From NCBI GenBank assembly GCA_021802705.1, contig JAJZRL010000006.1, positions 1-53,851 of the forward strand: DNA of 53,851 nt, written 5' to 3'. Shown here piece by piece: positions 1 to 53,851 of this stretch. Source of the stretch: a bacterium. Its GTDB lineage: Bacteria > Patescibacteriota > Minisyncoccia > Phycocordibacterales > Phycocordibacteraceae. Numbering within the stretch: the stretch's first letter is position 1; every line of letters begins with the position of its first letter. Position numbers and translations under genes: made by a program. The notes under the pieces were generated by a model. That model ran no database searches, had not been told where the DNA came from, and was given only the letters and a program-made list of their open reading frames with translations.

Positions 1-127
1 CTCACTCCTAGCCATCCTCATCACCGCAGCCGTCTCCTCCGGAGCGAACGCCCTTGCCACCCAGTCCTTCACCGAACCCTCCTCTCCTCCTCCGAACAAT
101 AACGCCGACGCTCCGCTTGACGTGAGC
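1..127 (+). repeat. 127-bp direct repeat, copy 1 (identical to 53630..53756)
   Basis: Base-by-base comparison: ctcactcctagccatcc...ccgcttgacgtgagc is identical in both; sequences diverge after gtgagc (gcgaac versus tacaac). Confidence 0.97.
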
Positions 128-544
128 GCGAACTCCCAATCGAAGTCAGCCGGCCTCCTCCTCAACACCGGAGGAGCCACAAACGGCCTCCTCGTCCAGT
201 ACGGCAACGTGGGCATCGGCACCCTGAACCCCGTCACCACCCTGAACGTTATCGGCAAGGTGGGAGCTGCCGCATACTGCGACCAGAACGGTCAGAACTG
301 CACCTCCACGCTCGGCGGCGGCCCCGTTGCCAACTACAACGACCTGCCGAGCGGGGCGGTGGCGGGGTTTTGTGAAAAACAAAGTAACGCATGTGGTGTA
401 AGTGTTCTTCCGGCATACTGTGGATCTCAAACATTGTGTACATGTCAAACTGGATTCTATAATTTGTATATGGCCTATTGGCAGACGTCGGACATACATG
501 GGCACCTCGTTACACACGAGACTTATACTTGTATCAAAAACTAG
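2..544 (+). CDS. Secreted/anchored surface protein with 'GNVGIGT' module, 5'-partial at window edge
   Basis: Frame is open from base 2: SLLAILITAAVSSGANALATQSFTEPSSPPPNNNADAPLDVS...GNVGIGTLNPVTTLNVIGKV...; signal/TM-like N-terminus; Cys-rich C-terminus; stop at 542-544. ORF track 122..544 is the 3' part. Confidence 0.75.
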   Translation, partial: SLLAILITAAVSSGANALATQSFTEPSSPPPNNNADAPLDVSANSQSKSAGLLLNTGGATNGLLVQYGNVGIGTLNPVTTLNVIGKVGAAAYCDQNGQNCTSTLGGGPVANYNDLPSGAVAGFCEKQSNACGVSVLPAYCGSQTLCTCQTGFYNLYMAYWQTSDIHGHLVTHETYTCIKN

Positions 545-634
545 CGGTGCGATAATTTTCACACAACAAACCCAGCGCGAACCCTTGCGCTTCGAAAACG
601 CTCGCGTACAATGGATGCATTAGCACACAGATGT

Positions 635-1111
635 ATGATGCCTGACACACACGACTCCTTCGTCTCGCAGGAGAAGTTCGATGAGATGGTGAAAGAGCTT
701 GAGCATCTCAAGACGGTTCGCCGCACCGAAATCGCGGAAAATCTCGAATACGCCCGTTCGCTCGGCGACCTCTCAGAGAATGCCGAATACCAGGAGGCCC
801 GCGATCTGCAGGCCGCGACCGAAGAGCGCATCAAGAAGCTCGAGGAATTCGTCAAGCACACGAAGATCGTTACCGATGGAAAGAAGAAGAACGAGGTCGG
901 TTTCGGCTCGAAGGTGTCGATCAGGAAAGAGGGAAGCGCCGAAACGCATGAGTATACGCTTGTCGGGAGCGAGGAAGTCGACATGCGCGTGAAGAAGCTC
1001 TCGCACCTCTCTCCGCTCGGCGCCGCGCTCATGGGGAAGAAGAAGGGCGATGTCTTCACGTTCGAGACGCCGGCCGGCAAACAGACCTACCTGATCGAGA
1101 AAGTCAGCTGA
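635..1111 (+). CDS. greA: Transcription elongation factor GreA
   Basis: GreA-like coiled coil (FDEMVKELEHLKTVRRTEIAENLEYARSLGDLSENAEYQEARD) and C-terminal domain. The ORF opens at 611, but a TACAAT -10 at 607-612 overlaps that ATG, so ATG 635/638 is more likely. Confidence 0.93.
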   Translation: MMPDTHDSFVSQEKFDEMVKELEHLKTVRRTEIAENLEYARSLGDLSENAEYQEARDLQAATEERIKKLEEFVKHTKIVTDGKKKNEVGFGSKVSIRKEGSAETHEYTLVGSEEVDMRVKKLSHLSPLGAALMGKKKGDVFTFETPAGKQTYLIEKVS

Positions 1112-1130
1112 TAGGGTATAGTGGGAGCAC

Positions 1131-2591
1131 ATGGCTCTGCTTGAGACCGTCCGTGCCGAAAGGATAGCGAAGATAGCCCGCCTCAAAGAGGCGGGCATGA
1201 GCGCGTATCCGTCGCAGGCAAACCGCTCCCACCCGGTCGCCCTCTTTCTCAATGCACATGCGAAGCTCGAGGCGGACGGGATTCCCGTTACGCTTGCAGG
1301 ACGCGTCCTTTCCATGCGCGAGCACGGCGGCTCGCTCTTCGTCGACATCTTCGACGGAGCAAGAGGGCAGTGCTACCTCCAGCGCGACAAGCTCGGAGAG
1401 CCGCTCTATGCGCTCTTTGGCGAAACGGTCGACGTGGGCGACATCATCGAATGCACCGGCACCGCTTTTACGACCAAGCGGGGCATGCTCTCGCTCAACG
1501 TGTCGGGGTGGCGCATGCTCGCCAAGTCCATCCGGCCCTTGCCGGACGAATGGTACGGCATCAAAGACGAAGACGAACGCTACCGGAAACGCTACCTCGA
1601 TATCCTGCTCTCAAAAGACCTTTCGGACCGCTTCCGCCGCCGTTCTCTTTTCTGGAACACGTGGCGCTCGTACCTTCTCGGACAGGGCTTCGTCGAGGTG
1701 GAAACCCCCGTGCTCGAGACAGCGACCGGCGGCGCCGATGCCCGTCCGTTCGTAACGCACCACAACGCTCTCGACATGGACGTCTACCTGCGCATCTCCG
1801 CCGGCGAGCTGTGGCAGAAGCGGCTCATGGTTGCCGGCTTGCCGAAGGTTTTCGAGATCGGCCGGATATTCCGCAATGAAGGCATGTCGCACGAGCACGC
1901 GCAGGATTACACGCAGGTCGAGTTTTACGAAGCGTTCAAGGGATACGAAGCGGGCATGGACATGATCGTCGACATCTACCGCACCCTCGCGGATACCGTA
2001 TACGGCACCCAGCGCTTCAGCATAAAGGAATTCACTGTCGATCTCGGCGCATCTTGGGAGCGCTATGGCTACGGCGCTCTCGTGAAGGGCGAATTCGGGG
2101 TCGATCCGCTTGAAACGACCGCAGAAGAAGTGCGCGACGTGCTTGCGCGCCGCGCGATCCCTTTTGATGAAAAGGGATTCAATCTCGAGCGGGGCGTCGA
2201 CCTTCTCTGGAAACAGGTTCGCAAGACGCTCGGGGGGCCCGGCTTCCTTACCGGCGTACCCGTCTATCTCGAACCGCTCGCAAAGCGCAGCAGCGGGGAT
2301 CCGCGGGTCGTCGAGCGCTTCCAGGTTATCTTAGGCGGGTCCGAGATGGGAAAAGGATTCAACGAGCTGAACGACCCGCTCGACCAGGTCGATCGTTTCC
2401 GTCACCAGCAGGCGCTGCGTGAGGCCGGAGACGCTGAAGCGCAGATGAACGACGCTTCGTTCGTCGAGGCTCTTGAGTATGGCATGCCGCCCACGTTCGG
2501 GTTCGGGGTTTCCGAGAGGCTTTTCAGCGTATTTGAGGGCGTTTCGGTACGCGAGGCTCAGCTTTTCCCGCTTTTACGGCCGAAAGAATAG
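1131..2591 (+). CDS. lysS: Lysyl-tRNA synthetase, class II
   Basis: OB-fold followed by class II motifs (FEIGRIFRNEGMSHEHAQDYTQVEFYEA; GKGFNELNDPLDQVDRF; FGFGVSERLFSVFEG). Confidence 0.93.
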   Translation: MALLETVRAERIAKIARLKEAGMSAYPSQANRSHPVALFLNAHAKLEADGIPVTLAGRVLSMREHGGSLFVDIFDGARGQCYLQRDKLGEPLYALFGETVDVGDIIECTGTAFTTKRGMLSLNVSGWRMLAKSIRPLPDEWYGIKDEDERYRKRYLDILLSKDLSDRFRRRSLFWNTWRSYLLGQGFVEVETPVLETATGGADARPFVTHHNALDMDVYLRISAGELWQKRLMVAGLPKVFEIGRIFRNEGMSHEHAQDYTQVEFYEAFKGYEAGMDMIVDIYRTLADTVYGTQRFSIKEFTVDLGASWERYGYGALVKGEFGVDPLETTAEEVRDVLARRAIPFDEKGFNLERGVDLLWKQVRKTLGGPGFLTGVPVYLEPLAKRSSGDPRVVERFQVILGGSEMGKGFNELNDPLDQVDRFRHQQALREAGDAEAQMNDASFVEALEYGMPPTFGFGVSERLFSVFEGVSVREAQLFPLLRPKE

Positions 2592-2604
2592 CCGCTCGGA
2601 TCGG

Positions 2605-2646
2605 CATAACGCAACCGCGCAGCTCTCGCTGCGCGGTTGCGTTATG
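2605..2646 (+). terminator. Perfect 18-bp hairpin after lysS (terminator-like, no clear U-tract)
   Basis: cataacgcaaccgcgcag (2605-2622) / ctgcgcggttgcgttatg (2629-2646), 6-nt loop. Confidence 0.6.
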
Positions 2647-2666
2647 TGGATAACCAGACCGCCGGT

Positions 2667-2726
2667 GTGGGGGAGAGTGGGATATAATCCAAGAATGGTC
2701 AGCGAAGTGGGAAGCGGGAGTGGTGG
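2667..2726 (+). promoter_or_regulatory. mraZ promoter region: TATAAT -10 plus repeated GTGG(G) boxes (candidate MraZ operator)
   Basis: GTGG at 2667, 2677, 2707, 2720 and 2723; TATAAT at 2683-2688; the first three boxes are in 10-bp register. Confidence 0.5.
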
Positions 2727-2756
2727 CCGGCTTCCTTCTCCGAAGAACCATTCCCT

Positions 2757-3191
2757 ATGTTCCTCGGCGAATACCTTCACACATTCGATTCAAAGAATAG
2801 GATTTCCATCCCTTCGAAATTCCGGAAGGATCTGGGCCGCGTCGTTGTCGTAACGCGCGGCCTCGATCATTGCTTGTACGTCTATTCGCGGAAGGCGTGG
2901 GAAAAAGAGGCGCGCGCATACGCGGCTGATGTAAACGGCAGCGCGGCGCGGCGCGGCCTGGCGCGGCTCTTCCTTGCCGGCTCTTCCGAGGTCGAAGTCG
3001 ACCGGTCGGGTCGCGTGCTCATTCCCGAACATCTCAAATCTTTCGCGTCCATTTCCGAGAAGGCTGTTGTCGCCGGTATCGCCGACAGGGTCGAAATATG
3101 GGAAGAAGGGGCGTGGGAGAAATATACCGCCGGGATCGAACGGGATGCCGACGCTTTTGCGGAGAAAGTCGGCGCGCAAGCGCAAAACTGA
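2757..3191 (+). CDS. mraZ: Transcriptional regulator MraZ
   Basis: MFLGEYLHTFDSKNRISIPSKFRKDL and DRSGRVLIPEHL AbrB-like repeats; first gene of a dcw cluster. Confidence 0.95.
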   Translation: MFLGEYLHTFDSKNRISIPSKFRKDLGRVVVVTRGLDHCLYVYSRKAWEKEARAYAADVNGSAARRGLARLFLAGSSEVEVDRSGRVLIPEHLKSFASISEKAVVAGIADRVEIWEEGAWEKYTAGIERDADAFAEKVGAQAQN

Positions 3192-3192
3192 T

Positions 3193-4155
3193 ATGGAAGC
3201 CCGTCACGACAGTGTGCTCATGCGTGAAGTGCTCGAGACACTCGACGTGCAGCCCTCCGACACTGTCGTTGATGCCACGCTCGGCGGAGCGGGGCATTTT
3301 GCCGCGCTCCTCTCCATGCTCGGCGAAGACGGCACGATCATCGGCATCGATGCGGACGCGGCGGCGGTCGAGCGGGCGCGGTCGGCATACGCGGCCGATC
3401 GCCGACCCCATCGCCCCGTCGCGCATCTTATAAACGACAACTTCCGCAACTTGTCGCGTATCCTCGAGAGGCTCGGGATCGTCTCGGCCGACAAGATGCT
3501 CTTCGACCTGGGATGGAGCGGTTACCAGATCGCCGCGCCGCGCGGGTTCTCTTTTCAGAGAGAAGACGATCCTCTCCTTATGAACTACGACGAGAACGGC
3601 GAAGCGGCGGCTGATATCGTCAACTCCTCTTCGGAGGAAGAGCTCGCGCGTATCATCTTCACGTATGGGGAAGAGCGGTTTTCGCGCGGTATCGCCCGTG
3701 CGATAGTCGCGGCGCGCTCTCGGGAACGCATCCTCACGACCGGGGCGCTCGCTGCGGCGGTCCTTGCTGGAACGCCGGCGTGGTATCACAAGCAGAAGAC
3801 CAATCCGGCAACCAAGACTTTCCAGGCTCTCCGCATCGCTGTCAATGACGAGCTTGCGAGCCTGCGCGAAGGGCTCGGCGCGTCGCTGAAAGTACTCACC
3901 GCTTCCGGGCGGCTGGCGGTCATTTCCTTCCATAGCATCGAGGACCGCATCGTGAAGAACGTTTTTCGCGATGCCGTACACGCGGGGCTTGGTTCGCTCT
4001 CGCCGAAGAAACCGATTGTCCCTTCGCGCGAAGAGATCCTTGCGAATCACCGTGCGCGAAGCGCGAAGCTTCGCGTTTTCGAGCGTAACGCGAGTACGAT
4101 GTCTGTCGATATCGCCGGCGCGGAAATGTCGCCCGCCCGCTTTTCTTATGTATAG
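3193..4155 (+). CDS. rsmH: 16S rRNA (cytosine1402-N4)-methyltransferase RsmH/MraW
   Basis: HDSVLMREVLETL..VDATLGGAGH; FDLGWSGYQI; TFQALRIAVNDEL; ISFHSIEDRIVKN. Start at ATG 3193, directly after mraZ stop. Confidence 0.95.
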   Translation: MEARHDSVLMREVLETLDVQPSDTVVDATLGGAGHFAALLSMLGEDGTIIGIDADAAAVERARSAYAADRRPHRPVAHLINDNFRNLSRILERLGIVSADKMLFDLGWSGYQIAAPRGFSFQREDDPLLMNYDENGEAAADIVNSSSEEELARIIFTYGEERFSRGIARAIVAARSRERILTTGALAAAVLAGTPAWYHKQKTNPATKTFQALRIAVNDELASLREGLGASLKVLTASGRLAVISFHSIEDRIVKNVFRDAVHAGLGSLSPKKPIVPSREEILANHRARSAKLRVFERNASTMSVDIAGAEMSPARFSYV

Positions 4156-4441
4156 ATTCCACTATCGCCTCCCGTTCCCTTTCGTGTCGCTGTGTCTCGG
4201 CAGTATCGCGGTCCTGGCTGTCGCCTATATCGGACTCATCGCTGTCGTCATGAGCTACGCTGCTTCCACTGTCGAGTTCGCGCAGTCGGTCAGGAACGAC
4301 GAAGCCTCTGTCGCGAGTCTCGAGTCGCGATATCTCGCTGCGGTGGCGAGCATCACGAATACGGATTACACCGCCGAGGGGTATGCCAAACCTGTAGCCG
4401 AAGCATTCGTCCCGTCAGCGAGCATGACCGCCTTGCGTTAG
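4148..4441 (+). CDS. Small single-TM protein, FtsL-like by position and topology
   Basis: ATG at 4148 overlaps rsmH; MYRFHYRLPFPFVSLCLGSIAVLAVAYIGLIAVVM plus short coiled-coil-like segment; lies between rsmH and ftsI. Confidence 0.6.
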   Translation: MYRFHYRLPFPFVSLCLGSIAVLAVAYIGLIAVVMSYAASTVEFAQSVRNDEASVASLESRYLAAVASITNTDYTAEGYAKPVAEAFVPSASMTALR

Positions 4442-4445
4442 GCGT

Positions 4446-6191
4446 ATGCGCGCGCAGTTCCGTACCCGTATCCGTCTTGTCCTTGCCTGCATCGTCTTTG
4501 TTGCGCTCCTTATCCTTACGCGTCTGTATTTCATCCAGATCGTGCATGGGCAGGAGTATTCCCAGAAAGCGGATTCCCAGTTCGCCTCGGGCGGAAGCGG
4601 GCTTTTTGACAGGGGCTCCATCTATTTCACCCGTAAGGACGGGACGCTCATCTCGGCGGCGACGCTCGCGAGCGGTTTTCTTGTCGCCATAAATCCGCAG
4701 ACGCTCGCCGACCCTGAGGCGGCATATATGGCGATAGATGCTGTCGCTTCCACGACGCTTGCATTCGATCACGCCGGCTTCCTTGCCGCCGCGGCAAAGA
4801 AATCGCAGGTGTATATCGAAGTCGCGCACCATCTTTCCGACGCTGCGGGACAGACGCTCGCCGCGGAGAATATCCCCGGCGTCGAGGTCTTGCGCGAGCG
4901 CTGGCGCTACTATCCTGGCGGATCGCTCGCCGCACAATCGATCGGCATCGTCTCGTACGGCTCGGGCGACGTGCTTTCCGGCCAGACCGGCCTCGAGGCG
5001 ACGTATGACGAAACGCTCTCGCGCTCGGGGAATTCGCTCTATAAGAATTTTTTCGCCGAGCTTTTCTCGAATGTCGGGAATCTCCTCGTCAACGCGCAGG
5101 ATGCGCGCGAGGGTGATGTCGTAACGACGATCGAACCTGAAGTCGAGACGCGGCTCGAGACCGACCTTGCGAAGATAACCACGACGTATTCGAGCCAGAG
5201 TTCCGGGGGCATCATCATGGATCCATCGACCGGTGCTATCATTGCGCTTGCGACCTATCCGACTTTCGACGGGAATGATCTCCAGAACATCGATCCGCAA
5301 CGCTTGAGCAATCAGCTGGTCGAGCACGTCTACGAATTCGGTTCCATCATGAAGCCGATCACCATGGCGTCGGCGCTTTCGGCAGGCGTCATAACCCCGC
5401 AGACGACCTACAACGATACCGGCTGCATCATCGTCGATAAGGCGCGCATCTGCAACTGGAATTACAAGCCGTACGGAGTCATCCCGATGCAGACGATCAT
5501 CGAGCAGTCGCTTAACGTCGGCGCTTCGTGGGTGGCGGAACAGCTCGGACAGACCCAGTTCAGGGCGTACTTCACCAAGATTTTCGGACAGAAGACCGGC
5601 ATCGATCTTCCGAACGAGACGGACGCGCTCATCGGGAACCTCTTTAAACCGCAACAGGTGTATTATGATACTGCGGCTTTTGGCGAGGGTATTGCCGTGA
5701 CGCCGATACAGATGATTCGCGCGCTTGCCGCGGTAGCAAACGGAGGCATCCTGGTGGAACCGCATCTCGTGAGCGCGATACGTCTTGATTCCGGTATCGT
5801 CCGCCCGCTCGACTGGGGGGAAGGTACTCGGGTCTTTTCCGGTACTGCCGCCCGGGATACGACTGTCATGATGGATGCGCTCTTCGACCACACGCTCGAC
5901 GGCGGGAAAGCGATGATCCCCACGATGTCCGTCGCGGCGAAGACGGGAACCGCACAATTGCCGACGCCGACGGGTACCTACTACACCAACCGTTTCTTCC
6001 ATTCCGAGGTAGCGTTCTTCCCGTCGTTCAATCCCCGTTTCATCATCTTGCTGTATACGAATGATCCGAAGGGGGTTGAATACGCGTCAAAGAGCCTGAC
6101 ACCGTCGCTGCTCGACCTGACGCACTTCCTTATCGACTACTACGCCATACCGCCTGATCGCGGTTTTGCAACCGTAACGCCATCCGTATGA
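4446..6191 (+). CDS. ftsI: Penicillin-binding protein, FtsI-type transpeptidase
   Basis: SxxK (GSIMKP), SxN (SLNVGA) and KTGTAQ motifs; N-terminal TM; dcw context. Confidence 0.9.
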   Translation: MRAQFRTRIRLVLACIVFVALLILTRLYFIQIVHGQEYSQKADSQFASGGSGLFDRGSIYFTRKDGTLISAATLASGFLVAINPQTLADPEAAYMAIDAVASTTLAFDHAGFLAAAAKKSQVYIEVAHHLSDAAGQTLAAENIPGVEVLRERWRYYPGGSLAAQSIGIVSYGSGDVLSGQTGLEATYDETLSRSGNSLYKNFFAELFSNVGNLLVNAQDAREGDVVTTIEPEVETRLETDLAKITTTYSSQSSGGIIMDPSTGAIIALATYPTFDGNDLQNIDPQRLSNQLVEHVYEFGSIMKPITMASALSAGVITPQTTYNDTGCIIVDKARICNWNYKPYGVIPMQTIIEQSLNVGASWVAEQLGQTQFRAYFTKIFGQKTGIDLPNETDALIGNLFKPQQVYYDTAAFGEGIAVTPIQMIRALAAVANGGILVEPHLVSAIRLDSGIVRPLDWGEGTRVFSGTAARDTTVMMDALFDHTLDGGKAMIPTMSVAAKTGTAQLPTPTGTYYTNRFFHSEVAFFPSFNPRFIILLYTNDPKGVEYASKSLTPSLLDLTHFLIDYYAIPPDRGFATVTPSV

Positions 6192-7462
6192 AAAATATCT
6201 TGAAACATATCGTCGCTTTCGCACTCGGACTTCTCGCGCGTGCCGTCGTGCAGCGATATCGTCCGCATATCGTGATGGTGACCGGCTCGGTAGGGAAGAC
6301 GTCGACGAAAGACGCGGTCGCGGCGGTGCTTACCGCGCGGTTTCTCGTTCGCAAGAGCGAGAAGAGCTTTAACAGCGAGTTCGGCGTCCCCTTTACCATC
6401 CTTGGCGTAGGGAATCCGTGGGGCAATCCTTTCGCATGGTTTTCCGTCGTGAAGAGCGCGTTCGCTCTCCTCTTCCTCCCCAATCACTATCCGAACATGC
6501 TCGTGCTTGAGATTGGTGCCGACCGACCCGGCGATCTCGCTCGGATATTGCGCATCGCGACGCCGGAAGCGGTTGTCGTGACCAGGCTGCCTCAGATACC
6601 GGTGCATGTCGAAGCCTATTCTTCTCCGGAGGCGGTACGGGAAGAAGAGTTTTCTCCCGCATACGCTCTCCGCGCGGGAGCGCCGCTTATCATCCCTTCT
6701 GACGACGCATATGCGCTCGATATGGCAGCGCGCATCCCGGCTTGCGTGATTTCGTATGGCACCGCAGAGGACGCGACCGTGCGTATCGGCGAGGCGGAGT
6801 TCCACGAGACTGACGGAGCCGTCGACGGGATGAGCACCCGTGTCCGCGTGGGAGAGGCGAACGAGGGTCTTTTCGTGCGAGGCTCGGTAGGGAGGACCCA
6901 GCTTCTTCCTGCGGCCGCCGCGCTCGCCATAGCGGTCGCTTTCGACATAGAGACTCTCGACGCGCTCCGTGCGCTCGGGGAATACGACCCCCCGCCCGGC
7001 CGCGGACGGCTCTTGCGCGGGAAGAACGGCTCGATCGTCATCGACGATTCATATAACGCATCTCCCGCGGCTGTCGAAGAGGCGCTTACGACCTTGAAAG
7101 CGTTTCCGCACGCGAAGCGGCGCATCGCCGTCCTTGGCGATATGCTCGAACTCGGACGCTATTCGGTGATGGAACATGAACGCATCGGCGCTCTCGCTCG
7201 GGATTCCGCCGACATCGTCGCGGCCGTCGGGATTCGCGCCCGCATCTTTGTTGACACGCAAGGGAGCGCCGAGGTGATCCTTTTCGATAACGCGAGGGTC
7301 GCGGCGCATTCGCTTGCCGAACTTGCGCGCGACGGAGACGTTTTCCTCGTGAAAGGCTCGCAGTCCGTTCGCATGGAACGCATCGTCGAGGCTTTGCTCG
7401 CCGATCCGGTTGATACGGTACGGCTCGTGCGTCAGGAGAAAGCGTGGCGCCGCCGCGTGTAG
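6188..7462 (+). CDS. murF: UDP-N-acetylmuramoyl-tripeptide--D-alanyl-D-alanine ligase
   Basis: Mur ligase P-loop (VTGSVGKTSTKDAV), VIDDSYNASPAAVEEAL, RIAVLGDMLELG; overlaps ftsI by 4 nt. Confidence 0.9.
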   Translation: MKNILKHIVAFALGLLARAVVQRYRPHIVMVTGSVGKTSTKDAVAAVLTARFLVRKSEKSFNSEFGVPFTILGVGNPWGNPFAWFSVVKSAFALLFLPNHYPNMLVLEIGADRPGDLARILRIATPEAVVVTRLPQIPVHVEAYSSPEAVREEEFSPAYALRAGAPLIIPSDDAYALDMAARIPACVISYGTAEDATVRIGEAEFHETDGAVDGMSTRVRVGEANEGLFVRGSVGRTQLLPAAAALAIAVAFDIETLDALRALGEYDPPPGRGRLLRGKNGSIVIDDSYNASPAAVEEALTTLKAFPHAKRRIAVLGDMLELGRYSVMEHERIGALARDSADIVAAVGIRARIFVDTQGSAEVILFDNARVAAHSLAELARDGDVFLVKGSQSVRMERIVEALLADPVDTVRLVRQEKAWRRRV

Positions 7463-7497
7463 CGCTTCAAGAGCCTATTTGTTATAAACAATTCTAA

Positions 7498-7572
7498 GGC
7501 CCTATCGTCTAACGGTTAGGACAGCGCCCTCTCACGGCGTAAATCGGGGTTCGATTCCCCGTAGGGTCACCA
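7498..7572 (+). tRNA. tRNA-Glu (anticodon CTC), CCA encoded
   Basis: GGCCCTA...TAGGGTC acceptor stem; anticodon loop CTCTCAC; T-arm GGGGTTCGATTCCCC; A then CCA. Confidence 0.95.
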
Positions 7573-7900
7573 GTTTAGAAGAATCGGTACCAACCGTCTC
7601 ATTTAGCTCGAAAACAAGCGACATTTTCGTGGTTCCAAATTCTATTCCATCAAAAGTGGTTTTCTGAGGAAATACAAGTTTTTGGAACCGCGCACGATAC
7701 GCTGGCATCTTCTCAAGCTCGGCCCAGGTCTTGCCGCTATCTCGTACAAAGTTAAAGCAATAGTTCAGGGCGTCTTCCATATTGAGTTCCTCGATGCGTT
7801 TCTCCTCTAGTAGCAATTTCTTTTGCTGAATCAGCAGAAATACGGCGTCGTCGGCATCCGCCTTGGACTGCTTGATTAACCGGACAGAAAGCCGCTTTCT
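7532..7900 (-). pseudogene. C-terminal remnant of a large serine recombinase (frame runs into the antisense of tRNA-Glu)
   Basis: Frame: RKRLSVRLIKQSKADADDAVFLLIQQKKLLLEEKRIEELNMEDALNYCFNFVRDSGKTWAELEKMPAYRARFQKLVFPQKTTFDGIEFGTTKMSLVFELNE...LVTLRGIEPRFTP*. Resembles CPR recombinase tails (RFQKLIFPE..TFDG..FGT.KLSLVYELN); catalytic domain absent. Confidence 0.6.
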
Positions 7901-9136
7901 TTAGCCGGCTTCGGTATCAGCGCTCGCGATCTCGATAAGCCGTTCTATCTTCGCCATCCTTTCTTTCGTGCGCGGCGCTCCGACCTTGATGCCGAGCGTT
8001 CCGAACGCAAACGCGAGATCGGCGATAAAGGTGTCCATCGTTTCGCCGCTCCGATGGCTTACGATGCAATCGATCCCGTGTTTCCGGGCGAGACCCATGG
8101 TCTCCAGGGTCTCGCTTATGGTCCCTATCTGGTTCGGCTTGATGATGACGGCACGGATGCTCCGCTTGTCGATCGCTTTTTGCAGGCGCCACGCGTTCGT
8201 CGTCGTGAGGTCGTCGCCGACGATCCTCGTGTCAGGCAAGGCGGCCTGCAATCCCGCGAATGCTTCGAAATCCTGCTCTTCAAACGGGTCTTCGATCGAA
8301 AACAGGTCGTACGTAGCGGCGTATTCCGCGATTTTCGCACCGAGTTCTTCGGAAGAGAGGGTATGTTCTCCGATGCGATAGGAGCCGTCGCTCCAAAACG
8401 AGCTTGCGGCGATGTCGAGAGCGATCTCGAAGGAGCCCTGGTTTTTGAGCGAATCCCGGACTTCGCTCAGTATCCTGAGGGGAATCTCGGTATCTTCGAC
8501 ATCGAGCGCGACGCCGCCCTCGTCGCCGATGGCCCATGCGCCCTGGTGCCGGTTCGTAACGTGTTCTTCGACGCGCCGCAATGCTTCGACGCCCATAGAA
8601 AGCGCCTCTTGCGGCGACTCCGTCTGCGGGACGATCAGGTACTCCTGGAAAGCGAGCCGGGTAGAGGCGTGCATCCCTCCGTTTATGAGATTCATGTACA
8701 AAAATGGCGCGATCCGGTTTGATGGCGGGATATCGGCGAGCGACCGGAGATACTCGTACAGCTCGATACCGGAGCTTGCGGCGGCAGCTCGGCAGACCGC
8801 TCCGCTTACGCCGATCGTCGAGTTTCCGCCGAGCCTCGATTTACGCTCGGTTCCGTCAAGCGCTATCAACGCAGCATCTATTTTTCCTTGCTCGGCAACC
8901 TCCATTCCGCGAAGCGCGTCATTAACCTCGGTCGCGATGTGGCGGATAGCCGTGAGGACGTGCCCTCCCGAGGCGGATTCATCCCGGAGCTCGACAGCCT
9001 CTGTCGCACCCGTGCTTGCTCCGGAGGGTACCGCGAAAGAGCCCTTCGTGCCGTCCTCGCAGGAGACGGTCACATATAACGTCGGATTGCCGCGAGAGTC
9101 CCGTATCTCCTCGGCGGATATCGAGGCGATCTTCAT
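7901..9136 (-). CDS. eno: Enolase
   Basis: AEEIRDSRGNPTLYVTV, SGASTGATEAVELRD, IEDPFEEQD, KPNQIGTISET, SHRSGETMDTFIADLA. Confidence 0.96.
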   Translation of the reverse strand: MKIASISAEEIRDSRGNPTLYVTVSCEDGTKGSFAVPSGASTGATEAVELRDESASGGHVLTAIRHIATEVNDALRGMEVAEQGKIDAALIALDGTERKSRLGGNSTIGVSGAVCRAAAASSGIELYEYLRSLADIPPSNRIAPFLYMNLINGGMHASTRLAFQEYLIVPQTESPQEALSMGVEALRRVEEHVTNRHQGAWAIGDEGGVALDVEDTEIPLRILSEVRDSLKNQGSFEIALDIAASSFWSDGSYRIGEHTLSSEELGAKIAEYAATYDLFSIEDPFEEQDFEAFAGLQAALPDTRIVGDDLTTTNAWRLQKAIDKRSIRAVIIKPNQIGTISETLETMGLARKHGIDCIVSHRSGETMDTFIADLAFAFGTLGIKVGAPRTKERMAKIERLIEIASADTEAG

Positions 9137-10419
9137 ACCGGTTCGTGCGAAGTGATAAGGAAATACCAGTCGGAGACATTCGCTTGTACCGGTCCCGTGA
9201 TTATCTCGTCTCCTGTCTTTGCGAAGACAGACAGGGCGTCGGCGTGCGCGCGGGCGGCAGAGAAGTCTATCTGCAAAGCCGTTCCGCGCTCCAGCGTGCT
9301 CTTGCCGACTATGGCTCCGGCTCTGTCGCTGTTGTCGCTGCCGTCGGACGCTGCCGCGACGAAAACGTCTTGCGGGCCGAGAGAGGACAGACTATCGAGC
9401 GCAAGCATCTCGCAACGCCCGCCGTTTCCATGATCCTTCGGGACACGCACGCGGACTTCGCCTCCCGCAAAGACCGCCCGGCCCGGCTTGGCGTGCGCGC
9501 GTATGCTTTCGAGCGTCTCTTCCGCAGACGCATAGAGCGGCTCCGCGATAACGATGCTCTCATAACCCATGGTACGGGCGATTTCCGCCATGTGCTCTCG
9601 CGAATCTTCATTCGAGACAAGGACGATGTTCGTCACTCTCTCAAAGTATTTCTGTTCCTTCGGCGTTTCTTCGAGCGTGAATGTTCCGCCAAGCCCGTAC
9701 CGCTCAAGGATGGCGTTCGCGTCTTCAGCGGTCGAAGTGTCGCGGTAAGTGGGTCCGGAAGCGACTTCCTCGGGATGTCCGCCGACGATATCGGAAAAGA
9801 TAAGCCCGATTACGGTCGCGGGGTAGAGCGCGCGAGCCAGTCTGCCTCCCTTGAGGCTTGAGAGGTGTTTACGGACCGTATTCATTTCCTGGATCGTCGC
9901 CCCGACCTCTTCACATTTTTCAAAGAGCCGCATCTCCTGGTCGCGCTCTTCGAGGGAAGCGCAGAGCAGCGCGGACCCTCCTCCGCCGACAACGACGAGC
10001 ACCAGATCGTCTTCGCCCGCGTCTTCCGCGAGACCGAGGACGACCTTCGTCGCATCCACGTTCGCTTCTGACGGAAGAGGGTGCGTTCCGACGAATGCCT
10101 CGACTTCCGCCGGACAGGTCGTCAGCACCGTCTTGTCAATGACGACGCTCTTCTTGATCCGGGCTTTGAGGAGGGAATACAGTTCCGATACCGCCGCGCA
10201 AGAGCCTTTCCCGAATCCGACGAGGAATACGTTTTTAAACGGTTTCAGGTCGAAAGAGCGCTCTCTTATCGTCAAGGAAGCGCCCGAGACGGACACTTTC
10301 GTTCGCAGCACTTCCGCCGGATCGATCGAGTCGTATCCGGCCTCGAGGATGCGGAGCGCATCTCTCCGCACGCCGCTGGTCGCAAGCGCGTCAAAATTCT
10401 TGATCCAGTGCGGCCGCAT
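9133..10419 (-). CDS. Glycerate 2-kinase (MOFRL/GckA family)
   Basis: LVLVVVGGGGSALLCAS; MNTVRKHLSSLKGGRLARALYPATVIGLIFSDIVGGHPEEVASGPTYRD; AAASDGSDNSDRAGAIV. Overlaps eno start by 4 nt. Confidence 0.87.
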   Translation of the reverse strand: MRPHWIKNFDALATSGVRRDALRILEAGYDSIDPAEVLRTKVSVSGASLTIRERSFDLKPFKNVFLVGFGKGSCAAVSELYSLLKARIKKSVVIDKTVLTTCPAEVEAFVGTHPLPSEANVDATKVVLGLAEDAGEDDLVLVVVGGGGSALLCASLEERDQEMRLFEKCEEVGATIQEMNTVRKHLSSLKGGRLARALYPATVIGLIFSDIVGGHPEEVASGPTYRDTSTAEDANAILERYGLGGTFTLEETPKEQKYFERVTNIVLVSNEDSREHMAEIARTMGYESIVIAEPLYASAEETLESIRAHAKPGRAVFAGGEVRVRVPKDHGNGGRCEMLALDSLSSLGPQDVFVAAASDGSDNSDRAGAIVGKSTLERGTALQIDFSAARAHADALSVFAKTGDEIITGPVQANVSDWYFLITSHEPV

Positions 10420-10431
10420 AGGCTTCGGAGC

Positions 10432-11439
10432 TTAAGAAGCGCCGAGAGGAGTCGTGACGGTTCCCAGATACTTCTCGATCTCCTGTACCGCTTTCGAGAC
10501 GCGATCCTGATCAGCCTCTCTTGAATGGAAGGCGATGTGCGGCGTTACTATCACGTTCGGCATGTCCATCAGCATGCGGTCGCCGAGAAGCGGTCGCAGG
10601 TCGTGTCCTTCGGGGACGTCAAGCAGTCCGTTCTTATCCGCCGTGTGAAGCTCATGCTCTCCTTCAAGGACATCAAGACCCGCTCCGGCGATGCGTCCGC
10701 TCTTTAGAGCGTCGACGAGCGCGATGGTATCGACGACTTCGCCCCGCGCGGTATTTATGAGGATGACTCCCTTTTTCATCACCTCGAAAATGGATGCGTC
10801 GATGAGATGGTGGGTCTCCGGAAGGTAGGGGACATGGAGCGTAATGACGTCAGCTTTTGCCGCAAGCTCGGGAAGCGGCAGGTACGAGAAACCGAGCGCA
10901 GTGGCGCGTTCCTGATCCGGATGCACGTCGAAGGCGACGATGTTCATACCGAATCCCCGCGCGACCTCGATGACGTGCGTCCCGATGCGTCCCGTTCCGA
11001 CGACGCCGAGCGTCTTTCCGCAGAGATCGAATCCCTGGAACGCTTTTACGTCGAAAATCCCGCGTTCCCGGACCTGGTCGGCCGAGAACATGATGTTTCG
11101 GGAAAGGTTCAATAAGAGCCCGAACGTAAACTCGGCGACGGCATTGACGCCGTATCCCGGAACGCTCGCGACCGTGATGCCGCGTTCCTTCGCGTATGCC
11201 ATATCGATATGATCGACGCCGGTTGATTCCGTAACGATAAGCTTGACGTTCGGAAGCGCGTCAAGCACCTCTTTCGAAACGTCGCAATCGACGAACACGG
11301 AGATAATATCGGCGTCATGCGCCATGTGAGCCGTCGCAAGAGAAAGCGGTTCCGGAATGAAGGTAAGCTCATGACCATTAAAAGCACGGGTGAAAAATTC
11401 TTCGGTGTCTTTGAACGAGCTGAATCGTGTTATGTGCAT
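10432..11439 (-). CDS. D-isomer-specific 2-hydroxyacid dehydrogenase (D-lactate dehydrogenase-like)
   Basis: LGVVGTGRIGTHVIEVARGFGMNIVAFD; LINTARGEVVDTIALVDALKSGRIAGAGLDVLEGE; VIVTPHIAFHSREA. ATG at 11439 (alternative 11448) sits just after a TATACT box. Confidence 0.87.
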   Translation of the reverse strand: MHITRFSSFKDTEEFFTRAFNGHELTFIPEPLSLATAHMAHDADIISVFVDCDVSKEVLDALPNVKLIVTESTGVDHIDMAYAKERGITVASVPGYGVNAVAEFTFGLLLNLSRNIMFSADQVRERGIFDVKAFQGFDLCGKTLGVVGTGRIGTHVIEVARGFGMNIVAFDVHPDQERATALGFSYLPLPELAAKADVITLHVPYLPETHHLIDASIFEVMKKGVILINTARGEVVDTIALVDALKSGRIAGAGLDVLEGEHELHTADKNGLLDVPEGHDLRPLLGDRMLMDMPNVIVTPHIAFHSREADQDRVSKAVQEIEKYLGTVTTPLGAS

Positions 11440-11534
11440 ATACGTCATAGTATATATCAGATGCGAGCGGGGTAGTCGGCGCGAAATACGGCCAGTCATG
11501 CATAAATGGGGATTATCGCAGGTCTCGCCTGTGT

Positions 11535-11568
11535 AAAAAAAGGCGCGGGAGCCAGAGGCCACCCGCGC
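11535..11568 (-). terminator. Rho-independent terminator
   Basis: Minus strand: GCGCGGG TGGCCTCTGGCT CCCGCGC C TTTTTTT. Confidence 0.8.
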
Positions 11569-11591
11569 AAAGCTCGCGCACTGCTCTTCCA

Positions 11592-11840
11592 CTACTCGTG
11601 TAAGATGATTCCGTCCGGGAATTCGCCGTCCTCGCCCTCGGGCGAGAGGATGTGCTCGTTACTTTGGTAGCGAGCTTCTAACAGCTCTTCGGCGCGTTCC
11701 GCCGCACGAAAATCTTTTAACTGTTGTTCTTCGTGCCGTTTCTCCGCTGACGCTTTCGCGCCTTTTTTGCCCATTCTGACCAGGGCATCGCGGTCATGGT
11801 TTAGCCGTGCACGCTGTACGTTAAAAGGTTTTTCCAACAT
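11592..11840 (-). CDS. Small charged hypothetical protein
   Basis: MLEKPFNVQRARLNHDRDALVRMGKKGAKASAEKRHEEQQLKDFRAAERAEELLEARYQSNEHILSPEGEDGEFPDGIILHE; GGAGG upstream of ATG 11840; terminator follows. Confidence 0.55.
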   Translation of the reverse strand: MLEKPFNVQRARLNHDRDALVRMGKKGAKASAEKRHEEQQLKDFRAAERAEELLEARYQSNEHILSPEGEDGEFPDGIILHE

Positions 11841-11878
11841 GGCGCCTCCAGGAATCAAGGACCCGCATTCATTAAACA

Positions 11879-12343
11879 TTAATTCTGTTCCAAAAGCAAG
11901 TTATCCACAACAGCTTTCACATCTTCCCCATCGGCCTTTCCGCGAAGCTCTTTCATGAGCGAACCCATGAATTTTCCCATTTCCGCTCTTGAGGTGACCC
12001 CTGACTCTTTCAGTTTTGCCTGTGCGAACGACGCAATCTCTTCACGGCTCATGCGGGCGGGGAGATAGGACTCTATAATGGCGAGCTCGGCCTTTTCCGG
12101 CTCGGCGAGATCCTCGCGATGCGCGCTCTCGAACTGGCTGATAGCGTCTTTGCGCTGGTTTGCCGCGCGTCTGATGACCACGACCGCTTCTTCGTCGGTC
12201 AGGAATTCGTCGGGCTTACGTTTTTTTGCGACGACTTCGTTTGTGAGAGCAGTGACAAGCGAACGAAGCGTCCGCAGCCGCACTTCATCTTTCGCTCGTA
12301 AGGCGTCGGGGATCGATTTTTTCAGCGTTTCGTGGATGGACAT
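11879..12343 (-). CDS. YqeY-like protein (GatB/YqeY domain)
   Basis: SIHETLKKSIPDALRAKDEVRLRTLRSLVTALTNEVVAKKRK...AIIESYLPARMSREEI...MGKFMGSLMKELRGKADGEDVKAVVDNLL. Confidence 0.9.
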   Translation of the reverse strand: MSIHETLKKSIPDALRAKDEVRLRTLRSLVTALTNEVVAKKRKPDEFLTDEEAVVVIRRAANQRKDAISQFESAHREDLAEPEKAELAIIESYLPARMSREEIASFAQAKLKESGVTSRAEMGKFMGSLMKELRGKADGEDVKAVVDNLLLEQN

Positions 12344-12350
12344 AGAGCAG

Positions 12351-12358
12351 AGTATACT
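12351..12358. promoter_or_regulatory. Palindromic divergent -10 (AGTATACT) shared by yqeY and rmuC, 7 nt from each ATG
   Basis: CAT-agagcag-AGTATACT-acacacg-ATG: TATACT on both strands, equal 7-nt spacing to both start codons. Confidence 0.65.
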
Positions 12359-12365
12359 ACACACG

Positions 12366-13406
12366 ATGAGCATCCTCGCAGTCGCCCTCCTTATCGTGGT
12401 GTTATTCCTCGTACAAGGCGTCGGTCTTTACCTCATACTGCGCCGCTCTCCCCACGAGGAGGGCGGCATGGTGCTTTTGCAACGGCAGATGCAAGAGCTC
12501 GCCCGTACGCTCGACGAGCGCGTCTCGGAATCGTCTAAAGCGATGCAAGAAAACGCATACCGTCAGTTTTCAGAATCCGCGCGCCTCATCAAAGAGATAA
12601 CCCAGGAAGTAACATCGGTGAAAGAGATCGGTCGCCAGACCCAAGGGTTCGCCGAGCAGCTGCAGAACCTTCAGGACATCTTGAAAAATCCGAAACAGCG
12701 CGGCATCCTCGGCGAGTATTACCTTGAGACCGTTTTGAAAAACGTGCTTCCGCCGGGGATGTATCGCATGCAGTACCCGTTCAAGAACGGGGAGATCGTC
12801 GACGCGGCTGTATTCGTGAATGAGAAGATAGTGCCGGTCGATTCAAAGTTTTCGCTCGAAAACTACAACCGGTTCATCCAGGCAAGCGAAGGCGAGCGCG
12901 ACTCTTTCGAAAAGGCATTCGTGAACGACCTCAAGCAGCGTATCCAGGAAACCGCGAAATACATCCGTCCGGAGGAGGGGACGATGGATTTCGCCTTCAT
13001 GTTCATCCCTTCCGAAGGGATCTATTATGATCTCCTTACCAATCAGGTAGGCGCCGGAGAGGACGAGAATCTCATCCAACGGGCCGCGAGCAAGCATAAG
13101 GTGATCATCGTTTCGCCGACATCCTTTCTCGCTTATCTCCAGACGGTGCTGCAGGGACTCAAAGCCCTCCAGATAGAACAGAAGGCGACCGAGATCCAGC
13201 AACGGGTCGGAGAGCTCGGGAAGCACGTGAGCGCCTGGCAGGAGCTCTACCGCAAACTTGGCGGCGCTCTCGGCACCACGGTTTCGCACTATAACAGCGG
13301 GTACAAGGAGCTTCGGAAGATCGATAAGGATGTCTACCGTATCGCCGATACGAAAATCGGGATCGAACCGGAGCTTCTTGAGAAGCCATCGGCAGAGCTT
13401 GACTGA
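12366..13406 (+). CDS. rmuC: DNA recombination protein RmuC
   Basis: N-terminal TM and coiled coil, then RGILGEYYLETVLKNVLPPGMY, VPVDSKFSLENYNRF, AFMFIPSEGIYYDLL, VSPTSFLAYLQTVLQGLK. Confidence 0.92.
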   Translation: MSILAVALLIVVLFLVQGVGLYLILRRSPHEEGGMVLLQRQMQELARTLDERVSESSKAMQENAYRQFSESARLIKEITQEVTSVKEIGRQTQGFAEQLQNLQDILKNPKQRGILGEYYLETVLKNVLPPGMYRMQYPFKNGEIVDAAVFVNEKIVPVDSKFSLENYNRFIQASEGERDSFEKAFVNDLKQRIQETAKYIRPEEGTMDFAFMFIPSEGIYYDLLTNQVGAGEDENLIQRAASKHKVIIVSPTSFLAYLQTVLQGLKALQIEQKATEIQQRVGELGKHVSAWQELYRKLGGALGTTVSHYNSGYKELRKIDKDVYRIADTKIGIEPELLEKPSAELD

Positions 13407-13477
13407 GTCTCCTGAGTGTTGTACATAAAACCCCAGAGATCCTCAGAGTGAGGTTCTTGTTCTTGGGAGGAATCGAA

Positions 13478-13768
13478 ATGGACGCGGAATTATTCCGAAA
13501 CACTGTCGCTCTCATCGGGTTCGGTGCCGGAGCTGTCGTCATGGTCATGTTCGGTATGAAGGAGAACGCCTGGAGGAGGTTCATCGCTTTCAGCATCGGG
13601 TCATTCTTTTTCGCGGCGTTCCTGTTTGCTTGTTTCACCATGGCTCAAAAGTATGCAGAAAGGGGCACCGCGGAGATCCTCTTGCCGAAAGACAGGGAGA
13701 TCGTAAGCGGGAGGCTCATACGCACGCATTCGGTCGTACAGCGAGAAAAGACGCTTCTTGAGATCTAG
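13478..13768 (+). CDS. Small hypothetical membrane protein (two TM segments)
   Basis: MDAELFRNTVALIGFGAGAVVMVMFGMKENAWRRFIAFSIGSFFFAAFLFACFTM...; GGGAGG upstream of ATG 13478; terminator follows. Confidence 0.6.
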   Translation: MDAELFRNTVALIGFGAGAVVMVMFGMKENAWRRFIAFSIGSFFFAAFLFACFTMAQKYAERGTAEILLPKDREIVSGRLIRTHSVVQREKTLLEI

Positions 13769-13783
13769 CCTGTTCGGGCTTCG

Positions 13784-13814
13784 GGCTCCGCTTTCTAGCG
13801 GGGCCTTGTTTTTT
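13784..13814 (+). terminator. Rho-independent terminator
   Basis: GGCTCCGC TTTCTA GCGGGGCC TTGTTTTTT. Confidence 0.85.
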
Positions 13815-13843
13815 ATGAATGAACGTGCTAGTATATAACCACT

Positions 13844-14161
13844 ATGGAAGTGGCCGTAATCAAGACCGGCGGTAAGCAATATGTCGTCTCGAAAGGCGAC
13901 TCTATTTCGATAGAAAAGCTCCCCGGGGATTTGAAAAAAGGCGATACGGTTGTCTTTGACGAGGTACTCCTCGTTGATAACGGTTCGGACACGACCATCG
14001 GAGCGCCTACCATCAAAGGCGCTGAAGTCAAAGGTACCGTTGTCCTCGTCGGAAAAGAGAAGAAAATCGATGTCGTGAAGTACAAGCCGAAGAGCCGATA
14101 CTACAAACGTCGCGGCCATCGCCAGCCGATTCTCAAAGTTAAAATTGATAGCATTTCTTAA
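13844..14161 (+). CDS. rplU: 50S ribosomal protein L21
   Basis: AVIKTGGKQYVVSKGDSISIEKL...KPKSRYYKRRGHRQPILKVKI. Confidence 0.96.
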   Translation: MEVAVIKTGGKQYVVSKGDSISIEKLPGDLKKGDTVVFDEVLLVDNGSDTTIGAPTIKGAEVKGTVVLVGKEKKIDVVKYKPKSRYYKRRGHRQPILKVKIDSIS

Positions 14162-14178
14162 ATTTAATTCTTAACAGA

Positions 14179-14211
14179 CGGATGAGAGCCTCCGGAGGAG
14201 GCCTTCGTCCG
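14179..14211 (+). other. Stable hairpin between rplU and the DEAD-box helicase gene
   Basis: CGGATGAG-A-GCCTC / GAGGC-C-TTCGTCCG, 5-nt loop; no U-tract. Confidence 0.5.
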
Positions 14212-14228
14212 CGTTGAGGTATCACTAT

Positions 14229-15542
14229 ATGCAAATAGGAAGATGGAATCATCAGACGTCCGGCGGATCGTCCGGCGAACATTCGCGCTCACCGTACCCG
14301 TCTCGATACAAGGGTAGGGGGGGCACGCGTTATTCCGGTACTCGCGATAGGAACCGGCCCTCAGACCGTTATAGCTCAAGCGGCCGCGGACACGCGTCTC
14401 CCCACCGGCGAGGATTCGGCGCCTTCGGCGAAACGGAAGCCGAAATCGAGAAGTTCATGAATAAATCTTTCGTGACGGCTGAAGAGCCGGCGTATGTCCC
14501 CGAGCATAAATTCTCCGACTTCGACGTAGACGATCGGTTGAAGAAAAATATCGCCACCAAAGGCTACGAGCTTCCGACGCCTATCCAGGACAAAGCCATT
14601 CCTCACATCTTGCTCGATAAGGACGTGGTCGGACTCGCCGAAACCGGTACGGGGAAGACGGCGGCCTTTCTCGTACCGCTTATCGATAAGATCATGAAGC
14701 GTCCACAGGAGCGCGTCTTGGTGATGGCACCGACGCGTGAGCTCGCTGTCCAGATCGAGAGAGAGCTCGCGGGGTTCGCAAAGGGTCTCGGATTCCGGGG
14801 CATGGTCGCCGTCGGCGGCGCGAACATCGCCCCGCAGATATCGGCGCTCCGGCATGTTCCGGCTTTCGTTATCGGTACGCCCGGACGTCTCAAGGATCTC
14901 ATGGAGCGTAAAGCGCTCGATCTTTCCGGTTTTGGCACCGTCGTTTTGGACGAAGCCGACCGTATGCTCGACATGGGCTTCATCGACGATATGCGCTTCA
15001 TCCTCTCTCATATGCGGCATGAGCGGCACACGCTCTTCTTTTCGGCGACGATGTCGAAGGAGATCGAACGGCTCATCGGCGATTTCCTTTCGGATCCGGT
15101 CATCATTTCCGTCAAGGCTCGCGATACGTCGAGGAATGTCGAGCAGGACGTCGTCCGCATCCCGCGCAGCGCCGATAAGTTCGAAACGCTCGCCCAGATG
15201 CTCGAAGGGAGCGAGTTCAGCCGGGTGCTCGTTTTCGGACGTACGAAATTCGGCGTCGAGAAGCTCGCTAAAGAGCTTTCTCGTCGGCACATCCATGCCG
15301 AAAGCATCCACGGCAATAAGACGCACTCCGCACGGACGCGCGCGCTCGAAGCGTTTAAGCGGGGAAGCGTAAGCGTGCTCGTGGCGACCGATGTCGCCGC
15401 GCGCGGCCTCGACATACCCTCCGTTTCGCATGTCATCAATTACGACCTCCCTTCGACGTACGAAGACTACGTCCACCGTATCGGCCGCACCGGCCGGGCT
15501 GCAAACAAGGGGAAGGCGTTGACGTTCGTTCGGGAGCGCTAA
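14229..15542 (+). CDS. DEAD/DEAH-box ATP-dependent RNA helicase with Arg/Gly/Ser-rich N-terminal extension
   Basis: Q motif (YELPTPIQ), AETGTGKTAAF, PTRELAVQI, VLDEADRML, FFSATM, VATDVAARGLDIPSVSHVINYDLP, HRIGRTGRA; N-terminus RYKGRGGTRYSGTRDRNRPSDRYSSSGRGH. Confidence 0.93.
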   Translation: MQIGRWNHQTSGGSSGEHSRSPYPSRYKGRGGTRYSGTRDRNRPSDRYSSSGRGHASPHRRGFGAFGETEAEIEKFMNKSFVTAEEPAYVPEHKFSDFDVDDRLKKNIATKGYELPTPIQDKAIPHILLDKDVVGLAETGTGKTAAFLVPLIDKIMKRPQERVLVMAPTRELAVQIERELAGFAKGLGFRGMVAVGGANIAPQISALRHVPAFVIGTPGRLKDLMERKALDLSGFGTVVLDEADRMLDMGFIDDMRFILSHMRHERHTLFFSATMSKEIERLIGDFLSDPVIISVKARDTSRNVEQDVVRIPRSADKFETLAQMLEGSEFSRVLVFGRTKFGVEKLAKELSRRHIHAESIHGNKTHSARTRALEAFKRGSVSVLVATDVAARGLDIPSVSHVINYDLPSTYEDYVHRIGRTGRAANKGKALTFVRER

Positions 15543-16141
15543 GCCTCTCTGCGGTTGTTGAGCGCCGCGCGGAGCGTTTCGGCGTCAGAATATTCGAGTT
15601 CGCTGCCGGTCGCAAGCCCGCGGCCGAGCACCGAGACCGCCATGCGTCCGCGATATGGCGCGAAGATTTCGCGTATGCGGTCGGCGGTATGTTCGCCTTC
15701 GCTCGTCGCCGAAAGGGCGAGGATCACCTCCTTCAATCCCTCCTCCAAGCGCTTGTCGATCGCCTGCAGCAATTCTTTTTCGCGGAAGGACCCTTTTCCT
15801 GAGAGCGTGAGCACGCCGCCCAGCACGAAATAGCGGCCCGTATAGGTTCCGGCCCGTTCGACGGCGAGAAGATCCTGGTCTTTCTCGACGAGCATCAGTT
15901 GGGTATCGTCGCGGTTCTTATCGGAACAGTATCCGCATACGGCATCCGCGGTGCCGTTATGGAAGCGCAGGCACCGGGGGCATTGGCGAGCGTTCGTATC
16001 GAGCGCCGCGATGAGTTTCGCAAGCTTCGCCCTTTCGGAAGCCGGCGCTGCAAGGAGGTGGAAAACGAAACGTTTCCCCTGGCGCGGACCGACACCGGGT
16101 AAGCGGGTAAAGGCGAGCGCGAGTTCGTCAATGTGGTCCAT
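15539..16141 (-). CDS. recR: Recombination protein RecR
   Basis: FTRLPGVGPRQGKRFVFHLL; zinc finger CPRCLRFHNGTADAVCGYC; TOPRIM VEKDQDLLAVERAGTYTGRYFVLGG. Confidence 0.94.
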   Translation of the reverse strand: MDHIDELALAFTRLPGVGPRQGKRFVFHLLAAPASERAKLAKLIAALDTNARQCPRCLRFHNGTADAVCGYCSDKNRDDTQLMLVEKDQDLLAVERAGTYTGRYFVLGGVLTLSGKGSFREKELLQAIDKRLEEGLKEVILALSATSEGEHTADRIREIFAPYRGRMAVSVLGRGLATGSELEYSDAETLRAALNNRREA

Positions 16142-16145
16142 GCGG

Positions 16146-17504
16146 TTAAAATTCTGCTGCAAGCTCCCCGTAGCCCGACGTATCGATCGGTTGGAACGTG
16201 GCGCGTTTTTCATCGAAGTAGAGTTCGGCTGATCCGGTCGGCCCGTTTCGATGCTTTTCGATGAGGATTTCCGCGATGTTCTGCCTCTCGCTCTCGGGAT
16301 TACGCTTGTCATCGCGGTGGATGAACATCACGACATCCGCATCTTGTTCTATGGAGCCCGAATCGCGCAGGTCCGAGAGACGCGGCTTGCCGCCGCGCTG
16401 CTCGACCGCACGGGAAAGCTGGGAAAGCGCGATGACCGGGACGGAAATCTCGCGTGCGAGCGATTTGAGCGAGCGGGATATCTCGGTTACCTGCTGGACG
16501 AGCGAGTCGGATGCCTTTGTCGACGTCGGGGACATGAGCTGGAGATAGTCGACAATGATGAGACCGATGCCGCGTTCCCGCTTGAGCCTTCGGGCGACCG
16601 CACGCATGGCGAGGATGTTATTCCCCGGCTTATCATCGATGAAAATGGGGGCTTTCGAGAGCGATTCGAGCGCATCCCGGATACGGCCGAAATCCTCTTC
16701 TTCTTTTATCTGGCCGGTCCGAAGCTTCCACGAATTGACGAACGATTCGGCGGCGAGCATGCGGTCGATGAGCTGTTCCGAGCTCATTTCGAGAGAAAAG
16801 ATACCGACAGGGACATTGTGCCGCACGGCGGCATTCCGCGCGATATCAAGCGCGAGCGATGTTTTTCCCATCGAAGGACGGGCGGCTATGATGACGAGGT
16901 CTGAAGGATGGAAACCTGAAAGGAGATTGTCGAGGGCAGGGAAGCCTGAAGGGACGCCCCGGATACCGTCCTCTTTTTTCGAAAGCGCTTCGATACGGTC
17001 CCACACGTCATGGATCTTGTCGCCGATCGCGGTGAACTTGTGGGCGGTAGAAGCATTGCTTATGGCGTAAATGCTTTTCTCGGCCTCGTCGAGCACCTCC
17101 ATGGTGTCGCGCGCGTCGTCGTATGCGGATTCGGTGATGTGGTAGGCGGTATCGATGAGAGAACGCAACAAGAACTTACGGGAGACGAGTTCGGCATAGT
17201 GCGAAAAGTTTCCCGGGGTCGGAGCCGATCCGGCAAGCTCGGCGAGATAACTGCGGCCGCCGGAGCGTTCAAGGAGTCCCTGGTCCTGCATCCGTTCGGA
17301 GAGCGAGAGGAGGTCGATCGGTTCGCTCCGTTCGGTAAGTTCGCGCATGGCGGCAAAGATGAGCCGGTGTTTTTCCGCATAGAAAGAATCCGGACCGACG
17401 ATATCGGACACATCGTATATGGCGTCCGGCTTGAGGAGGAGCGCGCCAAGCAGTGCCCGTTCGGATTCGAGTGATTGCGGAGGGACGCGGTCGACGGCAG
17501 ACAT
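16146..17504 (-). CDS. dnaB: Replicative DNA helicase DnaB
   Basis: RVPPQSLESERALLGALL; DLVIIAARPSMGKTSLALDIARN; GLIIVDYLQLM; LSQLSRAVEQRGGKPRLSDLRDSGSIEQDADVVMFIHRD. Confidence 0.96.
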   Translation of the reverse strand: MSAVDRVPPQSLESERALLGALLLKPDAIYDVSDIVGPDSFYAEKHRLIFAAMRELTERSEPIDLLSLSERMQDQGLLERSGGRSYLAELAGSAPTPGNFSHYAELVSRKFLLRSLIDTAYHITESAYDDARDTMEVLDEAEKSIYAISNASTAHKFTAIGDKIHDVWDRIEALSKKEDGIRGVPSGFPALDNLLSGFHPSDLVIIAARPSMGKTSLALDIARNAAVRHNVPVGIFSLEMSSEQLIDRMLAAESFVNSWKLRTGQIKEEEDFGRIRDALESLSKAPIFIDDKPGNNILAMRAVARRLKRERGIGLIIVDYLQLMSPTSTKASDSLVQQVTEISRSLKSLAREISVPVIALSQLSRAVEQRGGKPRLSDLRDSGSIEQDADVVMFIHRDDKRNPESERQNIAEILIEKHRNGPTGSAELYFDEKRATFQPIDTSGYGELAAEF

Positions 17505-17518
17505 CACTCGAAATTGTA

Positions 17519-18979
17519 TCAAAGAGTCGCTCGAGTCAACACCGGCCCGTTCGGCCCGTCATCCACACGATATCCACTGCGCTCTATGGCGGCTCTTATG
17601 CGGTCGGCTTCCTTAAAATCCTTGGAAACGCGTGCTTTTTCGCGCTTTTCGAGCATGTCTTGTATGTCGTCCGGCACGTCCTCCCGAGACAGCGTGTGCA
17701 AAGACGGAGGAGAGAGGAGCGAAAGGCCGAGGTGTCCCTCCGCATCTTCGAGGAGACCCCATTTTTCCTCCGGAGCGTATTCTTCGCTTCTAAGCGAGCT
17801 CCAAAGGATGCTGAGCGCTTGCGGCGTCGCTATATCGTTGCGCATCGCCGCAAGAAAGCTTTTCCGCGCTTCCGAAGGCGCGCTGTGGCGCTCGGATTCC
17901 TTGGCGATCTCGCGGGAAAGGTTCCAGAGCCGTTCGAGCGCTCCGGCAGCACCGTCAAGCGCGTCAAAAGAGAAAGAGAGCGGCGTGCGATGATGCGCCT
18001 GGAGGAAGAAATAACGGAGGGAGAGGGGATGATAGCCCTTCGCGACCAGATCGGAAAGATAGATGACGTTACCGGTCGATTTCGATATCTTTTCGCCGCC
18101 CATGTTCAGGAACGCGTTGTGCATCCAGTAATGGACGAACGGTCGTCCGAAAGCCGCCTCCGATTGGGCGATCTCATTGTTGTGGTGCGTCGGCGCGAGA
18201 TCCTCGCCTCCGGTATGGATGTCGATTTCAACGCCGAGCAGCGTATGCGCCATCGCCGAACATTCGATGTTCCACCCCGGGCACCCTCGCCCCCAGGGAG
18301 AGTCCCACTCCTGCAGGCGGTGTACGCCGCGCGGCGTCTTTTTCCAGAGGACAAAGTCGGCGGGATTGTGTTTCTCCGGATCCGTTTCGATGCGCGCACC
18401 GGCTTTCAGCTCCGCATCTTTCAGGCCGCCGAGCTTGCCGTAAGCGGGGAAGCGGTTCGTATCGAAATACAGGCCGCTGCGCGTGCGGTAAGCGAACCCT
18501 TTCTCTTCAAGCCTGCGGGCAAGCGAGATCTGCTCCTCGATGTACTGGGTGGCGCGCGGGAAAAAGATGTCTTCCGTGTCGACATTGAGTTCCGCAAGGT
18601 CGTCGAGGAACATTTTCGTATAGCGTTCGGCAATGGTGGAGGCCGAAAGACCCTCCCGTTTCGCGCTCTCTTCGACCTTGTCTTCTCCTATGTCTCCGTT
18701 GCCGACGAGGTGACCGACATCGGTTATGTTGATGACGCGGCGTACGCGATAACCGGCATGCGTGAATACTCGCGAGAGCGTATCCGAAAAAAGTATCGAT
18801 CGCAGGTTGCCTATGTGCTGGCGACTATAGACGGTCGGTCCGCAGGTATAAAGCAGCACCATGCCGGGCTTCAATGGCACGAACACCTCTTTCGTCCCGG
18901 AAAGGGAGTTCGTGAGGAATATACGCGGTCTCTGGCCGCTTCCCGTCGACTTTCCGAACACGCGGGCCAACCATCCCAT
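17519..18979 (-). CDS. cysS: Cysteinyl-tRNA synthetase
   Basis: LYTCGPTVYSRQHIGNLRS; GCPGWNIECSAMA; HTGGEDLAPTHHNNEIAQSEA; GGEKISKSTGN. Confidence 0.95.
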   Translation of the reverse strand: MGWLARVFGKSTGSGQRPRIFLTNSLSGTKEVFVPLKPGMVLLYTCGPTVYSRQHIGNLRSILFSDTLSRVFTHAGYRVRRVINITDVGHLVGNGDIGEDKVEESAKREGLSASTIAERYTKMFLDDLAELNVDTEDIFFPRATQYIEEQISLARRLEEKGFAYRTRSGLYFDTNRFPAYGKLGGLKDAELKAGARIETDPEKHNPADFVLWKKTPRGVHRLQEWDSPWGRGCPGWNIECSAMAHTLLGVEIDIHTGGEDLAPTHHNNEIAQSEAAFGRPFVHYWMHNAFLNMGGEKISKSTGNVIYLSDLVAKGYHPLSLRYFFLQAHHRTPLSFSFDALDGAAGALERLWNLSREIAKESERHSAPSEARKSFLAAMRNDIATPQALSILWSSLRSEEYAPEEKWGLLEDAEGHLGLSLLSPPSLHTLSREDVPDDIQDMLEKREKARVSKDFKEADRIRAAIERSGYRVDDGPNGPVLTRATL

Positions 18980-18982
18980 ACG

Positions 18983-19903
18983 CTAAAAAATCCAACGCTT
19001 TCGTGCGAAAAAGAGCGTCATGACGCCGGCGATGCCGAGCATGAGCGCCATGATGATCCAGAACGCATTTTGGTTTTGTTCGAGCGGCGTACCGAGCGCA
19101 TGCATGCCGAAAACAAGAGCGATAAGCTCGAGAGGCAGCACGCTGAACGTTATGACCGTCAGCGTTTTCATGATTTCGTTCTGACGAGCGGCAAGGAGCG
19201 TGCTATTGGTTTCGCGCAGATCGGTTGCGACGGCGCGGTACGTGTGCACGAGATGCGCGACCTGCGTGCGTTCGGCCGCGACACGTACTGCGCGTTCGGA
19301 GAACGTGGTGTCGAAGAAGTTCCGCTGGACGAGCGACTGCAAGAACCGGTTAAGCGGTTCATTCTGGTTCGCAAGCGCAGCCTCAAGATGCAGGAATTCA
19401 CGACTGATATCCGAGATGGTCCGTACGGTAGCGCGCTCGCGGCCGCTGAACATGTCCTGTTCGACGCGGGAAAGATGGCTCGCGATACTGCTCGTGTGGT
19501 TGCGGACAGCCGTATAAAGATGGGCGAAGAGTATTTCGATCAAGACATCGGTCGTGAGCGGCGCTCTGCCGGTGATAAGCTTCTGGGCTTCAAGGATCTT
19601 TTTCAGGTGGTGTAGGGGAGCGATGACCTCGTATCGCACCGTTATGATAAACCCGCTCGCGACGACGAAATCGATCTCCTGGCTTTTCGTCTCGCCGTCG
19701 TTCGTGCCTTGCGCCGGAAAATGCAAGACGAGGAATGCGGTTTGAGAATCTCCCGAAACGAGCGGCGCCGGGGTAGGGGAAAGCAGCTCCATTTCGATCC
19801 GTTCACTGATTGAAAACTCACGCGAAACCTGTTTAATCTCGTCTTCTGTCGGTTGCTCGAGGTCTATCCAGACCCCGTCTTTATATTCGTGCCGGAATAT
19901 CAT
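18983..19903 (-). CDS. corA: CorA-like divalent cation transporter, GMH in place of GMN
   Basis: CorA-family architecture ending in two TM segments; ELIALVFGMHALGTPLEQNQNAFWIIMALMLGIAG. Confidence 0.85.
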   Translation of the reverse strand: MIFRHEYKDGVWIDLEQPTEDEIKQVSREFSISERIEMELLSPTPAPLVSGDSQTAFLVLHFPAQGTNDGETKSQEIDFVVASGFIITVRYEVIAPLHHLKKILEAQKLITGRAPLTTDVLIEILFAHLYTAVRNHTSSIASHLSRVEQDMFSGRERATVRTISDISREFLHLEAALANQNEPLNRFLQSLVQRNFFDTTFSERAVRVAAERTQVAHLVHTYRAVATDLRETNSTLLAARQNEIMKTLTVITFSVLPLELIALVFGMHALGTPLEQNQNAFWIIMALMLGIAGVMTLFFARKRWIF

Positions 19904-19960
19904 GGGTATAGGATACCACGCGTACCGTTACCGTTTTCCTCGTGTGCTACACTTTTCAGG

Positions 19961-21223
19961 ATGGAGCCTTCCGGAGAAGCATATGGCCGCAGCGCTCATA
20001 CCCGCATAAAGCGCGGTTTTTCGTTCGCGCTTATAGCGCTTCTCGCCTTCAGTGCGGGCATCGTCGTGGGCGGCAAGAATTCTGCGGCCGAGATGGTGAG
20101 CAGTCTTCCTCTCGTCGGAGACGGTCTCGACGCGACGCCGAATCAGAGCGTCGACCTTTCTGATTTCTGGAAAGCATGGAATGCGCTCGAAGCGAACTAC
20201 GTCATCACCCATGCGTCCTCGACGCTCCCGTCGGCAAAAGACCGTATCTTCGGCGCGATACAGGGTCTCGTCGCTTCGTACGGCGACCCGTATACGGTCT
20301 TCTTCCCGCCCAAAGAAGCCGCTGCGTTTTCCGATAACATATCGGGAAGTTTCGCGGGTATCGGCGTAGAGATCGGCGTAAAGAACAAGGTCTTGACCGT
20401 CATCGCCCCGCTTAAGGGAACGCCGGCGGCAACAGCAGGCCTCAAGGCCGGCGACATCATTACCGCCATCGACGGGGTCTCGACCGATGGCGTTTCGATC
20501 GATGAGGCGGTAAGCAAAATCCGCGGCCCGGCCGGTACGGCGGTCGACCTCACCATCATTCGCGGAGGATCCTCATTTGACGTCAAGATCGTCCGGGAGA
20601 CGATACAGGTACCCGAGACGAGCGACGGTCTCGATGCCGCAAGCGGCGTCTATCACATCGCGCTCTACGAGTTCACCGCGAATTCCGCCAGCTTGTTCGA
20701 CCAGGCTCTCGCTCGCTTCAGAGCTTCCGGCTCCAAGAAGCTCATTATCGACCTGCGCGGCAACCCGGGCGGCTACCTTGATTCAGCGGTCGACATCGCA
20801 AGCCACTTCCTTCCGAAAGGCGCGACGGTCGTGACGGAAGACTTTGACGGGAAGGAGCCGAACCAGGTGCATACGAGCCTCGGATACGGAGACATTCCTT
20901 CGGGTACGAAAGTCGCCGTGCTTATCGACGGAGGTTCGGCATCGGCTTCCGAGATCCTCGCCGGAGCGCTCCAGGACAATCATGCCGCGACTATCATAGG
21001 GACGCGCTCTTTCGGCAAAGGATCGGTACAGACGCTCATTCCTCTTGATGGAGGGGCTCTCAAGGTTACGGTTGCGCGTTGGATAACTCCCGCGGGGCAT
21101 TGGATCATGGGGAACGGGATAACCCCCGATATCGTCGTTCCGATTACCGAGGCGGACATAAAGGCGGGCAAAGATCCCCAGATGGCGCGTGCGATAACCT
21201 TTTTGACTACCGGCGCGCGATAG
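19961..21223 (+). CDS. S41 carboxyl-terminal processing peptidase (Ctp)
   Basis: YGDPYTVFFPPKEA; PDZ GIGVEIGVKNKVLTVIAPLKGTPAATAGLKAGDII; catalytic GGSASASEILAGALQDN and GTRSFGKGSVQT. Confidence 0.93.
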   Translation: MEPSGEAYGRSAHTRIKRGFSFALIALLAFSAGIVVGGKNSAAEMVSSLPLVGDGLDATPNQSVDLSDFWKAWNALEANYVITHASSTLPSAKDRIFGAIQGLVASYGDPYTVFFPPKEAAAFSDNISGSFAGIGVEIGVKNKVLTVIAPLKGTPAATAGLKAGDIITAIDGVSTDGVSIDEAVSKIRGPAGTAVDLTIIRGGSSFDVKIVRETIQVPETSDGLDAASGVYHIALYEFTANSASLFDQALARFRASGSKKLIIDLRGNPGGYLDSAVDIASHFLPKGATVVTEDFDGKEPNQVHTSLGYGDIPSGTKVAVLIDGGSASASEILAGALQDNHAATIIGTRSFGKGSVQTLIPLDGGALKVTVARWITPAGHWIMGNGITPDIVVPITEADIKAGKDPQMARAITFLTTGAR

Positions 21224-21238
21224 GGTAGGCTGGTGTGC

Positions 21239-21685
21239 ATGAAAGTCATCCTGACGAAAGATACGAAGAAGATCGGGCGCGCGCACGAGGTGGTCGACGT
21301 CGAAGGCGGCTATGCGCTCAATTACCTTGTTCCGAAAAAGCTGGCCATTTTCGCGACACCCTCTGCGGTGAAGCAGGCCGAGACGCGTCGAAAGCAATCA
21401 GAAGCCCGTCGCGAACTCGATACGAAGCTCTTTGAGCAGAACATCGCTCACCTCGCCGAAGCGCGTATCGTCATCAAAGCGAAAGCGAATGAAAAAGGCC
21501 ACCTGTATGACGCGGTCGGGGAGCCTGAGATTATCGATGCGGTAAAAGAGCAGGCGCGCATCGACCTTCCGAAAGGCTCCGTAAAGCTCGAGAAGCCGAT
21601 AAAAGAATTGGGAACGTTCACGGTACCTCTCGCCGCAGGCGAGGCGTTCGGCGCCTTTTCCATCATCCTCGAAGCAGAGACGTAG
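21239..21685 (+). CDS. rplI: 50S ribosomal protein L9
   Basis: MKVILTKDTKKIGRAHEVVDVEGGYALNYLVPKKLA; C-terminal domain LYDAVGEPEIIDAV. Confidence 0.94.
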   Translation: MKVILTKDTKKIGRAHEVVDVEGGYALNYLVPKKLAIFATPSAVKQAETRRKQSEARRELDTKLFEQNIAHLAEARIVIKAKANEKGHLYDAVGEPEIIDAVKEQARIDLPKGSVKLEKPIKELGTFTVPLAAGEAFGAFSIILEAET

Positions 21686-21702
21686 CTTTCCTCTCATCTC
21701 CC

Positions 21703-22242
21703 ATGAGAGAGATCATTGTCGACAGTGCCATGAGTTTCAGCGAAGCTCTCGCTGAAAAGGAGATTCCGGACAATATTCGAAAGACCCTCTCGCTTGTCGA
21801 GATTCCGCACTATTCCTTCGACGGGAAGCTTCATCAGGGTCAGCTTGTCGTGCACGCAGATGTCGCTCAGGAAATCAGGCGTATTTTTGACAGGTTAGCG
21901 GAAAAACGATTCCCGATCGCGCGCGTCATCCCCATCGTCGCATACGGATGGGATGACGATCGCTCAATGGTCGCGAACAACACCTCGGCGTTCAATTATC
22001 GCCCCATCCGCGGGACCGATCGTCTTTCGTGCCACTCGTTCGGGCTTGCTATAGATATAAATCCGGCGCTCAACCCCTGCATTCAATATGACGGCGAAGT
22101 CGTCCCGCCCGGCGCCCGGTATGATCCGGGACAGCCGGGGACGGTAACTGCCGATATCGCGCCTCTTTTTAAATCATGCGGTTGGGAATGGGGCGGAGAT
22201 TGGCACAATAAGGATTGGCAACATTTCCAAAAAACGGTTTGA
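21703..22242 (+). CDS. M15-family peptidase (D-Ala-D-Ala carboxypeptidase / L-Ala-D-Glu endopeptidase-like), no signal peptide apparent
   Basis: SCHSFGLAIDINPALNP (SxHxxGxAxD) and WGGDWHNKDWQHFQ. Confidence 0.82.
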   Translation: MREIIVDSAMSFSEALAEKEIPDNIRKTLSLVEIPHYSFDGKLHQGQLVVHADVAQEIRRIFDRLAEKRFPIARVIPIVAYGWDDDRSMVANNTSAFNYRPIRGTDRLSCHSFGLAIDINPALNPCIQYDGEVVPPGARYDPGQPGTVTADIAPLFKSCGWEWGGDWHNKDWQHFQKTV

Positions 22243-22318
22243 GCGGAATAGATTTCTACCGCTTATCTAAATAGAAAGATTAAAGAGGGAAGGGGAGACG
22301 GCTTTTCGCTTCAAGCGA

Positions 22319-22591
22319 TCAGACGACCTCAGCGAATTTCTTTTTCAGGATGCGTCCGTCAAAAGAGCGCTTGCGTTTCGTGCGGAAGGCGACGGTACCG
22401 GAAGCGATGGCAAAAAGAGTGTGGTCACGGCCGACCTTTACGTTTTGGCCCGCCTCGATCTTCGTGCCGCGCTGGCGGACGATCACCATTCCCGGGCGAG
22501 CGGATGCTCCGTCAGCGAGCTTCACGCCGAGATACTTCGGGTTCGAATCAGTAAGGTTTTTTGCCGATCCTCCGGCTTTCGTTGATGCCAT
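22319..22591 (-). CDS. rpmA: 50S ribosomal protein L27
   Basis: [69 protein letters not shown]. Confidence 0.95.
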
Positions 22592-22610
22592 AGTGGTATA
22601 GTTGTGTGCA

Positions 22611-22961
22611 GTGACTATAGCAGAAACGCGCGAGAAATGCAAAGACCTTGCCGCCCGTATTCCGCGGGACGTCCTGCTCATCATCATTCTCGTCCTCGCT
22701 TCCGTACTCAGTTTCGGGCTCGGCTATCTTGCCGGCCTTGACGCTTCGGAACAGCAGCCCGTACCGATTTCGATCAGCCAGCCTCCTTTCGCAGCTACCT
22801 CGACCATGGAAGGGAAGGTCGTCGCCTCGAAGAATGGCACGAAGTACTATTCATCGTGGTGCGCAGGAGCGGATCGTATCGCGCAGGCGAACAAAGTCTG
22901 GTTTGATTCCGCCGCGCAAGCCCGCGCGGCGGGATATGTTCCGGCCGCGCATTGCGACTGA
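22611..22961 (+). CDS. Membrane-anchored small protein with Ada-type metal-binding-like C-terminal domain
   Basis: TM segment ([22 protein letters not shown]) then [52 protein letters not shown] start 22611 (ORF opens at 22602). Confidence 0.65.
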
Positions 22962-22991
22962 TTTCGATCTGCTACAATAGACAGACAGCAA

Positions 22992-23741
22992 ATGCACACC
23001 CACACTCCTGCTTCCGGTGCGGTGAACGATCATAAGGCCGCCGAGCGGCTTGCGAAAGTCGTACACGAAGGCCAGCGAACGATACCTGAAGAGCATACGC
23101 CCCTCGTGTGCAAGCCGAACAAGGTGGAATCATGGCGCATCTTCAAGATCATGTCCGAGTTTGTCGAAGGGTTTGATGTTATCCGTCAGTACGGTCTTGC
23201 CGCATCGTTCTTCGGCAGTGCCCGCGCCTCTTTTGAAGACAGGGTATACCGGGATGCCACCCTGCTTGCAGGACGGCTTGCAAAGAGAGGCTTCGCGATC
23301 ATTACCGGCGGAAGTTCAGGCGTCATGCAGGCGGCGAATAAGGGCGCCTTCGAGGCGGGCGGGGATTCGGTCGGGCTCAATATCAACTTACCGGAAGCTC
23401 AGAGTTACAATCCGTACCTGACAAACAGGTTCGGTTTCGATCATTTCTTCGTACGGAAGGTGATGCTTACCTATGCATCCGAGGTGTACGTCTATTTCCC
23501 GGGCGGTTTTGGAACCCTTGATGAATTCTTCGAGATAGTAACGCTCGTGCAGACGAAAAAGATACACAAGGTGCCTATCATCCTTTTTGGAAAACAGTAT
23601 TGGGGCCCGCTCGCGGCTTTCATCGAGAAAACGCTCTACGAGGAACACAAGGCTATCAATAAAGACGACATGGATCTTTACGTGATCGTCGATTCGGTCG
23701 ACGAAGCCTATGACTATATCGTCGCGAATATCTCCTGCTGA
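22992..23741 (+). CDS. LOG-family Rossmann-fold protein (putative cytokinin riboside phosphohydrolase-like)
   Basis: FFGSARASFEDRVYRDA; IITGGSSGVMQAANKGAFEAGG; YFPGGFGTLDEFFEIVTLVQTKK. Confidence 0.88.
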   Translation: MHTHTPASGAVNDHKAAERLAKVVHEGQRTIPEEHTPLVCKPNKVESWRIFKIMSEFVEGFDVIRQYGLAASFFGSARASFEDRVYRDATLLAGRLAKRGFAIITGGSSGVMQAANKGAFEAGGDSVGLNINLPEAQSYNPYLTNRFGFDHFFVRKVMLTYASEVYVYFPGGFGTLDEFFEIVTLVQTKKIHKVPIILFGKQYWGPLAAFIEKTLYEEHKAINKDDMDLYVIVDSVDEAYDYIVANISC

Positions 23742-23839
23742 TTTTTAAACAAAATAAATTCCAGTACCAGAATGAGGGTTAGCAGGGCGGGGAAGCGTAT
23801 TTTTATCACGCCCGCTCCTGTCGCCAAACAGCATTCTAA

Positions 23840-23867
23840 ATGTCGCACAATATATCTTTTGCGACAT
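23840..23867. repeat. Inverted repeat in convergent intergenic region (LOG gene / M23 gene)
   Basis: ATGTCGCA - 12 nt - TGCGACAT. Confidence 0.55.
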
Positions 23868-23888
23868 AGACAAGCTCCCCCTCGGCTT

Positions 23889-25259
23889 TCATGAATTAAT
23901 TAGATATGAGAGCGGGTTAAGGTACGCCGAGAGTGTCGCTACCGGCATAGTGGCATCGGCACAGCCGATTGTCGCGCCGCGGAACTGGCGAAGGGTCATT
24001 ATTTTCGTGCCTTCGGTTGCGTACACGCCGAAATGAAGATGCGGTCCGGTAGCATAGCCGGTCATGCCCGAGAGTCCGATTATCTGTCCCGTTTGGACCG
24101 ACTGTCCCTTCGATACGTCGATTTCAGAAAGATGGGCATACATGGTATTGATCCCATCGCTGTGTTCGAGCATCACCCACTTCCCGAAGGAATAACACTG
24201 CCGGCCTCTTGAGTCGTGCACGAGGTCGGTATCGCCGGTTGCAAGCACGATACCGGAAAGCGCCGCTTCGACCGGCGTGCCGATAGGCGCTGCGATGTCG
24301 ATGCCGTCATGGCCGTGTCCGCTGTAGATCTGCGGATTCGCCGTTGCAAACGGCGTATTGCCGAAATATTGAGTGATGCAAGAGAGATTGCCGAATATAT
24401 TTTTGCGTCGGGCGCAGTTTTGCATGAAAGCATCACTGAAGGGCCAGGAGAGCACGCCGGAGCCCGCTTTCGGCAGAAGGCCCGGATGTACGATAAGGTT
24501 CAATTGGCTCTGGAGGCTGACGAGCTCATCCTCGAAGGATTTTTCAGACGCTTTCTTTTCGGCGATGAGCCGCTGATAGCCCGATTCCTGATTTCTCGTC
24601 TGGGCGAGAAGCTGCTGTTCGGCAACCTTGCTCGCATCGACCGAGCGCTTCTGGAGCGTGAGCTCGCTTTGGAGCGAAACAAGCTGGGTCTTCTTCGCGG
24701 AGACCTGGTCCCGGTTTGTCGCAAGAACGGTCCGTGCGGCCTGGAGGTCGCTGATATTGCTCGCAAGCGCTGCGTTAAATTGCATCGCCTCGTCGGTCCT
24801 CTGCCATGCCTCGCTTAAGGAATTCGAAGAGAACACCTGGGCGATGAAGGGCGTCTGTTCGTTTTCGGCGATGTCCTGGAGCGCCTTCCCTATCGCGATC
24901 TGGTCCGCAGCGACAGCCGACTCCTTGTCGCCGATGGAGAGCGTGAGCTCTTGTATCGCAAGATTCGCGGAGGCAATCTTGTTCTGAGTCACCTTGATCT
25001 GGGCACCGAGCTGCTTTTGCGAGAGCGAAAGCGAATCGATCGTCGACTGGAGCGTGTTCTTCTTGACGCCGAGCGCATTAAGCTGTTTTTGGTACGCGGC
25101 GATCTCAGCATCAAGAGCGTTGATCTGCTGCGTATGCGCGTCTATTTGGGATTGGATATTCGCCGCAGTGTCAGCGCGCCCGGTGCGCGGCATGCCAAGG
25201 ACGAGTCCTGATGAAATTGCGCAAAATAGAAGGAAAAAAAGAAGCCTTGCCGCTCTCAT
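23889..25259 (-). CDS. EnvC-like murein hydrolase activator / M23 peptidase with long coiled coil
   Basis: Signal peptide, coiled coil, GHGHDGIDIAAPIGTPVEAALSGIVLATGD, MYAHLSEIDVSKGQSVQTGQIIGLSGMTGYATGPHLHFGVY. Confidence 0.92.
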   Translation of the reverse strand: MRAARLLFFLLFCAISSGLVLGMPRTGRADTAANIQSQIDAHTQQINALDAEIAAYQKQLNALGVKKNTLQSTIDSLSLSQKQLGAQIKVTQNKIASANLAIQELTLSIGDKESAVAADQIAIGKALQDIAENEQTPFIAQVFSSNSLSEAWQRTDEAMQFNAALASNISDLQAARTVLATNRDQVSAKKTQLVSLQSELTLQKRSVDASKVAEQQLLAQTRNQESGYQRLIAEKKASEKSFEDELVSLQSQLNLIVHPGLLPKAGSGVLSWPFSDAFMQNCARRKNIFGNLSCITQYFGNTPFATANPQIYSGHGHDGIDIAAPIGTPVEAALSGIVLATGDTDLVHDSRGRQCYSFGKWVMLEHSDGINTMYAHLSEIDVSKGQSVQTGQIIGLSGMTGYATGPHLHFGVYATEGTKIMTLRQFRGATIGCADATMPVATLSAYLNPLSYLINS

Positions 25260-26587
25260 TTTTCAAGTATACCAACCGCTTTTTGTATACGCGAAAGGGC
25301 TTCATCCTTGCCGAGGATCGCTGTGATCGTAAAGGGGTCCGGTGAGCGTTCTTGTCCTGAGAGGGCGTAGCGCAGCGGCCAGAGCACGGCGCCCCGGCCA
25401 CCTTTCCCTTCCGTCTCCTTAGCATCGGCGAACGGCATGACCGTCTCCTTCACGCCTTCGACGGAAACGCCATCCGGAAGGGTTCTTATGAGCTCAGCAA
25501 GCTTTTCGAGGGTTGGTCTTGTCATCCCGGAGCGATCGGGAGGTTCTTTGATGGTGAGGCGGTCCCGTTCGAGTACCGGTTCGGAAAAGAAGAAAGCGAG
25601 CTCAAGCGCAAGCACCGATCGCGCTTCCGCGAATGTACGCGCCCGTTCCTTAAGAAGCGGCACGATCGCATAGAGTGTCCTTTGATTGTTTGCTGAAAGG
25701 TTGCCGCGCATGATGAAATCTTCGGCCGAAAGGGTCCGCATCCAGTGCTGGTTTACCGAAAAGAGCTTCGTTTCGTCGAAGATGGCCGCGCCTTTCTGTA
25801 TGCGTGCGAGATCGAACGTTTCGATGAGCGCGTCCCGCGAGAAATATTCCCGGTCATCGCCCGGATTCCAGCCGAGAAAAGCGAGATAGTTGAGCATCGC
25901 CTCGGGTAAGACGCCCTGGTCTCGGTATTCGGTGAGCGCTTTCGCCCCCTTTCGTTTCGAAAGCTTCGTACGATCCGTATCGAGGATGAGCGGCACGTGG
26001 GCATAGACGGGCGTGGTGAAGCCGAGCGCCCGTTGGATGAGTATCTGCCGCGGCGTGTTGGCGATATGATCCTCGCCTCGGATCACATGCGTAACGCCTT
26101 CGTCCGCGTCGTCGACGACGACGGCGAGATGGAATACCGGCTCCTCGAAAGAACGGGCGATAACGAAGTCGCCGAGATCGGTCACGTCCATCGTTATGTC
26201 GCCGCGGATGACATCGGGAAAAGAGATATTCCCGCCCGGATTCCTGAAACGGATGACCTCTTCCCTCTCACCCGGGTTTTTCGGCGTTTCTTTTGAGATA
26301 TAGGCCGAACCCGCGGAAACGAGCTTCTCGAGGAGTTCGCGGTGGCGCCCGGCGTTTTCGCTCTGACGGTATTGCCGATCGATGGGGAGATCAAGCCACG
26401 CGAGCGATTCGAAGATATTCGCTTCGTACTCCGGCCTCGAACGTTCCCTGTCGGTATCCTCTATGCGCACGATGAACGTGCCGTCCTCGTGTTTTGCGAA
26501 AAGATAGGCGAAAACGGCCGTGCGGTAATTTCCGGCGTGGAGAAGACCGGTCGGTGACGGTGCGAAGCGCGTGACAATGCCGCTCAT
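25256..26587 (-). CDS. gltX: Glutamyl-tRNA synthetase
   Basis: TRFAPSPTGLLHAGNYRTAVFAYLFAKHEDGTFIVRIEDTDRERS; HVPLILDTDRTKLSKRKGAKAL. Confidence 0.95.
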   Translation of the reverse strand: MSGIVTRFAPSPTGLLHAGNYRTAVFAYLFAKHEDGTFIVRIEDTDRERSRPEYEANIFESLAWLDLPIDRQYRQSENAGRHRELLEKLVSAGSAYISKETPKNPGEREEVIRFRNPGGNISFPDVIRGDITMDVTDLGDFVIARSFEEPVFHLAVVVDDADEGVTHVIRGEDHIANTPRQILIQRALGFTTPVYAHVPLILDTDRTKLSKRKGAKALTEYRDQGVLPEAMLNYLAFLGWNPGDDREYFSRDALIETFDLARIQKGAAIFDETKLFSVNQHWMRTLSAEDFIMRGNLSANNQRTLYAIVPLLKERARTFAEARSVLALELAFFFSEPVLERDRLTIKEPPDRSGMTRPTLEKLAELIRTLPDGVSVEGVKETVMPFADAKETEGKGGRGAVLWPLRYALSGQERSPDPFTITAILGKDEALSRIQKAVGILEK

Positions 26588-27723
26588 GATTCGTGCGCAA
26601 GCGCGATGCCCAGCACTCTTTCGGCGAGGATACGAGCGGCGTCCGGATCGGTAAAACCGGCGGCGGAAGCTTCCATGCGCTCGGCGAGTCCGGGGTCGCT
26701 AAGAACGCGTTGTATCTCGGAAGCGAGGATATGGGGCGTGAGATTCTCTTCTTCGATGACGATCGCTGCGCCCGTCCTCGCATACGTGTACGCGTTGGCA
26801 CGCTGGTCGTGACTCACGGACTCGGGGATCGGGATAAGGATGGTCGGTTTTCTCCAGAGGCTGATTTCGGCTATGGCGCTCGATCCCGCGCGCGATACGA
26901 TGACGTCGGCGACGCCCGCGGCTCTTTGGAGCGACGTCTCAGAGAGGTAGCTGAAAGGGTGGTACCGATTCGCGTGAGCGTCCTTCGTAAGGATGACGCT
27001 GGCGATAGCTTCCACGCTCTTCAGGTGTGCCTGGCCGGTTTGATGGATGACATTGGCGAAAGAAACGAGTGTCGAGAGCGAAGAGAGGACAGATTCGTTT
27101 ATCTTCGCCGAACCTTGCGAACCGCCCAGGATAAGGATCGTCGGCATCTCCGCTTCAAGGCCGAGGTATTGTCGCGCCCCTTCCGGTTCCACACGCATGA
27201 GCGCTTTGCGGATCGGGATACCCGTACGAGCGATCTTGCTCTGAACGCGTTTGGGGAAATATTTCGCAGCTCCTTCGAAAGAGACGGCTATCCTCTCCGC
27301 GAACCGGGCTGCGAGGAGATTCGCACGTCCGGGTTTCGCGTCTGATTCGTGGATGATGACGGGGATACGGAGTACCCATGCCGCGAGCACGACCGGTACG
27401 CTGCCGTAGCCGCCCTTGCTTACGACGACATCCGGGTACAAGCGAAAAAGAGTTTTAAGGGCGGCAAAAAAGCCGGCAAGCGTCACGAATGCGCCGGTTA
27501 CGTTTTCAAACGAAGCGTATCGCCGGACTTTTCCAGCCGGAATCTTCACATAGGCAACCCCGTTTTCAAAGAGAGCTTTCTGGTCAAGCGGTTCCGGAGC
27601 GAGGAAATAAAGCTTGGGAGGCACGAGCCGCTGCTCCCTCACCATATCGTTTATTGCTTCGGCAATGGCAATGATCGGATAAAAATGTCCTCCGGTCCCG
27701 CCGCCCGTAAACACGATAGTCAT
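26584..27723 (-). CDS. murG: UDP-N-acetylglucosamine--N-acetylmuramyl-(pentapeptide) pyrophosphoryl-undecaprenol GlcNAc transferase
   Basis: TGGGTGGHFYPIIAIAEAI; VVSKGGYGSVPVVLAA; IHESDAKPGRANLL; LILGGSQGSAKINE; VIVSRAGSSAIAEISLWRKPTILIPIP. Confidence 0.95.
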   Translation of the reverse strand: MTIVFTGGGTGGHFYPIIAIAEAINDMVREQRLVPPKLYFLAPEPLDQKALFENGVAYVKIPAGKVRRYASFENVTGAFVTLAGFFAALKTLFRLYPDVVVSKGGYGSVPVVLAAWVLRIPVIIHESDAKPGRANLLAARFAERIAVSFEGAAKYFPKRVQSKIARTGIPIRKALMRVEPEGARQYLGLEAEMPTILILGGSQGSAKINESVLSSLSTLVSFANVIHQTGQAHLKSVEAIASVILTKDAHANRYHPFSYLSETSLQRAAGVADVIVSRAGSSAIAEISLWRKPTILIPIPESVSHDQRANAYTYARTGAAIVIEEENLTPHILASEIQRVLSDPGLAERMEASAAGFTDPDAARILAERVLGIALAHES

Positions 27724-27742
27724 ATCCAAACTATAGCAGTTT

Positions 27743-28840
27743 TCAGCTTTTACGCCGCGTGCCGACGTTGAGGATAAAACCGCACATGAGGAAGGTCGCC
27801 ACGAGAGCGGTTCCTCCGTGAGAGACGAACGGAAGCGGCAGGCCCGTAAGCGGGATGATGCCGAGCATCGCGCCGATATTGATGAAAGCCTGCAGGATGA
27901 TGATGAAAGAGAATCCGAGCGCCACTAATCCGCCAAAAAGGTCCCGTGCATTCCCGGCGATGACGATACCGCGCGCGGCAAGCCCGACAAAGAGCGCGAG
28001 AAGGGTCATGGCGCCGATAAACCCCGTCTCTTCCGCAAATACGGCAAAGACGGAATCGCCGTCAGGCTCGGGGAGGTAATTGAATTTTTCTACGCTTTGC
28101 CCGAATCCTCGCCCGAGGATTCCGCCGGAGCCGATCGCGATCAAGGATTGTTGTATCTGGTATCCGCTGCTCAGCGAATGGGCTGAGGGGTCGAAGAAAG
28201 TTTTTACGCGCTCAAGGACATACGGTCGCGGAATGACGATAATGCCGAATACAAGAATGGTGCCGATAGCGAGGATACCGAAGTCGCGCCACGGGGCTCC
28301 GGCGGCAAAGTACATCACGGCCCCTGTCGCGACGATAAGCAGCGTCGTCGACGTGTTCGGCTGCGCGAGCAGGAGCCCGACCGGCAGAGCGAGGAACGCG
28401 GCGAAAGGCAAGAGCCCCTTTTTCGGATTCGTAAGCTGGCGCGCGCGAGGAGCGAGCCACCACGCAAGCCCGAGCACGACGCCGATTTTCAGGAACTCCG
28501 CCGGTTGCAGGGTCGTAAAGCGGAGGTTGATCCATCGCGTTGCCCCGCCGGCATGAAACCCTATTCCCGGTATGAATACGCTCGCTGTAAGGAGGAGCGC
28601 CGCGGCATAGAGGTACGGCGCGAAGGCTCGTATCCGCTCGAGAGGAATCGCGCGGGCGGCAAAGAATGCTACAAGCCCGAATCCGAGCCCGAGCCCCGCT
28701 TGAAGCAGGATGTCCCGGGAAATGGAGACGTTCCCGCGCGCGAGAAGGCCAAGTGTTGCCGAAGAGAATATCGCGAGACCGGCAAGCGCGATAGAGAGCA
28801 TGAGGGCGAAGAAGATGCGATCGCCGGAAACGAATTTCAT
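27743..28840 (-). CDS. ftsW: SEDS-family peptidoglycan glycosyltransferase FtsW
   Basis: Multi-TM; RWINLRFTTLQPAEFLKIGVVL; GSGGILGRGFGQSVEKFNYLPEPDGDSVFAVFAEETGFIGA; GLPLPFVSHGGTAL. Confidence 0.94.
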   Translation of the reverse strand: MKFVSGDRIFFALMLSIALAGLAIFSSATLGLLARGNVSISRDILLQAGLGLGFGLVAFFAARAIPLERIRAFAPYLYAAALLLTASVFIPGIGFHAGGATRWINLRFTTLQPAEFLKIGVVLGLAWWLAPRARQLTNPKKGLLPFAAFLALPVGLLLAQPNTSTTLLIVATGAVMYFAAGAPWRDFGILAIGTILVFGIIVIPRPYVLERVKTFFDPSAHSLSSGYQIQQSLIAIGSGGILGRGFGQSVEKFNYLPEPDGDSVFAVFAEETGFIGAMTLLALFVGLAARGIVIAGNARDLFGGLVALGFSFIIILQAFINIGAMLGIIPLTGLPLPFVSHGGTALVATFLMCGFILNVGTRRKS

Positions 28841-29904
28841 GGAAGGCGCGCGAGAAGCGCGATAGAGAGCCCGAGCACTCCTGCGATAATGGTGATAATC
28901 CAGTAGCGCATGGTGACTTTCGCGGCCGACCAGCCGATTGCTTCGAAGTGGTGGTGGATGGGAGCGACTCGGAACAGTTTTCTATGGAATGCTTTTTTCC
29001 AGAAAATCTGAAGGAGCGTCGTTACGACGGTCGCCGTCAAAGGGAGAGCGACAAGCGGAAGCACGAATATGCCGACGCCGCCGGCAAGCGCGTCTGAAGC
29101 GAAAGCCGTCATTGCAAGCGCGAGCGTGAGCGCCATACTTCCGGTTTCCGACATGTAGAAACGAGCCGGAGGAACGTTGAACCAGAGGAAGGCGAGCGTC
29201 GCTCCCGCAACCGATGCGGCAAACGCTGCAAGCGACGTCTGACCTTCTCCGAAGGCTATGCCGGCGTAAACCATGAATATTATCGCGAATACGCCGCCGG
29301 CAAGGCCGTCAAGACCGTCTATCGTGCCGCCTGCATAAATGGCGAGCGTGACGAGTGCGAAAAACGGGATGATGAACCAGCCGATCACAAGCGGAGCGCC
29401 GAAAGGGACGCCGATAGCGGTAACGCCGAGTTTTGTGTAGAACCACCAGCCGCCGGCAAGGCCGATGCTTCCGACGATGATAAGCCGGCGGGCAAGCGAA
29501 AGCCCACCTTTCCCTTCGGTAATCTCAAGGAAGTCGTCGATGAGCCCCGCGTATGCGCCGGCAGCGAGAGCGAAGAGAGGCAGCCATGTCTCACGGCGAT
29601 TTACGAAGTCGAGCACCGGCCAGAACGTGCCGAGCGAATGAGCGAGGATCCAGAAAAACAGAGCCGTCCACAGGACCGAAACCCAGATGAGGATACCGCC
29701 CATGCGCGGCGTCGAAACTTCCCGCTCTTTGTGCAGCTCATCGAAGATCGGGGTGCCTCCCCCGCCGATGCCATTCCCCTTCCCCGCTTTTTTCTTCCAA
29801 GCTTTTGCCCGGTACAGGATGTTTGCGAGGAAAGGAGCAAGCGCGATGCCGAATGCAAACGACGTTGCGGAAGGTATGAGGATCCTTGCGGCGGTGCTGA
29901 TCAT
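28837..29904 (-). CDS. mraY: Phospho-N-acetylmuramoyl-pentapeptide-transferase
   Basis: TPRMGGILIW; GLIDDFLEI; GTIDGLDGLAGG; PIHHHFEAIGWSAAKVTMRYWII. Confidence 0.94.
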   Translation of the reverse strand: MISTAARILIPSATSFAFGIALAPFLANILYRAKAWKKKAGKGNGIGGGGTPIFDELHKEREVSTPRMGGILIWVSVLWTALFFWILAHSLGTFWPVLDFVNRRETWLPLFALAAGAYAGLIDDFLEITEGKGGLSLARRLIIVGSIGLAGGWWFYTKLGVTAIGVPFGAPLVIGWFIIPFFALVTLAIYAGGTIDGLDGLAGGVFAIIFMVYAGIAFGEGQTSLAAFAASVAGATLAFLWFNVPPARFYMSETGSMALTLALAMTAFASDALAGGVGIFVLPLVALPLTATVVTTLLQIFWKKAFHRKLFRVAPIHHHFEAIGWSAAKVTMRYWIITIIAGVLGLSIALLARLP

Positions 29905-30860
29905 AGAGAAGCGACGCCCGCGAAATGCGCGAATGTCGCCGCGACGAGCGCGGCGCCGTCGGTGAAACGAGCTTTCAGCGATGACCCGAGAACGACCACC
30001 GCTATCGGATGTTCGATACCGACGTCAAAGACGAGCGCAAGGTTGCCCCCCGCGAGATCGGTATAGCCTGTCTTCGAGAGCAGGAGATGCGGGATGGTGG
30101 TGACTATCGGGTCTGTGTTTCTTACGGAAAAAGATACGCCCTCTTTCGAGACGGCGTGAGCCGAAGGCTGCGTTGTCGCGGCTGTTATCTCCGGAGCTCG
30201 CTCGACCAAAGCACCCGCGAGGCGGGCGATATCGTGTGCGGAACCGTAGCCGCCCGAAACGGCAGTGTTCGCATCAAGGCCGTTCCCGTTGACCGCGTAG
30301 GTTTGCGAAAGTCCGAGCGCGGCGGCCGTTCCGGCAAGCATGGCGTTTTCCGTTTCGTTTTTCCGTTTCGCTGTCGCTTCGGCAATCGCGGCAGCGCCGT
30401 CGTTCAGCGATGCGGTGAGCGTGAGGCGCGCGAGATCGGACAGAGAGAATACCTGACCCGGAGAAAAGGCGTGAGGCGCATCGAGTCCCATGACGTCGGC
30501 AGGGATGGTTATCGGCGTATCCGGTGAAAATTCGGAAAGAGCGGTATAGATGGTCAGGAGTTTCGTAAGCGAGGCGAGAGGAAGCTGGGCATCGGCGTTT
30601 TTTGCGTATAGCGTTTTGCCGGTGGCAAGATCATAGACGGTCGCAGCTTTCGCTTCGACATGGATGTGTGCGAAGGCATTCGGCGGAGTGGAGGTCGCTA
30701 TGGTGATCGGCGAGGGCGCTTCTTTCTTGTCGGGAGAAAACGGCAAGAAAAAGAAGAGGGCGAGAAGTCCGGAAGAAAGTACGAGCGCGGTTCCGATCTC
30801 GCGCAGGGACCGGATGCGCTGCTGTTCCGCCGCCGCCATATCTTGAGCATCCATAAGCAT
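29901..30860 (-). CDS. D-alanyl-D-alanine carboxypeptidase (peptidase S11)
   Basis: SxxK (LASLTKLLT), SxN (ASLNDGAAAIAE), KTG (LLSKTGYTDLAGGNL); N-terminal TM. Confidence 0.88.
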   Translation of the reverse strand: MLMDAQDMAAAEQQRIRSLREIGTALVLSSGLLALFFFLPFSPDKKEAPSPITIATSTPPNAFAHIHVEAKAATVYDLATGKTLYAKNADAQLPLASLTKLLTIYTALSEFSPDTPITIPADVMGLDAPHAFSPGQVFSLSDLARLTLTASLNDGAAAIAEATAKRKNETENAMLAGTAAALGLSQTYAVNGNGLDANTAVSGGYGSAHDIARLAGALVERAPEITAATTQPSAHAVSKEGVSFSVRNTDPIVTTIPHLLLSKTGYTDLAGGNLALVFDVGIEHPIAVVVLGSSLKARFTDGAALVAATFAHFAGVASL

Positions 30861-30877
30861 GTTTACGAAGAGGGATG

Positions 30878-31423
30878 CTATTCCGACGGATAATCGACTT
30901 CCTTCACGATTGCCGCTATTTTAAGAGAAAGCTCTTGCTTTCGTGGGAGTTCATCGGCATTTCTAAGTCCCAGGTGCGCGAGCGCCTCGGTGGTGAGATA
31001 GTAGCGTATCCGCCGTTTGTCATGCTCGTCTTCCCTCCCCTCGATAAGGCCGCGCAGGAGGAGAGTCCGCAATGACGCAGAGGAATTGACTCCGCGCACC
31101 CAGTCGATCTCGCCGCGCGACGCCCCTTCCTGGTAAGCGATGATAGAGAGTGTTTCCAGGCTTGCCTTGCCGAGATCGCGGGCAAGGGTCTGTTCTCGGA
31201 ATTTGTTTATGACGGCAGCCGCCTCCGGGGCGGTACGCAGCTCAACCTCGGTTTCGGTCTCGACGAGAACGACGCCGCTTTCGTCGAGAGAGCCGGCGAG
31301 CGCCGAGAGCGCCGCGGCAAGCCCTTCCCTATCAAGCCCGACGAGAGCGGCTAACTGTCCTTTATCGAAAGGCTCGCCGGAAGCGAAAAGGAGCGAAAAG
31401 ACGGCGGCCTGAGGGGTGAGCAT
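30878..31423 (-). CDS. scpB: Segregation and condensation protein B
   Basis: ALLFASGEPFDKGQLAALVG; LSIIAYQEGASRGEIDWVRGVNSSASLRTLLLRGLIE; YLTTEALAHLGL. Confidence 0.9.
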   Translation of the reverse strand: MLTPQAAVFSLLFASGEPFDKGQLAALVGLDREGLAAALSALAGSLDESGVVLVETETEVELRTAPEAAAVINKFREQTLARDLGKASLETLSIIAYQEGASRGEIDWVRGVNSSASLRTLLLRGLIEGREDEHDKRRIRYYLTTEALAHLGLRNADELPRKQELSLKIAAIVKEVDYPSE

Positions 31424-31477
31424 CCATCTATCATAGCCGTGCTCTCTTCCCCAAGCAACGTGTGTCCCTGGGGATGC

Positions 31478-32224
31478 TTATCCGTACCGCGGAACCGTGT
31501 TGACGGCCGTATGATTGATGCGGATATCGCCTACCGTGTCGTACTGGTCAGCGGAGACCGTGCCCTGCTTAACAAGCTCAAGGAGAGCGAGAAAAGAGAC
31601 GATGATTTCGACCTTTTCTTTCGTATCGCCGGTAAATTCCCTGAAAGAAAGCGTCATGGCGCGTGCTACGCGCTTAGCGAGGCGGTCCATCATTTCCTCT
31701 ATGGTGACGAGAGGTTTGATGCGTGTTTCCGGTAATTTTTCGGGTATCGTTTGCGCGGAAGAGAGGACTCGCATAAGCGCGCTCTCAAGAGCTTCTTTCG
31801 TGCAATCGCGTGTCGGGGAGAAGAAGGGTTCCGGAGGGCGGCGGCTTGCCGCCCTCATGAGATTTTTCCCGAAAATGCGTCCAAGTTCGCGCGCCGCTTC
31901 GCGGGCTTTTTCATAGATTTCGAGCCGATGCTTGAGGTCTTCGACATCCGTACGTTCCTCTTGGGTCAGGACAAGATCGGGGATGAGCGATTTTGACTTT
32001 ATGAGGAGCAGCGTCGCTGCTATCTGGATGAAGTTTGCGGTTTCTTCGACCGGGAAGGTTTCCTGCGCCCGTACATGCTCGATGAAGTCATCGGTGATGC
32101 TTGCGAGGGCGAGATCATTGACAAGGAGCTTCCGTGCTTCGATAAGCTCGAGCGCAAGCTCGAATGGCCCCTGATAGGCTTCCGTCTCTACGATGAAGTT
32201 GGTTTTAAGCGTCGTCGGATTCAT
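31478..32224 (-). CDS. scpA: Segregation and condensation protein A
   Basis: YQGPFELALELIEARKLLVNDLALASITDDFIEHV...ANFIQIAATLLLIKSKSLIP; adjacent to scpB. Confidence 0.9.
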   Translation of the reverse strand: MNPTTLKTNFIVETEAYQGPFELALELIEARKLLVNDLALASITDDFIEHVRAQETFPVEETANFIQIAATLLLIKSKSLIPDLVLTQEERTDVEDLKHRLEIYEKAREAARELGRIFGKNLMRAASRRPPEPFFSPTRDCTKEALESALMRVLSSAQTIPEKLPETRIKPLVTIEEMMDRLAKRVARAMTLSFREFTGDTKEKVEIIVSFLALLELVKQGTVSADQYDTVGDIRINHTAVNTVPRYG

Positions 32225-33527
32225 CGGGGATCGAGCTTGAAAGCAACACGTCGATGCGATTCATATCACGAGGGAAAAGCGCCGCCTTCTTCACGTTGTC
32301 GAGGAGGAGAAATTTCTGCGTGAGACGTTCAAGGCCCATGCCGATACCGCCGTGGGGCGGCATGCCGTACTTGAAAGCCATGAGATAGAACGAAAACTTT
32401 TCCGGATCAAGGCCTTTTGCCCGCATATGCTCGACGAGCATGTCGTAGTCGTGTACGCGTTGACTGCCCGAAACGATCTCGACGCCGCGGAAGAGGAGGT
32501 CGAAGCTCTTCGTCATGCCTGGATCGCTCGCGTCTTCCATCGTGTAGAATGGGCGCTTCGAGACCGGGTAGTGCGTGACGAAAACGAAGTCGCTCCCCTT
32601 CTCTTTCGCCGCCCACTCCGAGAGCGCACGCTCGTGTTCAGGCTCGAGATCGGGCTCGTCGGTGGAGACGCCGAGGAGCGTCTGTGCCTCGCGGAGCGTC
32701 ATCGTCGGGAAGTGTTCAGGCACTTGAGGAAGCGGCACCTGATCCGGGAGTTTCTCTTCGAGGCGCTTGGTGATGTGCTTCAGCGTTCTCTCGAGCATGC
32801 GCATGACATCGGTATGGTCTTCGATGAAGCCCATCTCGAAATCGAGCATCGTGAGCTCGTTCAGGTGCCGGGTAGTCGCATGCTTCTCCGCGCGGAACTG
32901 GGCGCCGGTCGTGTAGACGCGCTCGAAGGCGCCGACCATCATCTGCTTATAGAGTTGCGGCGAGGTAGCGAGGTAGGCGCTCCGATCCTTGAAGTATTCG
33001 ACCTTGAAGACGCCGGCGCCGCCCTCGGCATCGTCGCCGACGAGTTTCGGCGCCTGGAACTCGGTAAAGCCCTGGCTGTCGAGGTATTCGCGAAAACCCG
33101 CGATGATCTCGCGCTGCGCCGCGAAGATGAGCCGTTCATGATCGCGGCGGACGGTGAGCGGGCGGTAGTCGAGCATCGTGTCGAGGTTGATATCGGCGTC
33201 CGCTTCAAATGGAAGCGTTTCCGCTTTCCCGAGCACTTCGATGCCACGCACCTCGAGCTCGATGTCGCCGTTCTGACGGTCCACGGCGTTTCTCTCCGGA
33301 CGCTTGTTCACGGTGCCTTCGACGCGCACGACGTATTCCGGACGGGTCTCCTTGGCGGTTTCTATGGCCGGCGAGCCTGGCAGGACGACGCCCTGCACCT
33401 TCCCCGAGCGGTCGCGGAAATCGAAAAAGACGAGTTTCCCTTGGTCACGGCGGACGTCAATCGACGCCCCGATCGAAATCGTCTCGCCCATGTGTTTCCC
33501 AAGCTCTCCGATAAGCGTGCGCTCCAT
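32205..33527 (-). CDS. aspS: Aspartyl-tRNA synthetase, short archaeal-type (possibly non-discriminating Asp/Asn)
   Basis: About 440 aa; GAGVFKVEYF; SPQLYKQMMVGAFERVYTTGAQFRAEKHATTRHLNELTMLDFEMGFI; GGIGMGLERLTQKFL; no GAD insertion seen. ATG at 33527. Confidence 0.92.
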   Translation of the reverse strand: MERTLIGELGKHMGETISIGASIDVRRDQGKLVFFDFRDRSGKVQGVVLPGSPAIETAKETRPEYVVRVEGTVNKRPERNAVDRQNGDIELEVRGIEVLGKAETLPFEADADINLDTMLDYRPLTVRRDHERLIFAAQREIIAGFREYLDSQGFTEFQAPKLVGDDAEGGAGVFKVEYFKDRSAYLATSPQLYKQMMVGAFERVYTTGAQFRAEKHATTRHLNELTMLDFEMGFIEDHTDVMRMLERTLKHITKRLEEKLPDQVPLPQVPEHFPTMTLREAQTLLGVSTDEPDLEPEHERALSEWAAKEKGSDFVFVTHYPVSKRPFYTMEDASDPGMTKSFDLLFRGVEIVSGSQRVHDYDMLVEHMRAKGLDPEKFSFYLMAFKYGMPPHGGIGMGLERLTQKFLLLDNVKKAALFPRDMNRIDVLLSSSIPDESDDA

Positions 33528-33532
33528 AATGT

Positions 33533-33637
33533 CTATAAAATAACACACCCCGCGATGTTTTGCGGGGTTCCCGCTACCAGGCCGCCATATCTTGTCATCG
33601 GATCCGTAATGCGGACAAGTAAGGTTTTGGTGTCCAA
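33533..33637 (-). CDS. Putative 34-aa small ORF immediately upstream of aspS (leader peptide candidate)
   Basis: AAAAGGAG-tacgtc-TTG start; MDTKTLLVRITDPMTRYGGLVAGTPQNIAGCVIL*; TAG lies 5 nt before aspS ATG; hairpin CCCCGC-aaaacatc-GCGGGG in its 3' end. Confidence 0.35.
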   Translation of the reverse strand: MDTKTLLVRITDPMTRYGGLVAGTPQNIAGCVIL

Positions 33638-33665
33638 GACGTACTCCTTTTGATGTCGAAACGGG

Positions 33666-34625
33666 TTATACAACGCCGATAGCGCGACGGACTTGTTCCA
33701 TCTTCGCCTCGCTTACGACGCGGGCTTCTTGCATCCCTTCCCTAAGGATCTCTTCGACAGTATCCGGATTTTCCTGCAGCTCTTCGTATCTTGCTCGCAT
33801 CGGCGCGAGATAACGATCGAGATCCTCGACGAGGAACTCTTTGAGCATCTTGTAATTCCCTTCATACTCGGCATAGAGCTTTTCAAGCTCGTGTTCGCCC
33901 CGCACGAGCTTATGGATGGCATAGACGATCTCCGGCCGTTTCCCTGATGAGTCGGTTACGATACTCATGACGTTTTTCACAAGTTCGTCATGACTCGCGA
34001 AAAGCGGTATGACATTCCCGTAACTTTTGCTCATTTTTTGACCGTCGACGCCCGGGACAATGGCGACATCGGGCAGGATGTAGGGTTCGGGGAGCGTAAA
34101 GACTTGCGACTTGAAGATCCGGTTGAATTTCTCGGCAGTGTCGCGCGCATATTCGATGTGCTGTTTCTGGTCTTGACCGACCGGAACGATCTTCGCGTCG
34201 TAGAGCAAGATATCGGCCGCCATGAGCATCGGGTAATTGAAGGTGCCGACGCTTATCTCTTTGTTTTTCGCTTCGGCATCCTTGAAGGCGTGCGCCCGTT
34301 CAAGGTAAGGCATCGTGGTGAGAGTATCGAATATCCAGCAAAGCTCGGTATGAGCGGGGACGTCCGACTGCTTGAAAAGCACGATGTCCTCCGGATCGAG
34401 ACCGACGGCAAGGTACGCCATCGCAAGCTCGCGGGTACGGCGGCGCATCTCATCCGCATCATGTACGAAATTGAGGGCGTGGTAATCAGCGATGAAGATA
34501 AACGGACGACACTTCTTGGTTTTCGAGAGATCGACCAGCTGGCGCATCGCGCCGAAGTAATTGCCGATATGAAGATTGCCTGTCGGCTTTACGCCGGAGA
34601 CGAGGACGGGTTTCGTCGCGGTCAT
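33666..34625 (-). CDS. trpS: Tryptophanyl-tRNA synthetase
   Basis: LVSGVKPTGNLHIGNYFGAMRQL; LYDAKIVPVGQDQKQHIEYARD; GVDGQKMSKSYGNVIPLF. ATG 34625 lies 7 nt from TAGCAT. Confidence 0.94.
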   Translation of the reverse strand: MTATKPVLVSGVKPTGNLHIGNYFGAMRQLVDLSKTKKCRPFIFIADYHALNFVHDADEMRRRTRELAMAYLAVGLDPEDIVLFKQSDVPAHTELCWIFDTLTTMPYLERAHAFKDAEAKNKEISVGTFNYPMLMAADILLYDAKIVPVGQDQKQHIEYARDTAEKFNRIFKSQVFTLPEPYILPDVAIVPGVDGQKMSKSYGNVIPLFASHDELVKNVMSIVTDSSGKRPEIVYAIHKLVRGEHELEKLYAEYEGNYKMLKEFLVEDLDRYLAPMRARYEELQENPDTVEEILREGMQEARVVSEAKMEQVRRAIGVV

Positions 34626-34663
34626 GTCCACTATGCTACCACGAAAGCTTGCGATATGCCGAT

Positions 34664-34692
34664 AAAAAAACTCCGCGCTTTAAGACGCGGAG
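34664..34692 (-). terminator. Rho-independent terminator (for the 34752-35246 gene)
   Basis: Minus strand: CTCCGCG TCTTAAAG CGCGGAG TTTTTTT. Confidence 0.87.
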
Positions 34693-34751
34693 CGAAATAA
34701 GGAGCGGAGCCCCTTAAGGAGGAAGACCTCTTTAATTTTACAGGTAAAGAA

Positions 34752-35246
34752 CTAAAAGCTAGTAGGGTTGTACACAACTACTCGACGCCTGTCATTGAGC
34801 TCCCCATCAACATATTCACTGCTCCAATACCAGTAGTTCCTGTCTTTATAGAGATACCGGACGGAAAGCTTTCCGAACAGATCCCGATATTCGGTTCCCC
34901 AGAAAAGAGGATAAATGGATTCCCATTCTTCTGGTATGAGGTGCTGATGGGCAAGAAGGAAATCAAGGACGTTAGCGTTCAAGGCAGGCATGTCCGCAAG
35001 TTCCGCGCGGATGATTCTGCCATGCGCTTCGCCTTTTTCTTTCTGACTCTTCGAAAGCCAAAGCGTTATCCTTGAGGGATCCCAGACGAGCTGCCCATTC
35101 TTTTTGTGGTTTTTGTACCCCACCCATCCTTCAGGGATGAAAGGTTCGGCATCGCAATCGATGATGTGAAGAGTGCGCTTGTTTTCAGCGACGTAGCCGG
35201 AGCTACGTTCGCTACCGTTCTCAACGTCAAACGTTGAATCATTCAT
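34752..35246 (-). CDS. Hypothetical protein of an uncharacterised CPR-type family (ELADxPxLNANVLDxLLxxxxLIPEEW...FWGTxYR)
   Basis: MNDSTFDVENGSERSSGYVAENKRTLHIIDCDAEPFIPEGWVGYKNHKKNGQLVWDPSRITLWLSKSQ...; GGAGGT upstream of ATG 35246; own promoter and terminator. Confidence 0.75.
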   Translation of the reverse strand: MNDSTFDVENGSERSSGYVAENKRTLHIIDCDAEPFIPEGWVGYKNHKKNGQLVWDPSRITLWLSKSQKEKGEAHGRIIRAELADMPALNANVLDFLLAHQHLIPEEWESIYPLFWGTEYRDLFGKLSVRYLYKDRNYWYWSSEYVDGELNDRRRVVVYNPTSF

Positions 35247-35295
35247 CGGTATACCTCCAATGTCTGCCAGCGGGCTCCGGAGGACTTTCCCCGGT

Positions 35296-35344
35296 TTGCC
35301 GTAGCAAAAAATAGCCCGTTGCGAGCTGCTTTTTGCTACGGCAA
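35296..35344. repeat. 15-bp perfect inverted repeat in the 5' UTR of the 34752-35246 gene
   Basis: TTGCCGTAGCAAAAA (35296-35310) / TTTTTGCTACGGCAA (35330-35344), 19-nt loop. Confidence 0.85.
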
Positions 35345-35351
35345 CACCGCT

Positions 35352-35380
35352 ATAATACCACACGCACCATTTCTTGCCAA
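35352..35380 (-). promoter_or_regulatory. Sigma70-like promoter TTGGCA-N17-TATTAT
   Basis: Minus strand ttggca agaaatggtgcgtgtgg tattat. Confidence 0.65.
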
Positions 35381-35470
35381 TACTTCTGAGCTCAAAGTAA
35401 AGCGAGAGCCCCAAGCGGAAGTTTCTGCGAGAGGCTCGAATGTGATGATTCCAATGAACAGCGGGAAACT

Positions 35471-35653
35471 TCAGTGACGCAAGCGTTTCAGGTGCTTTAA
35501 AAACCTGCAGTCCGCGATTCCTGACGCCGCACAGTAGAGTGCGGCGAGCGAGTAGGCTGTCGTCGTCACCCACTCGCCTTGTAGCGAAGACAGGACGGCT
35601 AGGATGATGAAACTCACGCACAAAAACACACCAAGAAAGATTAATGGTCTCAC
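35471..35653 (-). CDS. 60-aa small membrane protein
   Basis: GTG start with AGGAGG upstream; MRPLIFLGVFLCVSFIILAVLSSLQGEWVTTTAYSLAALYCAASGIADCRFLKHLKRLRH; promoter upstream. Confidence 0.55.
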   Translation of the reverse strand: MRPLIFLGVFLCVSFIILAVLSSLQGEWVTTTAYSLAALYCAASGIADCRFLKHLKRLRH

Positions 35654-35735
35654 AGTATTACCTCCTCAAGGTACAATTTCTCCACGGTACTTACCGCAGA
35701 GGTCGGCGGGTTTTTGGGATCCCGATGACACAACC

Positions 35736-35764
35736 AGTATAGCATATACGCGCTCAAAAGTCAA
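35736..35764 (-). promoter_or_regulatory. Sigma70-like promoter TTGACT-N17-TATACT
   Basis: Minus strand ttgact tttgagcgcgtatatgc tatact. Confidence 0.7.
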
Positions 35765-35807
35765 GCGCAGCAGAAAGCCTCATTTTGTGGCTTTTAGGTT
35801 TCTGTGA

Positions 35808-35894
35808 TGGTGCGCCGGGAAGGATTTGAACCTTCGTAGGGCTATGCCCGACAGGTTTACAGCCTGTTGCGATTGACCACTCCGCCACCGACGC
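35808..35894 (-). tRNA. tRNA-Tyr (anticodon GTA), long variable arm, CCA encoded
   Basis: Minus strand GCGTCGGTGGCGGAGTGGTCAATCGCAACAGGCTGTAAACCTGT...GAAGGTTCAAATCCTTCCCGGCGCACCA. Confidence 0.95.
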
Positions 35895-35924
35895 AAGTCC
35901 TGCCTACTATAGCGGATTTTCTAT

Positions 35925-37178
35925 TTATTTCAAAACGAGAATGAGAACGTTCTGTTTTCCTTTGCGTACGAGCGCGTAACCGTTCGAGAAATCTGCAAGT
36001 GAGAGCTTACGTTCGGGGTCCTCAATGCGCATCCCCGAGAGCGTGATCCCCTTCCCTTCCACGAGCCGCCGGGCTTCGCTTTTCGAGGCGGCAAATCCGC
36101 CCGCGATGAGCGCTTCGACAAGCGGGAACCCCTTCTCGATATCCTTTCCCGTGATGGTTACCGATGGCGCTTCGGCAAGAGCGATGCCGCGTGCTCCGAG
36201 CGGAAGTTCCGAGAACGGCGTCGTGCCGAACAGGGCGCCGCTTGCGGTAGCGGCCTGAGCAGCCGTTCTCGATCCGTGTACGGTTTCGGTTACGAGCCGC
36301 GCAAGTGTTTGTTGCGCTTCACGAGCGGCCTCGTTGCGGCGATGACGCTCCATAAGAGCGTCTATCTCGCTAAGCGGCAGGAACGTGTACACGTTAAGAT
36401 ATTTTTCGATACCGGCATCGGGAAGATTGACCCAGAATTGATAAAAACTGAAAGGGGATGTTTTTTTCGGATCAAGCCAGACGGCATTCCCTTCCGTTTT
36501 TCCGAATTTCTTGCCGGCTGCATCGGTCACAAGCGGCATGCCGAGCGCGTATACCTGCTTCCCGAGCCGCTTCCGGATGAGGTCGACGCCGGAAAGCATG
36601 TTTGTCCACTGGTCTGATCCTCCCACCTGAAGGTCGACGCCGTGCCGCTCGTTGAGCATCAGGTAATCGAAGCCTTGCAAGAGCGCGTATGTGAACTCGG
36701 TGTACGAGATGCTTTCGTCCGGTGTCTCGAGGCGTTTCTTGATAATCTCGCGCTTCATGAGGTCGTTCACCGTGAAGTACTTGCCGACCTCGCGCAGAAA
36801 CGGTATGAGCCTGGCGCGCATGAGCCAGTCGGCATTATCAACCATCTTAAACGGCGTGCGGCCGAGGATACCCTTTAGCTGCGCCTTCAGTGCGCGGGTG
36901 TTCTTTGCGACTGTCTTCGTATCGAGCATCGGACGTTCGCCCGTCTCCTTCGGATCGCCGATCATGCCGGTCGCTCCGCCGATGAGGAAGACGAGCTTAT
37001 TGCCCGCTTCGCCAAGCCGCTTCATGAGGAGCACCCACGCGAGATGCCCGACATGCAGCGAATCGGCGGTCGGATCCGTACCGATATAGACCGTCCGCGA
37101 TACCTGGAGTACCTTCTCCGGTTCGGCGGACGAGTGCTCGATCAGCCCGCGGGCCCTCAGTTCTTCAACAAGCGTCAT
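35925..37178 (-). CDS. tyrS: Tyrosyl-tRNA synthetase
   Basis: YIGTDPTADSLHVGHLAWVLLMKRL; LLQGFDYLMLNERHGVDLQVGGSDQWTNMLSGVDLI; AAGKKFGKTEGNAVWLD; S4 domain at C-terminus. Confidence 0.95.
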   Translation of the reverse strand: MTLVEELRARGLIEHSSAEPEKVLQVSRTVYIGTDPTADSLHVGHLAWVLLMKRLGEAGNKLVFLIGGATGMIGDPKETGERPMLDTKTVAKNTRALKAQLKGILGRTPFKMVDNADWLMRARLIPFLREVGKYFTVNDLMKREIIKKRLETPDESISYTEFTYALLQGFDYLMLNERHGVDLQVGGSDQWTNMLSGVDLIRKRLGKQVYALGMPLVTDAAGKKFGKTEGNAVWLDPKKTSPFSFYQFWVNLPDAGIEKYLNVYTFLPLSEIDALMERHRRNEAAREAQQTLARLVTETVHGSRTAAQAATASGALFGTTPFSELPLGARGIALAEAPSVTITGKDIEKGFPLVEALIAGGFAASKSEARRLVEGKGITLSGMRIEDPERKLSLADFSNGYALVRKGKQNVLILVLK

Positions 37179-37193
37179 GGGAGAAATATAACA

Positions 37194-38987
37194 CTATTTA
37201 TGCAGGCCGATGTGGAGCTCATAGAGCCGATGGTATGTGCCGGCCTCGATTCGCATGAGCTCGTCATGAGTGCCGCTTTCGGCAATACGGCCGTCCTTCA
37301 AGACGAGGATCTTCCCCGCTGTCCGAACGGTCGAGAGCCGGTGCGCGATGATGAAGGTCGTGCGGCCGCGCATGAGCTTCTCAAGCGAATCGGTGATGAG
37401 CCGCTCCGTCTCCGGGTCGAGAGCGGAAGTCGGCTCGTCGAGAATGAGGATTTCCGGGTTGCGCAAGATCGCGCGGGCGATCGCGATACGCTGCTTCTGT
37501 CCGACCGAGAGCTTGATGCCGCGCTCGCCGACGAGCGTGTCGTATCCTTGCGGTTGCTTCACGATGAAGTCGTGGATATGCGCATCGCGCGCAGCACGCT
37601 CGACAGCTTCGTCGGACGCGTCGAAGGTGCCGTAGCGGATGTTCGCGCGAACCGTGTCGTTGAAGAGTGCGACTTCCTGCGGTACCACCGCGATACGGCG
37701 CCGAAGCTCGGTCAGGTCCCACTGTCGCGTGTCGACGCCATCGACGAGCACGCGTCCGCTCGTCGGGAAATAGTAGCCGGAGATAAGCGAGACGGCCGTG
37801 CTTTTCCCGCTTCCCGATTCGCCGACAAGCGCGATCGTCTCGCCCGGGTTCGCGACAAACGAAACGTCGGAAAGCACCTCAACCTCCTTGTCTCCGTAGT
37901 CGAATGAGACGGCGTCGAAGACAGTCCTCCCCGAACGCTCTGTTTGCGTCACGGCGCCGTCCGGATGGTAGACCTCTTCCGGCTCGACAAAGACTCGTTC
38001 GAGCTGTCCGGCCGATGTAAGGCCGTTCTGGATGGTCTGCCAACTGTACCCGAGCGCGACGAAAGGACCGAAGAACATGAGCGCATAGCCGTTGAGCGCG
38101 ACGAGATCGCCTACGGTCATGAAACCTTTCGCCACGAGGCTCGCCGAAGCGACGAATATCGCGAACTGCGTGAGGAAGACGATGATGCGCTGGAAGAATC
38201 CGATATTGCTCCATACCTTCTCGAGCGAATACCAGATCCCCGCTGTTTCTCCGATCAGATTCCTACGCGCTTTCGCGATCTCGTGTTCTTCCGCCGCCGC
38301 CTGTTTGATAGCGGTTACTTGTTGGACCGCCGAAGCCGAATCATCCCAGTGGCGATTCCACGATTCATGCGCCGTGTGATCGATCGCTGCGATCGGTCGA
38401 AGCATGAAAACGAGCGATACGACATATGCGCAGACGCCGGCTGCGAGAATGCCCGCTATCGGCACGTTGATACTTGCCGCAAGGACGATGCCGATCACGA
38501 CGGAGAGGAGCTGCGGCGCGATCTGGATGGCGTTCTGCATGATGGATGAGACGCGCCACCCCGCTGTTCCGATCTTCGAGAGCACGCCATTGATGTGTTC
38601 GTTCGTATGGTATGCGATCGGGAGCCGGAAGAGGTGGATGAACCCTTCAGTCTGGATACCGAGGTGCACGTACGTATCGATCTTGCGTCGCGAGCGGTCT
38701 ATCACCCAATCGATGCTGTTCGCGATAATCTGGATGCCCGCCCATGCGGCGAGCATCATCGCCCAAAACGGGAACGCGCCACCCGCTGCCCCGCCTTGCG
38801 AAAGGCTGATAAGCGCATCGAAGAAGCGGCCCGTGACGTACGGCACGCTGCCGTTTGCCGCTGCAGAGATGAGGCCGAGAAACGCGAGGAACAAGAGTTC
38901 CCCGCGATACGGTCGTGCGTGCCGCCAGATGCCGCGCATTCCCTCGCGGAAAGATACCGGCGTGTCGTTTCCTGTCATCTCGGACAT
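37194..38987 (-). CDS. ABC transporter, fused permease and ATP-binding protein (MsbA/exporter type)
   Basis: TM domain then ALVGESGSGKSTAVSLISGYYFPTSGRVLVDGVD; LSVGQKQRIAIARAILRNPEILILDEPTSALD; IAHRLSTVRTAGKILVLKDGRI. Confidence 0.93.
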   Translation of the reverse strand: MSEMTGNDTPVSFREGMRGIWRHARPYRGELLFLAFLGLISAAANGSVPYVTGRFFDALISLSQGGAAGGAFPFWAMMLAAWAGIQIIANSIDWVIDRSRRKIDTYVHLGIQTEGFIHLFRLPIAYHTNEHINGVLSKIGTAGWRVSSIMQNAIQIAPQLLSVVIGIVLAASINVPIAGILAAGVCAYVVSLVFMLRPIAAIDHTAHESWNRHWDDSASAVQQVTAIKQAAAEEHEIAKARRNLIGETAGIWYSLEKVWSNIGFFQRIIVFLTQFAIFVASASLVAKGFMTVGDLVALNGYALMFFGPFVALGYSWQTIQNGLTSAGQLERVFVEPEEVYHPDGAVTQTERSGRTVFDAVSFDYGDKEVEVLSDVSFVANPGETIALVGESGSGKSTAVSLISGYYFPTSGRVLVDGVDTRQWDLTELRRRIAVVPQEVALFNDTVRANIRYGTFDASDEAVERAARDAHIHDFIVKQPQGYDTLVGERGIKLSVGQKQRIAIARAILRNPEILILDEPTSALDPETERLITDSLEKLMRGRTTFIIAHRLSTVRTAGKILVLKDGRIAESGTHDELMRIEAGTYHRLYELHIGLHK

Positions 38988-38991
38988 GAAG

Positions 38992-39513
38992 CTAGCGAGC
39001 GAGGAAGAAGAGGCCTATGGCTGGCGCCGCGAACCACCAGAAGAAATACTGACTCGGCGCGAAAAGCGCGCTTATGGCGGAAGTGAAGTGGTATGCCGTA
39101 GCAACCGAGAAGAGATGGTATGCGAGCGCGAGAAGGAACGCGGCGCCGAAGAACGAGAGGATGATAAGCCCGAGGAAGCCTATCGAAAGGAAATCGGAAA
39201 CGACGACGCGCCGCAGGGTGATGTAGAAGGCTCCCGCAAGGCCGGCGTACAGGCCGATGTGCGCCAAAAGCGCTGTCATGAGCGGTGCTGAAGGGAGCAG
39301 AGAAGCGTACGGGAATGCGATATACAGCGCATACGCGGCATAGAAAGAGAAAAGGAGCGCGACGAAAGGACCTCGTCCGACGTATCGTGCGAAAAGGAAA
39401 AGGAGCGCGACCAGAACGATGATGATGAGAAAATTGCTCGCGACGGACCACGCGGTGAGCGCGGTATGCGTCGTCAGAGCGCTTGCTTGAGCGACACTGT
39501 TAAGGGCGTGCAT
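38992..39513 (-). CDS. Hypothetical polytopic membrane protein
   Basis: 173 aa with about five hydrophobic segments; TATACT 7 nt upstream of ATG. Confidence 0.65.
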   Translation of the reverse strand: MHALNSVAQASALTTHTALTAWSVASNFLIIIVLVALLFLFARYVGRGPFVALLFSFYAAYALYIAFPYASLLPSAPLMTALLAHIGLYAGLAGAFYITLRRVVVSDFLSIGFLGLIILSFFGAAFLLALAYHLFSVATAYHFTSAISALFAPSQYFFWWFAAPAIGLFFLAR

Positions 39514-39556
39514 ATCACACAGTATACGGTACGGCTTCGGGAGAAGCGGAAGGTTG

Positions 39557-40636
39557 TCAGATGCCCTCGTTTCTCAAGTCCTCCATCGCCTTCTTCGCTT
39601 TGCTTGAGAGTTTCTGCGGAAGCGCCGTTTCGAGCCGGATAATGAGATCGCCGCGTGCAAATTCGCTCGGGATGCCCTTGCCGCGCACGCGCAAAAGCTC
39701 CTCGGCGCGCTTCATCGGGGGTATTTTCACCTCGAGTGTCTTCCCTTCGAGCGTTTCAACGGGTACCGTCGTCCCGAGAAGAGCATCGGTGAGCTTAACC
39801 GGAAGATCCATGACGAGATTCAAATCCTCCCGACGGAATACGGGATGCGGCTTCACGTGTATCTTCACATAAAGGTCTCCTGCGATGCCTGTTTTTACCG
39901 CCTCGCCTTGCTGAGGCAACCGTATCATTTCTCCATTATCGATACCGGGCGGGATGTTGATCTTTATTTCCTCTTCGCGGCGGCGCGTACCGTGACCCTT
40001 GCATTCGGGGCATTTTTCTTTCGGGATCTTGCCGCTGCCATCGCACTGCGTGCACAGGCGCACGCTGCTGAACTGCCCGAGGATAGAATTGCGTATCTCG
40101 TGTACCCGGCCGCTACCGTTACAAGTCTTGCAGGTCTCAAGCTCGGTGCCCGGTGCAGCGCCGGTGCCGCGACAGAGCGTACACGTCGAGACTTTCGCGA
40201 TAAGCACCGTGCGGGCCGTCCCGAACACGGCATCTTTGAACGGGATTTCGAGATCGATAGAGATATCGCGTCCTCGCGGCGTCCGGGGGCTGCCGCCTCG
40301 GCCTCCTGAAAACATCTCGCCGAAAATATCGCCGAGGTCGAACTCGACGCCGCCTTGTCCGAAACCTTGCTGGAATTGGCTGAAATCGAATCCGCCAAAC
40401 CCGTTCCCGTTCCCCGCCGGACCGCCGCCGGGGAACGCCTGGCCGTAAGCGTCGTATTCGCGGCGCTTCTTATCATCGCTCAGAACGGCGTAAGCTTCGG
40501 TGATTTCCTTGAATTTCTCGTCGGGGCCTCCTTTGTCCGGATGATACTTATGGGCAAGCTTCCGAAATGCTTTCTTGATATCATCCTTGCTCGCTTTCTT
40601 GTCGACGCCAAGCACGCTGTAATAATCTTTCGCCAT
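39557..40636 (-). CDS. dnaJ: Molecular chaperone DnaJ
   Basis: J domain ([50 protein letters not shown]), G/F region, CxxCxGxG repeats. Confidence 0.96.
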
Positions 40637-40705
40637 ATCCGCGATTATACGCTCTTACAAATTCACATGCAAAAATTCGCTGCGTTTTTAAACGCGACGA
40701 ACTTC

Positions 40706-42592
40706 TTATTCTTTTTCTTTGAACTCTGCGTCGGCCGGTCCGGCGGCGTCGGGAGGATTCTGATCGCCGTTCGAAGCTGGCGGCGGCGTCTGGTTTTTCA
40801 TCATCGCTTCACCGATCTTAGAGAGCGTTGACGAGAGCTTCTCGGTCGCGTTCTTGATGGTCGCCGCATCTTCGCTGTTCCGCGCTGTCTTAAGTGCGTC
40901 GACACCGTCTTGGACCTCTTTCACTACTTCGGCGCCGGCCTTCTCGCCGTTTTCTTTGATCGCTTTTTCAGCCGCGTAGATAGCCTGATCAGCGATGTTG
41001 CGTACCTCGATAAGCTCTTTGCGTTTCTCGTCGTCCGCCGCATGAGCCTCGGCATCTTGGCGCATTTTCTCTATGTCCTCTTTCGAAAGGCCGGTCGAGC
41101 CTTCGATGCGGATACTCTGCTCCTTCCCTGTCATCTTCTCTTTCGCTTTTACGGTAAGGATGCCGGAAGCGTCGACATCGAACGTCACTTCGATCTGCGG
41201 CATGCCGCGCGGCGCGGGTGGAATACCGTCGAGCATGAAACGGCCGAGAGACTTGTTGTCGGTGCTCATCGCGCGCTCTCCTTGGGTGATGTGGATTTCG
41301 ACAGAGGGTTGGTTATCGGCTGCGGTCGAGAATGTCTGCGTGCGCGAGGTCGGTATCGCCGTATTGCGCTCGACAAGCTTCGTCGCGACGCCCCCCATCG
41401 TTTCTATCGAGAGCGAGAGCGGAATGACATCGACGAGAAGGATGTCTTTCACGTCGCCCTGGAGGATGCCGGCCTGGATGGCGGCACCGATAGCGACAAC
41501 CTCATCAGGGTTTACGCTCATGTTCGGTTTCTTGCCGAAGAACGACTCGACGGCTGCCTGGATGGCGGGCATACGGGTTTGGCCTCCTACGAGAATGACC
41601 TCGTCGATATCGCCTATCTTGAACGGTGATGCTTCCATCGCTCGTTTCGTGATCGCCATCGCGCGCTCGATGAATTCTCCGGAAAGCTCTTCGAGTTTCG
41701 CGCGTGTCATCTTGATGAGGAGATGTCGCGGTCCCGCAGCATCGGACGTGAGGAACGGGATGTTGATCTCCGTCTCCATCGCGCTTGAGAGCTCGATCTT
41801 CGCCTTTTCCGCGGCCTCATCGAGACGCTGTCGCGCAAGCGCGTCGCTCCTTACGTCGATGCCGCTCTCTTTCTTGAATTCGTCGGCGAGCCAGTTGATG
41901 ATCTTCTGATCGATATCCTTTCCGCCGAGGTGTGCGTCGCCATCGGTCGATTTCACCTCGATCACGTCATCCCCCACCTCAAGGACGGATATATCGAACG
42001 TGCCGCCGCCGAAATCGAAGACCGCGATTTTTTCGTCTTTCTTTTTATTGAAACCGTACGCGAGCGCGGCCGCCGTCGGCTCGTTGATGATGCGCTTCAC
42101 GTCGAGTCCGGCGATCTGTCCGGCGGCCTTGGTCGCGCTGCGTTGGTCATCGTTGAAATAGGCGGGAACGGTGATGACGGCCTCGCTTATCGTCTCGCCG
42201 ATTTTCGCTTCGGCATCGGCTTTCAGCTTGCCGAGGATCATCGCCGAGACCTCTTCCGGACGGCACCACGTATCAGCCATACGCACCTCGATGCCTCCGT
42301 TATCGGCTTTACGCATTTCAAACGGCACCGCCGCTTTATCCTTCTGAACCTCCGGCTCGTCATACGAGTGTCCGATAAAGCGTTTGATCTGATAGATCGT
42401 ATTCAAAGGATTCGTCACCGACTGGCGCTTCGCGAGCGTACCGACTGTACGTTCTCCCGTCTTTCCGATAGCGACGATAGACGGCGTCGTCCGCGCCCCC
42501 TCTGCGTTTTCAAGGACGCGCGGTTCGCCGCCTTCGACGATCGCCATCGCGGAATTAGTCGTACCAAGATCAATGCCAAGAATTTTTGCCAT
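40706..42592 (-). CDS. dnaK: Molecular chaperone DnaK (Hsp70)
   Basis: [93 protein letters not shown]. Confidence 0.97.
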
Positions 42593-42615
42593 ACGTATTA
42601 TGCGTTATTTATATT

Positions 42616-43179
42616 TTACGCTCCTTGATTCTCGCTTGCAAAGCGGGCAACGCGAACTTTCGCGGGGCGGATGACCATCCCGCCCACCTTCCACCCCTTC
42701 TCGAGGACGGTCGTGATGGTCCCATCCTTCTCTGCCGTATCGACGCTATCTTGGCCGAGCGCTTCGTGTATGACAGGATCAAACACTCCGGTTCCGATTC
42801 CTATCTCTTCAAGACCGAGCTTGGCGAATGCGTCCTCAAGGCTTTTTACAATAGCCAAGAAGCCTTCGGGAAGCTCTCCATGCCATTTCGCGCGTTCGAT
42901 CGCATCGAACGCGGGGAACATTTCCTCCACTGCTTTTGAAATCCCGATCTGCTTCGCTCGAGCAACTTCTTCGTTGCCTCGCTTCAAGAGGTTCACATAG
43001 TCGGCTTTTGCACGCTGCCAGCCGTCCATATATTCCTGCTTCTCCGCACGACAGGCCTCAAGTTCGCTTTTGAGCTTCACGACTCTCTTCTCGGCGCCAC
43101 CGTCCTCGAGCGGCTCGTCATTCTCCTCCTCAAGGACAACGTCCTCCGGGTCTATATCATCTCCATGCCATTCCTTCAT
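42616..43179 (-). CDS. grpE: Nucleotide exchange factor GrpE
   Basis: DGWQRAKADYVNLLKRGNEEVARAKQ; EEIGIGTGVFDPVIHEALG; VLEKGWKVGGMVIRPAKVRV. Confidence 0.93.
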   Translation of the reverse strand: MKEWHGDDIDPEDVVLEEENDEPLEDGGAEKRVVKLKSELEACRAEKQEYMDGWQRAKADYVNLLKRGNEEVARAKQIGISKAVEEMFPAFDAIERAKWHGELPEGFLAIVKSLEDAFAKLGLEEIGIGTGVFDPVIHEALGQDSVDTAEKDGTITTVLEKGWKVGGMVIRPAKVRVARFASENQGA

Positions 43180-43242
43180 GCGTTCATAATGCCCGAAGCG
43201 AAGCGTCGAGTCAAAAAGAGGGTGTGGGGATGAGAGGAGTAC

Positions 43243-43641
43243 TCAGCGCTTGCTCCACTGCTTGCGCTTGCGTGCCTTGACGAGACCCGGCTTCTTGCGT
43301 TCTTTGGCGCGCGGATCCCGGGTAAGAAGCTTCGCTCCCTTCAGCACCGTTCGAGTGCCCGGTTCGGCTTTGACGAGCGCGCGGCTAATGGCGTGCCGGA
43401 GCGCGTCGGCTTGCGCGGCAACGCCGCCTCCTTCGATATGAGCAGTCACGGCGTACGTCTGTGCGCTGTCAGCTATCTCGAAGGCTTCTCCGGCGATCTT
43501 CGCGCGTTCAGCCGTCTTGAAATATTCGTTCAAACTCTTGCCGTTTACCGTGATGAGAGCTTCGGGAGCCGGTGATAGCCGCACGCTTGCGACGGCGGTC
43601 TTGCGGCGTCCAACGGCGGTGATAAAAGCGGTTGTTGTCAT
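43243..43641 (-). CDS. rpsI: 30S ribosomal protein S9
   Basis: AVGRRKTAVASVRL; HIEGGGVAAQADALRHAISRALV; RDPRAKERKKPGLVKARKRKQWSKR. Confidence 0.96.
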   Translation of the reverse strand: MTTTAFITAVGRRKTAVASVRLSPAPEALITVNGKSLNEYFKTAERAKIAGEAFEIADSAQTYAVTAHIEGGGVAAQADALRHAISRALVKAEPGTRTVLKGAKLLTRDPRAKERKKPGLVKARKRKQWSKR

Positions 43642-43647
43642 AATAGG

Positions 43648-44013
43648 CTACGCGTTGACGATTAGATTTTTCATCCGCGGCGCGCGGAGCTTATTGCGGG
43701 GGATCATCCCATCCACCGTTTTTCGCACGACTTCTTCGATACCTTTCTTCGCAAGCATTTCTTCCATGCTCATTTCACGCAAGCCCCCGGGATATCCGGT
43801 GTAGCGGGTATAGATCTTCCCTTTCGTCCGGCGTTCCGGCAGATTGAGCTTACTGGCGTTTTCGATAACGACTTTCATGGGAAGCGCTTGGTTTCTCGCA
43901 AAACGAACCGAACGCTTCCCGAGAAGCGCGTGAGCGGCTTCGCTCGCAACGCGTCCGAGCGAGCGGTTTGCGGCGTTTATCGTGTACGTGGTCTGTCCGG
44001 TTTGCGGTGTCAT
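43648..44013 (-). CDS. rplM: 50S ribosomal protein L13
   Basis: YTINAANRSLGRVASEAAHALLGK; KIYTRYTGYPGGLREMSMEEML; VDGMIPRNKL. ATG at 44013. Confidence 0.94.
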   Translation of the reverse strand: MTPQTGQTTYTINAANRSLGRVASEAAHALLGKRSVRFARNQALPMKVVIENASKLNLPERRTKGKIYTRYTGYPGGLREMSMEEMLAKKGIEEVVRKTVDGMIPRNKLRAPRMKNLIVNA

Positions 44014-44026
44014 AACAAGATGCATA

Positions 44027-44380
44027 CTAGACAAATGCGATATAAGCAAGTTTTCGCGCGTCGTTCGCGCCCCGTCGCGTCCGTTTTACGATGCGCGTAT
44101 ACCCTCCGGCTCGTTCGCTGTAACGCGGCCCGATCGATTCAAAAAGCTTCGCTACCGCGACGTCATCATTGAGGCGGGCTTTCGTAAGGCGCCGGCTTGC
44201 GAGCGTATTTTTCTTTGCATAGGTTACGAGCCGTTCGACGAACGGGCGAAGCTCCTTCGCTTTCGCTTCGGTGGTCGATATGCGTTCATGCATGACGAGC
44301 GAACGTGCGAGCGAGCGGAGCAACGCCCGGCGCTGGTTAGCCGGCCTGTTAAACGAACGAGGTTTGCTTCTCTGGCTCAT
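44027..44380 (-). CDS. rplQ: 50S ribosomal protein L17
   Basis: RRALLRSLARSLVMHERISTTEAKAKELRPFVERLVTYAKK; GYTRIVKRTRRGANDARKLAYI. ATG at 44380. Confidence 0.94.
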   Translation of the reverse strand: MSQRSKPRSFNRPANQRRALLRSLARSLVMHERISTTEAKAKELRPFVERLVTYAKKNTLASRRLTKARLNDDVAVAKLFESIGPRYSERAGGYTRIVKRTRRGANDARKLAYIAFV

Positions 44381-44390
44381 GCTTTCTTCA

Positions 44391-45326
44391 TTACTCTCCC
44401 TTAAGTCCGAGCCCGAAACGCGCAAGCGCTGCCGAAATCTCTCCGAGCGCCTTCTCGCCGATACCGTCGATCTCCTTGAGAGTGTTTGCGGATTTTCGTG
44501 CGAGGCCGGCAACGCTCTTTATGCCGGCTTCTTCCAGGGCCGAGACGACGCGCGCGGAAAGTTCGAGATCGGCGATTTTCGTTTTCGCAGGATCGGGTGA
44601 CTCGGCCGTGCTTGCGGCTTCTTCGGGAATGCTCGAATCTTCCTGGAAACCGACGATAGCTCTCAGCTGATGGATCATGATCTCGATCGATTGTTCCAAC
44701 GCTTCGCGCGGAGCAATGGTACCGTTCGTTTCGATGAGGACGCGCAGGCGGTTGAAATCGGTACGGTCGCCGACACGCATGTTCTCCACCTCGTAATTTA
44801 CGCGTCGTATCGGCGTGAAGGTGGCATCAAGCGCGATGGTGCCGATATCGACCTTTTCCTTCGTGAGCACTTCGCGCGATACGTAGCCGAGGCCGCGCTC
44901 GATCGTCGCCTCGAACTCAAGCGACGCTTTTCCGGAAAGGTCGGCGATATGCTGATCGGGATTCTTTATCTCGACCTGAGTCGGCAGATCGAAATCCTTT
45001 GCCGTAGCTTCTACCGCACCCTTGGCTGAAAGCCTTATGGTCTGCGGCTCGTCGCCATGAAGGACGAAGTGGACGCGCTTAAGATTCATGAGTATCTCCA
45101 TGACGGTTTCGCGGACGCCCTCTATGGTGGCGAACTCGTGCGGGACGCCGTCGATCTTCACTTGCGTGACAGCGGCGCCGGGAAGAGAGGAAAGAATGAT
45201 ACGCCGCAAAGAGTTTCCGAGCGTATGCCCGTATCCCGGATACAGCGAATCAATCTCATAAATCCCCTGCGTGTTCTCTTCAGAAACGACACGAGGTTTG
45301 CTGGGAAGTGTGATGTGGTATTCCAT
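44391..45326 (-). CDS. rpoA: DNA-directed RNA polymerase subunit alpha
   Basis: [25 protein letters not shown]-type alpha-NTD ([59 protein letters not shown]) and helix-hairpin-helix C-terminal domain. ATG at 45326. Confidence 0.96.
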   Translation of the reverse strand: [311 protein letters not shown]

Positions 45327-45370
45327 AACGCAATCGTAATTACCGTTTAATTCGGATACATGAATAAAAG

Positions 45371-45982
45371 CTATCTCGTGTAGAACGAGAGCACGGCCGC
45401 AAGGTCGCCCGCCGGATCGGCTGAGGCGATGGTGGGCAACTCGACAACGCCGCCCTCCATGCCTTTCGGATCCCATGAAAGCCAGCTTACGAGCGGACGT
45501 TCGAGAAAACGTTCGCCGAAGCCGAGAAGAGAGGTGTGCTTTCTCGATGCTTCCCGTATCGCGATCCGATCCCCGACTGAAAGCGTGTGCGAAGGTACCC
45601 GCATCTTCTTCCCGCCGACGAGCACATGGCCATGAGACACCATTTGACGGGCTGCCCGGCGCGTCGGGGCGAGACCGAGCCGCCATATGACGTTATCGAG
45701 CCGGAGTTCGAGAAGCTCGTGGAGACGCTCGGAAGGCTGTGCGCTATGCGCCGCAAGCGCTTTGCGCACATAGTTGCGGAATTGTCTTTCCGGCAGACCA
45801 TAAGTGACGCGCACCTTCTGCTTTTCAAGCATCTGTTTGCTATATTCGCTTGCCCGCCCGCGTCCGCCGCGCTTGTTTTTCGCGCTGCGATCAGCTGAAA
45901 GCGCGAACTTTTGCGTCTGCGCTTTCTCGAAGACGGAAGCGCCGAGGCGTTTTGCTATTTTATATCGTGGACCTGTTTTCAT
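45371..45982 (-). CDS. rpsD: 30S ribosomal protein S4
   Basis: GPRYKIAKRLG; YGLPERQFRNYVRKAL; LELRLDNVIWRLGLAPTRRAARQMVSHGHVLVGGKKMRVPSHTLSVGD. Confidence 0.96.
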   Translation of the reverse strand: MKTGPRYKIAKRLGASVFEKAQTQKFALSADRSAKNKRGGRGRASEYSKQMLEKQKVRVTYGLPERQFRNYVRKALAAHSAQPSERLHELLELRLDNVIWRLGLAPTRRAARQMVSHGHVLVGGKKMRVPSHTLSVGDRIAIREASRKHTSLLGFGERFLERPLVSWLSWDPKGMEGGVVELPTIASADPAGDLAAVLSFYTR

Positions 45983-46000
45983 AATATATCGTTGGAATGA

Positions 46001-46435
46001 TTACACGCGTCGTGGTTTTGGCGGGCGCGGACCATTGTGCGGAACCGGCGTCACATCCCGTATGGAAGAGATCTGGATGCCCTTGCCTGAAAAAGCGCGC
46101 AGGACCGACTCGCGGCCGGAGCCGACGCCGCAAATGACGACCGATGCCTCTTTGAGGCCGATCATCGTACCCTTCTCTCCGAGGAACTCGCCGACTTTCG
46201 CTGCAGCATACGGCGTCGACTTCCTTGCGCCGGAAAAACCGAGCGAACCGGCAGAGGAACTGACGACGGCATTGCCCTTCTCGTCGGTAAGGACGGCTTT
46301 CGTATTGTTGAATGTCGCTTCAATATGGAGAACGCCCTTTTCAAGATGACGCTTCGTCGCTTTCGACAGCGCGCGCTCTTTGCGTCCTTGGTCAAGGCCT
46401 TTCCCGCTCTTTTTGATGATTCGTTTTTTTCCCAT
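46001..46435 (-). CDS. rpsK: 30S ribosomal protein S11
   Basis: GVLHIEATFNNTKAVLTDEKGNAVVSSSAGSLGFSGARKSTPYAA; VTPVPHNGPRPPKPRRV. Confidence 0.96.
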   Translation of the reverse strand: MGKKRIIKKSGKGLDQGRKERALSKATKRHLEKGVLHIEATFNNTKAVLTDEKGNAVVSSSAGSLGFSGARKSTPYAAAKVGEFLGEKGTMIGLKEASVVICGVGSGRESVLRAFSGKGIQISSIRDVTPVPHNGPRPPKPRRV

Positions 46436-46438
46436 AGA

Positions 46439-46819
46439 TTATGTTTTTTCAAGAGTACGGCGTCCGGATGTCATCGTCTTGCGGACGTTGCCCCGCCGTG
46501 TTCGTGAGTTGGTTTTTGTCCTCTGTCCGCGCACCGGCAATCCTCGCTCGTGCCGGATCCCGCGTGCGGAACGGATATCCTTGAGCCGCTTGATGTCCTG
46601 CCCTATCTCACGGCGCAGCTCTCCTTCTATGACGAATGATTCGGCGAGCGAACGGATCTGCTGTTCTTCTTCGCTCGAAAGCTCGGAACCCTTCCTTGTC
46701 GGCTCGATGCCGGCTTTTTTCAAGATATCCTGTGCGCGCGTCATACCGATGCCGTAGATGAGCGGCAACGCATAAGCGAGCTGTTTATTATCGGGAATGG
46801 TGATACCGGCGATACGCAT
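46439..46819 (-). CDS. rpsM: 30S ribosomal protein S13
   Basis: MRIAGITIPDNKQLAYALPLIYGIGMTRAQDIL; EIGQDIKRLKDIRSARGIRHERGLPVRGQRTKTNSRTRRG. Confidence 0.96.
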   Translation of the reverse strand: MRIAGITIPDNKQLAYALPLIYGIGMTRAQDILKKAGIEPTRKGSELSSEEEQQIRSLAESFVIEGELRREIGQDIKRLKDIRSARGIRHERGLPVRGQRTKTNSRTRRGNVRKTMTSGRRTLEKT

Positions 46820-46843
46820 GGTTTTAAGTGGAAATACGGACAG

Positions 46844-46960
46844 TTATCCCTGTCGTGCCTTTCGGCGAGGATTTTTCTTATTGATACGGTACAGACGACC
46901 GCCTCGGCGAACGAGCTGGTCTCCTGTCTGCTGTTTTCTTATCGATGCACGAACTCTCAT
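46844..46960 (-). CDS. rpmJ: 50S ribosomal protein L36, cysteine-free variant (absent from the supplied ORF track because it is short)
   Basis: Read directly: [38 protein letters not shown]; located between infA and rpsM. Confidence 0.88.
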
Positions 46961-46984
46961 CGTAATTGTTTATGTGTGATCACG

Positions 46985-47263
46985 TTATGTTAATCGCCGC
47001 ACGATGCGCGCGCGGCCCCCGTAGGGATCGAGCACCATATCTACCTGATCTCCGACAAGGACACGTATGCGATGGAGACGCATCTTGCCCGCGAGATAAG
47101 CGAGTACGAGTTCGCCTTCTTCTCCCTTCTTCGCATCGCTCTTTTCTTCCGATGCGTCGGCAGGAAGACTTGCCGGTGCCGACAAACGGACCCGAAAAAG
47201 CGAATTCGGCAAAACCTCCTCGACGGTACCGACCGCCGTTACAGTGTTTTCGCCTTCATTCAT
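46985..47263 (-). CDS. infA: Translation initiation factor IF-1 with internal insertion
   Basis: [16 protein letters not shown]-[[24 protein letters not shown]][39 protein letters not shown]. Confidence 0.9.
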
Positions 47264-47302
47264 GCAGATGCCATGGTAGTCTATCAGGTGCGAAAGGAAT
47301 CG

Positions 47303-48547
47303 TCAATGAGGCATGACGACGACCGAGATGGCAGACGGATCTTGCGGGAAACTCTGCCTCCAGAATGGGCGAAGAACGATGATAGCGCGTTTTATTTCAG
47401 GATAATTCGTGAGAGCGACTTCTGCCGCTGAGCGCGTCTTTCCGCTTACCGCCGCCGCTATGCGCGCCGGATCGATGGTGTAGACGAGCGATGCGGTGCC
47501 GCTCAGCGCGAAAGAGAATGAGGATATTTTCTGGTCAATCGAACCGGAGTTCATGGTGAAGCGTAATGCACTCGTGGAAGCGAGCGTCAGCGGCTCCCCC
47601 TGATAATTAAGACCGGATACCGATGTGGCAATCGCTTTGGCGAGATCGGCATTCGGGAAAACGACCGCCGTCACGGTCCCCTCTTCCTGGACGTTTGCCA
47701 TGCCGCTCGTTTGCGAAGGAGCCGGATTGAGGTCCTGGTAGGTCGTCGTCGCCGCACCGGGGAGTAATATATAGCCGGAAGGAACCTGCGTAGCAAGGCT
47801 CGCAGTAAGGTTTGTGGAGAGAGCTGAGATGAGCGCATCACGAGCTTGCGCTTCGGTTGCCGCGTCGACAACCGGAACGTTCCCGGAAGCGCCGCCGGTC
47901 ATAGCTCCGGACGAACGAGCGTAAACCGCATTTTCCTGCGGGGTTCCGGCAAGCCCGGGAACGGTGAAAGAAGTCGGTCCGATATCATAGGAACTTCCTG
48001 CCTGATCGGCATATACGGTTGCCGTCACGGCACCGGGACCCGAAGCCTTCTTTGCCGGAACGGTTATCGGCGCACGGATTCGGAAGATAAGCCCTGATGG
48101 CGTCGCGAATCTGGTATTTGCGATGAGTCTCTGAGGTTTCGCCTGGGTATTGTAGACGACGATAGTCCCGGAAGAGAACGAGTTCACGTCTTTCGTACCG
48201 CTGCTCGTTACGGCCTGCGTCGCTATTTTCTGCGCGGTTATGACTTGGAAAGGGATGCTGGCAGCGGCCGAGGAGTCTTGATTCGCGGTGAATGATCCTT
48301 GGACGGCTACGGAAACGGAGTTTGGCACCACCTCGACCTTAGCGCTCGAAAAATAGAAAAGCACCCCGAAAGAAGCGATGATGACAAGAAGAGCCGTCGC
48401 TATCGTGAGATACGGGAATCGTCCCGGTTTCCCGGGAGCGAGCGACGAACGCGGACGTAACGGTTCCTGTTGGGGTGCGGTTTGCTGCTTTTGCGATTCG
48501 GGTTCTTTCCGGCGTGAAGGAGGGATAATATCGTCAAGCTTATACAT
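47303..48547 (-). CDS. Membrane-anchored protein with baseplate J-like extracytoplasmic region
   Basis: Short Pro/Gln-rich cytoplasmic tail, single TM (YLTIATALLVIIASFGVLFYF), extracytoplasmic Ser/Thr/Ala-rich beta-type sequence (GAVTATVYADQAGSSYDIGPTSFTVPGLAGTPQ). Confidence 0.6.
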   Translation of the reverse strand: MYKLDDIIPPSRRKEPESQKQQTAPQQEPLRPRSSLAPGKPGRFPYLTIATALLVIIASFGVLFYFSSAKVEVVPNSVSVAVQGSFTANQDSSAAASIPFQVITAQKIATQAVTSSGTKDVNSFSSGTIVVYNTQAKPQRLIANTRFATPSGLIFRIRAPITVPAKKASGPGAVTATVYADQAGSSYDIGPTSFTVPGLAGTPQENAVYARSSGAMTGGASGNVPVVDAATEAQARDALISALSTNLTASLATQVPSGYILLPGAATTTYQDLNPAPSQTSGMANVQEEGTVTAVVFPNADLAKAIATSVSGLNYQGEPLTLASTSALRFTMNSGSIDQKISSFSFALSGTASLVYTIDPARIAAAVSGKTRSAAEVALTNYPEIKRAIIVLRPFWRQSFPQDPSAISVVVMPH

Positions 48548-48603
48548 ACGCTAAAGAGTATAACAATGCTAAGGGATAAGGCGAAGTCTGTTGTGCACAC
48601 AAC

Positions 48604-49641
48604 CTACGGAGAGCTCGCCTCATCCTTGTTGAGGGTCTGATGCCAGTAGAGAGTCATGAGAAGGAGCGAAAGGTCCGGAGCTGCCGTCGTCACGTGTCGC
48701 ACCGAATCGGAGAACTGGCTGGTCAGGACAGGGACAACCGCAGGAGGATTGTCGGAGAGCCAGAGCGATCCGAGATTTGCCGAATCAAGCCTTTCCCGCA
48801 GTACCGACGCGTCGGACTCGCGGGACAATAGCAATATCGTCCGGGGCAGGGGGTACTGCTTCGCGATATCAGCGAACTCGTCCTTTACGGCATGAACCCA
48901 TGACTCTTCTTCAGTACCGGCTCCAATCTCCGATACGGCGACAAAGAGTCCTTTGCGTATAAGCACGCTCGAGGTATAGGATTTCGTCGCATCAAGCACG
49001 AGCGCATCGTGTTCGTGCGGAAATCGGGCGCGAAGCACTTGATAGCGTAACGAGTTGCTGGATATGGTGGCGATGCGTCTCGTATGATAGAGCGACCGGA
49101 ATACCGAGGCGATTCCTCGAGCGATCTTTTCTTCGATAAGCGACGTAAGGATGACGATCGTAGCCCTATGGGCCCTTTTCCCGTAGGGATCGGACGTCTC
49201 GTAGCCGTTTAGCATGGTACCGATAATGCTCTCGTCAGTTGCCAGTTTTCCGGCTTCGACGGCGTTTTTCTCGAGAATCTCGGCAACGATATTCCTGTTG
49301 AAGACGAAGGGTTCTTTCTGTTCGAAACGTTCGGTACGGACACGCGTCTCTTGCCATGGCGCGTCGATAGCGACGAATATGTTTTCTATGCTGCCGCTTC
49401 CCGTTACTCGGGCGAGCGCCGGCGCGCCTTCATGGATGAGGATATCGCCCAGAATCTTAAGCGCCCGCAGCATGGCGCGTTCATGAGCTTCGTCTTCGCG
49501 TACCTCGATAGGAACGCGTCGGGTATAGATGAGCGCCGGCTTCTCCCCTTCCTCATACCGCACATAAGCTCCGGCAACCGAGTCGGAAGCGATATCGACG
49601 AGCACGACCGAAGCGGCGTACTTCCTGCGGAAAAGACCCAT
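48604..49641 (-). CDS. Actin-like ATPase-fold hypothetical protein (PilM/FtsA-like)
   Basis: VVLVDIASDSVAGAYVRYE phosphate-1-like start; later ALVLDATKSYTSSVLIRKGLFVAVSEIGAG; adjacent to a bitopic membrane protein. Confidence 0.55.
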   Translation of the reverse strand: MGLFRRKYAASVVLVDIASDSVAGAYVRYEEGEKPALIYTRRVPIEVREDEAHERAMLRALKILGDILIHEGAPALARVTGSGSIENIFVAIDAPWQETRVRTERFEQKEPFVFNRNIVAEILEKNAVEAGKLATDESIIGTMLNGYETSDPYGKRAHRATIVILTSLIEEKIARGIASVFRSLYHTRRIATISSNSLRYQVLRARFPHEHDALVLDATKSYTSSVLIRKGLFVAVSEIGAGTEEESWVHAVKDEFADIAKQYPLPRTILLLSRESDASVLRERLDSANLGSLWLSDNPPAVVPVLTSQFSDSVRHVTTAAPDLSLLLMTLYWHQTLNKDEASSP

Positions 49642-49645
49642 GCCG

Positions 49646-51595
49646 TCATTCTAGCACCGCTTTGATGCGACGGATGCCGGAAGAGGACGCTTCCTCTTTT
49701 TTTATCCTGAAACGTTTCCCGCCTTCGCCGAGCTCTCGCGTATTTGAAACGTGCGGACCCCCGCAGAATTCGATGGAGAATGCCTCGGAGAATCTCGGGT
49801 CATCTTCGGTCGCTCCTTTCGGTCCGACCGAGTACACGCTCACCTGTGCGGGATACGTCGCGCCGAACTCATGTTCAGCGCCGATGCGTTCGGCGTCCTC
49901 TTTTTTCATGAAGACGCGGGTAACCGGCAGCTCTTCGTCTATCGCATCGTTGACGATCTTCTCTGCGGCCTCTTTTTGTTCCGGAGTCATTTTTTCGCCG
50001 TATGAAAAATCGATGCGCAGGCGCTCGCTCGTGATATTGCTACCGCGCTGGTGCACGTCCGGTCCGAGTACTGTCTGAAGCGCTTTCAAGAGAAGATGGT
50101 GCGCGGTGTGGTAGCGGATTGTCTGTTCGGCATGATCGGCAAGCCCGCCTGCGAATTTTTGCGCAGCGCCCGCGCGCGATTTCTCAAGATGAGTGGAGAA
50201 TCGTTCCTTGAAGACAGGAACGAGATCGTCGCTCGTCTTGATGTTTCGCGCGCCGATTTCCACGAGCGTCAACTCAAGAGGAAAACCGTATGTCGTGAAA
50301 AGGAAGAACGCGTCATCTCCCGAAAGGACGCCGGATCGTTCAATGATCCTGTCGAGCTCGCGCAACCCGCTCGCGAGAGTCTTGCGAAACTGTTCTTCTT
50401 CTTTCTGCAGCCCTTCGCGGATAACGTCATGCTGCTCCGAAATGAAAGGATAGTGTTCTGCGTACGAAATACCGAATCCTTTCGCGACATCGGCAAGGAC
50501 GGCATCTTTGATGCCGAGCCGGTCCGCCGCGAGTATCGCGCGCCGGACAAGCCGGCGAAGCACATAGCCCTGCTCCGTATTGCTCGGACGGATACCGCCC
50601 GCGAACATGAATGCCGCTGCGCGGATATGGTCGAGGATGATGCGGTATTCGAATCTCGTCTCGTCGTTCTGGCCGTATTTCCAAAGCGCTCGGCTTTCGA
50701 TCGTCGAGCGGGCGGCATCAAATACGTCGATCAAGAAGATATCGTGATTCCCGCGTGTCGCCGCCGTCAAGCGTTCGAGCCCGCCGCCGAAATCCACGTT
50801 CCTCTTCGGTAACTCCTCGAATGCCCCGTCCGATCTCTTGACGAACTGCATGAAAACCGAATTGCCGACCTCGACAAAGCGGCCGCAATCACAATTCGGG
50901 TGGCACTCTTTCCCGAACTTTTCGTCATGCGGCAATCCGAAATCGTAAAAAACCTCCGAGTCGGGGCCGCCGATTTCTCCCGGCGGCATATTGGACGGAA
51001 CACCCGCGCGGCTCCACCAGTTCTTCTTCGCTCCATAAGAGAAGATGCGGCCGCCTTGCATCCCGGCCTCGCCCCCCTTCTTTTCGGTATCGAGCTCCAC
51101 GAACGCCGCTTCTATCCCCTTCTTGTTGAAAAGGCTCTTCCATATCTCGACGGATTCCGTGTCCGCTTCCATCCCGCTCTCTTTATCGCCGCCGAAAACG
51201 GTCACGTAAAGCCTGTGCGGGTCGAGTCCGAGCCCTTCTTCCGCGTTCGTCAGGTACTCGAAGAGCCACGGAAGTTGTTCCTGCTTGAAGTAATCCCCGA
51301 GCGACCAGTTACCGAGCATTTCGAAAAACGTCGTATGCCGGTTGTCGCCTATCTCTTCTATATCTTCGGCGCGGAAAGACATCTGCGCGTCGACGAGGCG
51401 ATTCCCTTCCGGATGCGGCTGTCCGAGAAGGTACGGCACGAGAGGTTGCATGCCGCTTGAGGTGAAGAGCGTCGACGGGTCGTTTTCAGGCACGATAGGC
51501 GCCGACGGGATTATCGTATGCCCGCGCTTCGCGAAAAAATCAAGATACCGCCTCCGTACCTCGGAAACATCCATAAGATAAGGAAAAGATAGCAT
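49646..51595 (-). CDS. alaS: Alanyl-tRNA synthetase lacking the C-Ala domain
   Basis: VRRRYLDFFAKRGHTIIPSAPIVPENDPSTLFTSSGMQPLVPYLLG; HTAHHLLLKAL; CGGPHVSNTRELGEGGKRFRIKKEEASSSGIRRIKAVLE* end. Alternative start 51574 (MDVSEV). Confidence 0.94.
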   Translation of the reverse strand: MLSFPYLMDVSEVRRRYLDFFAKRGHTIIPSAPIVPENDPSTLFTSSGMQPLVPYLLGQPHPEGNRLVDAQMSFRAEDIEEIGDNRHTTFFEMLGNWSLGDYFKQEQLPWLFEYLTNAEEGLGLDPHRLYVTVFGGDKESGMEADTESVEIWKSLFNKKGIEAAFVELDTEKKGGEAGMQGGRIFSYGAKKNWWSRAGVPSNMPPGEIGGPDSEVFYDFGLPHDEKFGKECHPNCDCGRFVEVGNSVFMQFVKRSDGAFEELPKRNVDFGGGLERLTAATRGNHDIFLIDVFDAARSTIESRALWKYGQNDETRFEYRIILDHIRAAAFMFAGGIRPSNTEQGYVLRRLVRRAILAADRLGIKDAVLADVAKGFGISYAEHYPFISEQHDVIREGLQKEEEQFRKTLASGLRELDRIIERSGVLSGDDAFFLFTTYGFPLELTLVEIGARNIKTSDDLVPVFKERFSTHLEKSRAGAAQKFAGGLADHAEQTIRYHTAHHLLLKALQTVLGPDVHQRGSNITSERLRIDFSYGEKMTPEQKEAAEKIVNDAIDEELPVTRVFMKKEDAERIGAEHEFGATYPAQVSVYSVGPKGATEDDPRFSEAFSIEFCGGPHVSNTRELGEGGKRFRIKKEEASSSGIRRIKAVLE

Positions 51596-51624
51596 GAGAT
51601 AAGAAATTCATATACTATGCGCGT

Positions 51625-53601
51625 ATGAGAAAAAACGGCCAAGGGTTCGACAGGCGCGATATGGACACGAACGTGCGGCCGCAAGACGATTTCTATCATC
51701 ATGTGAATGGCGGATGGTTGAAGAAGAATCCGGTTCCGCCGCACGAATCGCGCTGGGGTTCGTTCCTCATGCTCCGATACGAAACCGAAAAGAAGCTCCA
51801 CGCTATCGTCTCAAGGCTGCAGGACGAGAAGAATCTCAAAGCCGGCAGCGCCGAGAGGATGATCCGTGATTTCTATCGTTCAGGCATGGACACGAAGCGC
51901 CGGAACGCGCTTGGCGCGACTCCCCTTGCGCCCTGGCTTGAGCGTATCGCGAAGATAACCGACGTCCGTTCGCTCGTATCGGTGTTCGCGCATCTCGAGA
52001 CGATCGGCGGCGGCGGCCCGTGGGGAATCGCGGTCGATCAGGACATGAAAGACAGCAGGAAATACGTCGCATACCTGCATCAAAGCGGGCTTGGCATGCC
52101 CGATCGCGATTACTATCTCAAGGATGACCGTGAATCAGTTCGCGTGCGTACCGCATATGTGAAGCACCTCGAAGCGATATTCGCGCTCATGGGAAAGACG
52201 AAAGCCGAGGCGAAGGACGGCGCGAAGACGGTGATGCGTATCGAGACCGCCATCGCGAAGATATCCATGACGAAGGAAGACCTGCGTGATGTCGATAAGA
52301 CATACCATCCGATACGCCGCGCCGCGCTCGCCCGCCTGACGCCCGCGATAGATTGGGATTCTTTTTTCCGGATCGTCGGAGCTCGGGATGTGAACCGAGT
52401 CATTCTCATGCAGCCGGAATTCTTCAAAGCGCTTGATGCGCTTCTCGTGAAAGAGCCTCTTGAGGACTGGAAGACATTCCTGTCCTGGCATCTTGTCGGC
52501 GGTGCTGCAAGCTATCTCACTGCAAGATTCGAAAAGCAAAACTTCGCCTTCTATGGCACGACGCTTTCCGGTGTGACGAAAATGAAGCCGGCGTGGCGGC
52601 GCATCCTTGCCTCGGTGAACGGCAGCCTCGGCGAACCGCTCGGCAGGCTCTACGTGCAGGAGTATTTCAGCCCGGAAGCGAAAAGAAAGGCGGCACGGAT
52701 GGTCGAAGACCTCTTTGAAGCCTACGAAGCGCGCATCAGGAATCTCGACTGGATGAGCGCCGCGACGAAACGGAAAGCGGCGAAAAAGCTGCGTCAGATT
52801 GATCGCAAGCTCGGGTATCCCGATAAATGGAGGAAGTATCGCGGACTCATGATATCCCCTCATGATTATTTCGGTAACGCGGTTCGTACGGCGCGATTCG
52901 AACATGCGCGCATGATGCGCCGTCTCAAGAAGCCGGTGGATCGAAGCGAGTGGTTCATGAACCCGCAGACCGTGAACGCATATTACAGTTTCGGCCTGAA
53001 CGACATCGTCTTCCCTGCCGCGATACTGCAGCCGCCTTTCTTTTCGGTCGATGGCGATGATGCGCTCAACTATGGCGCGATGGGTTCGGTTATCGGCCAC
53101 GAGATCACCCATGGCTTCGACGATCAGGGATCGAAATTCGATGGTACGGGAAACAGGAGAACGTGGTGGACGAAAGAAGACCGGAAACGTTTCGAGAAGA
53201 AAGCAGAGGCGCTCGTCAGGCAGTTTAACGCGTACACCGTCGCGGACGGGCTCGCCGTGAACGGACGACTGACGCTCGGCGAGAATATCGCCGACCTCGG
53301 AGGGGCTTCGATCGCGTATGACGCGTTCCGGCTCCGTCTCGCGAAAACGAAACAGAAAGCAGGCAACGACGCCACCGGACTCACGCCCGAACAACGCTTC
53401 TTCTTCGGTTTTGCCCTCTTTGAACGCGAAAACCGCCGGCCGGAAGCGGAAAAGACCCAAGTCCTCACCGATCCGCACTCGCCCGGTACCTTCCGCATCA
53501 ACGGCCCCGCCTCGAATCTTCAGGAGTTCTATCAAGTCTTCGATGTTCGGAAAGGCGACAAGCTGTACCGAGAGCCGGCGAAGCGAGCGAAGGTTTGGTG
53601 A
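51625..53601 (+). CDS. M13-family metallopeptidase (neprilysin/PepO-like)
   Basis: NVRPQDDFYHHVNGGWLKKNPVPPHESRWGSF; VIGHEITHGFDDQGSKFDGTGNRRTWW; TLGENIADLGGASIAYDAF; FFFGFALFERE. Confidence 0.94.
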   Translation: MRKNGQGFDRRDMDTNVRPQDDFYHHVNGGWLKKNPVPPHESRWGSFLMLRYETEKKLHAIVSRLQDEKNLKAGSAERMIRDFYRSGMDTKRRNALGATPLAPWLERIAKITDVRSLVSVFAHLETIGGGGPWGIAVDQDMKDSRKYVAYLHQSGLGMPDRDYYLKDDRESVRVRTAYVKHLEAIFALMGKTKAEAKDGAKTVMRIETAIAKISMTKEDLRDVDKTYHPIRRAALARLTPAIDWDSFFRIVGARDVNRVILMQPEFFKALDALLVKEPLEDWKTFLSWHLVGGAASYLTARFEKQNFAFYGTTLSGVTKMKPAWRRILASVNGSLGEPLGRLYVQEYFSPEAKRKAARMVEDLFEAYEARIRNLDWMSAATKRKAAKKLRQIDRKLGYPDKWRKYRGLMISPHDYFGNAVRTARFEHARMMRRLKKPVDRSEWFMNPQTVNAYYSFGLNDIVFPAAILQPPFFSVDGDDALNYGAMGSVIGHEITHGFDDQGSKFDGTGNRRTWWTKEDRKRFEKKAEALVRQFNAYTVADGLAVNGRLTLGENIADLGGASIAYDAFRLRLAKTKQKAGNDATGLTPEQRFFFGFALFERENRRPEAEKTQVLTDPHSPGTFRINGPASNLQEFYQVFDVRKGDKLYREPAKRAKVW

Positions 53602-53851
53602 AACCTCTCTCTCGTTCGCCCCTTCTCCTCTCACTCCTAGCCATCCTCATCACCGCAGCCGTCTCCTCCGGAGCGAACGCCCTTGCCACCCAGTCCTTCA
53701 CCGAACCCTCCTCTCCTCCTCCGAACAATAACGCCGACGCTCCGCTTGACGTGAGCTACAACGGCCAGTCTAAAACCGGAGGTCTCGAGCTCAACACCGG
53801 CCTCGCCGCAGTCGGCCTCATCGTCCACGGCAACGTGGGCATCGGCACCCT
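53598..53851 (+). CDS. Second 'GNVGIGT' surface protein, 3'-partial at window edge
   Basis: GTG start overlaps the M13 stop (gtga); MKPLSRSPLLLSLLAILITAAVSSGANALATQSFTEPSSPPPNNNADAPLDVSYNGQSKTGGLELNTGLAAVGLIVHGNVGIGT. Confidence 0.75.
   Translation, partial: MKPLSRSPLLLSLLAILITAAVSSGANALATQSFTEPSSPPPNNNADAPLDVSYNGQSKTGGLELNTGLAAVGLIVHGNVGIGT
53630..53756 (+). repeat. 127-bp direct repeat, copy 2 (identical to 1..127)
   Basis: Exact identity to window start, same orientation; a further 25-bp identity (acggcaacgtgggcatcggcaccct) at 201..225 and 53827..53851. Confidence 0.97.

Follow-up and report, generated by a model that had tools for sequence, protein, structure and literature searches.

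The two ends of the window, the whole stretch of DNA analysed here (53,851 bp, an entire contig, C6), are parts of two different genes of a dispersed family of secreted fibre-like proteins in a Patescibacteria-type genome. We consider it probable, at roughly 60%, that this family varies in the manner of Neisseria opa and opc, with some members that would be switched by CT tracts and with heads that would be shared by recombination. Surface variation in ultra-small, probably host-dependent bacteria is largely unexplained, and this reading, if true, would give Patescibacteria a phase-variable family of fibres that is defined by sequence. The case also exposes a broader blind spot, as metagenome-assembled genomes break at, and hence hide, their most variable genes.

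Window ends and the fibre family

Bases 1–127 of the window are identical to bases 53630–53756 (100%, both on the + strand), an exact repeat far above chance expectation, and overall the two window ends are similar over 198 nt at 88%. This identity had been noted in a preliminary description, together with the divergence of the two translations after ATQSFTEPSSPPPNNNADAPLDVS into ANSQSKSAGLLLNTGG versus YNGQSKTGGLELNTGL; self-comparison of the window and the translations agree on both points. The same description warned that 127 could be the k-mer of a de Bruijn assembly, and it was right. The source assembly has 644.8 kb in six contigs and is 98.4% complete, and when terminal 127-mers are compared among contig ends, the last one of the window (53725–53851) recurs as the first of both C3 and C5, the reverse complement of window bases 100–226 is the start of C2, and the first 127-mer of the window is found again at 53630. 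Because contig ends have exact terminal 127-mers in common, 127 is the assembler k-mer; it is a technical figure, not the length of a biological module, and the identical tract may continue upstream of base 1. More copies of the head lie at C2:100–223 (95%) and C4:52103–52212 (89%), and the ends of C1, C3 and C5 carry fragments of it. Most contig ends of this genome sit in the fibre family or in larger genes for GNVGIGT fibres, so it was these repeats that broke the assembly. The C2 end and C4 start (L011 and L014) lie within larger GNVGIGT/NTTGSYNT repeat fibre genes, and the C2-end protein finishes in a region that looks S74-like by eye; with these two, almost every break in the assembly falls within a fibre gene.

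At the window start, the open reading frames, the translation and a search of the genome itself identify the 3' part of a family gene that we call gene D (1–544, + strand, 180 aa, open at the 5' side), whose start codon and leader are beyond the contig end and whose stop codon is at 542–544. Its shared head (1–127), which doubles as the assembler junction 127-mer, encodes the hydrophobic core of a signal peptide and a proline-rich linker. An S-type stalk block (ANSQSKSAGLLLNTGGATNGLLVQYGNVGIGT, 128–226) distinguished by comparison with the other copies comes next, and the sequence of bases 100–226 is identical to the copy at the C2 start and nearly identical to the one on C4. A conserved linker (...NVIGKVGAAAYCDQNGQNCTSTLGGGPVANYNDLPSGAVAGFC, 227–373), which shares 87–91% DNA identity with the other tails, leads into a gene-specific, Cys-rich C-terminal tip (374–541) with the last residues CIKN and without a Pfam or NCBIfam match. 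Downstream of gene D are greA and then a class II tRNA synthetase gene. The AlphaFold model of gene D has a mean pLDDT of 44.5, too low to use.

Gene C, at the other end (53598–53851, + strand), is the 5' part of a family gene that leaves the contig. Its GTG start codon and the TGA stop codon of an M13 peptidase gene (51625–53601) overlap, and no sigma-70-type promoter was found upstream of it, which is consistent with co-transcription with the peptidase gene but is no proof of it. The shared head (53630–53756) is followed by a Y-type stalk block (YNGQSKTGGLELNTGLAAVGLIVHGNVGIGT, 53757–53851), recognized in the terminal 127-mer comparison. A short (CT)4 tract at 53605–53612, in frame with the GTG, occupies the same place as (CT)8 and (CT)9 tracts in sister copies; with only these four units, gene C is probably not switchable and would be constitutively on.

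The search of the 645-kb genome returned at least five family genes. Heads were found for gene A (C1 end), gene B (C2 start) and gene C, along with a probable degraded head at the C3 end; tails were found for gene D, gene E (C3 start), gene F (C5 start) and gene G (C5 end); and gene H, on C4, is complete at 251 aa. Contig ends interrupt genes A and B, whose heads are not joined to tails in the assembly. Each protein begins with a constant head made up of a signal peptide, a proline-rich linker and at least one GNVGIGT stalk repeat; a conserved Cys linker follows in most cases, and the tip is Cys-rich and specific to the gene. The tips differ among the genes (four are Cys-rich and end in C(I/V)KN), and the flanks of the paralogues are unrelated to one another. 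A comparison of tips across the bin, which the preliminary description had proposed, shows near-identical heads and different tips in at least five genes. By eye, several leaders also carry a TTATCCCCAC motif that is absent from the window.

Neither Pfam nor NCBIfam gives an above-threshold match for the family, and the tail-fibre profiles of PHROG match it weakly. In relatives, proteins with this head carry a C-terminal Peptidase_S74 or Phage Tail Collar domain, neither of which the Pfam search found in the window members. The GNVGIGT stalk repeats, the PHROG matches and these relatives liken the family to phage tail-fibre and Peptidase_S74 proteins, from which it differs in its signal peptide, its dispersed cellular genes and the missing S74 or Collar domain of the window members. 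The family is best read as a secreted fibre that would combine a shared export-and-stalk head with an exchangeable tip. We infer from this anatomy that the proteins would be exported, would form trimers and be retained at the surface, and would be subject to switching.

CT tracts and probable recombination among copies

A more likely switch than programmed tail exchange lies just upstream of the shared module, where the preliminary description did not look: the (CT)n tract in the signal peptides of sister copies. The leader of gene A runs from its ATG through 16 nt to (CT)9, just upstream of the shared module, and that of gene B from its ATG through 16 nt to (CT)8, both within the start of the signal-peptide coding sequence. 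The head is in frame with the ATG only at n = 4, 7, 10 and so on, and is out of frame at n = 8 and n = 9; we saw no alternative in-frame start downstream of the tract in the long-tract leaders. These are the only CT tracts of at least six units in the 645-kb genome, where the expected number of (CT)8 tracts is about 0.0016, and the probability that both would fall in leaders of the family is about 1e-6. Within the 53.9-kb window, dinucleotide runs reach at most 4 units.

The head family is matched in 33 of the 196 genomes searched, this genome included. In a sister species (G026), where all four matched copies are at contig ends, one gene (L075) is the orthologue of gene B, the alignment of their upstream flanks covering 1,392 nt at 83%; its tract is (CT)12, out of frame, versus (CT)8 in gene B. 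The orthologues of gene H have no CT tract in either species. All three complete long-tract leaders (n = 8, 9 and 12) are out of frame as assembled, all tract lengths being assembled lengths, and an off-state assembly of every such leader would also fit decayed genes. The family has three of the features expected of a slipped-strand phase-variable gene, namely a start-located tract beyond chance, a unit change that shifts the frame and a length difference between orthologues. Some members are probably phase-variable through frame-shifting CT slippage, and genes C and H look constitutive. In the three tract-bearing leaders (L009, L010 and L075), a TATACT hexamer seen by eye ends 7–8 nt before the ATG and suggests leaderless transcripts. 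A poly-C-rich stretch at the C3 end, considered as a tract in a fourth leader, was dropped because it looks like a sequencing error.

The rate of dinucleotide tract slippage rises without mismatch repair, and MutS_V was not found in this genome (98% complete) in a search that matched in 11 of 14 control genomes. Slipped-strand mispairing at the CT tracts, unrepaired as MutS was not found, would toggle members on and off and could give populations that change their fibre combinations, as with the Neisseria opa genes. RecA is present, and RecA-type recombination (gene conversion) would keep the heads alike and join different tips to a shared secretion head.

Gene D itself is a mosaic. In an alignment of genes B, C and D, its informative sites all follow gene C as far as base 127 (6/6) and all follow gene B over bases 128–222 (27/27; Fisher p = 9e-7, an approximate value as several sites are adjacent). 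The S-type block is nearly identical in gene H too, although the gene H leader has diverged. Similar patches recur in other pairs: the A and B leaders are 97.8% identical over about 136 nt, B and D are 98.7% identical over 223 nt, and E and F are 98.2% identical, with a stalk insertion in F. The pattern in D, B, C and H is apparently the trace of gene conversion, or of an exchange of segments, between paralogues, an idea raised in the preliminary description with which the mosaic of gene D is consistent.

The closest parallel we see is a dispersed multigene surface family with a leader-coding, CT-type pyrimidine repeat that shifts the frame and with recombination among copies. In Neisseria, each of about eleven dispersed opa genes has CTCTT repeats within the coding sequence of its leader peptide, and these shift the frame (PMC3745409). 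Here, by contrast, the unit is CT, the product is modular and fibre-like rather than an outer-membrane barrel, only some copies have a long tract, and switching is deduced from anatomy alone. Homology to Opa itself was rejected, as the window members have no Pfam or NCBIfam match and no Opa barrel domain.

A candidate second route to variation appears in another relative (G013), which has six family members that share 72–98% of their head DNA, with tails that align no better than chance. Of the seven poly-G tracts of at least 10 nt in that genome, five are upstream of family starts, and in the family promoters examined the poly-G (lengths 7, 10, 10, 11 and 13) lies between TTTACC-like and TACGCT-like hexamers. 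This arrangement resembles promoters of the Neisseria opc/porA type, in which a homopolymer lies between the -35 and -10 elements; it differs in that the G013 promoters are putative and the poly-G belongs to a relative, not to the genome of the window.

Alternative explanations

A simpler account is that the paralogues have merely expanded recently, with heads kept alike by duplication and purifying selection, tips that diverge fast and CT tracts that are neutral in two dead or differently started genes. The out-of-frame assembly of the three long-tract copies would suit it, as would the intact look of the tract-free members C and H. We regard it as unlikely all the same: the CT tracts are unique in the genome and are conserved, at different lengths, at the orthologous position in two species, no in-frame start was seen downstream of them, poly-G tracts recur at G013 promoters of the same fibre family, and simple duplication does not account for the mosaic sites of gene D. 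Still further from the phase-variable, recombining family that we prefer is an assembly or strain-mixture artefact in which the true copies would be fewer than listed, the least likely reading of all. Contig ends that are exactly shared 127-mers and the error-like C3 end speak for such an artefact, but each copy has different neighbours (greA after D, the M13 peptidase gene before C), gene H is complete within C4, the tails differ, and the same family occurs at four contig ends in the G026 assembly. The copies are real paralogues.

Programmed tail switching, in which a cassette, shufflon, diversity-generating retroelement (DGR) or silent locus would join one expressed head to alternative tails, was the candidate put forward in the preliminary description, and it would fit the identical heads that continue differently at the two window ends, as well as the mosaic of gene D. 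We find it very unlikely. The copies have flanks that are unrelated to one another, and diversification of the window family by a DGR was rejected, as no RVT_1 reverse transcriptase was detected in this genome (98% complete). The genome has only one tyrosine recombinase (integrase-family) gene, which is 41 kb from the C1 copy and adjoins no family copy; the window contains no inverted repeats of at least 40 bp; and orphan heads and orphan tails number 4 versus 4, all at contig ends, with no surplus of headless tail cassettes. A shufflon or silent cassettes are thus unsupported, in a test that is incomplete in that the copies are cut at contig ends. What stands of the earlier proposal of a surface fibre/adhesin family is a set of paralogous, secreted, fibre-like proteins with a constant head, differing tails and recently shared head DNA; the programmed switching of tails does not.

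Repeat tracts in relatives and across the order

In the literature searched, which is incomplete, phase variation in the candidate phyla radiation (CPR) appears only in passing or at other loci (PMC6851277), and we regard the novelty of a phase-variable fibre family there as provisional. In Gracilibacterium BD1-5, the assembly of a CPR genome broke at a hypervariable gene, and slipped-strand mispairing was discussed (PMC6851277); that case concerns a single gene with an in-frame coding array of 9-mers, as opposed to the frame-shifting CT tracts of a multigene family described here. A large survey of DGRs does not mention phase variation, frameshift or homopolymers (PMC8144416).

A tentative but real possibility is that Patescibacteria of this order rely generally on simple-repeat contingency loci (CT and poly-G) to change what they present to other organisms, so that fibres and, independently, the avd/RT (reverse-transcriptase) machinery of DGRs would flip by slippage. 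In G013, the remaining two of the seven poly-G tracts are at DGR avd/RT genes, and in another genome (G046) an unrelated secreted protein has a CT tract at its start. Extended to the DGR machinery, such loci would tie together two diversification mechanisms that are usually handled separately.

Several observations from other genomes touch on the same subject. CT tracts at the starts of unrelated secreted proteins, one unit out of frame as assembled, occur in L152, L168 and L191. Genus-wide, in many genomes, poly-G/C tracts of 10–13 nt lie at the 5' ends of divergent avd-like and reverse-transcriptase genes, about 1.8–2.1 kb into the locus (L145, L147, L156, L157, L158, L159, L160, L161 and L163), a hint that phase variation may extend to the retroelement machinery itself. 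Poly-G at contig ends of three further genomes (G056, G064 and G092) was set aside as a possible artefact. Across the order, (CT)9–15 tracts are found at avd starts in L164, L167, L171, L178, L185, L186, L189 and L190; as assembled, they are in frame in L164, L171 and L178 and out of frame in L167, L189 and L190. A CT tract is also present at the start of the reverse-transcriptase gene in L181 and, as judged by eye, apparently inside that gene in L153, L176 and L180.
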